Source: a virus
DNA length: 47,514 nt
IMG/VR virus record: IMGVR_UViG_3300046747_000043
Coordinates: 1 to 47,514 of that record
Direction: 5' to 3' (one strand)
Shown here: positions 1-47,514 of the stretch, piece by piece
Layout of the letters: each line of letters begins with the position of its first letter
Position numbering within the stretch: position 1 is the stretch's first letter
Position numbers and translations under genes: made by a program
The notes under the pieces: model-generated
Database searches by the model: none
Seen by the model: only the letters and a program-made list of their open reading frames with translations
What the model was told of the DNA's origin: nothing

Positions 1-174
1 ATATTTGGTAAAACCATCTTTGTCTATTTCAGGCATTTTAAATGGATCAATTGATTTTGGAAAATACTTTTTTAGTTCGTCGTGTTCTTTTTTAAGTATT
101 TCAATACTTATTGGAGTCAATTTTATTTTGACAACATCGTTCATATTAAATCTGATAACTTTTTCTTTAATCAT
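1..174 (-). CDS. Hypothetical protein, cut by the window edge
   Basis: The first 58 codons are visible and the reading frame runs off the left edge. The ATG overlaps the TGA of the upstream gene (ATGA), which indicates translational coupling. The visible part is lysine- and isoleucine-rich and clearly more AT-rich than its neighbours, with a charged stretch around residues 28-40. I do not recognise the family. Confidence 0.7.
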   Translation of the reverse strand, partial: MIKEKVIRFNMNDVVKIKLTPISIEILKKEHDELKKYFPKSIDPFKMPEIDKDGFTKY

Positions 175-347
175 CGCCGCGCATCCATGTCGTCTATCTG
201 CCCGAGCTTGCGCTTCATATCGTCGCGGTCTTTTTGCAGCTGCTTGAACTCGCCATCGTCCATTTCGCCGATTCTATGGCGAAACCGTGCCTCGCCGTAG
301 ATTTGGTCGATGATGCGCTCGAGCCAGCGTAGTATTGCGCGGATCAT
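171..347 (-). CDS. Small charged hypothetical protein
   Basis: This is a 58-aa reading frame with ATGA overlaps to both neighbours, the usual coupling in this operon. It is predicted to be helical and strongly charged: an amphipathic start with several isoleucines, then Glu/Asp/Lys/Arg-rich sequence to residue 58, so a short coiled coil is possible. Function unknown. The tight coupling on both sides is the main evidence that it is real. Confidence 0.7.
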   Translation of the reverse strand: MIRAILRWLERIIDQIYGEARFRHRIGEMDDGEFKQLQKDRDDMKRKLGQIDDMDARR

Positions 348-562
348 GTTAGCCTCGGCGGATCGGCGGTCAATTGCGGAGTGTTTGGAGTTACGTCGCG
401 CATCGGACTGTTTGGGCGATTAATTCCTTTTGTTGAAAATCCTTTTATGGAAAATCGAATAAGAGGATCGCCGATTCGGTGTTCTTCCTCAATAGACAAT
501 ACTATAGCGTCACCATCAATTATTTTTTTCGCTAACGATTCTGCCAAATCTTGAGTAGTCAT
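344..562 (-). CDS. Hypothetical protein
   Basis: The gene encodes 72 aa. I chose the ATG at 562 because it overlaps the TGA of the upstream methyltransferase (ATGA); the frame is open further upstream but that part only shadows the methyltransferase gene. The first 40 residues look like a small alpha/beta domain and the C-terminus is rich in Pro, Thr and Asn. No family recognised. Confidence 0.65.
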   Translation of the reverse strand: MTTQDLAESLAKKIIDGDAIVLSIEEEHRIGDPLIRFSIKGFSTKGINRPNSPMRDVTPNTPQLTADPPRLT

Positions 563-1104
563 TCCACCCTCACAAACCACGTCATCGAGTACGAAAGTTC
601 GAGGCGTTCCAGGCAGTCCTTGAAGTATTCGTGGACGGCGCGTTTGACCTCGCCCTGCTCCGGGTGGTCGTAGTCGTGACCGCCTATCCATCCGCCAGGC
701 TTGACCTTCGGATACCAGGAGGTGATGTCGCGCATCACGCCCGCGAAGGAATGGTCGGCGTCGATGAACACGAAGTCCATGCTCCGGTCGCGGATATCGT
801 TGGCGAAGTCGGCGGTGTCTTTGATGTGAGCGGTATACCGACCATGATATGGCGCGAGTCGTTTTAAAGTGTGTTTGAGCGCGTCGGTATACTCCTGCTG
901 ATCCATGCCGGCAATCTTGGCGCCACTGGTCGCGTAGGAATCGTCTGCCGTAGGCTTCTGCCACCGGTCGACAAGGTGAAGGAATAGATTTGACCGCGCC
1001 TTAAGCAGCCGTTCGGAAAGGCCTCCGTGCCAAACGCCGAGTTCCACCCCAGTAATCTCGCCTTGCGGAAGGCGGTCGAGTATTGCGTACCAACGTGTGC
1101 TCAT
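559..1104 (-). CDS. Class I SAM-dependent methyltransferase
   Basis: The protein (181 aa) has the Rossmann pattern of the Methyltransf_24 type. A glycine-containing segment GVELGVWHGG near residues 19-28 is motif I, and FIDADHSF near residue 112 carries the acidic residue and His typical of small phage methyltransferases. A KPGGWIGGHDYDHP segment follows. The substrate is unknown; sugars of glycans or small molecules are common for this group. The start at 1104 has a GGAGG-type ribosome site and overlaps the TGA upstream. A second methyltransferase and a glycosyltransferase lie in the same operon, suggesting modification of a surface or nucleic-acid sugar. Confidence 0.75.
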   Translation of the reverse strand: MSTRWYAILDRLPQGEITGVELGVWHGGLSERLLKARSNLFLHLVDRWQKPTADDSYATSGAKIAGMDQQEYTDALKHTLKRLAPYHGRYTAHIKDTADFANDIRDRSMDFVFIDADHSFAGVMRDITSWYPKVKPGGWIGGHDYDHPEQGEVKRAVHEYFKDCLERLELSYSMTWFVRVE

Positions 1105-1325
1105 GGTCTCGCCTCCAATGTTCCTTGCCAATTGTCTCGCAGAACCAGCGGTTGATCGCGCCCAGAGGATATTTCATATCGTCCGGTGAAATCGTATCCA
1201 GTTTCGTTTGGAACCGGTTTGTTCTCGCACCAGTACCATTGACCGAACCGGTTCATGCACCGATGCCAAGCCCATTCCGGCGCGTCCTTCCAGTCCGGTT
1301 TTATGTATTGTTCGGTCGCGTTCAT
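1101..1325 (-). CDS. Small Trp-rich hypothetical protein
   Basis: A 74-aa product with many tryptophans (WKDAPEWAWH, QWYWCENKP) typical of small phage proteins of unknown function. The ATG overlaps the upstream TGA (ATGA), and the stop overlaps the start of the methyltransferase downstream. Its composition suggests a compact beta-rich domain. No function assigned. Confidence 0.7.
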   Translation of the reverse strand: MNATEQYIKPDWKDAPEWAWHRCMNRFGQWYWCENKPVPNETGYDFTGRYEISSGRDQPLVLRDNWQGTLEARP

Positions 1326-1516
1326 AAGTATTTAACCACCCTTTTTACTGAAAGTTTGTGCTTGGTAATCGATCGCTCGGCTTCTGCTTCGGTGTTGTAA
1401 GTAACGACGGTGTCATAGTCGGGATTGTCTGAGGTCAGAAAATACCACCAGAACATGAAACGGCACTGCACCGCGAAAGCCTGTGTGTTGAGTTCAACTA
1501 TCCGATGGCGCTGCAT
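1322..1516 (-). CDS. Small hypothetical protein
   Basis: A 64-aa reading frame starting with ATG behind a good AGGAGA ribosome site, overlapping the end of the upstream gene by 23 nt and coupled (ATGA) to the next gene. It has an aromatic centre (FMFWWYFLTSDNPDYD) and a basic C-terminus, as in a small alpha/beta fold. No family recognised. Confidence 0.7.
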   Translation of the reverse strand: MQRHRIVELNTQAFAVQCRFMFWWYFLTSDNPDYDTVVTYNTEAEAERSITKHKLSVKRVVKYL

Positions 1517-1751
1517 TTTTAATCTCCTGCTCGTATTTCTGCTTTCGAAGTTCCCGAATTTGCTCGACCGTCTTGCCTTTGCGATCGGCCTTGGAGAGCT
1601 GCATCGATTCCCATGGCGGATGTTCGAGGATCATCTTTAGTTGCGCCTCGCTCAGTGCCTTGCGGTGCTTCATCAGCCAACGGAAGGTGGCCACGCGCTG
1701 TTGGAAAGACCTGATCGTGTTGATCAGATTTTTTGAAGTACCACCTCCCAA
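1494..1751 (-). CDS. Hypothetical basic helical protein, TTG start
   Basis: I chose the TTG at 1751 (85 aa) because a strong GGGGAGG site lies 6 nt upstream; the ATG at 1766 has no comparable site. The product is basic and mostly helical, with a long charged C-terminal helix (residues 50-85). It overlaps the upstream methyltransferase by 28 nt. Unknown function. The start is less certain than the frame. Confidence 0.65.
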   Translation of the reverse strand: MGGGTSKNLINTIRSFQQRVATFRWLMKHRKALSEAQLKMILEHPPWESMQLSKADRKGKTVEQIRELRKQKYEQEIKNAAPSDS

Positions 1752-2371
1752 TTGAGGCCTCCCCATTTTCTCGGAAATGCTCGGTTGATAACGACCCGGT
1801 ATTCGCTTGTCTCCGGGTAATCCCATTTTGTGGCGCGGACCTTAGAGAACTGTCGGAACCGGTCGAGTATCGGTTCGGATGTCTCAAGCTCGATGACGCC
1901 AAATTCGTCGGTCGACTTCGCTATGGCAAGGTGAATAATCACGAATCCACCGTGAACCAACACCCGGTCTATCTCGCTCAGGAAAGCGTCCGGGTTGTAT
2001 GAGTGGTCGAAAATGTTGGTGAACACGATGTTCTGTGATTCGTCTGGGTATTCCAGGCTGTGAATGTCGCCGGCCAGGACCAACGGCGGGCATGGCACAA
2101 GGTCTATACCTTCGGCATCAAGGTTCAAGTCTCGGAAGGCCTGGACCTCATGGCCATAGCGGGCGCCAAGGCAGAGCGCGGATTTTCCGTGCTTCCGGCT
2201 GAACTGTACTTCCTTGAGCGTCCGGCGAAACTTGGCGTGGAACCACTTAAGGCGCGTATTCCAGCGCTGTAGGAAGTACTCGCGTATCTTCGGGTCCAGC
2301 GTCTTAGACGACTGGTGGTCGACGTATTCCTGGTAGGTAGCATAGTGCTTGACGACGTTAATACCGTGCAT
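1724..2371 (-). CDS. Class I SAM-dependent methyltransferase
   Basis: The product (215 aa) has a methyltransferase core: ALCLGARYGHEVQAF is motif I, an acidic GIDLVP follows at the end of strand 2, and SQNIVFTNIFDHSYNPDAFLSEI corresponds to the motif IV region of Methyltransf_11-type enzymes, followed by LVHGGFVIIH. The N-terminal 70 residues are helical. I chose ATG 2371 for its GGAG site; the frame begins earlier inside the upstream gene. The acceptor is unknown. It neighbours a glycosyltransferase. Confidence 0.75.
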   Translation of the reverse strand: MHGINVVKHYATYQEYVDHQSSKTLDPKIREYFLQRWNTRLKWFHAKFRRTLKEVQFSRKHGKSALCLGARYGHEVQAFRDLNLDAEGIDLVPCPPLVLAGDIHSLEYPDESQNIVFTNIFDHSYNPDAFLSEIDRVLVHGGFVIIHLAIAKSTDEFGVIELETSEPILDRFRQFSKVRATKWDYPETSEYRVVINRAFPRKWGGLNWEVVLQKI

Positions 2372-2591
2372 CGATCGCTCCGTTGTACGCATCGATTTCT
2401 TTTTTCATTTCACCCATCGCTACTTTTGGTCCCTTCAAGGTAACGCGAACGGTAAAAAATCCGGTTTGAATCCAGGATATGCTCGGAAATCTGAATTTCA
2501 GATGTTCAAGCATTTCTTGAAGTTTCCAACTGGTGAAAATTGTCGATGTTATTTCTAAGCAGGACATTTCGTTAACTTCCTGGTCGTTCAT
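2358..2591 (-). CDS. Hypothetical protein
   Basis: A 77-aa frame with an AGGA ribosome site, overlapping the upstream glycosyltransferase by 20 nt and the downstream methyltransferase by 14 nt. The sequence looks like a mixed alpha/beta domain ending in an acidic helix. No motif recognised. Confidence 0.65.
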   Translation of the reverse strand: MNDQEVNEMSCLEITSTIFTSWKLQEMLEHLKFRFPSISWIQTGFFTVRVTLKGPKVAMGEMKKEIDAYNGAIDARY

Positions 2592-3282
2592 AAGTCCTCC
2601 AAATCTCAGCGATCTTGCGCAAGTGCGGCTGCATATCGGCTATTTGCATCTGTGACAGTACGGCCCGGCGCATCCGGCCTTTTATGTGGCAAACCTTCAC
2701 GTCCTCATCGAAATTTACCCAGTCGGCATCGCAAGCATTCCATCTTGAACATGGTATTTGGATCACTTTGGCGTCGAACTTGTATTTTTCGAGAACGAAC
2801 CCGAGCGAAGCTTGGTTCATGCCGGCGTATTTGTCTCGCCAGATTTTGTGCTCTTGCGGATCCTCATATAACCGTCGATTAGCTTGGGCCCACAGCGCGA
2901 GAAACTCACGGGCCCTATCGTTAGGTTTGGCATAAACCATACCGCCGTTGATCGGGTATTTTTGACCGTACCGATCGGTTAGTGCGACGTCGAAGTCTTT
3001 CTCGAAAACAGTTGATAGGTCGCCGGTCGCCAGCATATCGCAGTCGGCGAAAACGATAGGTTCGTCAGCGCGGTCCATTTCTTCTTTCCATATTTCGAGC
3101 TTTACGGTGTTCGAGGTAAAGTGCGTATGGCTGACGTTGACCGGAACCTTGGGAGCCGGTATTCGGTGGCTGATGAACTTGGCGTTAGGCATATACCGCG
3201 CTGCCGATTTCTCGAACACGCGAAGCAGCCTGGTATAGTCCATCGTTCCTTCAAAGTCGAACTGCACGGTTATGATCTTCAT
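2572..3282 (-). CDS. GT-A fold glycosyltransferase-like protein
   Basis: The protein (236 aa) resembles nucleotide-sugar transferases of the GT-A fold. Residues around 76-84 read VFADCDMLA, with the metal-binding DxD motif (DCD). A glycine-rich acceptor segment (NGGMVYAK, about residue 112) and a C-terminal HIKGRMR, the His/Lys/Gly element often binding the diphosphate, are present. It probably transfers a sugar from a nucleotide donor to an unknown acceptor, perhaps modified phage DNA or a host surface glycan. The ATG overlaps the upstream TGA. Two methyltransferases downstream support a sugar-modification pathway, which is inference. Confidence 0.7.
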   Translation of the reverse strand: MKIITVQFDFEGTMDYTRLLRVFEKSAARYMPNAKFISHRIPAPKVPVNVSHTHFTSNTVKLEIWKEEMDRADEPIVFADCDMLATGDLSTVFEKDFDVALTDRYGQKYPINGGMVYAKPNDRAREFLALWAQANRRLYEDPQEHKIWRDKYAGMNQASLGFVLEKYKFDAKVIQIPCSRWNACDADWVNFDEDVKVCHIKGRMRRAVLSQMQIADMQPHLRKIAEIWRTYERPGS

Positions 3283-3461
3283 TGTTCTGATTTTCTCTGT
3301 CGCAGTTTAATAATCATTGCATCTGCATAAACAGCAGCCGTTTCGGTATTTTCCTCAATTGCTGCTCCGCGATGGTGGACGCTCATATTGATATTGCTAA
3401 GGATAGCCGCTGCCTGTTCCGACCAAATCTTGTCTTCGTGAGAATCTTTAATCTCGATCAT
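3279..3461 (-). CDS. Small hypothetical protein
   Basis: A 60-aa product. The ATG at 3461 overlaps the TGA of the upstream gene, so the longer open frame upstream is not used. It is acidic at the N-terminus and basic at the C-terminus, likely two helices, with a VHHRGAAIEENTETAA turn. No family recognised. Confidence 0.65.
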   Translation of the reverse strand: MIEIKDSHEDKIWSEQAAAILSNINMSVHHRGAAIEENTETAAVYADAMIIKLRQRKSEQ

Positions 3462-3706
3462 AGTTTCACCCCGAACGGCTCGTTCGTATCCGCAAACCGC
3501 AAAAAACACCACGCGCCATCGCGTTTCATCGACGAGAAGGAACTCGCATGGTTTCCGTCGCGTAGGTCCACGGCCTGTCGCACAAATAGGAACGCGAGTC
3601 CGGTCTTGTCGAACGCGCTAATGGTCGTGACCAAGTGCTGGAATCGAACCGGCCGGCGCATCGCCTGTATTAGTTCGTCGTCGGTAAAGTCTCGGTAGTC
3701 GTCCAC
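3458..3706 (-). CDS. Hypothetical protein, GTG start
   Basis: This 82-aa product starts at a GTG preceded by AGGAGG with 4 nt spacing, inside the end of the upstream gene (37-nt overlap). The first residues (DDYRDFTDDELIQAM) form an acidic amphipathic helix and the rest looks like a small beta domain. Function unknown. The GTG plus ribosome site decided the start over an in-frame codon further upstream. Confidence 0.65.
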   Translation of the reverse strand: MDDYRDFTDDELIQAMRRPVRFQHLVTTISAFDKTGLAFLFVRQAVDLRDGNHASSFSSMKRDGAWCFLRFADTNEPFGVKL

Positions 3707-4056
3707 GTTCCCTCCTGTATTTCTGTCGGCCGCGCATACTCGCCCGGGTCGGCGTTCTTCTGCCTCCAAGGTATCTTAACCTGGACCGAATCGATCTCGG
3801 TTCCGCCGAGGTACAGGTGGTAGGTAATGATCTGGCCGAGCTTCTCTACCACCTCCGTATAGTTCAACTCTCGTTGAACGGCGAAGTTCGACCAATAGCG
3901 CCTTTGCTCGTCGGCGTGGTTTTGCGTCATCATCCATGGAATATCGTCCGGGTTGGGAGGCATACGCGCCAGCACGACAGCGATGGACCCGCAAATGGCT
4001 ATAACTAACACCACCAGAACCGATTTAACGGCCTGGCGGGGATTTTGCGCCCTCAT
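3670..4056 (-). CDS. Membrane-anchored hypothetical protein
   Basis: A 128-aa protein with one N-terminal membrane segment (about residues 11-31, SVLVVLVIAICGSIAVVLA) preceded by basic residues, so the C-terminal domain would lie in the periplasm or the segment serves as an uncleaved signal. The remainder is soluble and unremarkable. The start overlaps the TGA of the Acb2-like gene. It could be a superinfection-exclusion or envelope protein, but nothing in the sequence decides this. Confidence 0.7.
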   Translation of the reverse strand: MRAQNPRQAVKSVLVVLVIAICGSIAVVLARMPPNPDDIPWMMTQNHADEQRRYWSNFAVQRELNYTEVVEKLGQIITYHLYLGGTEIDSVQVKIPWRQKNADPGEYARPTEIQEGTWTTTETLPTTN

Positions 4057-4274
4057 GCTTCCGATTCCGATCGCGGTCGGATCACGCCGGCATTTGCCCA
4101 GAACACCGCTTCTTGTAGCTTTCTAAGCGCCTCGTCCTTTTCTTCGGACTCCGGCACCGATTGCTCAATGACGTGCGCGAGTTTCTTCGCCATCGTTCGG
4201 ATGGTAAATGTTTTCTCGCGCTTGTCGTCGTCTATCGGGTGCGACATGAAGGAAATATCAATAGGCGTTCGCAT
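4053..4274 (-). CDS. acb2: Acb2/Tad1-hairpin-domain protein (putative anti-CBASS cyclic-nucleotide sponge)
   Basis: The product (73 aa) ends in the signature of the Acb2 family: an amphipathic helix (KKLAHVIEQSVPES), EKDEALRKL, then EAVFWANAGV and a basic tail. In studied phages Acb2 forms hexamers that bind cyclic di- and trinucleotides and so block CBASS signalling; that role is inferred here from the pattern. I chose ATG 4274 because AAGGAG lies 9 nt upstream; the first in-frame ATG (4301) lies inside the promoter element. It is the first gene of its unit, directly behind a terminator and the GGTAGTAATATG element, consistent with independent, probably early, expression. Confidence 0.75.
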   Translation of the reverse strand: MRTPIDISFMSHPIDDDKREKTFTIRTMAKKLAHVIEQSVPESEEKDEALRKLQEAVFWANAGVIRPRSESEA

Positions 4275-4298
4275 TGACGTGGTCTCCTTGGTAATAGG

Positions 4299-4326
4299 CA
4301 TATTACTACCTTTTATACTAATTGGG
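4299..4326 (-). promoter_or_regulatory. Conserved promoter element copy 1 (upstream of acb2-like gene)
   Basis: It reads AGTATAAAAGGTAGTAATATG on the minus strand in two adjoining blocks (4311-4319 and 4299-4310). Nineteen bases are identical to the element before the RNA locus at 15.99 kb, and the GGTAGTARTRTT core recurs at 11.85 and 17.75 kb. TAATAT could serve as a -10 box, with TTCCCA about 17 nt upstream. Confidence 0.6.
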
Positions 4327-4340
4327 AATAGCAGAAGTGC

Positions 4341-4365
4341 AAAAAAAAACCGGCCCGAAGGCCGG
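4341..4365 (-). terminator. Rho-independent terminator
   Basis: On the minus strand a perfect 6-bp stem CCGGCC/GGCCGG closes a TTCG tetraloop and is followed by nine T residues. It lies just after the stop of the 4370-4705 gene and closes the replication and recombination unit before the acb2 promoter. Confidence 0.9.
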
Positions 4366-4369
4366 AGTG

Positions 4370-4705
4370 TTAGGCGCCGACTTTATTCTCGAACTCGAGC
4401 CATAGTTGATTCATGGCATCGATTTCGGTGGCGGTCAGCGGTTTGCGGTAAACATCGTGCTGCAAACTGACTTTCCAGTACTCGCCGATGAAGTCGTTCA
4501 GGTTAGCCGTATTTTCCGTTTCATGGGCTATAACAAGCACGATTTCGACGTGCTTCTTTCGTCCGGGCTTAACCTGTACCTTGGTGACTTTCGCGTCAGC
4601 ATCGAAACCAACACGGCTGATTATTTCCGGCAGCTTCTCCCGGTAGTTCACCATATCTTGAGCCGCGGCGATAGTCTCCGCGCCTTCTTCTTCGTCACTA
4701 ACCAT
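4370..4705 (-). CDS. Hypothetical acidic protein
   Basis: A 111-aa protein translated from ATG 4705 behind AAGGAGG. It is acidic at both ends, with a central beta-rich basic segment (KVTKVQVKPGRKKHVEIVLVIA, about residues 39-60). It is the last gene before the 4.35-kb terminator. I do not recognise the family. Confidence 0.7.
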   Translation of the reverse strand: MVSDEEEGAETIAAAQDMVNYREKLPEIISRVGFDADAKVTKVQVKPGRKKHVEIVLVIAHETENTANLNDFIGEYWKVSLQHDVYRKPLTATEIDAMNQLWLEFENKVGA

Positions 4706-4744
4706 AAGACCTCCTTACCTGTTTCGCGCCAGGCTGCGCCTTAT

Positions 4745-4966
4745 TTAAGAATGAATGTGCCGGCGTCGGATGTTGTCGGCATACTTGGCTTTAGTGCGCC
4801 ATCGACCCGGGCACCCGCGGTTCAAGCACCGAACCTCGGAATAGGCGGATCGCTGTTCGCGGCCACCGTTGAAGCTCGAGTGGTTCTGATGATCCTGAAC
4901 AACCTCGAGGTTCGTGTGATCGCCAGCCAATCGCCCGCAGGTGCATTTTATTTTAATCGGATTCAT
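4745..4966 (-). CDS. Small Cys/His zinc-binding-like protein
   Basis: This 73-aa product carries CTCGRLAGDH near the N-terminus and CLNRGC in the middle, a Cys/His arrangement compatible with a zinc site, in a basic context (WRTKAKY, RRRHIH). It could bind nucleic acid. The ATG overlaps the upstream TGA. Compared with HNH proteins it lacks the second His, so a nuclease call is not supported. Confidence 0.6.
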   Translation of the reverse strand: MNPIKIKCTCGRLAGDHTNLEVVQDHQNHSSFNGGREQRSAYSEVRCLNRGCPGRWRTKAKYADNIRRRHIHS

Positions 4967-5289
4967 GATTCGACTCGTGGTTTTATTTTGATGCCGAGAT
5001 CAGACAAAGCGAATAACTTTTTTTCAACCGGTTCGGCCGGCGGGAGTTTCTTATAGCAGCTTTCATGAGTAGCCGTCGCGGTGGCGACTGCTAAAAATCC
5101 CCAAAGTAACAATTTCCACGGGTGGGAAGTAGTAATCAAATACCGGCCTTCTGCGTTCCCTGGTAACGCTTCTATCACTTTCAGTACTTCCGAAAGCGAT
5201 CCTATTTCGATCGATTCCTTTATAACATCCGGTTTTCCGGGTATACCAAGGAACGAGACGACGTCACCCTTAACTATTTCATCGTTCAT
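4963..5289 (-). CDS. Membrane-associated hypothetical protein
   Basis: A 108-aa protein with one hydrophobic segment around residues 59-73 (LLLWGFLAVATATATH) and soluble flanks. The ATG at 5289 has a GGAGAG ribosome site and overlaps the end of the helicase loader gene by 11 nt. No motif beyond the membrane segment is recognised. Confidence 0.65.
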   Translation of the reverse strand: MNDEIVKGDVVSFLGIPGKPDVIKESIEIGSLSEVLKVIEALPGNAEGRYLITTSHPWKLLLWGFLAVATATATHESCYKKLPPAEPVEKKLFALSDLGIKIKPRVES

Positions 5290-6226
5290 AGACTCTCCGC
5301 AAAATCCTGTAATCGTTTTCGGGACCACCGCCGAATTTCACGATCCGGCAGTAACCGAATAGCCGCGAAACGATGGCTTGCTCAAACTTACGGCTTATTT
5401 CTTCCTCAGATTCCAGATTCGTGGTGCCGACAATGGCGATGCCTTCCTGGATCAGCCGATTGTACAATCCGAACACTTGACCGCGCATCCACTCTTTGTC
5501 GGTCGGTATACGGTCCATATCGTCGATAATAACGATGCTGTTTTCGAGTAGCGAACCGATATATCCGCGATGGTCGTCGGACTTAATGATCCGTTCCGCA
5601 AGGTCGTCGATGTGAATGAACGCGCCCTGGATCATCGGGTTGGCGTCCAATATGTCTTTAAGGATATTCAAAGCGCACCGAGTCTTTCCGGTTCCAGGGT
5701 AACCACAAAGGATGAGCCCTTCACCGCGACGCCACTCATTTCCGCTGGCATACTTAGCGCATTCGTCCATAGCGCGGTTAATCGCCGCCCGGTTTATTTC
5801 TTTCTCGCTCGGGAAAACCCGGGTGTCCCAATTGTCCCACGATATTTCCCATTCATCCTCGGGAATGTGAGCGTTCCGGTATCGGCTCATCTTGTATCGC
5901 TGGCGAATGTCTTTCTCGGCCTCGGCGCGTTCTTTGTCGATTACGCAAGTGCAGTCTGGAATGAAGTACGTTAATTCGGTGATTTTGTTTTTCGAGTTTA
6001 CCTTCACCCACGGTTTTTGGCATTCGCGGCAAGGACCGCCGGCCAGCTCCATTTCGGCGAGGTACACTTGCGCCTCCGGGTAGTTCCGTTCGCGCATAGT
6101 TTTGATCGTGAGTCGCGCCGCAGCCTCGGCGTTCTCTTGCGAGAAAATATCCGCCATTTGCCGCAGTTCGACGTTCTGATCTCCAATCGGAACCGAACCG
6201 TCACCGATCCGTATTATTTCGCTCAA
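5279..6226 (-). CDS. DnaC-like AAA+ helicase loader, TTG start
   Basis: The protein (315 aa) is an AAA+ ATPase: Walker A GYPGTGKT at about 175-182, Walker B IVIIDDMD at about 231-238, and sensor-1 GTTN with an arginine-containing SRLFGY segment near the end, as in DnaC/IstB-type loaders. The N-terminal part has a CREC plus CTC arrangement (residues 66-69 and 92-94) likely binding zinc, as in several helicase-loader N-domains. It should load the replicative helicase at the origin located in the gene upstream. I chose TTG 6226 for its GAGGAG site with 6 nt spacing; it overlaps the initiator gene by 26 nt. Confidence 0.85.
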   Translation of the reverse strand: MSEIIRIGDGSVPIGDQNVELRQMADIFSQENAEAAARLTIKTMRERNYPEAQVYLAEMELAGGPCRECQKPWVKVNSKNKITELTYFIPDCTCVIDKERAEAEKDIRQRYKMSRYRNAHIPEDEWEISWDNWDTRVFPSEKEINRAAINRAMDECAKYASGNEWRRGEGLILCGYPGTGKTRCALNILKDILDANPMIQGAFIHIDDLAERIIKSDDHRGYIGSLLENSIVIIDDMDRIPTDKEWMRGQVFGLYNRLIQEGIAIVGTTNLESEEEISRKFEQAIVSRLFGYCRIVKFGGGPENDYRILRRVYER

Positions 6227-7067
6227 CTGGCGCTCCTCTGTTTGCGGCCTTGGATAACAAATCGAATCCGGCCGTCCCTGGTTGAACCTTACTATTTTCG
6301 TTACTAACAATACTACCATTGTTTTTAATTTTAGGCAAAATTGTGTCGTATTTTTTCCGAAGCTTATCCCCGGACATAATCACCGTCGCCCATCCGTGCC
6401 AGTTTGAACCAGGCGGATCGCCGCCCGGATGGTAATCGCGCTTGATCCAATGAATAACTTTCGCCACTTCCTTCGCGTCGCGCTTATTAACCCGGATCAG
6501 CAAGTCGATGTCCCGAGCCCACCCTTGCAAAACCTTCTCGGTCGGTGGTCCTGCTGGTAGGTACTGCGGATCGATGGTGAGATGCTCTTTGCGCAGAAGT
6601 ACCGCGAGCCGGTACGGCACCGATTCGGGGTCGTACATCTTCGGTTTAATATCTGGTTTAATATCTGGTTTAATATCTGGTATAGGTTGGTCATTTTCCG
6701 CCAATCCATTGGCTGTTTTCGACCAATGGATTGGCTGTTTTTCAACAATCGATTGGTCTAGAAACTCCGACTCAGTTTTGAACGCATACCAGCTTGTCCG
6801 ATCGTAAGCGGTGTCGTTGTAATTACCTTTTATCAAAACCTGCTGACTAATCAGGCTTTCTAAAACCCTTTTTATTTTCCCATCGTTCCAATAAGGAAAA
6901 AATGCCAATAAAGCGCGTCTTGAAGTCCAAGACCACCAATGGTCATCCTGAAAATTACGGTCGTTACGTTGGTTGGTTAGTATCCAGAAACGGAAATGGC
7001 TTATTAAAATCGCTTCGTCCACGCCGTATTTTATAGCGTGGTCTGTGTCAAAAATATGCGATGTCAT
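6201..7067 (-). CDS. Phage replication initiator (lambda O / replisome-organiser-like) with internal origin
   Basis: The 288-aa protein has an N-terminal winged-helix-like region (residues 1-95; WSWTSRRALLAFFPYWNDGKIKRVLESL resembles the DNA-binding part of phage replication proteins), a low-complexity linker with three tandem PDIK repeats (about 130-141), and a C-terminal helical domain. It precedes a DnaC-like loader, the usual initiator-loader order. The linker DNA holds three 22-bp-spaced repeats and AT-rich 12-mers, so the gene probably contains the origin, as lambda O does. The start overlaps the TGA of the HNH gene. Homology is judged from layout and pattern, not from a search. Confidence 0.7.
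   Translation of the reverse strand: MTSHIFDTDHAIKYGVDEAILISHFRFWILTNQRNDRNFQDDHWWSWTSRRALLAFFPYWNDGKIKRVLESLISQQVLIKGNYNDTAYDRTSWYAFKTESEFLDQSIVEKQPIHWSKTANGLAENDQPIPDIKPDIKPDIKPKMYDPESVPYRLAVLLRKEHLTIDPQYLPAGPPTEKVLQGWARDIDLLIRVNKRDAKEVAKVIHWIKRDYHPGGDPPGSNWHGWATVIMSGDKLRKKYDTILPKIKNNGSIVSNENSKVQPGTAGFDLLSKAANRGAPVERNNTDR
6645..6760 (-). other. Putative replication origin: 22-bp iterons and AT-rich 12-mers inside the initiator gene
   Basis: On the plus strand ATTGG occurs at 6708, 6730 and 6752, exactly 22 bp apart, with the first two copies extended to ATTGGCTGTTTT. A perfect 13-bp inverted repeat (6700-6712 and 6723-6735) overlaps them. Next to these, the 12-mer TTTAATATCTGG repeats three times in tandem (6645-6680). 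Iterons beside an AT-rich repeat tract match the organisation of lambda-type origins. Confidence 0.6.
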
Positions 7068-7540
7068 TTAAGAATCAACCTTTCATTGACAGATTCGAGG
7101 ATTAAAACCATGTGAAAATCACGGTGACAATTCGGGCAAATTTTTACAGTTTCATTACCACCGCTACTTTTTGAAACAGGATAATGGTGATCTTCAAGAA
7201 TCATGGATTCTTTCCCACACCAAAGGCATAATGGAAGCCAATAATCAGTTGGCGAAACAGTGTTTTTTATTTTCAAGTGCGAAGCTATAATTTCACGATC
7301 ATCGGATAAAGTTATTAACTTACTATCGATAAGTTTTTTTATTTTTCTGTTAATTGCGTACCGCTGTTTTATTCTAATAGCTGGAAGAGACTTGATGATC
7401 ATTTCTGGTGAAAATAAATTCATTCCTTTATATAACCAATGACAAAGTAAATTAAATATCATCAAATCAGTCGGGTTCAAATCCATGCCAGCGCACTTTT
7501 TATAATCGTATTGCGCAATTGTAATATCTTCATACTTCAA
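7064..7540 (-). CDS. HNH endonuclease with N-terminal winged-helix-like region
   Basis: A 158-aa protein. The C-terminal 55 residues hold an HNH domain with a zinc site: CLWCGKE, EDHHYPVSKSSGGNET (catalytic His region and Asn), CPNCHRDFH. The first 85 residues look like a DNA-binding helical domain. The start is TTG, with GGAGG 5 nt upstream. The gene is markedly more AT-rich than the genes around it, which suggests recent acquisition; free-standing HNH enzymes are often mobile in phages. It could nick DNA at a specific site or be a homing enzyme. Confidence 0.8.
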   Translation of the reverse strand: MKYEDITIAQYDYKKCAGMDLNPTDLMIFNLLCHWLYKGMNLFSPEMIIKSLPAIRIKQRYAINRKIKKLIDSKLITLSDDREIIASHLKIKNTVSPTDYWLPLCLWCGKESMILEDHHYPVSKSSGGNETVKICPNCHRDFHMVLILESVNERLILK

Positions 7541-7723
7541 GATGTCCTCCGGGGAATAAAAAAGCCCCTGGCCCGCCGTCCTCGACCAAGAGGAAAACCC
7601 CCGCGCAGCAAAGGGTTATATCGGCGAACCAGAAGGCTTTAGCAATCTGATTTGGCGCTGGCGTATGTAGCCGGGTGGTTAGTCCGACTCGGAAATAATA
7701 CTCTACGGTTCCATAAAAATCAA
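7541..7723 (-). other. Non-coding region with long-range hairpin ending in a T tract
   Basis: No convincing gene. Near its downstream end an AAAGCC...CTGG segment can pair with CCAGGGGC directly before TTTTTT (7557-7568), giving a terminator-like structure with a large structured loop. A degenerate copy of the promoter core (GTAGAGTATT, near 7700) lies at the upstream end. The area could end transcription before the HNH gene or hold a small RNA. Confidence 0.35.
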
Positions 7724-8368
7724 CTATTGCGCGTGGGACGCCGCGATGGTCTTAACTGTTATGTTGTAACCCATCGATCCTTCCAGCAAGATGGTGTCGT
7801 ACTCGACCACGCCGGTGTACCGATTAACTTCCTGCCAATGAACCTCGTTGTCGGATTGGTAGGCGATCATAAGTTTACTCCCGGTCGCGTCGAACAGCTG
7901 GACCACGTCGTCCAGGACCATCACGGTAAACTTCTTGCCGGTTATGTACCAATTGAACGTGCCAGGTTTGTCGCCGACCTTCGCGGCCATTATCGATCCG
8001 TTGGTCATGCTGTAGTCGTAATAGATATATCCGGCCGGAACGTCCTGCGAGAACACTTTGGTTAAAGACAACATCATTACCAGAATGAAAGTTAAGACGG
8101 CCAAGAACCGCACGTTTCGGTAATCCGAAGAATACATTATTCCGCCTGGTCTGATTGGTCTAAAGAAAAAATCTTTACCGAAAACTCTTAAAATGAATTC
8201 TTCTAAGTTTTCTTTTACGACTTCGTAATGCAATCCTTCTTTTAATCCGCCGTCTGGTAATTCCAGATCATCATCATATTCATAAATCGCGGCCAGTTCT
8301 TCAATGGTGGCGAATCGCCGTTTATTGTCGATATACGGGTTGATATTGACATACCGAACTTTACGCAC
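7724..8368 (-). CDS. Hypothetical protein with internal hydrophobic segment
   Basis: A 214-aa open frame starting at GTG behind GAGGGGG. Residues 1-75 are charged and soluble. Residues 87-107 (FLAVLTFILVMMLSLTKVF) are a membrane segment or signal-like stretch followed by SQDVPAG, and the last 105 residues are a beta-rich domain. It is either one membrane-spanning protein or a fusion in which the part from Met78 resembles a secreted protein by itself. Function unknown. Confidence 0.6.
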   Translation of the reverse strand: MRKVRYVNINPYIDNKRRFATIEELAAIYEYDDDLELPDGGLKEGLHYEVVKENLEEFILRVFGKDFFFRPIRPGGIMYSSDYRNVRFLAVLTFILVMMLSLTKVFSQDVPAGYIYYDYSMTNGSIMAAKVGDKPGTFNWYITGKKFTVMVLDDVVQLFDATGSKLMIAYQSDNEVHWQEVNRYTGVVEYDTILLEGSMGYNITVKTIAASHAQ

Positions 8369-8762
8369 GTTGCACCCCCTCTGATTCCATGGTCAGCGCG
8401 TCGACCAGCGACCGGATGCGCACGACGGGAATGCGCGTGTGGTTGTCTGGTTTGAACTCGTCCTCGTACTTGATGATAGACGAACTGTGCGTTATACCGG
8501 CGTGATCGCCCCAAATCTTCGGCAGGGTAATCACCCGCGATCCCTTCCATTTATCGATTGACCGGACGGTGTAGTCGCTAAACTTGAGGCCCGGCCCCTG
8601 GTTGACAGCCGACAGCACAAAGTCCTTTCCGTCGATGAACCCGTGGTAGGTAGGGTTAGATTCACCCACACCGAGGTATGCGAACACCTCGTCCGATGCC
8701 GTGAGCGTGTAGCCGGTTTTCCCCTGCTTCTGCGCCTTATAAACCTTGTCGATCTGTTTCAT
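8361..8762 (-). CDS. Hypothetical protein
   Basis: The product has 133 aa. It is coupled to the nuclease gene upstream (ATGA). A GSRVITLPKIWGDHAGI segment near residues 74-90 resembles the swapped-hairpin strand of AbrB-like DNA-binding proteins, but the match is short and weak. It sits in the recombination cluster with the ERF and Cas4-like genes. Confidence 0.6.
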   Translation of the reverse strand: MKQIDKVYKAQKQGKTGYTLTASDEVFAYLGVGESNPTYHGFIDGKDFVLSAVNQGPGLKFSDYTVRSIDKWKGSRVITLPKIWGDHAGITHSSSIIKYEDEFKPDNHTRIPVVRIRSLVDALTMESEGVQRA

Positions 8763-9679
8763 TCTTCGTCGTCCCCTCCAAGGATGGCCGCGATAACCTG
8801 ATTGTAGTTATCGCCGGCGGAATACTTCTTAAGCTCTGGTCCCCAACAATGCGCGGCGAACGAGCAGTAGTTGCACTGCCACGCCGACTTGTACTTGATT
8901 TTGTCGCGCTGGAAATCCTTTTTCATTTCACCGTTCTTGATAGCCACGATGTAAGGCCTATCCGGGATAGTGCCGGCGTCAAGGTGCTTTTCGACCTCTT
9001 TGAATCGATCAATACCCTTGGTATAAACGTCAGGGCTGTATCGCGCCATTTCGACCATATCGCCGCTCGGGAACATCTTTCGGAGCAAATAACCCTGCTC
9101 GTGCTTGTCGAGAATGAAAAGTACACGGTCCCCGGAATCCCGGCTGACGTAGGGAATATAGAACCGCTTAATCCCGGAAAGTTCGAGGTACAGGATCGCT
9201 TGCATGAGCGCGGCCGGCTTTGGACCGTTTTCCTTAATATCCTTCATGCCGTAGCCGTAGGCCGTCTTAAGCTCGATTCCCGAGATCATGCCGGACTGGT
9301 CGACGAAAATAATGTCGAGGCGGTAGCGAATCGGTCGCTTAAGGCCTTCGATCGTGACGTTACCGCTGCGAACTTCCGAGTCTACGCTGAAACCTTCCCA
9401 GGCTATAGCGCGGATCAGTTCTTCGTGATCAGCTATGTCGTGCATCACGAACTGGATCATGTTGTGGACTGAATTGCCGATTTTCATAGGCCACCAATCG
9501 CCGCCTTTTATCGGTTCTGATTTTCCGGTGCCGTTCCATTTGTAAACGACTTGGCGCGTACAGGATGTGACCTCGGAAGGGTAGAATGCGGTGCGCTCTC
9601 GGCCCTCGCCATGGTCGAAGTACTTCTCGAAAAAGTCGATAATGTTTGTCGGTTTTGGAAGATGCTCGATGTCGCTCAT
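8759..9679 (-). CDS. PD-(D/E)XK nuclease, Cas4/RecB-like with iron-sulfur cysteines
   Basis: A 306-aa nuclease. Cys40 (SEVTSCTRQ) together with Cys269, Cys272 and Cys278 (CNYCSFAAHC) form the four-cysteine pattern of Cas4/AddB-type [4Fe-4S] nucleases. Between them lie Asp122 (YRLDIIF), Glu136-x-Lys138 (GIELKTA) and Gln160 (ALMQAILY), the PD-(D/E)XK catalytic set. It probably resects DNA ends to feed the ERF annealing protein encoded upstream in the same unit. Both ends of the gene overlap neighbours through ATGA junctions. Confidence 0.85.
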   Translation of the reverse strand: MSDIEHLPKPTNIIDFFEKYFDHGEGRERTAFYPSEVTSCTRQVVYKWNGTGKSEPIKGGDWWPMKIGNSVHNMIQFVMHDIADHEELIRAIAWEGFSVDSEVRSGNVTIEGLKRPIRYRLDIIFVDQSGMISGIELKTAYGYGMKDIKENGPKPAALMQAILYLELSGIKRFYIPYVSRDSGDRVLFILDKHEQGYLLRKMFPSGDMVEMARYSPDVYTKGIDRFKEVEKHLDAGTIPDRPYIVAIKNGEMKKDFQRDKIKYKSAWQCNYCSFAAHCWGPELKKYSAGDNYNQVIAAILGGDDEE

Positions 9680-10080
9680 ACCGCGGTGCCTTTTCGAAGC
9701 GAATTAACGTGATTAACAACGTCAGCCGGCGAAAGAGAAGCGCCATTTTTCGGAATAATAACAGCCGGTGGCGCGGTTACATGGTTCGTCGGACTATACG
9801 AAGGACCGAGTGGTGGCCCCTCGTTTTTTAATCCTTGAGCTGCTTCCAAGAATCGACCGGTATATTCCGGGTTGTGCGTCAAGTATTTCTTGATCTGCGA
9901 ATCGGTAAGCGCGTTCCGGCGCATTTCTGTGAGTGCTATCGCGTGGAGCATATTAGACACCACCATCTTGTCGTTCGACCCGGGATAACCCTTGGCCCGG
10001 CCATAAAAAGCCAAGTCGGCGAAATCATAGTCCTGGAATGTCACGGTTACGCGAACGCGACCTTTTGCGACTTTGCTCAT
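9676..10080 (-). CDS. Hypothetical protein, possibly ribbon-helix-helix-like
   Basis: The product (134 aa) begins with a basic beta strand (GRVRVTVTFQDYD) and helices with a NDKMVVSNMLHAIALTEM segment, which could form a ribbon-helix-helix-type DNA-binding fold. The C-terminal half is Pro- and Ser-rich. It is coupled by ATGA to the 55-aa gene upstream and to the nuclease downstream. Function unknown. Confidence 0.6.
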   Translation of the reverse strand: MSKVAKGRVRVTVTFQDYDFADLAFYGRAKGYPGSNDKMVVSNMLHAIALTEMRRNALTDSQIKKYLTHNPEYTGRFLEAAQGLKNEGPPLGPSYSPTNHVTAPPAVIIPKNGASLSPADVVNHVNSLRKGTAV

Positions 10081-10244
10081 TTTCTAACCGGTCCCTTCTG
10101 GACGACGACGCCCAATCCGTAGCTTTTGATCCCGCGCCGTTCCAATTCGTCGAGCGCCGCTATAGCGCACTGGTAGCGCGTCTTTTGCTCCACTTCGAAT
10201 ACCCGGTCGCGGCCGTGGTCTTTATAGGTAATCTGCACGATCAT
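10077..10244 (-). CDS. Small hypothetical protein (55 aa)
   Basis: This short gene fills the gap between the NinB-like gene and the 134-aa gene. It has a GGGGG-type ribosome site, ATG at 10244, and its TGA overlaps the next ATG. The sequence looks like a beta-alpha-beta mini-domain: ITYKDHGRDRVFEVEQKT, then a helix CAIAALDELERRGI, then strand YGLGVVVQK. The tight packing supports it. Confidence 0.7.
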   Translation of the reverse strand: MIVQITYKDHGRDRVFEVEQKTRYQCAIAALDELERRGIKSYGLGVVVQKGPVRK

Positions 10245-10253
10245 GATGCCCCC

Positions 10254-11165
10254 TTAAAATAGTTCAAGTTCTTTCGGGTCCGCTTCGATATGTAGCGGCT
10301 CCGGCGTGACATTCCGCATCGGTTCGGCGTGTTTCATCGCCCTGTCGACCTTCCATAAAAGATGGCTGTTGCGTTCGAGAAATTCATGCCATCCAACCTT
10401 GTGTTGCGCGACCACCTTATCAAACATGACTTGGTCATATTCGACACCGCCTATGCCGGTGTGGCAGGTGTCGCAAAGCCGGAGGTAATTCCAGTCCTCA
10501 TCGACGCCGCCCGCGCCCCGGCTGATGATGTGTGCCATAGACCCGCGTTCCTCACCACCAAGGTATTTCAAACAGGCCTCGCAGAAGTTTACGCGGCGCC
10601 GGTAGTCCATGACGTTCTGATAGGATCCTCGAAGCGGATCGACTTCCTGCTGCGATCGCCAAATTTGCCAGTCGCGCCAATACCGTCCGATGTCGGCCGG
10701 TTCGGTAACCTCTATGCCGTTGACCGCCAGTTCGTGAAACGTACCCTCAACGAGCCGGGAGAACTCGACGGTGTTCATTTCGCTTGACCGGACGATCACT
10801 TCACGCTTGATCAGCTTTCCGATAAGGCGAGGTGCGTACATCTGCAGCAGCTCTTCGTGAAGCATCGCCTTCCACTTCTCGTCGTGGTCCCGATAAACCT
10901 CGAAGGCGAGAACGTCGACCAGGGCCCAATACAGCGCGTTCTGGTCGAGGTTCCGCTTCTTGCGAAAATACTTTAGGTCCATGACCATCATAGGGAGGTC
11001 GGACTTGTCCGGTTTTGTTTTGTTGGAAGATTTGGCCGAATTTCGCGCTTTGGTGAAATACTCGATGACAAGCGGTTTTAAGGTTCCGCGGTCAGGTTTT
11101 TCGATTTGAAGAACCAGTACACCGTCGGAGGCCGTTTCGATGATTCGGAAATGGATGCCGTCCAA
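10254..11165 (-). CDS. NinB-like recombination protein with C-terminal HNH-like zinc domain, TTG start
   Basis: A 303-aa protein with two parts. Residues about 70-190 contain KKRNLDQNALYWALVDVLA, the hallmark of NinB (lambda Orf) recombination mediators. Residues about 193-245 hold CEACLKYLGG, MAHIISRGAGG, DWNYLRLCDTCHTGIGG, a treble-clef HNH-like domain. Fusions of this kind occur beside phage annealing proteins. The only credible start is the TTG directly after the ERF stop codon; its ribosome site is weak, so coupling is likely. Confidence 0.75.
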   Translation of the reverse strand: MDGIHFRIIETASDGVLVLQIEKPDRGTLKPLVIEYFTKARNSAKSSNKTKPDKSDLPMMVMDLKYFRKKRNLDQNALYWALVDVLAFEVYRDHDEKWKAMLHEELLQMYAPRLIGKLIKREVIVRSSEMNTVEFSRLVEGTFHELAVNGIEVTEPADIGRYWRDWQIWRSQQEVDPLRGSYQNVMDYRRRVNFCEACLKYLGGEERGSMAHIISRGAGGVDEDWNYLRLCDTCHTGIGGVEYDQVMFDKVVAQHKVGWHEFLERNSHLLWKVDRAMKHAEPMRNVTPEPLHIEADPKELELF

Positions 11166-11825
11166 CTATGTTCTCGCGTACCGCTGCATGATGTAAGCGG
11201 CGTATGGCCCTTTGGCGCTGTCTGGCTTTTTGTCGAACTCGGCCATTTCCTTGTTGCATTCCGCCGCAGTCAACCGGCCGGCGTTAACGGCTCCCACAAG
11301 AAACTCGTCGAGCTGTTCACGGACCTTTGAAACGTCGCCAGTCTCTGGCCGGGTTGTTGCCGGAGCTCCGCCGGTTGACTTCCGTTCATTGCCTGGGCTT
11401 TCCAGGTCACCGTCCTCGTCGTCTTTAGTGGTAACCAGGAGAATCTGCTTCAAAGCGTACTTGTGTGCGTAGGCCATCGATTTGTTGCCGGCCTTGTCGG
11501 CGTAGTCCGAGGCCTTTCCGATCGAATCGGTAGTCACCTTGGAACCGTCTGGCGCCCAGAAGGTATAGCGGCAATGGACGACGTGCCAGAATAGCTTGCG
11601 GACTTTTCCGCTGTCGTTGGTGGATTCTGTTACCTCGGATCGCTCGGATACAACCTCGCAGGTGGTGAACACGCCTTGCTTGGCAAATAGTTCCTTCGAC
11701 TTGTTGTAAAAGTCGTCGATGCTCTGGAACTTGAACCCTTGCTCTTTGTTGGTGTTTTCCTTACCGATCGCACCAAGCTCGGACATAATCACGCGGATGC
11801 GTTCGTAGATCAACGGAGCGTCCAT
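11166..11825 (-). CDS. erf: ERF-family single-strand annealing protein
   Basis: A 219-aa protein with the ERF core: GKENTNKEQGFKFQSIDDFYN near residue 21, then KASDYADKAGNKSMAYAHKYALKQILLV near 103-130. ERF proteins anneal complementary single strands during phage recombination and genome circularisation. The C-terminal 80 residues are a Pro/Thr-rich linker plus a helical tail. It is the first gene behind the GGTAGTAGTATT element at 11.85 kb and starts at ATG behind AGAGAGG. Confidence 0.85.
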   Translation of the reverse strand: MDAPLIYERIRVIMSELGAIGKENTNKEQGFKFQSIDDFYNKSKELFAKQGVFTTCEVVSERSEVTESTNDSGKVRKLFWHVVHCRYTFWAPDGSKVTTDSIGKASDYADKAGNKSMAYAHKYALKQILLVTTKDDEDGDLESPGNERKSTGGAPATTRPETGDVSKVREQLDEFLVGAVNAGRLTAAECNKEMAEFDKKPDSAKGPYAAYIMQRYART

Positions 11826-11845
11826 GCGGTACCTCTCTTATGGTG

Positions 11846-11876
11846 CAATACTACTACCTTTGGTTTGAATTGTAAA
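11846..11876 (-). promoter_or_regulatory. Conserved promoter element copy 2 (upstream of erf)
   Basis: TTTACA (11871-11876) and TAGTAT (inside 11846-11858) are separated by 17 nt, a plausible -35/-10 pair. The GGTAGTAGTATTG core matches the other three copies. It lies between a terminator (11894-11913) and the erf ribosome site. Confidence 0.65.
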
Positions 11877-11884
11877 GTTACTGG

Positions 11885-11913
11885 AATAGAAAAGGCCGGG
11901 AATCACCCCGGCC
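11885..11913 (-). terminator. Rho-independent terminator
   Basis: On the minus strand GGCCGGG and CCCGGCC form a 7-bp stem around a 6-nt loop, followed by TTTTCTATT. It ends the unit that contains the Ro-like protein gene, the DUF932 gene and the 12038-12331 gene. A second perfect 6-bp hairpin (GCGATA/TATCGC, GAAG loop, near 11923-11938) lies just before it. Confidence 0.8.
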
Positions 11914-12037
11914 GGAATTACCAGCGATACTTCTATCGCCTTACTAACTGCAAAACTGACCGCGCCGGTATGCGTTCGGTTGATCATCGCCAGCCTTAGC
12001 CGGGTATTCTTCGCCTACTTGCGCCCCATGGTGGCGA
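11914..12037 (-). other. Non-coding stretch before the terminator
   Basis: I see no credible gene here. It holds one perfect 6-bp hairpin with a GAAG loop and otherwise unassigned sequence between the stop of the 97-aa gene and the terminator. A 49-codon frame through it overlaps the terminator and promoter and was not accepted. Confidence 0.4.
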
Positions 12038-12331
12038 CTAACTGTTTGACTTACTGAAGGACTTACGGCGAAGCTCGACGGAAAATACCTTGCCCGAAAG
12101 CGCGGTGATTTTCTGCATCTGATCTGTCATGATTTCCTGTACCTTTTTCCTTTCATCGTACTTTAATGGCCGTCCTGCCGTCAGTATTCCGTACTGCAAA
12201 TCCGTTGTCACTTGTATCTTTTGATCAAAGCCGGCTTCAGCGACAGACGTATTTAACCGTTCGAAAAACTCCTTCAGACTGACCGATATTTCCGAAAGCG
12301 GTAAGACTATAACGACGTTATAGGTTGTCAT
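12038..12331 (-). CDS. Hypothetical protein
   Basis: The 97-aa product starts at ATG behind GGAAGG. It has a strand-helix-strand beginning (YNVVIVLPLSEISVSLKEFFERLN) and a basic C-terminus (ELRRKSFSKS), suggesting a small alpha/beta domain that may touch nucleic acid. It is the last gene of the RNA-locus unit. No family recognised. Confidence 0.65.
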   Translation of the reverse strand: MTTYNVVIVLPLSEISVSLKEFFERLNTSVAEAGFDQKIQVTTDLQYGILTAGRPLKYDERKKVQEIMTDQMQKITALSGKVFSVELRRKSFSKSNS

Positions 12332-12527
12332 GTTTCATTCCTTCCCTCGCGGGTCCGGTTACAGCGTCCGGCAGACTTCGGATAAATCCGGCCGATCTCG
12401 TTAGCAGATCGTGTCCTGACTGTCTTTCGGCATCGCTCGGGGCAAGACGAACGGCCTTGGACAGGGTTGCGAGTCCGTAAGCGGTTATCTCGCGCCAACC
12501 ATACGGGAAATAGGGTTGGTTAAGCTG
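12318..12527 (-). other. Open frame without a standard start codon between two genes
   Basis: A 69-codon open frame starts right at the stop of the DUF932 gene, in the +1 frame, and has protein-like composition (for example ITAYGLATLSKAVRLAPSDA). It has no ATG, GTG or TTG before codon 64. It could be an extension read by frameshifting, an eroded gene, or chance. The stretch also holds a 6-bp hairpin CCAACC/GGTTGG near 12498-12522. Confidence 0.25.
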
Positions 12528-13554
12528 CTAATTTCTCCCAGTTCGACCTTGGCATCGATAGCACGTCGTTGCCAAGGGTTTCGTAAGCGAATTGCTGCAT
12601 CGGGTCTTCGATGCTGTGCGCCAGTGCGGTGATCGAGTTTACGAGTCCCCAGCGCGTCCGGCCTTCCTCGTAGAGATTGACCAGTACCGCCTGAGTGTCC
12701 TTCAAGCTCAGAATGTTTTCCTTGACCATATTTTTCCCGAGCTGCACGGGATCGCGGATAACGTCTTCGGCGGCTTCCTTCATCTTGGCGACCTCGGCTT
12801 CGAACCACGCGCCTTTGATTGCGTCCGCGAAGGTGTCGCGCATGATTAGTTCGTAAGCCTTATTTTCCGCAAGCAAGGTGTCGTCGCGGAATATTCGATG
12901 GTCGTCCGAATCGATGCGCGGGCCGATATGCTTCTGCGACAGGATGTTCTGTCCGTTCATGCCGTTCGAACAGATGCGGCGCCAGATGAGCTTCTGGATC
13001 ACGAAGGTTCCTGAGCCGATCTCGCTATTGCTGATCGTGACGCCAGCCTCCACCACGTCGCCGACCTTCACTTCGCCGGATACGCCAGGGAACACCAGCT
13101 GCAAGAACATCTTCTCCGGCGTGATCGAGTGCGACTTGACGAGGATATTGTCGCCAAGGTCTTTGACCGCCGGGAATATGGCGCTCAGAATTTGCACGTT
13201 GTCGATTGGCCGGTATCGATCGCTTAAGAAGGCTCGGTTTTCGCCATCCAGCGTTCGTACCAGGAAACCCTTCTCGGCGCGGTTCGGCTTGTTCAACCAA
13301 TGGTTTACGTTGAGCGTTCGAAGTCCCGGTATAGCGGCCATCTTGTCGTAGTAAATCTTTGGAATTTCAAGCTTGCTGGCGATCTGGCTGTGCGCGAAGT
13401 CTTGAATCTTGAACTCGCCGGCACCTTGCAGTTCCAGTCGGCAGTCCCAAAGCATCTTGATACCAGACGACGGAACGCGGAAGTCTTGCGCCGCCTTTGA
13501 GCGACGGTCGATCTCCTGCGCAAATGAAACTAACGATTCGTAATTACCTTTCAT
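12520..13554 (-). CDS. DUF932-family protein
   Basis: The protein (344 aa) fits the DUF932 (LGT_TIGR03299-like) pattern of phage and plasmid proteins: FLSDRYRPIDNVQIL near residue 108, a beta-rich middle, and SNSEIGSGTFVIQKLIWRRICSNGM near 176-200. Its biochemical role is unknown. It starts at ATG behind AAAAGGAGG, just after a 9-bp GC-rich hairpin, and follows the Ro-like protein and structured RNAs in one transcription unit, so a link to RNA handling is possible but unproven. Confidence 0.75.
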   Translation of the reverse strand: MKGNYESLVSFAQEIDRRSKAAQDFRVPSSGIKMLWDCRLELQGAGEFKIQDFAHSQIASKLEIPKIYYDKMAAIPGLRTLNVNHWLNKPNRAEKGFLVRTLDGENRAFLSDRYRPIDNVQILSAIFPAVKDLGDNILVKSHSITPEKMFLQLVFPGVSGEVKVGDVVEAGVTISNSEIGSGTFVIQKLIWRRICSNGMNGQNILSQKHIGPRIDSDDHRIFRDDTLLAENKAYELIMRDTFADAIKGAWFEAEVAKMKEAAEDVIRDPVQLGKNMVKENILSLKDTQAVLVNLYEEGRTRWGLVNSITALAHSIEDPMQQFAYETLGNDVLSMPRSNWEKLAA

Positions 13555-13567
13555 GTAACCTCCTTTT

Positions 13568-13600
13568 GGGCGCCGGAGGCTAACAGCAACACCGGCGCCC
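13568..13600 (-). promoter_or_regulatory. Strong stem-loop directly upstream of the DUF932 ribosome site
   Basis: A perfect 9-bp stem, GGGCGCCGG with CCGGCGCCC, closes a 15-nt loop and ends four bases before AAGGAGG. No T tract follows in the direction of transcription, so it is not a terminator. It may mark an RNA processing end or protect the mRNA. Confidence 0.65.
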
Positions 13601-13610
13601 GTTACCGAAT

Positions 13611-13699
13611 TAACAGGTAATCATTGGCCAAACCTCTGCACCAATGATCTGGTTGATTGTTGGTTTGACCAACGCCTTAGCGTAAACGCTAACCTGCTA
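13611..13699 (-). ncRNA. tRNA-sized cloverleaf-like RNA of unknown family
   Basis: A 7-bp closing stem (TAGCAGG with CCTGTTA, one G-U) encloses three hairpins: TTAGCG/CGCTAA with a TTTA loop, GTTGG/CCAAC with a TCAAA loop, and ATCATTGG/CCAATGAT with a 13-nt loop. The outline (89 nt, four-way junction) resembles a tRNA, but the T-loop and D-loop consensus are absent. Further hairpins lie upstream at 13705-13725 and 13746-13776. This is a fold by eye; no homologue is known to me. Confidence 0.4.
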
Positions 13700-13815
13700 T
13701 AGACATCGCACACAGCAAGCGCAATCAACCACAGGATTTAGTCGCCGGTGTTGTTGTGCCGAACAAACGGCCACCGCTGCCCTTTCACCTTGACCTTATG
13801 GTGTGGGACTTCTCT

Positions 13816-13923
13816 GGAAGCGGCAGGATTCGAACCTGCATGACCGTTTCCGGCCTCGACATTATCTCGATGTTCCCATCGGCGGATTTGATCCCGCTAC
13901 GTCTACCATTTCGCCACACTTCC
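13816..13923 (-). ncRNA. tRNA-Leu-like RNA with aberrant anticodon loop and extra arm
   Basis: A 7-bp acceptor stem (GGAAGTG with CGCTTCC), Leu-type D arm (TGGTAGACG) and a perfect T arm (GCAGG, TTCGAAT, CCTGC) are present. The anticodon region GCGGGATCAAATCCGC leaves a 6-nt loop where a normal CAA loop needs 7. The class II variable arm CGATG-GGAA-CATCG is intact, but about 26 nt with another hairpin (GGCCG-GAAA-CGGTC) lie between it and the T arm. At 108 nt it is too long for a normal tRNA-Leu. It may be a decayed tRNA or a tRNA mimic. Confidence 0.6.
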
Positions 13924-14012
13924 AAAAGAACCATCGCTGGCGGGTTTAACGCCTTGCAGCTACCCAGGGTTTTTATATGCAGGTCATCCCCCCTGTAGCG
14001 CGGTGGCCAATA
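13924..14012 (-). other. Intergenic stretch with a hairpin after the Ro-like gene
   Basis: GCTAC-AGGG can pair with CCCT-GG-GTAGC (about 13958-13998) around a 21-nt loop. No gene and no T tract are seen. It may be a spacer structure between the protein mRNA and the downstream RNAs. Confidence 0.35.
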
Positions 14013-15398
14013 CTAATCCTCTGAAACATCCGGCGCCGCGTTTAGACCCTCGACAGCCTGGATATAGGAAACGATCGATTCGGACCATCCGTCGATGTGG
14101 TGGTATGGACCGTAGCCAATACCGTTCTTGTTCGACGCGACATTCACAAAATAAGCCTTCACATTGGCCGGCGGTCCCTGTACCGATTGGTGGCTCTGCT
14201 CGTCAGTGATAACGATGATCCGGTCCAATGGTTTTGAGTAACAATGCCGGATAGCGTCGCCTGTCATCGTATTTCCAGATGGCGTCGCTTTGATCGCGTC
14301 GATCAACGCAAACCCGCGGCGCGGCGGTACATCGGACGGAAGTTCTGCAAACGATACGATTCGTACCTGTTCGCAAATTTCCCGAAGTAGAACCGCCAGG
14401 GCGCAAGCCGCATCGGCCCGGGTCAACTCAGATTTAGCCGATACCTTCGATGAATACATGGATCCCGAGTTGTCGACGAGTAATACGGTGACGCCCGGAA
14501 GTTTCGGCGAACCCTCAAGGCTCTTGAACATCGCCAATTCAAGAACGTCCTCGAATCCCGGAGCGTATCGCGCCGCCGACAAGAACCGGAACGGCAATAC
14601 CCATTGCGTTTTCATGTCCAGGATCGCGTGGCGAATAATATCGTCTGGAACCTTCACTTCTTGCATATTTCGCAGGTTCCGAAGTAAGGCCAAGGCGCCC
14701 AACTTTTTATCTACAATGAGCCGTTCCCATGATGCCTTTTTGTCATCGCCGGCCGACAGTGCGACCTCCCAGGTGTCCGGCGTCGTAAGCTGTCCGTTCA
14801 CCAGTTTGTGAAACAGAAGGTTTCCTTCGCCCGGAGGCAATTCCATTCCGGCCTTACGTTCTTTACGGGTATAGTGCGCCACACCGTCTTTCGGCTTCGC
14901 GTGGGACAAAAATAGAACGTCCCGAAGCTTCACCGCATTGTCTCGGTTATATTTAGCCAGCTGGTACTCGTTGAAGTTTTGGAACGCAATCGCCAATCCC
15001 TTCTTGACAGAATTGGCCAGCGGCCGCTTTCCGTCCTTCCAGTACAAGGCGAGAAATTCCGTCAATTCGTCGGCTCGTTGAATAATTTTCGGCAGCAACA
15101 ACCGAAGGATGCTCGAGTGCTTCCGCGCCAGGCATACAGCGATCCACAAAGGGACGTGCCGTAGTTTCTGCTTTGTGCGGGCTTCGACCGCAATGGAACC
15201 GATCAGGTCGTCGTCAGGTATTTCCTGGACCAGATCGTTAATGCGCTGCGCAATATCCTGTCCGTCCTCGTAGAACTCGCGCTCCCAAAGTAGGCAGGAC
15301 ATGACCGACCGGCGTAACTGCGCTTCCGCGCCGACCCGCATGGCCTTCGCACCTTCGTGCGTGTAGATCGATGGTGACTTTTTGTTGATTGTCGCCAT
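14013..15398 (-). CDS. rsr: Ro60/Rsr-family TROVE and vWA domain protein
   Basis: A 461-aa protein with the layout of Ro60 orthologues. The first ~290 residues are helical repeats of the TROVE type (Y42-F43 region through AARYAPGFEDVL at 276-286). Residues ~300-455 form a von Willebrand A domain with an intact MIDAS: DNSGSM (309-314), a Thr in GNTMTGDA (376-382) and Asp399 in ITDEQSH. Ro proteins are ring-shaped; they hold misfolded RNAs and bind Y RNAs on the outer face, and in bacteria the Y RNA can tether the ring to PNPase. Five Y-like RNAs lie directly upstream in the same unit. The SD and start codon fall in a hairpin. Confidence 0.9.
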   Translation of the reverse strand: MATINKKSPSIYTHEGAKAMRVGAEAQLRRSVMSCLLWEREFYEDGQDIAQRINDLVQEIPDDDLIGSIAVEARTKQKLRHVPLWIAVCLARKHSSILRLLLPKIIQRADELTEFLALYWKDGKRPLANSVKKGLAIAFQNFNEYQLAKYNRDNAVKLRDVLFLSHAKPKDGVAHYTRKERKAGMELPPGEGNLLFHKLVNGQLTTPDTWEVALSAGDDKKASWERLIVDKKLGALALLRNLRNMQEVKVPDDIIRHAILDMKTQWVLPFRFLSAARYAPGFEDVLELAMFKSLEGSPKLPGVTVLLVDNSGSMYSSKVSAKSELTRADAACALAVLLREICEQVRIVSFAELPSDVPPRRGFALIDAIKATPSGNTMTGDAIRHCYSKPLDRIIVITDEQSHQSVQGPPANVKAYFVNVASNKNGIGYGPYHHIDGWSESIVSYIQAVEGLNAAPDVSED

Positions 15399-15413
15399 GG
15401 AGAACCTCCATCA
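15394..15413 (-). promoter_or_regulatory. Hairpin sequestering the ribosome site and start of the Ro-like gene
   Basis: ATGGAG and CTCCAT form a perfect 6-bp stem with a GTT loop. The first strand contains the GGAG ribosome site and the second ends with AT of the start codon. Such a structure would lower translation until it is opened, for example by a protein, by ribosomes or by folding of the upstream RNA. Confidence 0.6.
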
Positions 15414-15418
15414 GAAAT

Positions 15419-15555
15419 AAAGGGGAATATGCGACGTAGGGCTTTTTGGTGCGGGAGCTCTAACCAACTGAGCTACGCCACGCTTTCGCGCAACGGTCGG
15501 AATCGAACCGACGACATCCTGCTTGATTGAAGTAACCTACGTCTGCGCCACCTTT
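15419..15555 (-). ncRNA. Y RNA of YrlA type with permuted tRNA-like module
   Basis: Order on the minus strand: lower stem AAAGG, TGGCGCA, upper stem GACGTAGG (15536-15543), TTACTTC; then a T arm (15496-15512; GTCGG, TTCGATT, CCGAC), an acceptor-like 8-bp stem capped by GAAA (15476-15495), a D arm (15457-15473); then upper stem CCTACGTC (15433-15440), ATATTCC and lower stem CCTTT. The T arm, closed acceptor and D arm order is that of the tRNA-like domain of bacterial YrlA RNAs. It ends about 20 nt before the start of the Ro-like gene. Confidence 0.85.
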
Positions 15556-15571
15556 TTTAATAAAAACATAG

Positions 15572-15627
15572 CCGGGAATTATCGATGTGGTTTTCTTTGC
15601 TTGATGTAACCCACATCTTCGCCACGG
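15572..15627 (-). ncRNA. Minimal Y-like RNA, unit 4
   Basis: Lower stem CCG/CGG, internal loop TGGCGAA opposite ATAATTCC, upper stem GATGTGG (15611-15617) with CCACATC (15584-15590), then TTACATC after the 5' strand and an A-rich loop. It begins about six bases after the tRNA-Lys, so tRNA 3' processing may release it. There is no tRNA-like module. Confidence 0.75.
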
Positions 15628-15631
15628 ACAC

Positions 15632-15704
15632 AGAGCGCTAAGGGATTTGAACCCCTGACCTGCGGATTAAAAATCCGCCGTTCTACCAACTGAACTAAGC
15701 GCCC
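15632..15704 (-). tRNA. tRNA-Lys(TTT)
   Basis: A regular 73-nt tRNA: acceptor GGGCGCT with AGCGCTC (one G-U), D arm GTTCAGTTGGTAGAAC, anticodon arm GCGGA-TTTTTAA-TCCGC giving anticodon TTT, 5-nt variable loop, T arm AGGGG-TTCAAAT-CCCTT. The CCA end is not encoded and the discriminator base is T, unusual for lysine tRNAs. It sits between two Y-like RNAs. Confidence 0.95.
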
Positions 15705-15712
15705 TACAAACA

Positions 15713-15773
15713 ACCGGGAATTAACGGTTAAGGGTGTATTTCCCCAAGAAGTATCCCTAACCAGCGCCACGGT
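15713..15773 (-). ncRNA. Minimal Y-like RNA, unit 3
   Basis: Lower stem ACCG/CGGT, internal loop TGGCGCT opposite TTAATTCC, upper stem GGTTAGGG with CCCTTAACC (one bulge), ATACTTC after the 5' strand, 13-nt loop. It ends eight bases before the tRNA-Lys, whose 5' processing would set its 3' end. Confidence 0.75.
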
Positions 15774-15790
15774 ATCAAAACTAAAAAACA

Positions 15791-15856
15791 TCGGGGAATA
15801 AGCAGAAACGGTTTTTTTTCATTGATGTTAGAAGTAACCGTTTCCAACGCCACCGA
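15791..15856 (-). ncRNA. Minimal Y-like RNA, unit 2
   Basis: Lower stem TCGG (15853-15856) with CCGA (15791-15794), internal loop TGGCGTT opposite TTATTCC, upper stem GAAACGG (15838-15844) with CCGTTTC (15805-15811), extendable by two pairs. TTACTTC follows the 5' strand and the loop ends in a run of eight A residues. It lies four bases after the acceptor of the chimeric RNA. Confidence 0.75.
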
Positions 15857-15860
15857 ACCT

Positions 15861-15984
15861 GAAGGATGCCGGATTCGAACCGGCGCCTCTCAATTAACAG
15901 TTGAAGTAACCAAACTCTGCGCCACGCCGAAGCGGGAAAAATCAAATCTGGCTAACAGCGCTCTAACCGCTAAGCTAATCCTTC
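15861..15984 (-). ncRNA. Chimeric tRNA/Y RNA: Y helix replaces the anticodon arm
   Basis: The outer frame is a tRNA: perfect 7-bp acceptor (GAAGGAT with ATCCTTC), D arm (15960-15975) and perfect T arm (15868-15884). Between D and T arms sits a Y element in permuted order: upper 3' strand CCAGATTT (15944-15951), ATTTTTCC, lower stem CGC/GCG capped by TTCG (15925-15934), TGGCGCA, upper 5' strand GAGTTTGG (15910-15917; three G-U pairs with the 3' strand), TTACTTC. It is the circular permutation of the RNA at 15419-15555. A search program may call it an odd tRNA-Asn (GTT at 15895-15901). Confidence 0.75.
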
Positions 15985-15992
15985 ACGGCAAC

Positions 15993-16019
15993 ATTACTAC
16001 CTTTTATACTACTTGTAAA
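15993..16019 (-). promoter_or_regulatory. Conserved promoter element copy 3 (upstream of the RNA locus)
   Basis: TTTACA (16014-16019) is followed after 17 nt by TAATGT within GGTAGTAATGTTG. The 19-mer TAGTATAAAAGGTAGTAAT is identical to the element before the acb2-like gene. It overlaps the last codons of the 16004-16360 gene and would start a transcript a few bases before the chimeric tRNA/Y RNA. Confidence 0.65.
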
Positions 16020-16360
16020 CCTCCTGTTTGCAGTTTTTCCAAATAAAACGCCGCGCACCGCAGGAACGCGAACGCTGTCCATGGATTGCACCCGGATTTT
16101 TCGATGATGTAGGACGCGAACTGGTCGTCGAACAACTTCCCTTGGATGGCGAGTGTTTGATAGTTCTCGTAGCTGGCGTTCTTAATCTCAGGATGTCGGA
16201 CGAAAAACTGCTCGATTTCCGAGGATTCGTATCTGTACTCCATGAAATTCGGCCGGCCGTGACCGATGACGAAATCACCGTTTCGAACGATGGTGAACTC
16301 ATAGTGCGTCGCGTCCCCTGGTTCGATTGTGAATAGGTTGGCGGAAATCTGCTTTACCAT
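16004..16360 (-). CDS. Hypothetical protein
   Basis: The product (118 aa) is translated from ATG behind AGGAGG. An N-terminal beta region (ANLFTIEPGDATHYEFTIVRNGDFVIGHG) is followed by a helical C-terminus (NPWTAFAFLRCAAFYLEKL). Its last codons overlap the promoter element of the RNA locus. No family recognised. Confidence 0.65.
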   Translation of the reverse strand: MVKQISANLFTIEPGDATHYEFTIVRNGDFVIGHGRPNFMEYRYESSEIEQFFVRHPEIKNASYENYQTLAIQGKLFDDQFASYIIEKSGCNPWTAFAFLRCAAFYLEKLQTGGLQVV

Positions 16361-16417
16361 AAAACCTCCTGGCTTTCGCCCCGTGGCCTTCTCGCGGGAA
16401 AAGGCTGCGGGTCGGTG

Positions 16418-16804
16418 TCAGGCGAAATAGTCGCGGTTCAGTGCAAAGGTCAGAATCGCCTCGTAGGTTTCCAGGCACACGTCGATCGGCGTCTCGCGTA
16501 AGTCGTACTGAATAACCAAGTCCTTGTCGGTCGGAAGCATACCGACGTCGGCGCACATAAATCCGATAGTCCGGTGGTAGACTATCCACCCGCTGCCGTT
16601 GATAAATTTCGCCGTAACCTCGAACTCGCGGTAAGGCGGTATCACCTGCGCGATAATGGAGCCGGCGTTTGCCTTGCCCCATTCGCCGAAAATCGACCGT
16701 TCCATTTTCCTTTCAGCGTCGGCGGCTGAATCTGCCCGGATTCCCTGTTCTGCAGACTCGACTATTCCCGAGGCCGTCTTGGCCTTTACGTGGTAAAAAT
16801 GCAA
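16418..16804 (-). CDS. Hypothetical protein, TTG start
   Basis: The frame is open far upstream, but that part overlaps the broken lipoprotein gene. The TTG at 16804 follows AAGGAGG by 8 nt and gives 128 aa. The middle is a repetitive alanine-rich helix (ESAEQGIRADSAADAERKME), and the C-terminal half is beta-rich with FGEWGKANAGSIIAQVIPPYREFEV. Unknown function. A hairpin with a CCGC loop lies between its stop and the next ribosome site. Confidence 0.65.
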   Translation of the reverse strand: MHFYHVKAKTASGIVESAEQGIRADSAADAERKMERSIFGEWGKANAGSIIAQVIPPYREFEVTAKFINGSGWIVYHRTIGFMCADVGMLPTDKDLVIQYDLRETPIDVCLETYEAILTFALNRDYFA

Positions 16805-16817
16805 TTCGTCACCCTCC

Positions 16818-17238
16818 TTATTTACAATGCCTGAATCCGAAATCAAGACCTTGTGCCAGCGTATACCGCGCCAGTTCCTTTTTTGATCCTTCGCCAATAG
16901 CTCCGTCGTAAACTTGCGGCGAGTACCATCCGTGGTTCCATTCGACGACGTAGTGATTGATTGATTCCCGGTTGCTCTATGCAGATTAGCGACGATTTTT
17001 CGTGGAACTGGTTGTCCAGAATGTAGGCGAGAAGTAGCGCGTAACCGCGACAATCAGCTTTGCCGTATTGGACCGTTTCCTCGGGCGGTTCCCATCCAGT
17101 CTCCGATTGGTACTGCACGTTATCCTCAATCCAATGCCGCGCTTCGTCTGTTGAACTAAAGGTAGGTATAGTCGGCGTTATCCCGACCAGGCTGCAGCTA
17201 CCAAAAATCAAGCTAATCAGAACTATGCAATAGCGCAT
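16818..17238 (-). pseudogene. Transglutaminase-like cysteine peptidase lipoprotein, frameshifted in an AATC repeat
   Basis: The 5' part encodes a lipoprotein signal (LIFGSC around residue 15) and a transglutaminase-like core with the catalytic-type Cys in KADCRGYALLLAYIL. The frame then breaks at GG(AATC)3ACTAC near 16953-16966. Removing one AATC unit joins it to NHYVVEWNHGWYSPQVYDGA, which supplies the expected His, and on to a stop at 16818. As given, translation continues in the wrong frame to 16843. ATG 17238 has AAGGAG 5 nt upstream. It is either a true mutation, a slippage switch, or a sequencing error. Confidence 0.7.
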
Positions 17239-17285
17239 CAAATCTCCTTCTGCCGCCCGTTCGGATGCGCGGCACCGTGCTTTAA

Positions 17286-17299
17286 GCCGCCGAAGCGGC
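17286..17299 (-). promoter_or_regulatory. UUCG-capped hairpin between two small genes
   Basis: GCCGC-TTCG-GCGGC forms a perfect stem just after the stop of the 64-aa gene. Only two T residues follow, so it is at best a weak terminator. A second hairpin, TGCCGC/GCGGCA, lies immediately before the AAGGAG of the lipoprotein gene. Confidence 0.45.
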
Positions 17300-17307
17300 C
17301 CCGTCAG

Positions 17308-17502
17308 CTAATCCTCTGTGTAAAAAATCGTAATGCCTGGTTCAACTTCTTTTTCGAGCATCGCACCTTTTTTGAAGGAATCATACAAGTGCTGAAGTTC
17401 TGGCTGTGTTGCTGGCGACCATCTTTTTTCGCCAGGAAACCGTCGAAGTATCATGCCGGTGTTCTCGCCTTTATCGTTCATGTCAATTCGCATCAGTGTC
17501 AT
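17308..17502 (-). CDS. Small hypothetical protein
   Basis: The product has 64 aa. The ATG at 17502 overlaps the upstream TGA and has GGAG nearby, so the earlier in-frame ATG is unlikely. It contains RRFPGEKRWSPATQPELQHLYDSFKKG followed by a beta hairpin. Unknown function. Confidence 0.65.
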   Translation of the reverse strand: MTLMRIDMNDKGENTGMILRRFPGEKRWSPATQPELQHLYDSFKKGAMLEKEVEPGITIFYTED

Positions 17503-17723
17503 TTTCCGCTCCAAATCTTCTTGGCATTATCGAATCCGACCCACTCGCCAGTCTTACCAAGACCTCGATTTGCAATCGCCCACTTCGCTAATTCTACGGC
17601 GTTAATTTTTCCGTTTACTATGTCAAGCAAAACCTTGGTGTCAGTAAGGCTTGTTATGTAACTAAGTTTTTCAGAAACCGTTTCGTCTTTCATCGCCTTT
17701 GCTATTTCGTCGTATGTTTTCAT
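17499..17723 (-). CDS. Small hypothetical protein, first gene of its unit
   Basis: A 74-aa helical product (DIVNGKINAVELAKWAIANRG followed by GEWVGFDNAKKIW). The start has AAGGGGG upstream and lies behind the GGTAGTAGTATT element and the terminator of the late operon. It resembles small phage proteins with an NGKINAVELAKWAI-type helix that I cannot name. Confidence 0.65.
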   Translation of the reverse strand: MKTYDEIAKAMKDETVSEKLSYITSLTDTKVLLDIVNGKINAVELAKWAIANRGLGKTGEWVGFDNAKKIWSGK

Positions 17724-17750
17724 CTTTTCTTGCCCCCTTGGCTATGTAGT

Positions 17751-17762
17751 AATACTACTACC
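17751..17762 (-). promoter_or_regulatory. Conserved promoter element copy 4
   Basis: GGTAGTAGTATT, continuing into a near-palindrome GTAGTATTACTAC. It is placed between the late terminator and the 74-aa gene, as the other copies are placed at unit starts. I see no clear -35 box, so recognition by a phage or modified polymerase is possible. Confidence 0.5.
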
Positions 17763-17801
17763 AATCAAGGAAAAGAAGTCGATCAACATTGCCGAAAGTG
17801 C

Positions 17802-17827
17802 AAAAAAATACCCGCATTTCTGCGGGT
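17802..17827 (-). terminator. Rho-independent terminator of the late operon
   Basis: On the minus strand ACCCGCA-GAAA-TGCGGGT forms a perfect 7-bp stem with a GNRA loop, followed by ATTTTTTT. It lies shortly after the stop of the papain-like peptidase gene and closes the tail and lysis operon. Confidence 0.9.
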
Positions 17828-17849
17828 TTTACTACACAACCATGTAGTT

Positions 17850-18581
17850 CTATTGGCCGGTCCACATATCGTTGACGAGCTTCCGAAACACCGGATACGG
17901 CATATAGCAATATCCTTGGTCGCCCCAGCCGGTTCCCCAGCTGTTGCGGATGATCACCCAGCCGTGCGGGTCCGAATATCCCACCGCGAGGACCGCATGA
18001 CCGCCAAGGCGTCGCTCACCTCGCTTCGGCATAGGGATAACTCCCGTCCGCGCCGCCACATCACCCTCGAAGGACTCAAAGACGTAAAAACCCACCACAA
18101 CCGGCTTACCTTGCGCTAAGGCCGTTTTTAAGGCTGATAGGCAGGTGACGCGATGGTACTCACTGATGCGATGTTTCGCGGCGTCGACCTGAGCCGTTAC
18201 AGACGGCGTTTTCTTGAATTCCACTATGTTATATGGCGCTTCTGATTCCGGGCAGACACCTTGCTTTTGTAGCACCTTCATGCCGTCGCGTATCTGAGCC
18301 CCAGCATCGTAGTTCACAGTTCCTTCGAGGACGCGCTCGTAGTAGTAGAGGAACAGGCGTGACAAGGACTCGGATTTGCCAGTTGCCGATAATTCCAGAT
18401 ATTCCCGCAATCCCGAGGCGATGGCGTTCGCGGTGCAGCTCCCGAGTTGTCCCTGGTCGACGACAGGGCTGCATTTCGATCGTAGGTCGATCGCGGCCGG
18501 AAGTTTGGTGAACAACGGCTTGTTCGGGTGTTTGAGGTCGCGGAAGTCAATCGCGTCCTTGATGTGTCCGTAGGTTCTCAT
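17850..18581 (-). CDS. Papain-like (C1A) cysteine peptidase
   Basis: A 243-aa enzyme with the C1 peptidase layout: DQGQLGSCTA gives the oxyanion Gln43 and catalytic Cys49, LGGHAVLAVGY gives His195, and IIRNSWGTGWGDQGYCYMP gives Asn213 and the conserved Trp/Gly block. There is no signal peptide and no long pro-region. It overlaps the transglycosylase stop (ATGA) and is the last gene of the late operon. C1 peptidases are uncommon in phages; possible roles are cleaving host proteins during lysis or processing virion proteins, neither shown here. Confidence 0.9.
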   Translation of the reverse strand: MRTYGHIKDAIDFRDLKHPNKPLFTKLPAAIDLRSKCSPVVDQGQLGSCTANAIASGLREYLELSATGKSESLSRLFLYYYERVLEGTVNYDAGAQIRDGMKVLQKQGVCPESEAPYNIVEFKKTPSVTAQVDAAKHRISEYHRVTCLSALKTALAQGKPVVVGFYVFESFEGDVAARTGVIPMPKRGERRLGGHAVLAVGYSDPHGWVIIRNSWGTGWGDQGYCYMPYPVFRKLVNDMWTGQ

Positions 18582-19147
18582 GTTCCCTCCTGGAAAACGA
18601 AGTGTAGGTATCGCTGGACCGGCGCGGGCAGTTTCATGCCTTTTTTCTGGATGATCTGTAGCGTCGGCAGTCCCATATTATAAGCGGCGATAGCGTCTGG
18701 CCAAGACCCTGTCGCTAAATACATACAAGCCAGGTGTTGGCAGGTTACAGACAGATTATCAATAGGATCGAAAGGATTAAACGCTTCACCACCATTGTAC
18801 TCCCGAGCGAAGTCCCAATATGACCCGCTGTTCAATTGCCCGAACCCACGATCCACGGTGCCGTTCGGGTTGTGGTTAATTGTACACTGCCGCGTTCCGC
18901 TTTCCCATTGGATCAGGCGCCGGATCATCCAGACCGGAATATCGACGTTGTACCTGACCTTGGCTTTGATTAGTCCCCACGCCAGCGCATAGTCAAATGG
19001 AATCTTCTCGTGTCCGTAGGAAGTTTTGATGGCGGTAATATGGTCGGGCGGTTGCGATTTGGAGGTAAGGAACGCCGTGCAGAAGTCGGCGAAGGTGGCC
19101 GCGGTTAAGGTGAAGGCTGCGAATAGAAATAAGTGTCGGACTCGCAC
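18578..19147 (-). CDS. Lytic transglycosylase (SLT-like) with signal sequence
   Basis: The protein (189 aa) has an N-terminal hydrophobic segment (residues 5-26) and an SLT-type domain: Glu82 in RRLIQWESG, the NPNGTVDRGFGQLNSG motif, and DAIAAYNMG. It cuts the glycan strand of peptidoglycan, probably complementing the amidase upstream. The start appears to be GTG 19147, only 2 nt after the upstream stop and with a poor ribosome site, so coupled translation is likely. Confidence 0.85.
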   Translation of the reverse strand: MRVRHLFLFAAFTLTAATFADFCTAFLTSKSQPPDHITAIKTSYGHEKIPFDYALAWGLIKAKVRYNVDIPVWMIRRLIQWESGTRQCTINHNPNGTVDRGFGQLNSGSYWDFAREYNGGEAFNPFDPIDNLSVTCQHLACMYLATGSWPDAIAAYNMGLPTLQIIQKKGMKLPAPVQRYLHFVFQEGT

Positions 19148-19149
19148 TA

Positions 19150-19674
19150 TTATTTTTTCGCGGCGTTCGCTATTGAAATAACGGCCAGGATGATACCGCC
19201 GACGGCCAGCGGCACAGCGATAAAATTAATTATTTTTGACAGCTCTAAGCTCGTCCGCAATTCTTTTGCGATCCGCAATGCTCCGGCGGAGTTCTTGAAT
19301 AGCGTATCGTATGCCGTCTGCTGCTGATCCAATTTGGCTTTCTGCTGCTGCCGTATAGCTTCTAATGTCGCTAAGTTGATCCGCTGCTCGATCAATTCCT
19401 TGTCCGAGTCTAACTTGGTTTTCCGTAAGTCGTTGATTGTGGATATTTGCTGCTCTATTTTCGAGTCCAATTCGGACATTGTCTGCTGTGATTGCAACAC
19501 CTCGAGCAACGACTTGTCCAAGGATTCGGCAATTTTCTCTAAGTCGCTGGTCGAGCTCGTCGAGCTGTCGATCGGCAACGGTTCCGGCGAGTTCGATTGT
19601 CCCAAGGACAGTGCCGGCAATTGTGATAAGCACAAGACCAAACACACGAATCGGTTTCTCAATGATCCACGCAT
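19150..19674 (-). CDS. Secreted coiled-coil protein with C-terminal membrane anchor (spanin candidate)
   Basis: A 174-aa product with a signal peptide (FVCLVLCLSQLPALSLG), a long coiled coil (about residues 42-135, rich in Leu, Gln, Lys and Glu), and a C-terminal membrane segment (INFIAVPLAVGGIILAVISIA). Placed after the two-helix membrane protein and amidase, this topology suits a spanin that links inner and outer membrane, though the lipobox Cys expected of a unimolecular spanin is missing. The ATG has AGGAG at proper spacing, and third codon positions are GC-rich like the rest of the phage. Another long frame overlaps it. Confidence 0.65.
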   Translation of the reverse strand: MRGSLRNRFVCLVLCLSQLPALSLGQSNSPEPLPIDSSTSSTSDLEKIAESLDKSLLEVLQSQQTMSELDSKIEQQISTINDLRKTKLDSDKELIEQRINLATLEAIRQQQKAKLDQQQTAYDTLFKNSAGALRIAKELRTSLELSKIINFIAVPLAVGGIILAVISIANAAKK

Positions 19675-19687
19675 ACATACTCCTCAT
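19226..19687 (-). CDS. Overlapping frame encoding an i-spanin-like protein (uncertain)
   Basis: This 153-aa frame lies almost entirely inside the previous gene in another frame. It has a membrane segment (FGLVLITIAGTVLGTIELA) and a helical remainder, the form of an inner-membrane spanin, and its ATG overlaps the stop of the membrane protein gene (ATGA). Its third codon positions are AT-rich, unlike other genes here, so it may be a shadow. Rz/Rz1 pairs also overlap, which keeps the possibility open. Confidence 0.3.
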   Translation of the reverse strand: MRSMYAWIIEKPIRVFGLVLITIAGTVLGTIELAGTVADRQLDELDQRLRENCRILGQVVARGVAITADNVRIGLENRAANIHNQRLTENQVRLGQGIDRAADQLSDIRSYTAAAESQIGSAADGIRYAIQELRRSIADRKRIADELRAVKNN

Positions 19688-19983
19688 GGCCCTACGCCGC
19701 CGGCTGTCGGGTTTATTGGTTGGACCGCGGCCATCATCTTAGCTTCGGCTCCAGACTGAATTGCTTTAGCCAGGGCACCACTGGTATAGATTCCGACACC
19801 AAGGCCGACGAGCGCAAGCCCACTGGTTCCGGCGGTCGGTACAAGCGCTTGATAGATTGTCAGCGCGATTCCTGGAAGGACGCAAAGCGCCGTCAGAATG
19901 ATCCCGATGAGCATATTCAGGCGCATCATGGACAATGATATTCCGTCTGGACCTTTTAAGAATCCAGGCTTTGAATCGCTCAT
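19684..19983 (-). CDS. Two-helix membrane protein, holin candidate
   Basis: The product (99 aa) has two membrane segments (about residues 23-46 and 51-73) and soluble ends, a size and layout typical of class II/III holins. It lies between the amidase and the spanin-like gene. I chose ATG 19983 because it overlaps the amidase stop (ATGA). Assignment as holin rests on position and topology. Confidence 0.65.
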   Translation of the reverse strand: MSDSKPGFLKGPDGISLSMMRLNMLIGIILTALCVLPGIALTIYQALVPTAGTSGLALVGLGVGIYTSGALAKAIQSGAEAKMMAAVQPINPTAGGVGP

Positions 19984-20672
19984 GAAGCCAACCTTTCGAC
20001 GAACGCCGCCCACTGCGCATAGTTCTCTACCATCGGCCGCGGGCAGTACTTCCCGGTGATGTCGTAGTGACGGTCGACCAGAAGTTCCCCGTCCGCCATC
20101 TTGAATTGCTGCTGCGGTGTCAGGCAGTTGAACGGCAAAATCATGCGGTTGCGTCGCGCTGCGTAATCCCGGATAAGGTCGATGGCGTTGTCGACGGCCT
20201 TCGTCCAGATGGAGTCGGTGTTGTTGGTGATCTCGACGCCGATCGCGTGTTTGTTCGGGTTGCCGCCGAGAAGGTGACCGACTATAGGACGGTAACCGCC
20301 GAACCCGTTATTCTTGGGAATGTACTCCCAGTCCGGGTGTCCGTTCTGATCCGCCGAAATATCGCCGCAGTGCCATGCTTCGTCGTCCTCGAGCATATAC
20401 TGCGTGATCGAGTTGTCGTCGCAACCGAAATGCGCGGACCCGAATCGGAACGGTGTCACGCCGTCCGCCTCGAACCACTGCTTGTCCCAGCCATTAACGG
20501 CTAATTCTGGCTTTTGAACATAAGGACGGGCGAAGTACTCGCCAGTGCGCCAATCGTCCATGCCGGGACGGTCGTTGTTGGTCCAATGCACCACGAACAC
20601 CAGTACGTCGACCATTTTGAACCCGGGTCGGTTCGGATGCCCGAGTGGGATTAATTCCTGCACTATGTTCAT
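19980..20672 (-). CDS. N-acetylmuramoyl-L-alanine amidase (endolysin)
   Basis: A 230-aa amidase of the Amidase_2 (PGRP-like) type. Zinc ligands are likely His29 in VFVVHWTNN, His202 in RHYDITGKYCPRP and Cys210 of the same motif. AWHCGD and IGVEITNN fit the family. It cleaves the lactyl-L-Ala bond of peptidoglycan. No signal peptide is present, so it needs the holin. The start overlaps the upstream TGA. Confidence 0.9.
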   Translation of the reverse strand: MNIVQELIPLGHPNRPGFKMVDVLVFVVHWTNNDRPGMDDWRTGEYFARPYVQKPELAVNGWDKQWFEADGVTPFRFGSAHFGCDDNSITQYMLEDDEAWHCGDISADQNGHPDWEYIPKNNGFGGYRPIVGHLLGGNPNKHAIGVEITNNTDSIWTKAVDNAIDLIRDYAARRNRMILPFNCLTPQQQFKMADGELLVDRHYDITGKYCPRPMVENYAQWAAFVERLAS

Positions 20673-21334
20673 AAATTAGCCTCCGGTGCGCCAATCTCTT
20701 GTTCTCGCTTAAGCCGGCGCTGACTGACGCCACGGATACGCTCGGCCATGGCGTTAAATATAATCTGAAAGTCCGACGACCGATCCTCCACTAGCTTACG
20801 AAGAACCGTGACTTGCACATCGACGCTCTCGAATCGCTTCTCGATGTAAGCCTCGGCGCCGAAGAATATCCGGCGAAACAGGTCGTCGCGTATCTTGATC
20901 CACTCGCTATCCGTAAGCTCGGCGTAGTGGTTCCGCTCGACCGATTGCATGATCTGGCCGACAAGGTTGTGCTGTAGCGATTCGATGATCAGAGCGTACT
21001 CATGCTCGGCCTGTGAATGCCGGCAGCCAGCCTGTTCCTTGCCGCATATCAGGTCGCCCGCCAGCTTCGTGAGGTACTCGCAGAATGCGGCCGCACCTTC
21101 CTGGACGATGGTTCGGCTCTCATCCTTTGCAGTGGAAGGCAGAAGAGCAAGCTCGACGGACGGGCTTTTCTTTTCCTTCATGCCGCGAATCTCGATGATC
21201 TTGCCGATCTTGATCCCGCGCTTAACTATGACCACCACGATAGCGACGATCAGACCAGTGATGCCTAAAACAAAAGCCCCGACTACGATTTGTAGTATGG
21301 GGCTCGATGCGACCAGCGCGGCGATTTCCTTCAT
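20669..21334 (-). CDS. Membrane-anchored hypothetical protein in the lysis cluster
   Basis: The protein (221 aa) has an N-terminal membrane segment (residues 13-38, LQIVVGAFVLGITGLIVAIVVVIVK) followed by a basic stretch and a helical cytoplasmic domain with a Cys/His group (LICGKEQAGCRHSQAEHEY). It precedes the endolysin gene. It might be a lysis regulator or an antiholin-like factor. No family recognised. Confidence 0.65.
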   Translation of the reverse strand: MKEIAALVASSPILQIVVGAFVLGITGLIVAIVVVIVKRGIKIGKIIEIRGMKEKKSPSVELALLPSTAKDESRTIVQEGAAAFCEYLTKLAGDLICGKEQAGCRHSQAEHEYALIIESLQHNLVGQIMQSVERNHYAELTDSEWIKIRDDLFRRIFFGAEAYIEKRFESVDVQVTVLRKLVEDRSSDFQIIFNAMAERIRGVSQRRLKREQEIGAPEANL

Positions 21335-21337
21335 GGG

Positions 21338-21685
21338 CTAATCTTCACCGCGCAGTAGGAGCTTGGCTTGGCCTTTGATCAGCACCGACACGATGCCGGA
21401 ACCTTCAATTAGCTTCTTGACCAGATCGGCGTCGGATGAGTCGATCTCGAAGTCTTTGCAGTCGTAAAACTTCTGGCCAAGCTCGTATATCTTGACCGAA
21501 TTACCGGCACCATCGGCCGGGTTCGTGAGCGCTTTGCCGATTACTTGACCGAGTAGAAGCGGTTTGGCCACCTTCTCGTCTGTCGAATCCATGAGGTCTT
21601 TTCGATCAAGACCCTTTACTGTGACCCCGTCTATTTTTACGAGCATCGGTTCATACCATCCTTTCGTTTTTGGCGATTTACCCAT
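21338..21685 (-). CDS. Hypothetical protein downstream of the tail fibre
   Basis: A 115-aa soluble protein coupled to the fibre gene (TAATG). It contains a DGVTVKGLDRKDLMD turn, a middle helix and a C-terminal strand (SVLIKGQAKLLLRGED). It could be a fibre-associated chaperone from its position, but nothing in the sequence supports this directly. Confidence 0.65.
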   Translation of the reverse strand: MGKSPKTKGWYEPMLVKIDGVTVKGLDRKDLMDSTDEKVAKPLLLGQVIGKALTNPADGAGNSVKIYELGQKFYDCKDFEIDSSDADLVKKLIEGSGIVSVLIKGQAKLLLRGED

Positions 21686-23214
21686 TAAGTGTGCGCCAGT
21701 AATTTGTAAACCGTTCCAGTGGAATCTTTAACTGTCAATGTATGAGTGCTTGCGATAGCCACCCCCACCGCAGCAGCATTACCAAGTTGGAGTGTCTTAC
21801 CAGATGAAATAATTACATTCGTTTCCAAATCAATCTCGGCTCCTTGCAAATGCACATTTCCACCACCAACATTAACGATAAAATCTCCGCCGGTTACTAT
21901 AGTAAAATCACCACTGGTATTTATATTAAATATGTCTCCGCAATCAAAAGTAAAAGCTTGATTCGATAGTAAATGTAAATCTTGACCGGCGGATATTGTC
22001 AGATTGCCGCTGCCATCGAGATTGTTTATTTCAAAATCACCCGTTGTTCCGTTGGCGTTTATAGTCCCGACCGAAGTATTTTGCGGATCACAAATTTCGA
22101 TTGACGTAATGTGGGCGGTCGCCGCAATGACTTGCAAAACAATTTGACCGCCCAAATAAAGATCAACCTCGCTTGATCCAAGCAATAAAGCACTATCAGG
22201 CGTCGCCGTTGCATTTTTTTGCAGATAGAAAATTAAATCGGTGCCGCGATGATTTCCTGAATTAGCCCAGTTTTCAGTAGCTACTGACCGAATACCAGCG
22301 GTCGCGTATACGTTTGTGCCGTCATATCCGCCGAAAAGCACTTGACCGACCACATCGCCTGATTGAACCGCCGTCGGCGAAGCGTTCGTGCCGTCCAATC
22401 GGTTAAAGAACATCCCTGGTATACCGCCGGCCTGCCTGATCTCAAGGATGCCGTTCGCGGCATCCGCAGCGTTTATGCCAGCCGACACCGTTAGCGTTCC
22501 GAAGTCGGTGTTTGTCGGGACATTGAAACTAAACGCGCTTGACGGAGCAATCGAAACGACGCCAGTAAGCAGGATATTTCCCGTGATGGTCGTCGGCAGG
22601 GAAAATACATTTCCGGTAAGGGTTATGTTTGTGCCGGCCGAGTAAAGCAGCGCCGGAGTTTTAACGAAGGTGATGTTCGTAACGCCGAGTGTGATCGCGG
22701 TATTGTTGTTGGTCCACTGCGTCTGCGCTCCAAGCGTCCCCTGTTCGACAATCATAGTAGCCGCGACAATTTCTGCGCCGGTGTCCGCATCCGTAGACCG
22801 GACCCATGCGCCCGAGGCTGAGACGTAGATGCCATTTTGCTTCGGGTCGGCCTGATTCTTCACCAAGACACGCGATGCGCTGGTCAGGATACCGTCGATG
22901 GTCTGCTCACCGGAAAGCGTGATACTCGCGGTGGTGGCCACGATAACCGGTGCCTTCCACGACTGCGCAATGACGGCATTACCGATAAGGATGTTGATCG
23001 ATTGCAATAGCTGGTCGTCGATGTCGGCATCCGGTGTGATTCCGGCGGCATCGAGGACATTGGCCGCTTCGCCGATTAGAAGGCTAAAAGCGTTCAGGTA
23101 GTAGTTCTGGTTCGACGCGGGGAGTTTGTCGCCCGACTCGTAGCCGTTGGTTATGACGCCGGAGTCGGGCGGATTGTTTATTCCGTCGGGTGAAAATACC
23201 GATATGTTTTTCAT
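21685..23214 (-). CDS. Tail fibre protein, long paralogue
   Basis: A 509-aa fibre. Residues 1-85 form an attachment domain shared with the next fibre (NGYESGDKLPASNQNYYLN, then GITPDADIDDQLLQSI). Residues ~86-190 match the common fibre module ASRVLVKNQADPKQNGIYVSA. The rest is repetitive beta structure (NISAG/GDFTIVTGGDFIVNVGGG). It should form a trimer that binds the host surface. It has no obvious C-terminal chaperone domain. Confidence 0.8.
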   Translation of the reverse strand: MKNISVFSPDGINNPPDSGVITNGYESGDKLPASNQNYYLNAFSLLIGEAANVLDAAGITPDADIDDQLLQSINILIGNAVIAQSWKAPVIVATTASITLSGEQTIDGILTSASRVLVKNQADPKQNGIYVSASGAWVRSTDADTGAEIVAATMIVEQGTLGAQTQWTNNNTAITLGVTNITFVKTPALLYSAGTNITLTGNVFSLPTTITGNILLTGVVSIAPSSAFSFNVPTNTDFGTLTVSAGINAADAANGILEIRQAGGIPGMFFNRLDGTNASPTAVQSGDVVGQVLFGGYDGTNVYATAGIRSVATENWANSGNHRGTDLIFYLQKNATATPDSALLLGSSEVDLYLGGQIVLQVIAATAHITSIEICDPQNTSVGTINANGTTGDFEINNLDGSGNLTISAGQDLHLLSNQAFTFDCGDIFNINTSGDFTIVTGGDFIVNVGGGNVHLQGAEIDLETNVIISSGKTLQLGNAAAVGVAIASTHTLTVKDSTGTVYKLLAHT

Positions 23215-23223
23215 TTCGTCCCC

Positions 23224-24045
23224 TTACCAAGCGTAGATCGCGCCATTGCTGGCCATTTGGGTTCCCGATCCTGATACGACGTTTAAACTATGTTGAGCCG
23301 CACTTTGGACGTCAACATATACAATTGTAAAAGTATTCGCATCTACTCGTTCGATCGTAACAGCCGGACCATATCCTATCCCAGGGTCTATTACGCCGCG
23401 AATTGCATAAAAATTCGGAAATGATGAGCCGAATATCGCATTTAGAGCGGTAAATACAGTCCCTTGTGTTGTAGAAGCTCCCCAATTGTAATTTTGAGTT
23501 TGATTTATTAATAATGTTTTCCCCAAAGATAAAACACCAGCTATACCGACATTTCCACTCGCGGCTAAAACTGTGAATTTGTTGGTGTTGATCGACAAAT
23601 CACCGATGAAAGAAACCGCTCCGGTAGTGTGGTTTACAGTAAAGCTACTGCCGTTGATTAACAAATCACCAGCCAGTTGAAGAGCACCGCCTATATCAAC
23701 GTCATCATCAAAAGACACCGGGTTAGCTACAAAGGTGGTTATTCCGGCTATGAATCTATCGTTAGCGATTCCGATGATGGCTTGCAAAAGCTGGTCATGA
23801 AGTCCATCGTCTGGCGCGATTCCTTGTTCGGTCAAAACAGAAATTATTTCTTCCATCGTCGCGTTCAAATTGTCTTGCTCAAGCAGACCGTTGGTCGTGA
23901 GCTTGTTCATAAACCAGTTTTCTTCTTCGGCGGGGAAGACCTCACCGCCCGTATAGCCGTCGTCATAGGTTGTTGGTTCAGGCTTGGAAATATCCGCGCT
24001 TGTTCCAAAAACCGGCACGTCCTCATACGTTGGAACATCGTTCAT
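23224..24045 (-). CDS. Tail fibre protein, short paralogue
   Basis: A 273-aa protein whose first ~95 residues align with the longer fibre (DDGYTGGEVFPAEEENWFMN and GIAPDDGLHDQLLQAI), followed by a beta-repeat shaft and a distinct C-terminal domain from about residue 185. It is likely a second fibre or an adaptor attached to the same baseplate site. ATG behind AGGGAG. Confidence 0.75.
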   Translation of the reverse strand: MNDVPTYEDVPVFGTSADISKPEPTTYDDGYTGGEVFPAEEENWFMNKLTTNGLLEQDNLNATMEEIISVLTEQGIAPDDGLHDQLLQAIIGIANDRFIAGITTFVANPVSFDDDVDIGGALQLAGDLLINGSSFTVNHTTGAVSFIGDLSINTNKFTVLAASGNVGIAGVLSLGKTLLINQTQNYNWGASTTQGTVFTALNAIFGSSFPNFYAIRGVIDPGIGYGPAVTIERVDANTFTIVYVDVQSAAQHSLNVVSGSGTQMASNGAIYAW

Positions 24046-24072
24046 GGTGTCTCCCTTCCTAAAAATATCACA

Positions 24073-24771
24073 TCAAGCATCGATACTGCAAATAACTTGC
24101 ACGTCGGTACACAGCCGGTCGAAAATATGCTGCACCACCCAAAGGTTACCCGACCCGATGTTCGTCAGGAAAATTAAGTCGATGTCCCAATCGACGGTCA
24201 CGCCGCCAGAGTCAGGCGATAGCATTCCGCCGAGGTCGCCTGAGTCGTCGGACAGCCCGTGCGAGTCGTCGGGAATAGGCTCGTCGCCTTCCCCGAACTC
24301 GAAAAAATCATGCCAGCCAATCAGATAGTTGTCGCTGAACGATTTCGCCAAGACATCGATGGTGTGGATCGTGATGCCGTGGTATTTCGCGTAGGCGAAT
24401 CCTTTAAGCACCAGGCGGTATTTGTCGATGGGAATACGCTCGGTGTCGGCCGGGTTCACCGAAGCAAACAGACCGCCGATGGTCGGATCAGTTATGGTTC
24501 CGAACCCGATCAGGTTGTTGTACTCCGGAGCGTCAGCTACGTTACCAAAGGTGAACGCTTCCCCGGAGAATACCAGCGCGGAAGCCGTCGGCCATGGTAG
24601 GCCGATCCACAGACCGATGTTGTACAGGTCGTCAGGCTCGGCGTTGTCGATGTTTATGGCGCGGAAATAGTTGGCGATGGCCTCGGGTAGATTGTACTCG
24701 TCGCAGATCGTGTTGATGAGAAGCTGGACTTCCGTCCCTGAAAACTGCGGAGCGAGATACTTATTCAGCAA
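24073..24771 (-). CDS. DUF2612-type baseplate protein (gpI/gp6-like wedge), TTG start
   Basis: A 232-aa protein of the DUF2612 type: DEYNLPEAIANYFRAINIDNAE at 29-50, LWIGLPWP at 53-61, and RLVLKGFAYAKYHGITIHTI near 119. It follows baseplate J as gpI does in Mu/P2-like phages, and is followed by fibres, so it probably links wedge and fibres. The start is TTG, overlapping the J gene by 11 nt. An acidic Gly/Asp/Ser-rich insert lies near 165-195. Confidence 0.8.
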   Translation of the reverse strand: MLNKYLAPQFSGTEVQLLINTICDEYNLPEAIANYFRAINIDNAEPDDLYNIGLWIGLPWPTASALVFSGEAFTFGNVADAPEYNNLIGFGTITDPTIGGLFASVNPADTERIPIDKYRLVLKGFAYAKYHGITIHTIDVLAKSFSDNYLIGWHDFFEFGEGDEPIPDDSHGLSDDSGDLGGMLSPDSGGVTVDWDIDLIFLTNIGSGNLWVVQHIFDRLCTDVQVICSIDA

Positions 24772-25933
24772 TTACGTCGATCCTCGCGTTGTCGAACGCC
24801 GCGAACTTGTTGGCGTCCACAATCGCCACTCGGTCGTAGGACATCCCGTCTATGGAAACCTCCACGCCGGTTAAGGTGGCGAGTTGGAAGTCGCGCAACG
24901 GATTCTCGGATAAGAATTGACTCGTCACCTCTTGTCCCGGCAGGAAACTTGATTGTGACTGCACGATGTTCTGTTTCACAACCGTATCGAATCCGGCCAG
25001 GAATGGCTTTGTGTCGTCGTAGTAGACCTTGACCCAAATATCCTGCGCGACGGCGATATTGTAGAACACCGGGATTTCCTGACCCGCAAGCGTAATGTAG
25101 TTCTGCGACTCGTCACCAACAGTATTGGCGACCATTGCTTCGTAGTACGCGACCGCCAGACCATCGGAGAATCCCGTTATGACGATATAAGCCGTCCGCG
25201 GTGGAACGTCGATGTCGCCTGGAAGCGTAAGGTCATCAGAGTTTGAGAAATTGAAGAACACGTTCGCGGCCGTAATTCCCGTCAGTGACCGTATAGCCCG
25301 GATCGCAGCGTTTATTCCATAGGGAATCGTGTCGCCGAGGATAACGCGCTGTCGGACTTGTGCGATGGTTTCTTCGGCTACCCCGACGCTTGCCGGATCA
25401 TCGTTGTTGACCGACGCGACGTTCGTTATCGGCGCTCCGAAGCTGGTTAGCGAATTCGCCGGACAAACGATGGCACCCGGCGTGTCGCACGTAACCGGAA
25501 TATCAATGGTCGCGGGCGGTGTGGCGTTGGTGTACTCGTCGTCGGTCAGGAAGTTGATATTCCCAAAAGGAAGTGTACTGCCGGCCGGTATGGTGATCGG
25601 CGCCCCGGTATCGTTTACGGTCACAGTCACAACGGTGGTCGAACGGGTAGCCGGAATCCGCTGTGTCCCAACCATCGGCAGGATGTTTAGAATTTGGTCA
25701 TCGTCGCACAGAGCCGGGTTCAGCGAGTTAAGTCCTATGTTCATTTCTTCGTCGATTGCCTGGTTCCGAGATCCCGCCGCGAGAAGAATTAGCCACACAG
25801 CATTCCCTGGACTGGCGATAAGTGGCGACTCTCCGCGGGATGATCGATCTGCGTTAATTACGGCAAGCATCTGTTGCGCGTGTTGGGTTGCTGTTTCCGG
25901 CGTCCACTCCACGCCATTTATTAAAAAGCTCAT
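24761..25933 (-). CDS. Baseplate J-like protein
   Basis: The protein (390 aa) has the Baseplate_J layout: SPGNAVWLILLAAGSRNQAIDEE near 41-64, TGTQRIPATRSTTVVTVTV-type beta region (about 88-105), PITIPAGSTLPFGNINFLTDDEYT, and SVGVAEETIAQVRQRVILGDT with GINAAIRAIRSLTGI, the hallmark region. It forms the baseplate wedge that transmits contraction. It overlaps the gp25-like gene. Confidence 0.9.
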   Translation of the reverse strand: MSFLINGVEWTPETATQHAQQMLAVINADRSSRGESPLIASPGNAVWLILLAAGSRNQAIDEEMNIGLNSLNPALCDDDQILNILPMVGTQRIPATRSTTVVTVTVNDTGAPITIPAGSTLPFGNINFLTDDEYTNATPPATIDIPVTCDTPGAIVCPANSLTSFGAPITNVASVNNDDPASVGVAEETIAQVRQRVILGDTIPYGINAAIRAIRSLTGITAANVFFNFSNSDDLTLPGDIDVPPRTAYIVITGFSDGLAVAYYEAMVANTVGDESQNYITLAGQEIPVFYNIAVAQDIWVKVYYDDTKPFLAGFDTVVKQNIVQSQSSFLPGQEVTSQFLSENPLRDFQLATLTGVEVSIDGMSYDRVAIVDANKFAAFDNARIDVIAE

Positions 25934-26256
25934 ACGCGCCTCACTTTTACGGTAAGTCGATCGTTAACTATATCATAGTCAGGATTGAAGTCGACGAGGC
26001 CTATTGCGATAAGGTTGTTTCGAATAGTGTTGTCCAAGTCGCTGAAATCCGTCTCGCCGGTAAGGTACTGCATCCATGGACTGCCTTGCGCCGGAAGTTG
26101 CGGAATCGTGTTCAGCTGCAGATAAGTAATCAGCGCCGCCGCCTGTTCTTCTTCGACCTGTCCTTCAATTATTGGGACAATCCCGTCTTTAACCACAAAG
26201 TCAAACGTCGGATAGGCTACGTTGGAAAACTTGGTGCTGGCCATTTGAGAGTCCAT
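25930..26256 (-). CDS. gp25/gpW-like baseplate wedge protein
   Basis: The product (108 aa) sits between the spike and baseplate J, where gp25-like proteins lie in myoviruses. The C-terminal half (DLDNTIRNNLIAIGLVDFNPDYDIVNDRLTV) fits the small wedge fold. It probably anchors the sheath to the baseplate. Assignment relies partly on gene order. Confidence 0.65.
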   Translation of the reverse strand: MDSQMASTKFSNVAYPTFDFVVKDGIVPIIEGQVEEEQAAALITYLQLNTIPQLPAQGSPWMQYLTGETDFSDLDNTIRNNLIAIGLVDFNPDYDIVNDRLTVKVRRV

Positions 26257-26936
26257 TACGCCTCCAATAATTGTGCAAGGTCGGCCAGCATAGTAGCCGT
26301 CGCGGTACTGAAAGTAGCCATCAGTGCCACAATCGCCGCGGCCAAAGGCGCTGGAACCGGAGATGCGCCGGCCGTTGTTATAGCGGATTGCGCCGCTGAC
26401 CCCATAAATGTCGACAACGCTGTTTCCAATGTGTTCAGAAGCGTATAGAGCGACTGCGCGGTGTTTTTAATTTGAATAAGGCCGGCCGTCGCTTGTATTT
26501 TCAAGTTACCCGATTCGTCGACGATAATCTGCACCCCGGAAGATGCCAAAATCCCCAAAGGAATAGCCTTCATGGTGTTTTGCTGATAATGCAGGAAGGC
26601 ACTCGGTTCTTGTGGTGCCGCTACGCCTGAAAGCGCCGGTACATAATTGCGCAATCCTATAAGTAGTACTTTGTCCCCGGTTTGTATTGGAAAGCTGATC
26701 CTGAAGGCTTGGCTGGCCAGAGACATCACCTCAACGTTCTTTGTGATCGTAGGCGGAAGCGTCCGGCCATCGAGAAGTTGTGACCGGATCGCATGGACGA
26801 CGTCCACGGTATCGTCTCCGTTCACCTGCTGGACGATGGCATAGTCCGAAATCCACTTCTCGCCGATAATCCCCTCGATGAACTTCCGCTCGGTTATTCC
26901 TAACCCATCGTTCGGGTTGGTTGCGACCTGGCTCAT
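26256..26936 (-). CDS. Baseplate spike protein (Gp138/gpV-like)
   Basis: A 226-aa protein with an OB-like N-terminal region (DYAIVQQVNGDDTVDVVHAIRSQ and SFPIQTGDKVLLIGLRNYVPAL, residues 30-107), then a beta-helical stretch (GVQIIVDESGNLKIQATAGLIQIKN), then an Ala/Thr-rich helix. This is the form of Gp138-type membrane-puncturing spikes. No His-x-His iron tip is visible. Confidence 0.75.
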   Translation of the reverse strand: MSQVATNPNDGLGITERKFIEGIIGEKWISDYAIVQQVNGDDTVDVVHAIRSQLLDGRTLPPTITKNVEVMSLASQAFRISFPIQTGDKVLLIGLRNYVPALSGVAAPQEPSAFLHYQQNTMKAIPLGILASSGVQIIVDESGNLKIQATAGLIQIKNTAQSLYTLLNTLETALSTFMGSAAQSAITTAGASPVPAPLAAAIVALMATFSTATATMLADLAQLLEA

Positions 26937-27817
26937 GCTGCCGCCGTATTCAGCGCGTAAACGCTCATGTGGTTTTGAGGAATGACGGTATTAAACTCGT
27001 ACTCTATGCTCTGGACGACGAGATTCCGCGGCAGTTCCGTAATTGATCCGGTATAGGTCTGCTTGGAATATTTCGGGTCGATCTGGATAATGTCGCCCGG
27101 GCGAAGGTCAGGAAACCACGGCGAGGAAAAGGTCATGCCGGCCGCGAACCGAGTCGGCGGGCTCGAGAAGTAATTTATCGGGAAAACGCGTTGCGTCGAT
27201 CCGTCCCCGGGCCAAACAAACAGCGTATCGCCGTCCATGCGGTAATTGAACTTAGGACCGATGTACGATCCCTGCAGGAGCGTCATTAAATCCTTGACGA
27301 CGCCGTTATAGTCGAGCGGGTGCGTGAGATTTATTAACTGCGAAATGGTGGACTGTAGAGTGATCGGCCGTCCGACGTAGGCGGTCATCGCGTCGACGAT
27401 GTCCTGCAAAACGATATTGACCTGACACCCTAAGTCCCAATGCGTCCGCGCCATAATCGCGTTGACGAATCCGGTAAACGATCCAGCGGTTTGGAGTTGG
27501 AAATAGGTCACGCCATCGGGCGACGGGCTTTCCTGGTACGCGATCCACACTTGGCCTTTGATCGTCCCGGTGAGCGATCCTCTATAGCCGCAAAAAATCT
27601 CGATGTACTCGTACTCGTTTAACGGCGTTGTCGAGTAGAAATTGACGATTCGAAGATTTACGGACCCGATGATGTCCGAAGTAATGTAAGAACCTTGGAT
27701 CGTGATATTCGGCTTGATCCCGGTTGGCGGCATAAGTATCTCGTCAAACCCGCCGCCGCGCTTGTAGAACCGGAGGTTTACTATTTTGTCGAAAATCGGC
27801 CGGTTGATAACTGCCAT
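26933..27817 (-). CDS. Baseplate hub protein (gp27-like)
   Basis: The product has 294 aa. It is placed between the plug and the spike genes, and its beta-rich sequence (ITIQGSYITSDIIGSVNLRIVN; LRPGDIIQIDPKYSKQTYTGSITEL) suits a hub that connects the tube to the spike. The start at 27817 overlaps the upstream stop (TAATG). Exact family inferred from order and general pattern. Confidence 0.7.
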   Translation of the reverse strand: MAVINRPIFDKIVNLRFYKRGGGFDEILMPPTGIKPNITIQGSYITSDIIGSVNLRIVNFYSTTPLNEYEYIEIFCGYRGSLTGTIKGQVWIAYQESPSPDGVTYFQLQTAGSFTGFVNAIMARTHWDLGCQVNIVLQDIVDAMTAYVGRPITLQSTISQLINLTHPLDYNGVVKDLMTLLQGSYIGPKFNYRMDGDTLFVWPGDGSTQRVFPINYFSSPPTRFAAGMTFSSPWFPDLRPGDIIQIDPKYSKQTYTGSITELPRNLVVQSIEYEFNTVIPQNHMSVYALNTAAA

Positions 27818-28131
27818 TACGCCGCCCACCTGACCATGTAAACGCTGATGTTTCCGAGGTCATTCTGTCCTATAACCGCTTGAGGCGTGAAAATGTAGAG
27901 TCCAAAATCATCGTATCCGGTCCATGAGAAATCCCCCGGGAATATTCCGGCCTGTCGCGTCGAACCGTCCGGGAAAGTGAACCAGGCACTCCATCGGTCT
28001 TGGTAGAACTTGAACACGACGGTGTACTGATCCCCGGATATGGTTGCAACGAAGGTGAAATTGAACGTTCCGTCCGGGACTTGAGGAAGCGGGATAAGTT
28101 CGGCCTTGGTTATGCGTTTTAGCTGCTTCAT
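27817..28131 (-). CDS. Baseplate plug protein (Pam3 gp18-like)
   Basis: The 104-aa protein resembles the plug domain named from cyanophage Pam3 gp18: a beta-sandwich with TFVATISGDQYTVVFKFYQDRWSAWFTF and a conserved RW-x2-WF pattern. In that family it fills the hub channel. Coupled by ATGA and TAATG to both neighbours. Confidence 0.65.
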   Translation of the reverse strand: MKQLKRITKAELIPLPQVPDGTFNFTFVATISGDQYTVVFKFYQDRWSAWFTFPDGSTRQAGIFPGDFSWTGYDDFGLYIFTPQAVIGQNDLGNISVYMVRWAA

Positions 28132-28730
28132 ATTCCTAATGGTCCAAACCCAGGCACATCACCCAAAGTAATTGGCAAAGCATTAACGGCGCCGACGTCG
28201 ACCGGTGCGCTGGCTACGTTGTCCAGACTCGCGGGAGCGGCATCCGTTCCGGTTAATAGCGTCTGCTGAATAATCGGCATTTCCTTTATCACCAGGGTTA
28301 TTGGCTGACGGTTTGCGATGGTTGGGTCCGAGTTGAAGGTCATACTCTTGATACCGACCTGCAGCGATTCTTCGCGGTTCTTAGTCGTAAACAATACTGG
28401 CGACCGACTGTTAAAGTATTTCCGAAGCTGACGAATTTTCAGCAAAAGTATTGGTTGCAGGACCGGAGACAAGGCCGACAGTTCCAAAAACGTCGGAGCA
28501 ATCCATCCAGATAGCGACCATGTTCTCGGCTTAGGAGCGATGTTGTCGGTAACGAACTGTTTCCCTTTACCAACGGAAACGATGAGCTGCTCGGATATTT
28601 CCGACTCGTTCAACTCGGAGTATTGTTCGCACTCGATAGGAATGCCGTTGATCGTCGGGTTAACGATGTACTGCTGAATGATCTGGATTGCTGCGGATGT
28701 ACCGCTTAGAAGCGCGCTGGTAAGGCTCAT
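28128..28730 (-). CDS. Dit-like distal tail/baseplate protein
   Basis: The protein (200 aa) contains FVTDNIAPKPRTWSLSGWIAP (about residues 59-79), typical of a family with a Dit-like N-terminal domain found behind tape measure genes in small myoviruses. It likely forms the ring joining tail tube and hub. It overlaps the tape measure stop (ATGA). Confidence 0.7.
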   Translation of the reverse strand: MSLTSALLSGTSAAIQIIQQYIVNPTINGIPIECEQYSELNESEISEQLIVSVGKGKQFVTDNIAPKPRTWSLSGWIAPTFLELSALSPVLQPILLLKIRQLRKYFNSRSPVLFTTKNREESLQVGIKSMTFNSDPTIANRQPITLVIKEMPIIQQTLLTGTDAAPASLDNVASAPVDVGAVNALPITLGDVPGFGPLGI

Positions 28731-30046
28731 TTGGTAGACGCCCCTGATTTAATTAGACCAGCCGATTTCGCCTGAATAACAACCATAGCCGCCCTGGCCA
28801 CATCCGCTTTGTTGGCTCCGGGATTATCTTTTAGATAGTTTACGATCATACCAGTTCCAGCCGCATCAAATGAAAATCCTCCCATATCGATGTTAACAAC
28901 TTGACTTCTGGAACCTCCGAAAATTTTGTTTTCATCTGCAGCGGTAATTGATTTTTGATACTTTTCGAGGTTGTTGATCATATCAATAGCCTCGGACTGG
29001 ATATTATGAAACCGTAGTCCTTCGGCTGATTTTGCCGGATCAACCAATTGGGCAAGTGCTCCCGGTAAATCGACGCCACCTTTTTTTATTAAAGATTCAA
29101 CCATCGCTCCCATATAAGGATTTTTCTGGTTAAATTCTCCTATTTTTGACATCATGCCAATTTCATGGAAAGCTCCGCCAAATACACTTAGAATTGTTCC
29201 TAACGTCTGCAATACTTGATTGAGAATAATTCCTAAAGTCTCAAAAGCTTTTGTTATAGTTTCCTTATTATCAATCAACCATTGTGTCAAAGAATCAAGA
29301 GTCGGTTTTAGTCCTTTCAAAAGAGCCGTCAAACTAACGTCGCCGACCTGTTCGCCGGCCACGGTCAGACGATTAAGCGATGCGGCATTCTGCATGGCAT
29401 CGCGTTGTGAACTGGTGCTTACGGCTCGAAGGGAATCAGCTTCGTTTAATTTCTGTCCAATTGACGATTTCTGCTCCCGGAGGCCATATAGCAGAGTCGT
29501 GAATTGCGGGCCCAGAATAGACCCGACCATGTTGGCGCTAAACTCGAACCCGCGGTCGCCACCACTCGCGGCCGTATCCAAAATAGCTTTGATCCGGTCG
29601 GAGTTGGACATTTTTCCAAGGTCGGTGATATTGAGACTTCGGGAAATGAGCGCGAGGTCGTTTGCCAGCTTTTCATAAGCCTGTGGGTCGGAGACGATGT
29701 TCGTGAATGTCCGCTGCAGCTTCGCGGCGCCGGCATCGAACCCGTCGGCAGTACCTATGACCAGTTTCATAGCGTTGGCCCAGTTTGTATAGGCCTCGGT
29801 GTTCATTCCTGCCACCTGAGCGGAGAGAAGGGCTTTTGATTGGATCATGGAAATCGCTCCGCCGGCACCGATCGCGGCCGCAGTCACCGCGATTAGCCCT
29901 TGGATGCTTTTTTTTACGAACTGACCAAAGTTTTCGTCAGCCTCTTTGATGCCCTCACCGATTCTCTTGATACCGGCCACGCCTTCGTCGAAGGACTTTT
30001 TTTCAGTCGTTAAAACCAAACTTGCAAAAAATCCGCCTACGTTCAT
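28727..30046 (-). CDS. Tape measure protein (short)
   Basis: The product (439 aa) is helical with hydrophobic stretches near residues 48-70 and 262-300, Ala/Gln/Thr-rich segments, and lies after the tail chaperone pair, the standard position. The length of the tape measure sets tail length; at about 1.5 angstrom per residue this one implies a tail of only 60-70 nm. Part of the gene is AT-rich. Confidence 0.8.
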   Translation of the reverse strand: MNVGGFFASLVLTTEKKSFDEGVAGIKRIGEGIKEADENFGQFVKKSIQGLIAVTAAAIGAGGAISMIQSKALLSAQVAGMNTEAYTNWANAMKLVIGTADGFDAGAAKLQRTFTNIVSDPQAYEKLANDLALISRSLNITDLGKMSNSDRIKAILDTAASGGDRGFEFSANMVGSILGPQFTTLLYGLREQKSSIGQKLNEADSLRAVSTSSQRDAMQNAASLNRLTVAGEQVGDVSLTALLKGLKPTLDSLTQWLIDNKETITKAFETLGIILNQVLQTLGTILSVFGGAFHEIGMMSKIGEFNQKNPYMGAMVESLIKKGGVDLPGALAQLVDPAKSAEGLRFHNIQSEAIDMINNLEKYQKSITAADENKIFGGSRSQVVNIDMGGFSFDAAGTGMIVNYLKDNPGANKADVARAAMVVIQAKSAGLIKSGASTK

Positions 30047-30255
30047 AACCTTGGCCCCTCAAGTTTTAATATAATCGGCAGCGACCTTAGTCCATCGAAC
30101 CAGTCCTCAAAATCCTTTGGCTCATAACCGTAGTGCTTCCTGAAAACGTAATAGTTGAAAATCCAGTAAGACCCGACGGACTCCTGGATTTCCTTGATTA
30201 AGTTCGAGTCCTCGCCGCCTCGGGTCCGGGTCTTTTTTTCCGCTGCGGCGAGCAT
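30043..30255 (-). CDS. Tail assembly chaperone, downstream part read by -1 frameshift
   Basis: This 70-codon frame overlaps the 3' end of the upstream chaperone gene in the -1 frame and begins at the slippery site. Frameshifting would give a 199-aa fusion (129 residues of the first protein plus this part). It continues with IKEIQESVGSYWIFNYYVF and ends coupled to the tape measure ATG. It could also start at its own ATG 30255, but no ribosome site is visible and the layout copies lambda G/GT. Confidence 0.75.
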   Translation of the reverse strand: MLAAAEKKTRTRGGEDSNLIKEIQESVGSYWIFNYYVFRKHYGYEPKDFEDWFDGLRSLPIILKLEGPRL

Positions 30256-30641
30256 TTTTTTATGACAAACGCCACCGCCGCGTTAACAATGAACTGGTAG
30301 GCCAGCGGGTGTTCCTCGAACTTCTGTATACCTTCCCAAGCGTCCGCGATGTTGTTCATCTGAAACGAGAAAATCTCGACTTCATCGAGCGAGACTTTCA
30401 CCAGGCGACCTTGGATGCAGTATTTCGCAAGAAGGTCTTGAGCTTCCCGGTCGCCTGTATCGTCCATGAACCGCGCCATTTGAAGCATCGGTGGCACCTT
30501 GAATCCGTCCGCTATAACGATCGAATAGGTGGAAGCTTCAAAGTCCGGGTCGATGATTAACTCACCGCCCGGACCAGCTTTGAACATCGCGGTAAATTCC
30601 TGCGACGATTCCCGAATGAACTCTTTGTCGTACTTGGGCAT
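30198..30641 (-). CDS. Tail assembly chaperone (lambda gpG-like)
   Basis: A 147-aa protein between the tube and tape measure genes. The central part (QDLLAKYCIQGRLVKVSLDEVEIF) is alpha/beta as in other tail chaperones, and the sequence after residue 129 is a basic low-complexity tail that the frameshift would replace. It should bind the tape measure during tail assembly. Confidence 0.8.
   Translation of the reverse strand: MPKYDKEFIRESSQEFTAMFKAGPGGELIIDPDFEASTYSIVIADGFKVPPMLQMARFMDDTGDREAQDLLAKYCIQGRLVKVSLDEVEIFSFQMNNIADAWEGIQKFEEHPLAYQFIVNAAVAFVIKKCSPQRKKRPGPEAARTRT
30255..30261 (-). promoter_or_regulatory. Programmed -1 frameshift site
   Basis: The mRNA reads ATA AAA AAA TGC in the zero frame, so A-AAA-AAA is an ideal X-XXY-YYZ slippery heptamer. 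A -1 slip continues directly into the downstream frame at ATG CTC. A second seven-A run lies 15 nt further on but is in a less favourable phase. Confidence 0.8.
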
Positions 30642-30644
30642 TGC

Positions 30645-31112
30645 TTACCCTCGCACGTATGAGCCGTAGCTGAACACCGTCGGATAGACAGGCACGTCGT
30701 TGCCGGCAAGTTTCAGCGGCGGCGAGGACTTCAAGAGAACCGACAGGAAGTTGATAGCCTGGTTCCCGCCGTTAAACCCGAACACGGCCCGGAGCAATCC
30801 GCCCTGCGAGTCGGCCAGGTCTTGGAGGATCGAAGCGATAAGCGGAACGTCACCGTCCAGCGGATTTCCGGTCGACGATACCTGTACGCAGTTAAGCGTA
30901 AGTTCGCCGGCCTTAACGTTGTTGGTAAGAGCGACCGTTCCGCCGCCAACCAGAACTTTTCGCTTTACGTTGTCGAGGATTTGTTGCGTGGTCAGAAACT
31001 CCTGATCCATCAAAAATCCTTGCAGCGTGATAGCGGCGCCCGCGCCGATGAGCGGGTGAATTAGGGTAAGGGTAAAATCCCCGACCGTCTGTACGACATT
31101 AAGTCCCGGCAT
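30645..31112 (-). CDS. Tail tube protein
   Basis: A 155-aa beta-rich protein located between sheath and tail chaperone genes, with LNVVQTVGDFTLTLIHPLIGAGAAITLQGF at the start. Position and size fit a contractile tail tube. The start at 31112 overlaps the stop of the Tad2-like gene (TAATG); the frame extends further but shadows that gene. Confidence 0.75.
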   Translation of the reverse strand: MPGLNVVQTVGDFTLTLIHPLIGAGAAITLQGFLMDQEFLTTQQILDNVKRKVLVGGGTVALTNNVKAGELTLNCVQVSSTGNPLDGDVPLIASILQDLADSQGGLLRAVFGFNGGNQAINFLSVLLKSSPPLKLAGNDVPVYPTVFSYGSYVRG

Positions 31113-31387
31113 TATCGTTCTCCTAACGGATTTTCTAAGACTTCCCAGTCTAACGCGCACATATCACCTTGCGACGCTAACCACCCCGGCTGCCATTGAT
31201 CCTGCGCGTTTTTAATCGAAAAGAATGGCTGCACCGGATAGGCCATATTACCGACCTGTACGTGCGATTGATAATTCCGATCGGAAACCACAAACTGGTT
31301 TTGACTATTCCAACCAGAACGCCGGACGGCATAGCCGGCCTTTAACGCACTTAAGGCGAATTGAAAATCGTTTCCTATCCCTATCAT
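31112..31387 (-). CDS. tad2: DUF2829/Tad2-like protein (putative anti-Thoeris sponge)
   Basis: The protein (91 aa) shows the DUF2829 pattern: FQFALSALKAGYAVRRSGWN, a middle strand with PFFSIKNAQDQW, and the C-terminal PGWLASQGDMCALDWEV. Tad2 proteins of this family sequester signalling nucleotides made by Thoeris ThsB and so protect the phage. The anti-defence role is inferred from family knowledge. It sits inside the late operon, between tail sheath and tube, coupled at both ends (ATGA and TAATG), an unexpected place for a factor normally needed early. Confidence 0.8.
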   Translation of the reverse strand: MIGIGNDFQFALSALKAGYAVRRSGWNSQNQFVVSDRNYQSHVQVGNMAYPVQPFFSIKNAQDQWQPGWLASQGDMCALDWEVLENPLGER

Positions 31388-32493
31388 GGCGTCGGCTCCA
31401 CAACGATCAGCTGGCCTTGAACCGTAGCCTTGTGGACGGTGTCGTTGAAATTCGCCACCCAGGCGTTCGGTACGATGAAGGAATCTCCGGTATCCGCCAA
31501 TTGCGAGAACTGCGGCGCGGTGATTTTGAAATTAGAAATAAGCTGGATGCTCACAAACGGATTGACGTTGTTCTGCAGGATCGACAACAAACCTTGGTAC
31601 GTGTCGTTGTTCCGATAGTGGTTCGTGTTCGGGTCCGTTAGGTACTGGATACCTTGCGCCGAGCACATAAACTCAATGAACGCGATAAACCAATCTGCCC
31701 CGCAGATGTCGCCTTTCAAAGTCCGGCCACCGAATTGAGCGACGATGAATGGCGCGAAACCTGCTGTTGACCAATAGCCGATAAACTGCTCTTTCAGCCC
31801 GTTTACCTGTGTCGCGGTGAGGTTTGCGCCAGCCACGCCGGAAGCTCCGATCGTGTTGGTGTTCTTGTAGTCAAGCGAGTTCCCGACCGCAAACCCGGAG
31901 TTATTCAGCTTACCCAAAGAGAGGCCGAGTTGGCACAACGCGGAGTTGGCCGCGGTCTTGTGGTATTCCAGGTGTGGGTTTACACCGGCCACATTCAGGA
32001 AGTGCGCGATCGAAGTTACAGAGTCCGGGTCGAAGCAGTTATCGTCCGACGTACCTATCCAGCACTGGCTAAAATTGTGCGCGTCGCACAATTCGGCCAA
32101 TTCAATCTGGGCGCCGGCTGCGGACTCGAAGCACAGCTTGAAATAGGCCAATTCTTTGTACTTAGCGAATTGGACGGCGATGTCCTCGTAGTTCGAGGTC
32201 TCGCTGTCGTACTCCACGATGTACACCTTGGATAATGAGTTGTTGGCGAAAAACTCCCGGAGCTGGTCCAGAAGGTCAAGCTTCACCAAATCCGCGAACG
32301 TGGCGTTTTCGACAACGAGATACTCGCCGACTCCGGGCGGGTCCACGATGTTATCGTCCGCATCTCCGTCGTCGATAAAAATCATCACGTTTTGAAACTG
32401 ACTGCCAAGCGATGCCAGCACCGTTACCGAAATCGAGTAATCGATGTATTGCTGCGCCAGACTGCCTTGATAAAATCCCTGGTCAGTTGACAT
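31384..32493 (-). CDS. Contractile tail sheath protein
   Basis: A 369-aa protein before the tube gene. The C-terminal half, with GADWFIAFIEFMCSAQGIQYL, RNNDTYQGLLSILQNNV and FVSIQLISNFKITAPQ, resembles the conserved core of sheath proteins of the DUF3383-like group. A sheath plus J, gp25-like and spike proteins establish a contractile tail. ATG behind GGAGG. Confidence 0.8.
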   Translation of the reverse strand: MSTDQGFYQGSLAQQYIDYSISVTVLASLGSQFQNVMIFIDDGDADDNIVDPPGVGEYLVVENATFADLVKLDLLDQLREFFANNSLSKVYIVEYDSETSNYEDIAVQFAKYKELAYFKLCFESAAGAQIELAELCDAHNFSQCWIGTSDDNCFDPDSVTSIAHFLNVAGVNPHLEYHKTAANSALCQLGLSLGKLNNSGFAVGNSLDYKNTNTIGASGVAGANLTATQVNGLKEQFIGYWSTAGFAPFIVAQFGGRTLKGDICGADWFIAFIEFMCSAQGIQYLTDPNTNHYRNNDTYQGLLSILQNNVNPFVSIQLISNFKITAPQFSQLADTGDSFIVPNAWVANFNDTVHKATVQGQLIVVEPTP

Positions 32494-32494
32494 T

Positions 32495-33016
32495 CTAAAC
32501 CTCCACGATTAGATCGCCGGTAATGTCGGCGCTATTAATAACCTGTTGGGTCGCTTGTATCGACGACGACCACAGCAATTCGAAGGACACGTTGTAAGCC
32601 AGAACGGTGTTTACGCCGGCCTGAATAAACGGTGTGACCTGATACCGGCCGAACCCGGCCGCGAACATCTGGACCTCGATGGCGTTCCAGATAGCCATTA
32701 CGTCGTCGCGGTTTATCCAATGCACAATGCTATTCGCCAGCAACTCCGCGACCGTGCCGACGATTTGTAAGTCTACTTTACTGCGAACCCATCCTTGAGA
32801 AATAGGCCCGGGTTGAATCGGGTCTGTTCTCGGAACCGGCTGCCATGACGGCAAAACCCGCGGGTCTCCGTCGGTCTTTAGATAAGCGATCCAGGTTCCC
32901 TTCGTTGGATCCCGGTCTTGTGCGTTCCACCATGTCCCTTGCTTCGGAACTATGAAATCCTCGTCAACATCGAAAATAGTAGCTAAAGCGGCACGGAGGT
33001 TTTCTTGCGTCAGCAT
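32495..33016 (-). CDS. Neck or tail terminator-like protein
   Basis: The product (173 aa) lies between the Ig-like neck protein and the sheath, the position of a tail terminator or sheath initiator. It has LADSIVHW-like sequence (ELLANSIVHWINRDDVMAIWN) and beta strands near the C-terminus. The function is inferred from order. Coupled to its upstream neighbour by TAATG. Confidence 0.6.
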   Translation of the reverse strand: MLTQENLRAALATIFDVDEDFIVPKQGTWWNAQDRDPTKGTWIAYLKTDGDPRVLPSWQPVPRTDPIQPGPISQGWVRSKVDLQIVGTVAELLANSIVHWINRDDVMAIWNAIEVQMFAAGFGRYQVTPFIQAGVNTVLAYNVSFELLWSSSIQATQQVINSADITGDLIVEV

Positions 33017-33663
33017 TACGTGACCACCCCACCGATGTCGAATTCCGGGTTCGTATTGTTCGCGTTGTCCGTGCCGACCAGTTTGTCCATTTCGTAGGCG
33101 AAGAATCCGCCAGTTCGCGGCCAGTCGCTAACGAATGTTAGTCGGTAGCTTCGACCCTGCCACACCACGAAACCCTGCGATATTTCTTCCGGGCTCCACA
33201 AGAACTGATGATTTTCCTGGACGATATTCCCGTTCGCATCTTTTGTCTCGGTCTTGCCGTCCTGGATGATGACACTTAAGACTTCGCGGTTCGTAGGATC
33301 AGCCCACCCATTGTTGAGTAGCGGTTCCTGGTCGAACGCCATAACGCTGATAAAGTCCTCGGGAAAGTAATCGAGCATTTCGCCGTAAATGGCCCCCTGG
33401 CCGTCTGAATTGACCGCAATCTCGCATGACGCGGTGAAGTCGCCGTCGACCGTTTGAACTGTTATGTTGGCGCCGCCTTCTTGCAAAGCGGTGACCAGTC
33501 CATCGGAATCGACCGTGGCATAGTCCTCGTTGTCGCTTTCCCAGGTGACGGACGGATCGGTGGCATCCTCTGGTTCTACGGTTGCGATTAATTGCAGCGT
33601 AGCCCCGGCCACCAGTAATTCGAGTGTCGGGGCTACGGTCACGCCGGTTACAGGTACGCTCAT
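33016..33663 (-). CDS. Neck protein with N-terminal Ig-like (BIG2) domain
   Basis: The protein (215 aa) has a BIG2-type domain in residues 1-85 (VTVAPTLELLVAGATLQLIATVEPEDATDPSVTWESDN with the DGLVTALQEGGANITVQT ending). The C-terminal part (about 90-215) has FVVWQGRSYRLTFVSDW and is probably a head-tail connector. Ig-like domains on virions often bind surface glycans loosely. The gene order places it at the neck. Confidence 0.7.
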   Translation of the reverse strand: MSVPVTGVTVAPTLELLVAGATLQLIATVEPEDATDPSVTWESDNEDYATVDSDGLVTALQEGGANITVQTVDGDFTASCEIAVNSDGQGAIYGEMLDYFPEDFISVMAFDQEPLLNNGWADPTNREVLSVIIQDGKTETKDANGNIVQENHQFLWSPEEISQGFVVWQGRSYRLTFVSDWPRTGGFFAYEMDKLVGTDNANNTNPEFDIGGVVT

Positions 33664-34112
33664 GTTGCCTTCTCGACGTAGTAATTCAGCGCACCAACCA
33701 TATCGCCGATGTCGATAAGCGGTTGTTCGCTTCCCTTGGCCGCGATGGTAGCCGGCGCGTTCGGTACGGTTTCCCGGATGTATGGACCGCGCACGTACTC
33801 TTGAACAGCCCCGACAGCTACGGCGCCAACGAGGTCCGGGTTTCCTTTTCCGGTTTCCACCAGCTGTTGATAGTGTTTTTCGATGGCCTTGGACACTTGG
33901 CTCCGGCCTTGGAGTATCCCGGGTTCAAGGTGCGGACGCGCTGGTATCTTGGCGTCACCAAAAGACAGTAATCGGGCGAGGTCAGCTGTATCCTGCCCGG
34001 TGCTGCCGTCTTTGTTGACGTGCGGTATACCCGACCGATAACCGACAAGGACCGTCACGTTTTGATCGGCGAGACCCTGTAGTTTTTTCGGATCGAACGT
34101 GTCACGCACCAT
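33660..34112 (-). CDS. HK97 gp10/Mu gpG-like tail completion protein
   Basis: A 150-aa protein with IPARPHLEPGI near residue 76 and PLIDIGDMVGAL near 130, the two conserved stretches of tail-completion proteins (virion morphogenesis family). It closes the tail at the neck. It overlaps the DUF4054 gene by 11 nt. Confidence 0.8.
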   Translation of the reverse strand: MVRDTFDPKKLQGLADQNVTVLVGYRSGIPHVNKDGSTGQDTADLARLLSFGDAKIPARPHLEPGILQGRSQVSKAIEKHYQQLVETGKGNPDLVGAVAVGAVQEYVRGPYIRETVPNAPATIAAKGSEQPLIDIGDMVGALNYYVEKAT

Positions 34113-34494
34113 AAATCTTGAACCTTTCAGGAGCGGATTGAATCATAGAAAGCGCGGTGGCGCCGAATACGTTGGTCACGAGCATTTTCAGGCCTTCCTG
34201 AGCATCGAGGTCGGCGAACGAGACTGATACACCACCAATTGATTTTGACGACAATGGTAGGCCGCCGTTGTTCGCAACTCCCTTAACGGCTAAAGGATAA
34301 AGTCCGGTCAAATACCACGCGACCAAGTAATTCTCAAGCAGTAGGCGCTTCGCATCCCGGATAATCGTTGGTAACGATGCCCAAAACAGAAGCGCCCCGG
34401 ACCATTGGGTTTCGACTGCATCTATCGCGTCCTGAACCTGTTCGTCAGTTAAGGTTGGGAACCTGGCGCGATATTTGAAGTCGGTCGGTGTCAT
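34102..34494 (-). CDS. DUF4054 head-tail adaptor
   Basis: A 130-aa protein with the DUF4054 features: YRARFPTLTDEQVQDAIDAVE at the start, RLLLENYLVAWYL in the middle, and SIGGVSVSFAD. This family forms head completion adaptors under the portal. Coupled to the upstream gene by ATGA. Confidence 0.8.
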   Translation of the reverse strand: MTPTDFKYRARFPTLTDEQVQDAIDAVETQWSGALLFWASLPTIIRDAKRLLLENYLVAWYLTGLYPLAVKGVANNGGLPLSSKSIGGVSVSFADLDAQEGLKMLVTNVFGATALSMIQSAPERFKIYGA

Positions 34495-34937
34495 ACAATG
34501 CCACCCATGTCCTCAAGTTTCTTCTTAAGCGCTGCGACTTCCTTCTCGCCGGCCAGGACCAATTTGTTGGCCTTTTCGAGATCGCCCTTAAGGCGTTCGG
34601 ATTCTTCTCGAGCAATAGCGGCGTGGAAGTCTGCGGACAGATAACCATCCGGGACTTTCTGCAGCACCCGAATAATCGGTTTGCGGTTTTTAGACCCCGC
34701 AATCAAATGCGCGAAAATCAGGTTCTTGGACAGCGCGTCGAATTCCTTCTTCTGCACTATCAGAATATTTCCGATCGTTTTGTACAGATCGAAGGACTTC
34801 TGCGACACGTCCTTTTTGTCAAACGATGCCGGAAGGACTATTTCACCCTCCGGCAATATGAATCGGTGACGATGCGGCGTAAAACTCTGGACGACTACCT
34901 CTCCGGCGCCATCCGGTATTTCTTTAGCCTTGGACAT
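34491..34937 (-). CDS. Hypothetical protein with C-terminal coiled coil
   Basis: The product (148 aa) follows the major capsid gene directly (TAA then ATG, behind GGGGGA). The last 45 residues (ERLKGDLEKANKLVLAGEKEVAALKKKLEDM) are a coiled coil. It could be a virion or neck factor; family unknown. Confidence 0.65.
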   Translation of the reverse strand: MSKAKEIPDGAGEVVVQSFTPHRHRFILPEGEIVLPASFDKKDVSQKSFDLYKTIGNILIVQKKEFDALSKNLIFAHLIAGSKNRKPIIRVLQKVPDGYLSADFHAAIAREESERLKGDLEKANKLVLAGEKEVAALKKKLEDMGGIV

Positions 34938-36323
34938 TTATTCCCCCGTGGTGGTGCCGAATCCCGTATAGGCGGCGATTGCCGGCGTATAGGGAGCGAA
35001 AATACCCGCGAACCGGCGGAGCGTCTTGTAAGGCGTCCCGTACTGTCCAGGGATAACCGGGTAAACGAACTTGTCCAGCGGCATACCGGCCACAATTAGC
35101 GGCTCGGCTTCATAGTCTGGGCCCCCGCCAATTTCCGGCGAGCTGATGATCATAAGGTCGTAGTCGTTGTCGTTGAAAATGGTATTCGGCGACAACAGCG
35201 GGTCCGCAAAGAACTCGATGTCAGGAACCGATCCTTTGGTGTTCTCGCCGGCCAGGAAGTTCTCAACCAAAGCCTTAAGGGCGCTCTGAGGATTGAACTC
35301 GGCCGAATACGGCATGGACGACAGGATGTTCATGGCGATTGGGCTCATGCTCACCCGGACCTTGTCGACCATGTTCTGGTTCGTGGTCAGGAAGTCGGCG
35401 ACGGCGTTTGCCAATCCGGCCAAGGCGTCGGCACCCTTGGTGGTGCTGGCCCCGTCCCGAATGACCTTAAGGCTCGAACCGAACGGCCAGGAGGTGGCGC
35501 CCGAACCAACGGTCAAAAGACCGACGGTGCCGGTAGCGGCGTTGCCGAAGTAGATTAGCGAATCGGTGAGAATGTCCAGAACCCACTCGGCGTAGGACTG
35601 CTTAACCGCAATCAGCTGTCCGGAGTAGGGAACTTTCGATCCCGAACTCTTTGCCCGCTCGGTTTCTTCAACCGACAACCGATAGCTGGTCGTCATGTTG
35701 ATGATGATGGCGGTCATCAAGCCGGAGATCACTTCGACGTCCTGGCTCATGTTGTTGTTCGCGGCACCTGCGGTCGGGAGAGACGCGAATCCTGAGAAGT
35801 CGGCCAGGTACAGGTTCATGACTTCGGCCCAGGGATTGTCCCCGGTCTGCTCGTTCACCAGGCGACGAGCGTTGGAACGGATCAGCGGCCGCTTAAAGAC
35901 GTTCTGCAGCTGATTGATACCGTTCGGGCTCAGGAGCTGGCCAGCGACCAAATCGGGAAGCGCGTCATTGATTCCGACACGGCCCCGAGCATCCCGGATG
36001 TAGATGTCGAACTTTTTGGTGTCGCTGTTGAAAACCGGCTGGATGCGTACCGACTCCGGGTCTTTCTTGAACATCGCGTCAAGTGTCGCGTTTGAGAAGG
36101 TCTGGCCTAACCGGCGGTGTTTGCTGCCGGGTGCCGAGTCCATGACGAAAATCGGTGCCTGTAGAGCTCCGATGTCGGTGCCGAAACCGGGCGCACTCGC
36201 GGGCCCAACGGTAAGCTCCATCCCTTCGGTGGCTTTCTGAATACGACTGTTTTTCGGGTCACTCAGAATTTGCTTAACGTAATCGGCAGCCTTCTTCAAG
36301 GTAGCGTGTACTTGGAATTCCAT
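34938..36323 (-). CDS. Major capsid protein (DUF2184-like)
   Basis: A 461-aa protein located after the protease/scaffold and decoration genes. The C-terminal part (PLIVAGMPLDKFVYPVIPGQYGTPYKTLRRFAGIF) and central MSPIAMNILSSMPYSAEF resemble the DUF2184 capsid group, an HK97-fold family. Cleavage by the upstream protease, if any, cannot be placed. Strong AAAGGAG site. Confidence 0.8.
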   Translation of the reverse strand: MEFQVHATLKKAADYVKQILSDPKNSRIQKATEGMELTVGPASAPGFGTDIGALQAPIFVMDSAPGSKHRRLGQTFSNATLDAMFKKDPESVRIQPVFNSDTKKFDIYIRDARGRVGINDALPDLVAGQLLSPNGINQLQNVFKRPLIRSNARRLVNEQTGDNPWAEVMNLYLADFSGFASLPTAGAANNNMSQDVEVISGLMTAIIINMTTSYRLSVEETERAKSSGSKVPYSGQLIAVKQSYAEWVLDILTDSLIYFGNAATGTVGLLTVGSGATSWPFGSSLKVIRDGASTTKGADALAGLANAVADFLTTNQNMVDKVRVSMSPIAMNILSSMPYSAEFNPQSALKALVENFLAGENTKGSVPDIEFFADPLLSPNTIFNDNDYDLMIISSPEIGGGPDYEAEPLIVAGMPLDKFVYPVIPGQYGTPYKTLRRFAGIFAPYTPAIAAYTGFGTTTGE

Positions 36324-36350
36324 TTCAATATGCTCCTTTCTGGCTTTCGC

Positions 36351-36908
36351 TTACGTGATGGCCACGAGGTCGTTCAGTTTGAAATCAATGACGATTCCGT
36401 TCTGACCGCTCGGGTCGGTTTCGACAACGCGGCTGTTTTCGAGTTGGGTCCAACCGGACGGAACGGCAGTACCGTCGTCGGGAATGAACTGAATCTCGCC
36501 AGTCGTGTTCTTAAAGATGATCAGCGAACCGATGGTCGGGTCTTCCGCACCAGCGGCCGTTTTGAGCCAGCTGTTGAACCGGATCGAACCTTCGAAAATC
36601 ACCGTCATAGGCGATCCTTTGAGGTAGAAATCAGGCTTGGCCGGATCGTTCTGGAGAATCGACGGGTCGACCTGAACGATACCGCGGACAATGGCGTCGG
36701 TAGGAATACCGGCGAGGAAATCCGTCGGTGCCTCGAGTAGCGCCGACATCACGTAGCCGAAATAGGCTTGCTTTCCGTCGTTGCTGGACGAGGTCGAGAA
36801 GTTACCACCGATGGATTTCGGCGCGGTGCCTTGAGCGACAACGGGAATACCGTTAACCGCGGCCCCACCTTTGAAACCAATGGCAGTGAAACTCATGTTA
36901 CTCTGCAT
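36351..36908 (-). CDS. Head decoration-type structural protein
   Basis: The protein (185 aa) is beta-rich, without charged helices (MSALLEAPTDFLAGIPTDAIVRGIVQVD; KGSPMTVIFEGSIRFNSWL), and lies between protease/scaffold and capsid genes, where decoration or DUF2190-type proteins lie. It starts at ATG 36908 behind AAGGAG. Confidence 0.65.
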   Translation of the reverse strand: MQSNMSFTAIGFKGGAAVNGIPVVAQGTAPKSIGGNFSTSSSNDGKQAYFGYVMSALLEAPTDFLAGIPTDAIVRGIVQVDPSILQNDPAKPDFYLKGSPMTVIFEGSIRFNSWLKTAAGAEDPTIGSLIIFKNTTGEIQFIPDDGTAVPSGWTQLENSRVVETDPSGQNGIVIDFKLNDLVAIT

Positions 36909-36912
36909 TTTG

Positions 36913-38322
36913 TTAAGCTCCTTTCCGTAGCATTTGGGAGACGAAGTCGGCGGGGCTCGCGGCTTTGCCAGCTTCTTTCTTTGGTGCCTGTACCGGCATT
37001 AAGAACGTGTTTGAGTCGCGGACGCTCATGCCATCCTCAGTCGGAGCGGGTTCTTCGCCCATATCCGGTTGCTCGACAACATCCGTAGCGGGATCCGCTG
37101 CCGGATCGTCTGATTGCATGAGCTGCTTAAGGAACGGCGCGGCCTTCTGCAAGAACAGCATGGCGGAGTGTACTTCTGGCTCACTCCACTCTCCAGGATT
37201 TGGACCGAATTGCTCGATGTCCAATACAGGAGCGGCGGCGGGTGCGGCTGGTGCGGCGGGATCGCCGGTTGCGGCCGGGACTTCCGGTGCCGCTGGAACG
37301 TCCTGTGCCGGAGCGACGGGGCTTGCGGATGCTTCCGGTACTTCGGCCACCGGTTCTGCCGGCGGAGCGTCCTTGACCGGTTCTTTGGCTTCCGGTGCCT
37401 TCGGAGGCATATCCGGCGCTTTAGTCTGCTCAACAGGTTTAACTTCGGCCGTAGCCTTCTCGTCAAGACTGTCGTACATATCGCTGACCACGGCGGCTTC
37501 CTCGTTGGCAGTAGCGTCGTCGTGATCCTTGGACAACTTCAAATCGTCGATGAATCGAATCAGCTGCGCCTTTTCGTCCGACTCGGGAAGGTCGGCGCAA
37601 AGCTTCTTGATCTCGTCGATCTTGCTGGACATTCCCGCTTCATCAGTCATCGCCCGGTCTTTAATGACGGCCGATAGGGTGTCGCGGAAATTCTTTTTGC
37701 TGTCCTTGATGATGCCGAGTTTTTTCTTGACATACCAAAGCAGCCCGGTTTTAGGCTTCATAGCCCCTCCTTTGCTGTCGAGGATAGCGACTTCCGCGCC
37801 CCCCCTGCCACCTAACGGCCCTGGACACAAGGCCAGGTGGTTTACTTCTAAAACTTTGTCCATCACGATGTCAAACGCTTCACCGTTCGGGCTAACACCA
37901 TCCTTCCAGACGAGCTTCGCTTCATACCCGGGCGAAACCTCGCGGGTTCCGTCCTCGTATGCGTCGATCGCTTCCTGGTCGAGTAGAGTCAGCGGCGTTA
38001 TGATGCGAATTTCATTACTACCGGGCATCCAGACGGCTTTCGCGCTATCGCCGGTCATACCAACCATGAAGTCCCGGACGTTCTTCGAGTTTAACTCTTG
38101 GTCCGGGTGTTCCACGGTAATTGGTTGCTTGGTGTAAAGTGGCGCGGCTTTCTCGAGAACGAGTGCCGGCCGGTAGACGTTATAGATTCGGCTCCGATCT
38201 GTGGCGTCGAATCCCTTCGGGTCAAGTAGACCCCGGGCAATGTATTGCTGGATTTCTTCGGGGAGGTATTGGTATACGCCGGATCGAGCGACCGCCGCCT
38301 CCTTGTAAAGACGACCAGCCAT
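36913..38322 (-). CDS. DUF2213-type prohead protease fused to scaffold
   Basis: A 469-aa protein. The first ~185 residues fit DUF2213: AVARSGVYQYLPEEI, PITVEHPDQEL, VMDKVLEVNHLALCPGPLGG, and REVSPGYEAKLV, probably a maturation protease. The remainder is a long acidic and Ala/Pro-rich linker (residues ~270-375) ending in a helical tail (SPADFVSQMLRKGA), as expected of a scaffold that is co-cleaved. Coupled upstream by TAATG. Confidence 0.75.
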   Translation of the reverse strand: MAGRLYKEAAVARSGVYQYLPEEIQQYIARGLLDPKGFDATDRSRIYNVYRPALVLEKAAPLYTKQPITVEHPDQELNSKNVRDFMVGMTGDSAKAVWMPGSNEIRIITPLTLLDQEAIDAYEDGTREVSPGYEAKLVWKDGVSPNGEAFDIVMDKVLEVNHLALCPGPLGGRGGAEVAILDSKGGAMKPKTGLLWYVKKKLGIIKDSKKNFRDTLSAVIKDRAMTDEAGMSSKIDEIKKLCADLPESDEKAQLIRFIDDLKLSKDHDDATANEEAAVVSDMYDSLDEKATAEVKPVEQTKAPDMPPKAPEAKEPVKDAPPAEPVAEVPEASASPVAPAQDVPAAPEVPAATGDPAAPAAPAAAPVLDIEQFGPNPGEWSEPEVHSAMLFLQKAAPFLKQLMQSDDPAADPATDVVEQPDMGEEPAPTEDGMSVRDSNTFLMPVQAPKKEAGKAASPADFVSQMLRKGA

Positions 38323-38597
38323 TAGCCGTCAGCCTGTAGCGTTTCCCAAGCCAGTGCATACTGGTCTGGTCCGAACGCGTAAATGTTGTTGCTGCCGTCG
38401 AGAACGACATAATCGCCGGTAAGCACTACGACCCAACCGTTTAAGGTGGTCTGCACTTCCCAGACGGTCTGGTTCATAGACGAGCTTTGCCGGAAATTAT
38501 CAGTGCCGACAAGGCTAATAATCTGGTTTATCGCGGCGCCCGCGGAAACCTGGATCGATTGGCCCTCGTACTGCTTCGTAATTACCTGATTTGCCAT
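38322..38597 (-). CDS. Hypothetical protein, paralogue of the next gene
   Basis: The product (91 aa) aligns with the 91-aa product of the neighbouring gene: VGTDNF against VGPDNF and GDYVVLDGSNNIYAFGPDQYALAWE against GEWVTKQGNAIWSYSRDNFDLFFE. Strong GGAGG site. The fold looks like a small beta domain. Function unknown. Confidence 0.65.
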   Translation of the reverse strand: MANQVITKQYEGQSIQVSAGAAINQIISLVGTDNFRQSSSMNQTVWEVQTTLNGWVVVLTGDYVVLDGSNNIYAFGPDQYALAWETLQADG

Positions 38598-38605
38598 GTC
38601 GCCTC

Positions 38606-38881
38606 CTATGCTGGCATCAACTCGTCTGCTTCTTCAAAGAACAGATCGAAGTTGTCTCTCGAATATGACCAGATAGCGTTACCTTGTTTCGTCACCCACT
38701 CGCCCGGAAAAAGGCTGCACCATTCCCCGTTTGACCTGAGCAAATAATAACGCTTCTGCTGTCCCCATGATTCTTCTTTGAAATTGTCGGGACCGACGAG
38801 TATAAGGACAGCGCCCCGGGTGTTCTTAAAGAACTGGATGGCTTCCGTTAGTTGTGTGCGTCGTCGGTATAGATTGGCCAT
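38606..38881 (-). CDS. Hypothetical protein, tandem paralogue
   Basis: A 91-aa protein with AIQFFKNTRGAVLILVGPDNF, then LLRSNGEWCSLFPGEWVTKQG. It shares spacing and several residues with its neighbour, so a tandem duplication is likely. The start is coupled (TAATG) to the 53-aa gene. This type of domain occurs in many phages next to head genes. Confidence 0.65.
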   Translation of the reverse strand: MANLYRRRTQLTEAIQFFKNTRGAVLILVGPDNFKEESWGQQKRYYLLRSNGEWCSLFPGEWVTKQGNAIWSYSRDNFDLFFEEADELMPA

Positions 38882-39042
38882 TACTTGTTGGACTTCCCGG
38901 ACTTACTGTAAGCGATGGCCACGGCCTGATTCTGAGGTTTGCCGGCCTTCACTTCGGTAGCGATGTTTTTGGAAATGGTTTCTTTTGACGAACCGGATTG
39001 AAGGTGGTCGTTAATGGAGCGCCCGCCGTGTGCTATCCGCAT
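38881..39042 (-). CDS. Small basic hypothetical protein, first gene of the late operon
   Basis: A 53-aa protein ending in [22 protein letters not shown], a motif shared by small phage proteins found near structural genes. ATG behind AAAGGA. It is the first gene downstream of the 39.15-kb promoter and of two 5' UTR hairpins. Confidence 0.7.
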
Positions 39043-39059
39043 ACTTGCCAATTCCTTTC

Positions 39060-39136
39060 GATAGCGTTATGCTATCTCTTGTGGCAATCGGAAGCTGCCG
39101 CGTGACCTCCTGCTTGACCGGCCTTACCAGCCGGTC
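39060..39136 (-). promoter_or_regulatory. Two 5' UTR hairpins of the late operon
   Basis: The hairpin nearest the promoter pairs GACCGGC with GCCGGTC around a 7-nt loop (39116-39136). A second hairpin, GATAGC/GCTATC with a 5-nt loop (39060-39076), ends next to the ribosome site. Neither is followed by a T run in the direction of transcription, so they may stabilise the mRNA. Confidence 0.55.
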
Positions 39137-39150
39137 TTTTTAATTGCTTA

Positions 39151-39180
39151 ATTATGCAGTCGTCAACATTATTTTGTCAA
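39151..39180 (-). promoter_or_regulatory. Strong sigma70-like promoter of the late operon
   Basis: A perfect TTGACA (39175-39180) and CATAAT (39151-39156) are separated by 18 nt, followed by an A/T-rich start region. It stands at the only sizeable gap in the structural gene cluster, just after the Mu gpF-like gene, and would drive capsid, tail and lysis genes. Confidence 0.75.
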
Positions 39181-40098
39181 TCAATCATCCAAAACCGGAA
39201 TTAGGGCGCATCGGCAGTTGTAATCGTGTATTTCCTTCGGAAGTTTGTTGATCGGGTAGACGTTCCCTTTCAGCGCTTTATGCTTCGGCCGCACCCGGCT
39301 GTCCCCGACCGTCAACCACCGCACCCGCTTGATGCCAGCAACATCGAAGCTGGCCAGGGTCATAGCCTTATTCATACGCGCCATTTGATCCCGTGCAAAG
39401 AACGTCGAGAACCGACCGGCTTCCTGGCGCACTCCTTCGAGTACGTCGGCGAGGCCTGTGCTGTCCCCGGTGCCGTTGATCCACGCACCCATATTTTCGA
39501 TGAAGGTCTTTCGTAGTTCGGACGTTCCCTCGTTGATCCGATCGAACGCGGTGTCGAGGTAATATTCCCGAATGCCGGCTGTGTTGCGTTGGAATAACTT
39601 GTCGGCCTCGATCGCATACTGCACCCGCAAAGCGATGCGCGGACTCGCGTCGTCGATGAACTGCCGGAAAAAATCGTTTTCCACGTCGACCAGTAGATTC
39701 GCCAGCGCTTCCCGGTATCCTTCCGTCTGCACCCCGGATATTAGGTCGACAAGGCTGCCGAACAGCGATCGGTACTCATTCGGAATAAACGAGTTTGGAT
39801 CGGGTATGAAACTATTTGCTTTGGAGTATCCCTGATTGGTAAGGCGCGTCCGGGCCCGTAATGGATCGTCCGGGTCGTAGGGAGCGTCTTTGATTGCGGT
39901 TCCTTTGTGAATGGCCCGCGAGGTAACGTGCTTGTCGATCGCGGCGATAACCCGTTCGTAGTAATTCAGGATCAGGCGGGCTATAGAGTCCTGCAAACGA
40001 AAAGGCGGGAGGATAGCCCCCCGCCGCTGCATCTTTGCAAAGCCGACAGCCGTATTCTTTCCGAGAACATAGCCGCCGACTTTCCGTTCAATGATCAT
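39181..40098 (-). CDS. Mu gpF-like minor head protein
   Basis: A 305-aa protein with the phage_Mu_F ending: TVGDSRVRPKHKALKGNVYP and IHDYNCRCALIPVLDD. Members are head morphogenesis proteins packaged in small numbers. The N-terminal part is helical. The start at 40098 overlaps the upstream stop (TAATG). Confidence 0.8.
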   Translation of the reverse strand: MIIERKVGGYVLGKNTAVGFAKMQRRGAILPPFRLQDSIARLILNYYERVIAAIDKHVTSRAIHKGTAIKDAPYDPDDPLRARTRLTNQGYSKANSFIPDPNSFIPNEYRSLFGSLVDLISGVQTEGYREALANLLVDVENDFFRQFIDDASPRIALRVQYAIEADKLFQRNTAGIREYYLDTAFDRINEGTSELRKTFIENMGAWINGTGDSTGLADVLEGVRQEAGRFSTFFARDQMARMNKAMTLASFDVAGIKRVRWLTVGDSRVRPKHKALKGNVYPINKLPKEIHDYNCRCALIPVLDD

Positions 40099-40970
40099 TA
40101 GACTTTCGGGAAAAGGACCATGTCGGCCCAACCGACGACGACCGCAGCTCCAACCGCCGATGTAGCACGGATGGTAATGTCCTGCTTTTCGTCGATGACG
40201 AGTGGGAACTCGGCGAAGTCGCGCATATTTAGAGAAACGCCGGCACTTCCGGGTAGGAAGTCTACTTCCGTGATGTTACCGCCCGTTACTGGGACGCCGT
40301 AGTTAAGCTGTCCGGTTGTTGGTCGTGCCGTAGCGGTTCCATCCTCAATGCCGATACCGTAAGCGCTTATCTGAGCCTGATAGCCAGCGGGAACCATGTA
40401 CATGGCTTGTCGGGTCTGGTTGTCACCGATCGCCACGGTGCCGTAGATGACCGAAGCGGTCTGCGGAACACCAGCGGTTACGGTAGCGACTGCGTTGTCG
40501 TAGGCATAGATGATGCCGGCGTTCGTCAATCCCGAACCGACCGAGATAACTCGCACGTCGTTGATACGAATAAAAGAAACGCCAGAAGCATCGGTGACTT
40601 TGGTTTGACCAGCGAGTGTCAGGGTGACAGTCTTGGCCGCGAAAGTGATCGCTTCGATACCGTCTACTTCGACGATACGGGCGCCCGTTCCTGCCGCGGT
40701 GTCGTTCGTGCTACTGGATGAGACAGCCAAGGTGAATCCTACTGTCGGGTTGGTTCGAAGTAATGTACCTGATAGGGTCCATAAGTCCGAAATGGTGGTG
40801 ACGGCCGCGTTCTTGCCGATCAGTTTTAGAAACGCGACAGACGACGGCGATCCGTTGTTTGCCTTGTTGAACGGCCATGCGCTCGGATACAGGTTCGTTT
40901 GGTTGAACCGTAGCCCTTGGGTTTTTCCGCCAAGTAGAAGGCCGGAATTGCGTGGAGCTTTGATAATCAT
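40098..40970 (-). CDS. Virion structural protein, beta-rich
   Basis: The protein (290 aa) has the Ser/Thr/Gly-rich beta pattern of phage structural proteins: FTLAVSSSSTNDTAAGTGAR, TKVTDASGVSFIRINDVRVISVGSG, and ISAYGIGIEDG. Similar sequences occur as head-surface or fibre-like proteins in aquatic phages. It is located between portal and minor head genes. Exact role unknown. Confidence 0.65.
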   Translation of the reverse strand: MIIKAPRNSGLLLGGKTQGLRFNQTNLYPSAWPFNKANNGSPSSVAFLKLIGKNAAVTTISDLWTLSGTLLRTNPTVGFTLAVSSSSTNDTAAGTGARIVEVDGIEAITFAAKTVTLTLAGQTKVTDASGVSFIRINDVRVISVGSGLTNAGIIYAYDNAVATVTAGVPQTASVIYGTVAIGDNQTRQAMYMVPAGYQAQISAYGIGIEDGTATARPTTGQLNYGVPVTGGNITEVDFLPGSAGVSLNMRDFAEFPLVIDEKQDITIRATSAVGAAVVVGWADMVLFPKV

Positions 40971-41164
40971 TCTTTTCTACCTTTCCCCATCGGTCTACCC
41001 GACGAGTCTTTAACGTAAATTGTATGCCCGGATTGTTGCTCGGTCAATGCTTGCTGTTTTTCGGCTACCTGGAACCCGATCCATTGGTCTATAGCGGCCA
41101 GCTGGGATTTTAGTACTTCAATTTCGTCCGTAAGGTACTTAATGCGCTTTCGTGAAATAAACAC
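40967..41164 (-). CDS. Small coiled-coil hypothetical protein
   Basis: A 65-aa product starting at GTG that shares a base with the portal stop (TAGTG). The first 40 residues are a coiled coil (YLTDEIEVLKSQLAAID), followed by a basic tail. Possibly a spacer of the head assembly genes. Unknown function. Confidence 0.6.
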   Translation of the reverse strand: MFISRKRIKYLTDEIEVLKSQLAAIDQWIGFQVAEKQQALTEQQSGHTIYVKDSSGRPMGKGRKE

Positions 41165-42885
41165 TATTTTCGACCAAAGAACTTGCGGAAAAAGTCAGAG
41201 AACCCGCCGGCCTTCTGTACAAAACTCGCGGCCTCCGATTTCTGGTGGCCTTCCATAAAGTTCTTAGCGGCGCTGCTTTGATCGCCCTGCATAAATTCCA
41301 TTGCCGGCGATCCCTGGCCTTCCGGAACCATTTCCTGTTCCGGTGGCATATTCGCGTTACCAAGTCGATCAATGTCAGCGTCGGACAGCTCCACCCACGG
41401 TACGAACTGCTTGGCTAACCGGACGGTAATATCGATCGGAAGGCCGGCGTTGGCGCCGTTAGCGATCATTTCGAAGAACTTACCGCCCGATTCTGCCTTT
41501 TCCTCATCGGTCACGATAACCGGTGACTCGAAGCTCAGGCGCACGGTGTTGGCGCGTTGGGCTTGCGGGCTATCCGGCCCGAAACAGTCGTATACCAGGA
41601 TGGTGACAAGGTTTTGCGTCTGCGGGATAACGACGGACGAAATAAGCTGTGTGGCCTCCGCTTGCTTCATCGTCATGTCGCCCTCATTATCCGAGAACCC
41701 AGTTGGCTGCGAGTGGAACAGCACGGACTCCGGGATCCCGGATTTCGCCGCGATGTCCTGGCGGATAATCATGTACAAGTCCTCGAGGTCGGTATAGTGG
41801 CGCTCGATGGTCTTTAACTCGCCGGCCAAGTTCAATAGACGCGGGTTAGCGTTCGACATAGTCTTCATTTGTGCCTGGTTGAAATTTGCCAAGTCCTTAA
41901 CGGCCTGTTCCCCGGACTGAGCGATGATGTTGTCGATCGGAAGCTGGTTGTACAGGATAGAAAGCTGCTGCGCGATCATCGGCAGCGTGGCGATCATTAC
42001 CTCGTAGCCGAGCATGGACCGAATCCAGCTTTCAAGTTCCGAGACACCCCACCCCATCTGGCGTAGCGTTCCCCAATACGGCAGCTTCTTTGGCCGAAGT
42101 ACCGCCATGCGCTCCGACCGGACGCCGACGCCAGCAATAGGCACGTAAATCTCCGGCGGGCTCAGGTAGCTTTGCGCACTGATGTTGTAATCCGGGATAA
42201 GCACAGCGTTCCAACGATCGGCCGTCCAAAAGTAGTCGATGCAGTCCTTAGCGATGATCCCGAGTTTCAAAAGCTTCTCGACAGGGTACTGGTATGTCAG
42301 GGCGGTGTCTTTCTTGAATCGCGGTACTACCAGAGCGCCGCCGTAAAGAAGTCCATCGCGGAGTCCGTCACCCAGGAACTCGTCAAAGTTTTTCTTTTTA
42401 GCGTGTTCAAGCAAGGCCTCGAGCTCACCATCAGACCAACCGGTGCCTTCGAAAAGGTAACCGTTCTGAAGTATCCCGTATGACTTTTTGTTGATGATAG
42501 AAGCCGCAATGCCGCCCGAACTGTAATAGCTCGTCGCGTCGTAGGGCGAGATACTAATCGGAATATCGGCTTGGTTCCATACGCTCGGGTCATCCAGTGT
42601 TCCTATTTGTGTAAGCGGGTTGAAGTAGCTGTCCTTGATAAAATTGCCAATTGACCGCCGGGCTTCGTCGACGGACAAGAACCTTCCACCGTCCTCGATC
42701 ATGCCGGCCTGAATGGTTTCGAGCATAAGCTTTTGCATTTCGGCTATCTCGTCCGGCGTGTGCATGACAGCTTTTTTGGAATCTTTGATGATCCCGTCTG
42801 ACTTTTTGGCTTTAAGGATTAGCTCGATGATTTTGCGGTGGTTTGAACCTTCGGCCATTTTCTCGACGACTGATTCGTAATTCAT
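41164..42885 (-). CDS. Portal protein (DUF1073-like)
   Basis: A 573-aa protein directly after the large terminase. The region SGIPESVLFHSQPTGFSDNEGDM (about residues 377-400) matches the DUF1073 portal signature, and a helical clip/crown layout surrounds it. It forms the 12-mer ring of DNA entry. The C-terminal tail is Gln/Ser-rich. Confidence 0.85.
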   Translation of the reverse strand: MNYESVVEKMAEGSNHRKIIELILKAKKSDGIIKDSKKAVMHTPDEIAEMQKLMLETIQAGMIEDGGRFLSVDEARRSIGNFIKDSYFNPLTQIGTLDDPSVWNQADIPISISPYDATSYYSSGGIAASIINKKSYGILQNGYLFEGTGWSDGELEALLEHAKKKNFDEFLGDGLRDGLLYGGALVVPRFKKDTALTYQYPVEKLLKLGIIAKDCIDYFWTADRWNAVLIPDYNISAQSYLSPPEIYVPIAGVGVRSERMAVLRPKKLPYWGTLRQMGWGVSELESWIRSMLGYEVMIATLPMIAQQLSILYNQLPIDNIIAQSGEQAVKDLANFNQAQMKTMSNANPRLLNLAGELKTIERHYTDLEDLYMIIRQDIAAKSGIPESVLFHSQPTGFSDNEGDMTMKQAEATQLISSVVIPQTQNLVTILVYDCFGPDSPQAQRANTVRLSFESPVIVTDEEKAESGGKFFEMIANGANAGLPIDITVRLAKQFVPWVELSDADIDRLGNANMPPEQEMVPEGQGSPAMEFMQGDQSSAAKNFMEGHQKSEAASFVQKAGGFSDFFRKFFGRK

Positions 42886-44156
42886 GGCTTCTTTTGCTCC
42901 TGTCGATAGGTACGGGTCATTTCGTACAAATCATAATAGTCCTTGTCCGACGTCACAAGCCTAAATATAACATACTCGAGCGCGTCACAAATGTGGCTTG
43001 CGTCCGTCTCGCCTTGGCCCTTCTCGGCCACCCCGTTATCATTGAACTGGCGCGTCTTAAGCGCGATGGCTAAATCCTTGCAGGTTCCGAACAGCGCACA
43101 TCTGGCGGTTTTGAATAACTTGTTCAATACAAATATGCGATCGAGGATACTCGGGTTGGCGCCGGACATCATATTTTCGATGTCGTGCGAGTCTATCTCG
43201 CTACGGTAGCCGCGGAGTATTTCTTTGCCGGAGTTGTCGGGATACCACCGAATGCGATTCATCGGGAAGTCTTGGCGCATTATCCGTGGAGCGTCTCCGA
43301 TGTCCTTGAACGACCACGTCTTGACTACGTGCAGCCGGCGCCCGCGCTTGACCACGGCCACGCCCTTAGAGAATCCGGCGTTCAAGTCCTGACCGACTTC
43401 GATAATGTCGCTCGGCGCTACTTCGAACGGCTCTACCATGCACGTCGCTTCGTCGTATCCCGGGTAGACGCGGCCGGTGAGTAGGTTCACAAAATATCCC
43501 TCGAGGAATGCGAGGCGCTCGTTCTCGTCGTACAGAGCGGCCAGTCGCGCGATGTACTCCGGCGGATTCGCCAGGTTGTCGGCGGTGCGGCCGCGGATGT
43601 GGACGTAGCTTTGTTTTTTGTCCTTCAAGTCCTCGATGATCCGGTACATACCCTTATAGCCCTGGGCGGTGGTGGTGTGAGTCTGGAACGGTCGGTGGCC
43701 ATCCGGGAACGGTACCCGGGTCCGCTCGTTGATAGCCGTGAATGCCCGGAGGCACTTGTCTTGCGGTAACTCGTCCATTTCGTCGGAGATCGCCGCGGAG
43801 AGGTTGTGGCCATAGATGTCGTCCGGGTTCTCAGTGCCGATAAGGACGTACTGCATAGCGCCTATCTGGATAACGTTCTGCTGCCGGTCGTTCCGGTACT
43901 TGGACTTACTCTGCAGAAGGAACCGGACGAAATCGCCAACCAATGTCTTTCGAAGGAACGTGAGGCTTGGACCGAAAATACCGATCTTGACCGGGTATCG
44001 CCAGTAGCGATGGGCCAGCTGCATAAGGGTCGACGCGCCGCCGGTTGTTTTGCCGGAGCTGTAGCCGGCAACCATGAAGTGATAGTCAATGTCGTTGTGT
44101 ACCCACGGGCTCCAAACGAGCTGGCGCTGGTGCTTATAGAGATCAAGCGTCTCCAC
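42882..44156 (-). CDS. terL: Terminase large subunit
   Basis: A 424-aa packaging motor. Walker A is AGYSSGKTTG (30-39), Walker B AAISDEMDEL (121-130), and the coupling segment THTTTAQGYKG follows. The nuclease domain has Asp257 (VGQDLNAG), Asp307 (YPDNSG) and Asp391 (HICDALEY). It translocates DNA and cuts the concatemer. The gene is coupled to the portal by ATGA. Confidence 0.95.
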   Translation of the reverse strand: METLDLYKHQRQLVWSPWVHNDIDYHFMVAGYSSGKTTGGASTLMQLAHRYWRYPVKIGIFGPSLTFLRKTLVGDFVRFLLQSKSKYRNDRQQNVIQIGAMQYVLIGTENPDDIYGHNLSAAISDEMDELPQDKCLRAFTAINERTRVPFPDGHRPFQTHTTTAQGYKGMYRIIEDLKDKKQSYVHIRGRTADNLANPPEYIARLAALYDENERLAFLEGYFVNLLTGRVYPGYDEATCMVEPFEVAPSDIIEVGQDLNAGFSKGVAVVKRGRRLHVVKTWSFKDIGDAPRIMRQDFPMNRIRWYPDNSGKEILRGYRSEIDSHDIENMMSGANPSILDRIFVLNKLFKTARCALFGTCKDLAIALKTRQFNDNGVAEKGQGETDASHICDALEYVIFRLVTSDKDYYDLYEMTRTYRQEQKKP

Positions 44157-44511
44157 GGAATACCTCGACGTTTTCCTGCGATTCGTCGAATATCTCGGGC
44201 CCGCCCATGTCTATGCGCAACGGGGATTCTTCGCTGTTCCCCTGCGGATTCGGGTCGCCGTCGATCTGCCGGTATATGAACCGGATCATGTCGCGGTCGC
44301 CGCCTATAGCGAGGTTCACGGCCTTAGCCGCCAAAGCTTCCCGCGCCGTGATCTTTTTGCCTTTATCCGGCCCGGAGGAAATCTCGATGTTCTTCTTGTC
44401 CAGTTCCTTGTTTAGAAGGTCGGTGAGCGTAAACCCCTTTTTCGGCCGGCCCTGTAGATTCCCTGCTTTGTGACCTTTGACGAAATTCGGGTTTCCTCGT
44501 TTACCGGGCAT
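44143..44511 (-). CDS. DUF5681-like protein, probable terminase small subunit
   Basis: The product (122 aa) starts with GNPNFVKGHKAGNLQGRPKKG, the DUF5681 signature, followed by a helical body with an EALAAKAVNLAIGGDRDMIRFIYRQ segment. It lies immediately before the large terminase and overlaps it by 14 nt, so it is likely the small subunit that recognises the packaging site. It overlaps the methyltransferase by 11 nt. Confidence 0.75.
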   Translation of the reverse strand: MPGKRGNPNFVKGHKAGNLQGRPKKGFTLTDLLNKELDKKNIEISSGPDKGKKITAREALAAKAVNLAIGGDRDMIRFIYRQIDGDPNPQGNSEESPLRIDMGGPEIFDESQENVEVFRGDA

Positions 44512-45772
44512 ATTCCGTCGGCATTCCGTTGGTCTTGATTTGTGCTGTTAGCTTGTTAGACTCGCACCACGCTATGTAGCGGGCGATGATGACGTCGCAG
44601 TAAACTGGGTCGATCTCGAGTCCGTAGCAGATGCGCCCAAGCTTCTCGCAAGCAATCAAGGTGGTGCCACTACCAAGGAATGGGTCAAAAACTATCTGGC
44701 GATCGCCAGTAGAATTGACTATCAGGCCGGCGAACAGGTCGACCGGTTTCATAGTCGGGTGTTCCGTGCTTCGTGACGGTCGGTCGCAATCGATTATGGT
44801 GGACTGCTTCCTGTCGGCAAACCAATCGTGCGCCGCCCCGGCCTTCCACCCGTATAGGCATGGCTCATGCTTCCAGTGGTAGTCCTGCCGGCCGATAACG
44901 ATGCTGTTCTTGTTCCAGATTAGGCATTGACGAATCTGTAGGTCGGATGCGCTGCAAGCCGAACGGAAGTTAAGCCCCTCGCTGTCGGCATGCCAGATGT
45001 AGAACACACCGCCAGGCTTTAGTATGTCCCGCGCTGCGGAGAAGGCGTCGACCAGGAAGCGGTGAAAGTCGCCGTCGGCCATAGAGTCGTTTTTGATCTT
45101 GAGAGATTCTTTAGTCTTACCCTCATAATCGATGTTGTACGGCGGGTCCGTGAGAAACAAGTCAGCCATCCCCCCCCCCATGACTTTCCGCACGTCGTCC
45201 GCGACCACAGCGCTGCCGCACAATAGCCGGTGCGTGGTGCCCCCGCAGCTTAGTTCGATGAGGTCGCCTGGCTTGGTGCGTGGGTTGGTGACTACGGGTA
45301 GTTCGTCGTCGTCCTTGGTATTCCGGTCTACGAAGGCGATGCGGCCAGAGCTAAGTTGCAGTTCGGTGAAGTCGACGGTCATGCCACCTATGAACTCGAG
45401 CACGGAGTTTTTAGTCATGGCGCCGTACTGAGAATTAAGCCGGAGTAGCTTCTGTTTGGCTTCTTCGGCGTCGGTGGCTTCGACGTAGACTACGGGGAAA
45501 TCAGGCAGTTCTGCACCTAAAGCGGCTAATTCGCGCAGGGATTGGAGCCTACCGTGGCCGTCGAGGCAATAGTTTGTCTTGGCATCCTTCCAGATGAAGA
45601 ACGGGAAGCTGAAGCCGTAGCGTTGGATTGATCGGGTAATAAGGGCGAGGTCTTTCTTGGTGCGGTTCTTGAGTCCACCCTGAAAATCGGCGATGGCATC
45701 GATGGGGAGTGAGTCGGCGCCTTGGCATTTGATCTGGATAGCTTTGGAATTGGTTTTTGCATTAGCGCTCAC
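44501..45772 (-). CDS. ParB-like domain fused to DNA adenine/cytosine-N4 methyltransferase, GTG start
   Basis: A 423-aa fusion. Residues ~15-130 are a ParB/sulfiredoxin-like nuclease-type domain (CLDGHGRLQSLREL at ~69-82). The rest is a beta-class amino-methyltransferase with the catalytic motif DPPYN (209-213) before the SAM motif DPFLGSGTT (363-371). It probably methylates phage DNA against restriction, and the packaging genes follow. I chose GTG 45772 for its AGGTGG site; the earlier TTG has none. Confidence 0.85.
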   Translation of the reverse strand: MSANAKTNSKAIQIKCQGADSLPIDAIADFQGGLKNRTKKDLALITRSIQRYGFSFPFFIWKDAKTNYCLDGHGRLQSLRELAALGAELPDFPVVYVEATDAEEAKQKLLRLNSQYGAMTKNSVLEFIGGMTVDFTELQLSSGRIAFVDRNTKDDDELPVVTNPRTKPGDLIELSCGGTTHRLLCGSAVVADDVRKVMGGGMADLFLTDPPYNIDYEGKTKESLKIKNDSMADGDFHRFLVDAFSAARDILKPGGVFYIWHADSEGLNFRSACSASDLQIRQCLIWNKNSIVIGRQDYHWKHEPCLYGWKAGAAHDWFADRKQSTIIDCDRPSRSTEHPTMKPVDLFAGLIVNSTGDRQIVFDPFLGSGTTLIACEKLGRICYGLEIDPVYCDVIIARYIAWCESNKLTAQIKTNGMPTEYAR

Positions 45773-45868
45773 TGAATTTGACCACCTGTGAATAGGATAA
45801 CACGGGTGAATGTTAATAGTAAAACGGGGAATTTGCAAAAAGTAATTGGTTATTGAGGTTTTTTCGCC

Positions 45869-46255
45869 CTATTCAGGTGCGTGTTCGATGTGCTTCTCAA
45901 CAACGACCCATCCCGTGAAAAAGTGATCATTCCGAAGCGCCTCGCATATGGGACATTCGTATTCGCGTAATTCTGGTCTGCGGATTCCGATTAGATATTT
46001 GGCACACGGTCGGTCTTTATTTACATGGTGTGCGGTGGCGAGTAACTGGTTTCTGCTGGCTATAATTCTTGTTAGCCGGTCGATCTCTGACATGGCATCG
46101 CCTATCGTGTCTAACCGAGCCTGGGACTGCTCTTCTGACAGTTTTAAATCTTTGTCAAATTGACAGGCTATTTCAAATAGTATCTCGGTTCCAACTGATC
46201 TATCAGAAGATTCTTCCTGCTTCCATTTATTTAAACGATCGCTTGTACTTTCCAT
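45869..46255 (-). CDS. Hypothetical protein with CxxC
   Basis: The product (128 aa) is helical and acidic with a coiled-coil-like centre (LSEEQSQARLDTIGDAMSEIDRLTRIIASR) and a C-terminal YECPICEAL, a single zinc-knuckle half. ATG behind GGAG. No family recognised. Confidence 0.65.
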   Translation of the reverse strand: MESTSDRLNKWKQEESSDRSVGTEILFEIACQFDKDLKLSEEQSQARLDTIGDAMSEIDRLTRIIASRNQLLATAHHVNKDRPCAKYLIGIRRPELREYECPICEALRNDHFFTGWVVVEKHIEHAPE

Positions 46256-46265
46256 ATAGACTCCT

Positions 46266-46442
46266 TTATTTCATCACATACGATTGCGGGTTGTCGCAGT
46301 TCCGGTGCTGGGCACGACCGTCGTCGTTGAAGGTCCATTTGTGGTTTCCGAGTATCTGGTTCTTGCACTTGGCGCACATACGCTTGGGCTTTTCGAAGTT
46401 GTAAGGTCGGCCGCAACATAGGCACCGTTCTTTATCAGCCAC
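46266..46442 (-). CDS. Small zinc-ribbon protein, GTG start
   Basis: A 58-aa product with CLCCGRP and CAKCKN plus a later His/Cys pair, a classic zinc ribbon that may bind nucleic acid. The GTG start overlaps the TGA of the ASCH-like gene; the longer frame upstream only shadows that gene. The tight overlap supports it. Confidence 0.7.
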   Translation of the reverse strand: MADKERCLCCGRPYNFEKPKRMCAKCKNQILGNHKWTFNDDGRAQHRNCDNPQSYVMK

Positions 46443-47079
46443 GAATTTCCGCCCGTTCCCACGATATGACCCACACCCACGGATTGACGTTCCATGATCC
46501 ATCGCCGTTAATGCGCTCCCAAAGCAATCGATAGCCGGCGACGAAGTCTGGTTCGGTTGTAGGGTGCCCACAGCATTCTTCGGTGTATCCGTTAAAAAAT
46601 CCTTGTTGACAACAAACCATTTTTCCTTCCGGTTCCGCACCCTCAGACTGAGCATCGGATTGGCTGATGTCTTGCAGCCGTTCTACCCGGATTTTGATGT
46701 CGAATAGATTTATGCGTGAATCATACCGTCTCATGAAAATTGACGGCGTCCACTTTCCTAAAATTCCAAATTTATCCTTCATTCGAGGATCGTCTTTTAA
46801 AGTTGCACTATAGAAATGGTTTTCTCCATTAGGCATATAAGTTTCTTTTACCCACAGTGCGTCGCCGTCCTGTCCGTAGCGGCATTTGATCGTTTTTTTG
46901 TCAAAAAATCCTGTTATGTCGGAGCGCTGTAAATAATAGCCGTCTGGATGAAATTGCAGTGTCACACCGTTGCGAATGGGAGGCCGAACCATTCGCCGCG
47001 TCTGCGTCTTTCGTCCATCCATAATCGCCCGGATCATTTCGCCGCTAAAAAGTATCGGATGCCATTTAAAGTCATCCAT
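46435..47079 (-). CDS. ASCH-domain-like phage protein
   Basis: A 214-aa protein with HPILFSGEMIRAIMDGRKTQTRRMV, the hallmark beginning of a widespread phage family related to the ASCH/PUA-like fold, then WVKETYMPNG and the ending NGDGSWNVNPWVWVISWER. ASCH domains bind RNA or modified bases. ATG 47079 overlaps the stop of the 56-aa gene. Confidence 0.75.
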   Translation of the reverse strand: MDDFKWHPILFSGEMIRAIMDGRKTQTRRMVRPPIRNGVTLQFHPDGYYLQRSDITGFFDKKTIKCRYGQDGDALWVKETYMPNGENHFYSATLKDDPRMKDKFGILGKWTPSIFMRRYDSRINLFDIKIRVERLQDISQSDAQSEGAEPEGKMVCCQQGFFNGYTEECCGHPTTEPDFVAGYRLLWERINGDGSWNVNPWVWVISWERAEIRG

Positions 47080-47242
47080 GGCGTTCACTATCCCGAAAAT
47101 CCGCGGCCTCGCGCCGGTCTGCTTCGCGCTCGATCGCTGCCTCGGTCGCAAGATCGGCCGCTTCTTCGTCGGTCATTCCTTCTGGTAGGTCGTCGTCTCC
47201 TGGCAGGTTACAGTCCAGGCATGGTCCGCGGTAGTCGATCAT
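47072..47242 (-). CDS. Small acidic protein with CxxC
   Basis: A 56-aa product with GPCLDCNLPGDDDLPEGMTDEEAADLATEAAI, a short CxxC loop and an acidic helix. The ATG shares a base with the TGA of the upstream gene and its TGA overlaps the ATG of the next. Function unknown. Confidence 0.7.
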   Translation of the reverse strand: MIDYRGPCLDCNLPGDDDLPEGMTDEEAADLATEAAIEREADRREAADFRDSERHG

Positions 47243-47481
47243 CAGTACAATACCTCCGAACCAAACGGCTTCTCCGTAGGTTCAATCGTATACACAACAT
47301 CGCCGTTTTTTAGAGCTTCAATTTTGATGTCTGGATGGGCGAGTGCCAGGAAATTGCTGGTTTTCATAGCGTCCGTGAAATTGCGGGCGAGTAACGGACC
47401 TTTACGGCCATTGAGTACGGTGTATTGATTGTATACTTTACCTTCGGGATCCGTGGATCGGAAAGTGTAGTGGTTACTCAT
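47242..47481 (-). CDS. Hypothetical protein
   Basis: The product (79 aa) starts at ATG behind AAGGAT. It looks like a small beta-alpha-beta domain (HYTFRSTDPEGKVYNQYTVL, then NFTDAMKTSNFLALA). It is the most upstream gene of the window; the 33 bases before it hold only its ribosome site. No family recognised. Confidence 0.6.
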   Translation of the reverse strand: MSNHYTFRSTDPEGKVYNQYTVLNGRKGPLLARNFTDAMKTSNFLALAHPDIKIEALKNGDVVYTIEPTEKPFGSEVLY

Positions 47482-47514
47482 ATCTTATCCTTAAAAATTA
47501 ATTGAATTTCAGTT

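Follow-up and report, generated by a model that had tools for sequence, protein, structure and literature searches.

Introduction

Chen and colleagues (RNA 2014) reportedly detected likely Y RNAs close to Ro60 in over 250 bacteria and phages. In D. radiodurans, a Y RNA tethers the Ro60-type protein Rsr to PNPase, and a role of this assembly in decay is known (PMC7790460, PMC8394870). YrlA consists of a basal Ro stem and a tRNA-like part whose T, acceptor and D arms follow one another in a circularly permuted order (PMC8394870, PMC11472068). It resembles a tRNA that has been circularly permuted and enclosed in a Ro-binding stem. Among phages, putative Y RNAs have been suggested 5′ of an Rsr-like gene in Listeria phage CKA15 (PMC12282133). 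Here we describe a phage locus with five Y-like RNAs (U1–U5) beside an rsr gene, in which an RNA of the YrlA plan is accompanied by a hybrid whose tRNA part appears in normal order.

Results

The window, meaning the whole 47,514-nucleotide stretch of DNA that was analysed, is the 47.5 kb contig IMGVR_UViG_3300046747_000043. It is a tailed-phage contig with terminase, portal, tail and lysis genes, and megablast against 50,697 phage records returned no close relative for its right half. The rsr gene (15398-14013, minus strand) encodes a complete protein of 461 aa with matches to Pfam TROVE (E 5.7e-15) and phrog_850 (E 1.1e-42). The DxSxS metal site of the vWA domain is present as DNSGSM at residues 309-314, with D309, S311 and S313 invariant in alignments; the match to Pfam VWA_2 reaches 26.6 bits, slightly under the cut-off of 27. 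An AlphaFold2 model of the protein (pLDDT 84.7) gave its best Foldseek matches to the Ro60 of Thermus phage phiLo (9kop/9l5y), and also matched Xenopus Ro with RNA (1yvp) and D. radiodurans Rsr (2nvo). The assignment of the product as a Ro60-type protein is thus well supported by family and predicted fold. These results, together with the RNA models given below, bear out the preliminary description of a phage Ro60/Rsr, complete with TROVE and vWA domains, that is accompanied by Y-like RNAs.

The five stem pairs that had been named for these RNAs are all present on the minus strand, so that the RNAs precede rsr. Read 5′ to 3′ on this strand, the order is U1, U2, U3, tRNA-Lys, U4, U5 and rsr. 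U1–U5 span 15984-15419 and, like bacterial Y RNAs, all five lie beside rsr, on the same strand and no more than 590 nt 5′ of its start codon. A tRNA-Lys gene with anticodon UUU (15705-15631, minus strand; ARAGORN; Rfam tRNA 71.8 bits) sits between U3 and U4. On the 3′ side of rsr we found a tRNA-Leu-like gene with an extra hairpin (13923-13815, minus strand; Rfam tRNA 38.7 bits), which ARAGORN missed and which was ruled out as a Y RNA because it has no Ro-stem motif. Both tRNA genes fall in the range first outlined for this locus, 13816-16019. No clear sigma-70 promoter or terminator was seen for the RNA cluster.

U1–U5 have a stem plan in common: a lower helix, one bulged U, two GG/CC pairs, an asymmetric internal loop (approximately CGNA opposite GNNNRTT) and an upper helix of 7–8 pairs, followed by UUAC(U/A)UC or AUACUUC. 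Across the five RNAs, the predicted probability that this U is unpaired is 0.88–0.99, and the flanking GG is predicted to be paired. The Ro60 site of Y RNAs has the same layout, with C as the bulged base (PMC4030889); all five RNAs thus contain the Ro-binding stem expected of bacterial Y RNAs, in which a bulged pyrimidine accompanies an internal loop. In a motif scan of 189 sequences, open stems numbered 254 on the rsr strand and 9 on the reverse strand, compared to 0 in shuffled sequences at equal score. Upper-helix pairing, assessed in 204 distinct units, is 98% for own strands and 56% with strands swapped, the former figure being biased upwards since the units were chosen by pairing. The pairs adjoining the bulge covary (GG/CC 197 times, AG/CT 30 times). 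Judged from these sequence comparisons, a chance origin of the stems is excluded.

U2 (15856-15791), U3 (15773-15713) and U4 (15627-15572), all on the minus strand, are short Y-like RNAs that consist of little beyond the Ro stem, U2 of the stem only. They were recovered at E-values of 2.1e-17, 5e-16 and 5e-10, respectively, which are rough because calibration of the covariance models was short. The model used, R2, was built from nine short stems of other loci, with the window left out. Recovery of U1–U4 by models made independently of the window, combined with the strand bias in the motif scan, confirms the earlier proposal that these are structured RNAs. The same proposal held that five RNAs in one locus would be exceptional, and this did not stand: model R2 detects 160 stems, all of them on the rsr strand, distributed over 82 viral rsr loci, and many phage loci have arrays of 3–6 stems, with at least six in one locus.

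U5 (15555-15419, minus strand) was identified by the motif scan and by Rfam YrlA (36 bits, E 1.5e-5). Its order is Ro 5′ strand, T arm (15512-15496), acceptor closed by a GAAA cap (15495-15476), D arm (15473-15457) and Ro 3′ strand. The Ro stem is open at its outer end, the tRNA-like acceptor is capped, and the permuted D, T and acceptor arms of YrlA are all found. The score of 36 bits lies below the YrlA (RF02553) gathering cut-off of 69, and no YrlA was detected at that cut-off in 17 relative loci.

U5 has no canonical anticodon arm. In 51 of 98 tRNA-type units from this Rsr clade, the UUC of UUACUUC starts a stem with a seven-base loop, in which U33 is found in 43/51 and a purine at position 37 in 45/51. 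Pairing of this stem is 55% for own strands and 41% for swapped strands, which often pair because the stem starts with the constant UUC; for this reason the loop positions are more telling evidence for anticodon arms. The anticodons are of 21 kinds, GUU being the most frequent (10/43). The published description of YrlA includes no arms other than D, T and acceptor (PMC8394870), so the phage RNAs that have an anticodon arm are nearer to whole tRNAs.

U1 (15984-15861, minus strand) is a tRNA–Y RNA hybrid with anticodon GUU, detected by model R1 at 66.4 bits (E 8.7e-17). This model was built from six hybrids from other genomes, leaving out variable linkers and some longer lower-stem pairs. The 5′ part of U1 comprises the acceptor strand GAAGGAT, the D arm, the Ro 3′ strand, CGC-UUCG-GCG and the Ro 5′ strand; the Ro stem, CCAGATTT..CGC-TTCG-GCG-TGGCG..GAGTTTGG, occupies 15951-15910. 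The 3′ part comprises the anticodon arm UUCAA-CUGUUAA-UUGAG (GUU), the T arm GCCGG-TTCGAAT-CCGGC (15884-15868) and the acceptor strand AUCCUUC. All seven acceptor positions pair and the D, anticodon and T arms are all present. Sequence and covariation together reveal four arms, U8, A14, G18G19, U33 and the T-loop expected of a tRNA. The cloverleaf is interrupted by ~54 nt, including the Ro stem, between the D and anticodon arms, and ARAGORN missed this gene. The discriminator is A73 and CCA is not encoded.

Going by its sequence, U1 is a tRNA in normal order whose acceptor ends are open, and its Ro stem is a closed internal arm. Bacterial Y RNAs also have a basal stem in which the two ends of the RNA pair with each other; U2–U5 have this stem and U1 does not. 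Since the Ro stem of U1 is closed by UUCG and the ends of the RNA lie in a tRNA acceptor stem, the five RNAs differ in topology. The single architecture attributed to them earlier holds for the common Ro stem and breaks down at U1. In terms of segment order, U1 and U5 are circular permutants of each other. The tRNA modules of both had gone without mention before this analysis. Among the papers that could be consulted, none was found to describe an unpermuted form of the U1 type, and this 'inside-out' form is apparently undescribed.

We next consider the relatives of U1. Pattern searches, a tRNA-aware scan and model R1 yielded 14 U1-type RNAs at E ≤ 4.5e-12 in 11 viral genomes, including crAss001 and cr106_1. 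This set leaves out a second crAss001 RNA (L018 4879-5016) and two further RNAs in the L200 contig, one with a longer cap. In the alignment of the 14, both-side changes occur in 20/27 pairs (103 cells, compared to 31 in shuffled and 10–23 in slid controls), with the reservation that the D stem is partly misaligned (74% paired) and that fitting the alignment to the model favours the structure. By part, such changes affect 7/7 acceptor, 7/8 upper Ro and 3/3 lower Ro pairs. The caps measure 1–6 nt and are GNRA or UUCG in 7/14 (chance 1.3e-6), counted over a set of 14 that includes the second crAss001 RNA and omits the second L197 RNA relative to the covariation set. CCA is encoded directly after the discriminator in four of the 14 (L001, L008, L043 and L061; chance ~5e-5), and the acceptor of L001 is degenerate. 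Some relatives have no U33 or no clear anticodon arm.

A search with the D-arm/Ro-stem RNA pattern alone returned eight contigs, all eight with a TROVE gene. L189 and L193-L196 resemble neighbouring permuted units, so not all eight are convincing U1-type cases; these five and L042, L141, L156 and L186 were excluded as halves of adjacent permuted units. Judged by inspection, the U1 form is found in 7/95 viral loci and in 0/80 bacterial loci. In the Rsr tree, in which five carriers are labelled, U1-type carriers are scattered in a manner compatible with one origin.

Discussion

These data suggest that the locus is, on balance probably, a phage-encoded Ro60 ribonucleoprotein cassette. The confidence differs between its parts. 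The identity of the cassette components is nearly certain, and binding of the U1–U5 stems by Rsr is very probable, while the adaptor role of the RNAs is put forward tentatively, by analogy. One transcript 5′ of rsr would yield the RNAs and then be trimmed, in the case of U1 by tRNA-end enzymes. Each stem would then be bound by Rsr, with the tRNA modules projecting from the Rsr ring and binding a tRNA-recognising partner. The short RNAs U2–U4 may stabilise or gate Rsr. Most likely, Rsr would hold the RNAs, and their tRNA parts would serve to recruit tRNA-recognising enzymes or to decoy them; during infection, the modules would most likely steer a host RNA-processing enzyme, for example PNPase. 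A phage could in this way use a Y RNA tether to direct the decay of structured host RNA, and the preliminary description envisaged a possible effect of the phage on host RNA decay or tRNA surveillance. The TROVE gene of crAss001 begins to be transcribed no later than 10 minutes after infection (PMC10136315), and such early expression is compatible with an adaptor or a decoy role.

Instead of recruiting enzymes, the Rsr-stabilised tRNA modules might serve as baits or competitive inhibitors of host anticodon nucleases or other tRNA-attacking defences, with tRNA-Lys replacing the cut tRNA. The complete anticodon arm directly after UUAC in the 51 units would fit such baits and is not needed for decay tethering; the tRNA-Lys(UUU) gene lies within the RNA cluster, and YrlA has been proposed earlier to inhibit an anticodon nuclease competitively (PMC7790460). 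However, the 21 kinds of anticodon point to no single nuclease, U5 does not have the arm in canonical form, and no nuclease or RNA-repair partner was found, a search for RtcB within the window being negative. We consider the bait reading rather unlikely.

It is less probable still, although conceivable, that U1 represents a tRNA-Asn gene, functional now or until recently, with a Ro stem insert, whose product both decodes and binds Rsr. The complete cloverleaf with its invariant positions, the anticodon loop CTGTTAA and the CCA placed exactly after the discriminator in 4/14 relatives (chance ~5e-5) would fit such a gene. However, U1 itself encodes no CCA after its A73, and some relatives have neither U33 nor, in other cases, a clear anticodon arm, which argues against such a gene. 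A Ro stem at position 26/27 would also probably clash with the tRNA core and with passage through the ribosome unless it is removed.

Finally, it is highly improbable that the closed form is a decayed tRNA, or that it results from misreading the 3′ half of one permuted unit and the 5′ half of its neighbour as a single RNA. Tandem permuted units do give rise to such false joins (L141, L186, L195 and L196), but neither a T arm nor a Ro 5′ strand lies 5′ of U1, so that no upstream half is present and this reading of U1 was rejected, while the short caps with GNRA or UUCG in half of the set (p ~1e-6) and the covarying acceptor and Ro-stem pairs in 11 viruses speak for a genuine form.

Returning to the Ro60 cassette with tRNA modules, the presence of permuted and unpermuted forms in one locus makes the origin of YrlA-type RNAs testable. 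The cultured phage crAss001 is one of the unrelated viruses in which the unpermuted form recurs, and the U1 type supplies candidates for Y RNAs with tRNA-type ends. More speculatively, and with considerable doubt on our part, U1-type RNAs may be a separate class of normal-order tRNAs with processed 3′ ends, sometimes CCA, and a Ro60-binding arm. They would tether a chargeable or ribosome-visible tRNA to the phage Ro60 ring, and could be the missing link for an origin of YrlA from tRNAs by circular permutation. Most of these RNAs are missed by both standard annotation tools, Rfam and ARAGORN.

One known counterpart of the locus is the D. radiodurans Rsr–Y RNA–PNPase system (RYPER), in which a Ro60-type protein of the same fold (2nvo) works with a Y RNA. 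RYPER is a bacterial stress system, whereas for the phage Rsr a partnership with PNPase is suggested by analogy. YrlA (RF02553; Salmonella YrlA, PDB 6CU1) has the same plan as U5 and is likewise encoded beside rsr. The phage family differs from it in that its stem has a consensus of its own, TGGYG / TTCC followed by UUACUUC, many of its members retain an anticodon arm, and U1 is unpermuted. Ro60-type genes are also carried by Thermus phage phiLo (9l5y, 9kop), crAss001, CcrColossus and Listeria phage CKA15, and two crAss001 RNAs are of the U1 type in this analysis. In conclusion, a phage Ro60 with several Y RNAs is of a known kind, and what is apparently new is that an unpermuted variant accompanies the permuted one.

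Other genes in the window

We identified a tRNA-Leu-like gene at 13923-13815 on the minus strand of the window (Rfam tRNA, 38.7 bits), in which a second hairpin, GGCCG-GAAA-CGGTC, is placed between the variable arm and the T arm. ARAGORN made no call for this gene, and it has no Ro stem. A papain-family cysteine protease gene (17850-18581, minus strand; Pfam Peptidase_C1, 1.3e-19) is adjoined by SLT transglycosylase and amidase genes, and is unusual content for a phage lysis region.

RNAs at other rsr loci

Two annotated tRNAs coincide in part with Y-like units: the tRNA-Thr of Xanthomonas phage 10KY502B (L014 2792-2859) and the tRNA-Gln of CcrColossus (L015 2173-2240). Both seem to be 5′ halves of such units that were misread as tRNAs. 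In Rhizobium phage RHph_TM39, several divergent permuted tRNA-Y units are arrayed upstream of rsr (L019 1730-2900), with TTGCG replacing the Ro-stem consensus element TGGYG. In Brevundimonas phage Papperlapapp, rsr is followed a few kb downstream by a permuted tmRNA (L016 6793-7048; Rfam RF04321, 60 bits).

No convincing case of the unpermuted form was found at the bacterial loci (L109-L188), where the same Y-like RNA family, with anticodon arms, adjoins rsr on acidobacterial, Bradyrhizobium and other contigs. On the 228-kb viral contig of L200 and L201, two further hybrid RNAs, of the type that combines a normal-order cloverleaf with a capped Ro stem, lie upstream of rsr (L201 218-346 and 363-508), where they adjoin an ordinary tRNA-Asn-like gene; another lies downstream.

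Follow-up and report, generated by a model that had tools for sequence, protein, structure and literature searches.

A probable phage Y RNA with a tRNA scaffold in tRNA order, and its circularly permuted YrlA-type neighbor

Introduction

RNAs of the YrlA family (RF02553) combine a Y helix carrying a Ro-binding core with a T arm, an acceptor and a D arm, and lie beside rsr; we know of no obvious answer so far to the puzzle of their likeness to a tRNA with displaced ends. The 5' and 3' ends of YrlA form a stem that holds Rsr, the tRNA-like domain serves DusA and TruB as a substrate, and the RNA links Rsr to PNPase (PMC8394870). Circularly permuted tRNA genes have their segments reordered and their ends elsewhere in the same fold, and mature to ordinary tRNAs (PMC3978253).

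The phage locus analyzed here holds two RNAs that bear on these systems. One of them, at 15984-15861, shares all the YrlA components and the site beside rsr, but a tetraloop caps its Y stem and its acceptor is open, so that the same secondary structure is cut elsewhere. With tRNA (RF00005) it has in common the 7-bp acceptor, U8/A9, the D arm, the T arm with a tRNA-type loop, the discriminator and the base of the anticodon stem, and CCA is encoded in 6 of 16 permuted relatives; what sets it apart from a tRNA is that its anticodon arm accommodates a Y RNA insert about 60-80 nt long, and decoding is therefore not expected. In contrast to the permuted tRNA genes (PMC3978253), both permutations here are Y RNAs, the collinear one with unusual ends. 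The Deinococcus Rsr-Y RNA-PNPase complex (RYPER) is comparable in its use of an Rsr protein with a Y RNA as tether, but Rsr is phage-encoded here (PMC8394870).

Results

An RNA array upstream of a phage rsr gene

The window, that is, the whole stretch of DNA analyzed, is a complete IMG/VR virus record of 47,514 bases, in which protein searches identified portal, terminase, head protease, tail, Erf, NinB and DnaC-like genes. Positions 12000-36000 have no close relative among named phages. The rsr product has 13 viral relatives. On the minus strand, the order from 5' to 3' is the RNA at 15984-15861 (hereafter, the permuted RNA), two minimal Y RNAs, tRNA-Lys(UUU), a third minimal Y RNA, the YrlA-type RNA at 15555-15419, and rsr (Table 1). 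The putative Ro-binding stem core of the permuted RNA is common to the minimal Y RNAs of the array and rsr lies beside them; this core is akin to that of vertebrate Y RNAs. The minimal Y RNA with the variant core folds no more stably than shuffled sequences (z -0.07), and the tRNA-Lys(UUU) has no encoded CCA. A promoter search yielded none that was clear (2 sites versus 0.9 expected), which counts against the explanation we favor below.

Directly downstream of rsr, at 13815-13923 (-), we noted a tRNA-Leu-like RNA (Rfam tRNA 38.7 bits, fold z -3.52) that ARAGORN does not call and that has an additional GAAA-capped hairpin between the usual long variable arm and the T arm.

Table 1. Coordinates of the rsr gene, the RNAs of the array and their structural elements
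Feature	Position	Strand	Description and support
rsr	14013..15398	-	Ro60-like protein, 461 aa, TROVE and von Willebrand A domains; PF05731 5.7e-15, PHROG 850 1.1e-42
YrlA-type Y RNA	15419..15555	-	Y stem open, acceptor closed by GAAA; RF02553 36 bits, rotation test
D arm of YrlA-type RNA	15473-15457	-	
Acceptor hairpin of YrlA-type RNA	15495-15476	-	CGUUGCGC-GAAA-GCGUGGCG
T arm of YrlA-type RNA	15512-15496	-	
Minimal Y RNA	15567..15626 (ends approximate)	-	No tRNA module; Y core and UUCCC 3' strand; fold z -1.17
tRNA-Lys(UUU)	15631..15705	-	Canonical, single copy mid-array; ARAGORN; Rfam tRNA 71.8 bits
Minimal Y RNA, variant core	15712..15772 (ends approximate)	-	GGGATACTTC; core motif read
Minimal Y RNA	15791..15856 (ends approximate)	-	Core motif; fold z -2.67
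Permuted (tRNA-collinear) Y-tRNA	15861..15984	-	tRNA positions 1 to 72; covariance model R1 98.5 bits at 15857-15984
Acceptor 3' strand	15861..15867	-	ATCCTTC
T arm	15868..15884	-	GCCGG-TTCGAAT-CCGGC
Anticodon-like hairpin	15889..15905	-	TTCAA-CTGTTAA-TTGAG, 5 bp and 7 nt, GTT at anticodon place; sequence, Rfam tRNA alignment
Y 5' strand with conserved Y RNA core	15903..15924	-	TGGCGCAG-AGTTTGG-TTACTTC
Y lower stem closing hairpin	15925..15934	-	CGC-TTCG-GCG; same in L139, different loops in others
Y helix 3' strand	15945..15951	-	CCAGATT; 7/7 pairs with 15910-15916
D arm	15960..15975	-	GCTT-AGCGGTTA-GAGC, after T8 A9; 40/40 D pairs across ten RNAs
Acceptor 5' strand	15978..15984	-	GAAGGAT

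Two RNAs of the array are circular permutations of each other

The preliminary description of this DNA had assigned the YrlA-type RNA an open Y stem and a GAAA-closed acceptor, and the permuted RNA an open acceptor and a UUCG-closed Y stem, and both anatomies proved correct by the read sequence and the predicted folds, except that the D arm is missing from the fold of the latter. From 15555 to 15419, the order is Y 5' strand, T arm, acceptor hairpin, D arm and Y 3' strand, with the ends forming the Y stem as in YrlA; this is the ordinary YrlA topology. Its predicted fold holds all these elements (z -1.99, 5/200 shuffles equally stable), and the RF02553 model spans it at full length (36 bits, E 1.3e-5), below the gathering score of 69 bits. 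From 15984 to 15861, the order is acceptor GAAGGAU, U8 A9, D arm, Y 3' strand, CGC-UUCG-GCG, Y 5' strand, T arm and acceptor AUCCUUC, and the two acceptor strands form 7/7 pairs. The discriminator is A15860 and CCA is not encoded, a lack that weighs against our favored explanation. The fold retains the acceptor, the Y helix, the UUCG hairpin and the T arm (z -2.03, 5/200 shuffles equally stable). The absence of the D arm from this single-sequence minimum-energy fold also speaks against that explanation and means that the D arm rests on conservation.

Two criteria for a YrlA RNA are ends that form the Rsr-binding basal stem (PMC8394870) and a tRNA-like domain of D, T and acceptor arms. The permuted RNA has the domain, with the three arms in tRNA order and spacing, but its ends make the acceptor and UUCG caps the Y stem, so that it fails the former criterion; there was no RF02553 match for it. 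ARAGORN and Rfam at curated cut-offs called neither RNA.

The relationship between the two was assessed independently of folding by aligning one RNA to every rotation of the other. The best rotation, 68, falls on the first base of the GAAA acceptor loop and scores 26, with 85/119 aligned bases identical, compared to 4 for the unrotated alignment and a mean of 2.2 and maximum of 9 for 100 shuffles at the best rotation. Thus, the two RNAs are homologous and related by circular permutation, as had been claimed. That two permutations exist is borne out, with the correction that relative to tRNA it is YrlA that is permuted, whereas 15984-15861 is tRNA-collinear.

The permuted form recurs with compensatory changes

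Pattern scans of viral and genome contigs, in which only a short gap was allowed from the Y 3' strand to the Y 5' strand and a T arm had to come next, returned many YrlA and minimal Y RNAs, from which ten open-acceptor RNAs were picked by hand, that of the window included. Acceptor pairing partly guided this choice; L002 was retained for its arrangement despite an acceptor of 5/7. The ten RNAs close the Y lower stem with hairpins of their own (UUCG, GGAA, GUCA, GAAA, UACCU, UUCG, AAAUA, AUUC, UUUU and GAAA). Acceptor pairs form in 66/70 cases, against a mean of 34.6 and a maximum of 57 with shuffled partners (0/20000 as good), and T helix pairs in 49/50 (0/20000). The two closing pairs of the Y stem are formed in 20/20 cases (1/20000), whereas the D pairs, although complete at 40/40, are weak evidence, being matched by 482/20000 shuffles. 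For the Y helix, the count of 64/70 (0/20000) is somewhat favored by our taking the best-pairing heptamer as the Y 3' strand. The preliminary description had named a normal tRNA-Asn with an unstructured insertion as an outcome that would refute it; this fails, since the insert is a Y helix with compensatory pairs.

In a MAFFT alignment (A1), 88.5% of cells pair, and covariation is 0.622 compared to 0.239 in shuffled and 0.109-0.178 in slid controls, even though A1 misplaces the Y strand of the window RNA and of L139 by one or two columns. RNAalifold, given A1 alone, recovers nearly the same structure, with double changes at 19/27 pairs.

A covariance-model search for further permuted forms, which the preliminary description had suggested, was carried out with a model (R1) trained on the hand-read RNAs and tested out of sample on whole records. 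Over 20 whole records, R1 gave 14 matches at 78-131 bits, the next one scoring 55.3 bits; over 88 sources, tandem-YrlA junctions reached up to 72.3 bits. In 297 genomes from the phylum of the metagenome-assembled genome (MAG) behind L159, 76-nt ordinary tRNAs scored up to 60.3 bits, and nothing exceeded 78 bits except in the L159 MAG itself. Two of 16 named rsr phages also match, Bacteroides phage crAss001 (78.9 bits) and uncultured crAss phage cr106_1 (82.1 bits), bringing the total to 16 permuted RNAs in 12 records at 78-131 bits. The acceptor is 7/7 in each of the six RNAs outside the training set (L147b, L044b, L140b, L009, crAss001 and cr106_1); over all 16, it is 7/7 in 13, 6/7 in two and 5/7 in one, the last being L002, which does not fit our favored explanation. 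The crAss001 RNA lies on the minus strand of MH675552.1 at 96453-96596. By BLAST, it is found in 24 phage records, none of which annotates a feature there; crAss001 is thus a cultured phage that carries the permuted form unannotated.

We examined 60 R1 matches, of which 14 were permuted, 10 were left unjudged for lack of a readable T arm, and 36 others scored 45-72 bits. These 36 were mostly acceptors sealed with a neighbor, that is, tandem YrlA junctions or YrlA, with a few ambiguous cases. Among the rejected candidates, a match in halovirus HGTV-1 (56.4 bits) is an annotated intron-containing tRNA (tRNA-Ser with a 36-nt intron by ARAGORN), and one in CcrColossus (64.5 bits) reads as a tandem YrlA junction. 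A loose classifier was also abandoned in favor of register-exact reading and the covariance model, as it called 67/92 Y cores open, mostly falsely.

Two of these loci have further features. At L147:13457-13750 (-), two permuted RNAs are neighbors, each with a run of six to eight T a few bases past the acceptor, as if the permuted RNA doubled as a terminator. In crAss001 (L256, about 2940-3480), there are more unannotated Y-core-like sequences downstream of the TROVE gene; of these, the sequence that has its T arm at 3433 could be a diverged relative.

The Y helix lies within the anticodon arm

In seven loci searched with the Rfam tRNA model, four permuted RNAs match above the cut-off from end to end (1 to 71), namely, crAss001 (46.6 bits), L147a (45.3), L044b (45.1) and L119b (44.5), and the three printed alignments place the insert inside the anticodon arm. 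The window RNA reaches only 27.4 bits, below the 29-bit gathering cut-off and in another register, contrary to what our favored explanation would lead one to expect; this alignment takes UUCAA-CUGUUAA-UUGAG as an Asn-like anticodon arm. The Asn-like hairpin of the window copy is not found in all 16 copies. The basal anticodon-stem pairs 27-28/42-43 form in 32/32 cells across the 16 RNAs (shuffled mean 23.4, 0/20000), and the five-pair stem in 59/80 (shuffled mean 42.3, maximum 55, 0/20000); a variable loop of 4 or 5 nt was selectable for real and shuffled sequences alike. The retention of the basal pairs places the Y helix within the anticodon arm, the base of which remains. Accordingly, the earlier statement that a Y helix replaces this arm is right as to the location of the helix but goes too far, as the base of the arm is kept. 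A more general idea, that an anticodon loop is retained in every Y RNA, was abandoned, the hairpin being present in 55/175 cores, 33 of the 55 having U second.

The N-CCA directly past the acceptor in 6/16 RNAs (L159, L002, L044a, L140a, L143 and L009) compares with a chance of 1 in 64 (binomial 1e-7, although the lineages are not independent). As a control, N-CCA opens the loop in 9/81 sealed YrlA acceptors (2/30 in a first, smaller count; Fisher 0.016 against 6/16), those of L150, L151, L154 and L156 (Bradyrhizobium contigs), L095, L149, L210, L141 and L252. Being above 1 in 64 in sealed loops as well, N-CCA may reflect tRNA ancestry and not processing. In the L143 locus ordinary tRNAs often encode CCA; L140a has ACCA and none of the nine ARAGORN tRNAs of its locus does, which is unfavorable to our preferred explanation. 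In our reading, the pattern points to a tRNA ancestry shared by the entire family; processing is plausible but has not been proved.

The sealed YrlA acceptors with an N-CCA loop look like a tRNA 3' end fused to its own 5' end. In the L201:3835 region (+), a YrlA-type RNA has acceptor strands 17 nt apart with a spacer that starts with ACCA, which tRNA processing could open. The annotated tRNA-Gln of CcrColossus (L252:673-740) and tRNA-Thr of Xanthomonas phage 10KY502B (L253:1292-1359), located upstream of rsr in both cases, overlap YrlA-type RNAs and appear to be misannotated.

The permuted form is linked to rsr but uncommon

An rsr gene is present in 11/12 records with a permuted RNA; the exception, in which none was found, is the 66.8-kb L143 record, and it runs counter to our preferred explanation. 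In the viral collection, 339 rsr loci were found. In a simple regular-expression census of the 80 closest of these 339, a Y core is present in 73 and a YrlA in 33, and 3 of the same 80 carry a permuted RNA scoring at least 78 bits. The permuted form is therefore uncommon among rsr loci. On a quick Rsr tree of 91 rows, its distribution needs 8 changes (shuffled mean 10.5, 4/500 shuffles as low), at least 2 of which are forced. It is scattered and weakly clustered on this tree; loss, transfer and repeated origin cannot be distinguished. With at least two changes forced, the tree does not show a single origin.

Discussion

The sequence, topology, recurrence, covariation and rsr linkage of these RNAs are observed directly. 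The explanation that we consider likely is that 15984-15861 is a phage Y RNA on a tRNA scaffold in tRNA order; its transcription, processing, Rsr binding, function and origin are inferred. This reading as a tRNA-collinear Y RNA is supported by the varied closing loops, by compensatory changes in the helices of the acceptor, the T arm and the Y stem, and by the four Rfam tRNA matches.

The array upstream of rsr would probably be a single precursor transcript, which the RNase P of the host would cut before G15984. Trimming would bring the 3' end to A15860, and a host enzyme would add CCA, as it would for the phage tRNA-Lys, which encodes none either. The phage Rsr may then bind the UUCG-capped Y helix that the anticodon arm holds, with the tRNA body serving as tRNA mimic and tether and no decoding expected; this would be the job of YrlA performed with tRNA-type ends. 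The permuted RNA would thus keep both YrlA surfaces, the Rsr-holding stem and the tRNA-like domain. The simplest conceivable origin is a tandem duplication of a YrlA-like unit with loss of the outer halves, or the reverse.

Other readings of the same RNA have to be weighed. It might be a working tRNA gene, here tRNA-Asn, with the Y RNA as an intron that is cut out so that the exons can join to give a decoding tRNA. The full anticodon stem of 5/5 pairs in several relatives (L044b, L140b, L147b and cr106_1), the Rfam matches of four relatives as tRNAs with a large insert, and the resemblance of UUCAA-CUGUUAA-UUGAG to an Asn anticodon arm all fit this possibility. However, 7/16 copies form just two or three of the five anticodon-stem pairs, the inserts carry a conserved Ro-binding core with rsr adjacent, some minimal Y RNAs have a hairpin of the same sort (L027), and the searched proteins of the window, which did not cover all ORFs, included no RNA ligase; we regard this reading as very improbable. 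Still less weight can be given to an accident, in which a degenerate junction of adjacent YrlA RNAs, or a pseudogene, merely reads as a permuted RNA. Tandem YrlA copies are indeed common, their junctions reach 72 bits with R1, and the L002 acceptor is poor, but most junction acceptors are sealed with their own partners, and the permuted RNA of the window lacks outer halves, has a tetraloop in place of a spacer and an acceptor of 7/7. Recurrence of the form in 12 records with compensatory changes refutes this reading for the class.

A functional alternative that we think unlikely, without dismissing it, is that of a decoy, a tRNA-shaped RNA tethered to Rsr that competes for or inactivates tRNA-recognizing host nucleases or defense factors, with the Y part only stabilizing or localizing it. 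The array includes tRNA-Lys(UUU), a common target of anticodon nucleases, and some copies carry anticodon-like loops, but these loops are variable and missing from several copies, and no nuclease was identified.

Our preferred reading, a tRNA-collinear Y RNA, can be extended, though only as a tentative proposal that we would not expect to hold in full: a distinct phage class of Y RNAs may be matured as tRNAs (5' end by RNase P, 3' end by CCA addition, perhaps aminoacylated), through which Rsr would carry a non-decoding tRNA into acceptor-reading pathways. YrlA would then be the end-to-end circular permutation of such an RNA, and N-CCA in its loops a fossil of tRNA ends. The preliminary description knew of no such topology among Y RNAs, and we found no description of it in the literature on Y RNAs and permuted tRNAs, a search that did not cover the main Y RNA papers; provisionally, the tRNA-collinear Y RNA is new as a variant, YrlA itself being known.

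Evidence from elsewhere suggests that phage Rsr regions can be actively transcribed. In Listeria phage CKA15, strong transcription is seen in three regions close to an Rsr-like gene, which are suspected to be Y RNAs (PMC12282133), and the TROVE gene of crAss001 is among those expressed within 10 minutes after infection (PMC8375218). Stranded one-step-growth RNA-seq of crAss001 is public, as BioSamples SAMN16810643-SAMN16810654 (PMC8375218). The ends of the crAss001 permuted RNA are therefore checkable in existing data. More broadly, the presence of two permutations in one array, and of the tRNA-collinear form in several lineages, suggests a concrete route between them, tandem duplication, and these RNAs offer natural constructs in which the role of the Y stem is separable from that of the ends.
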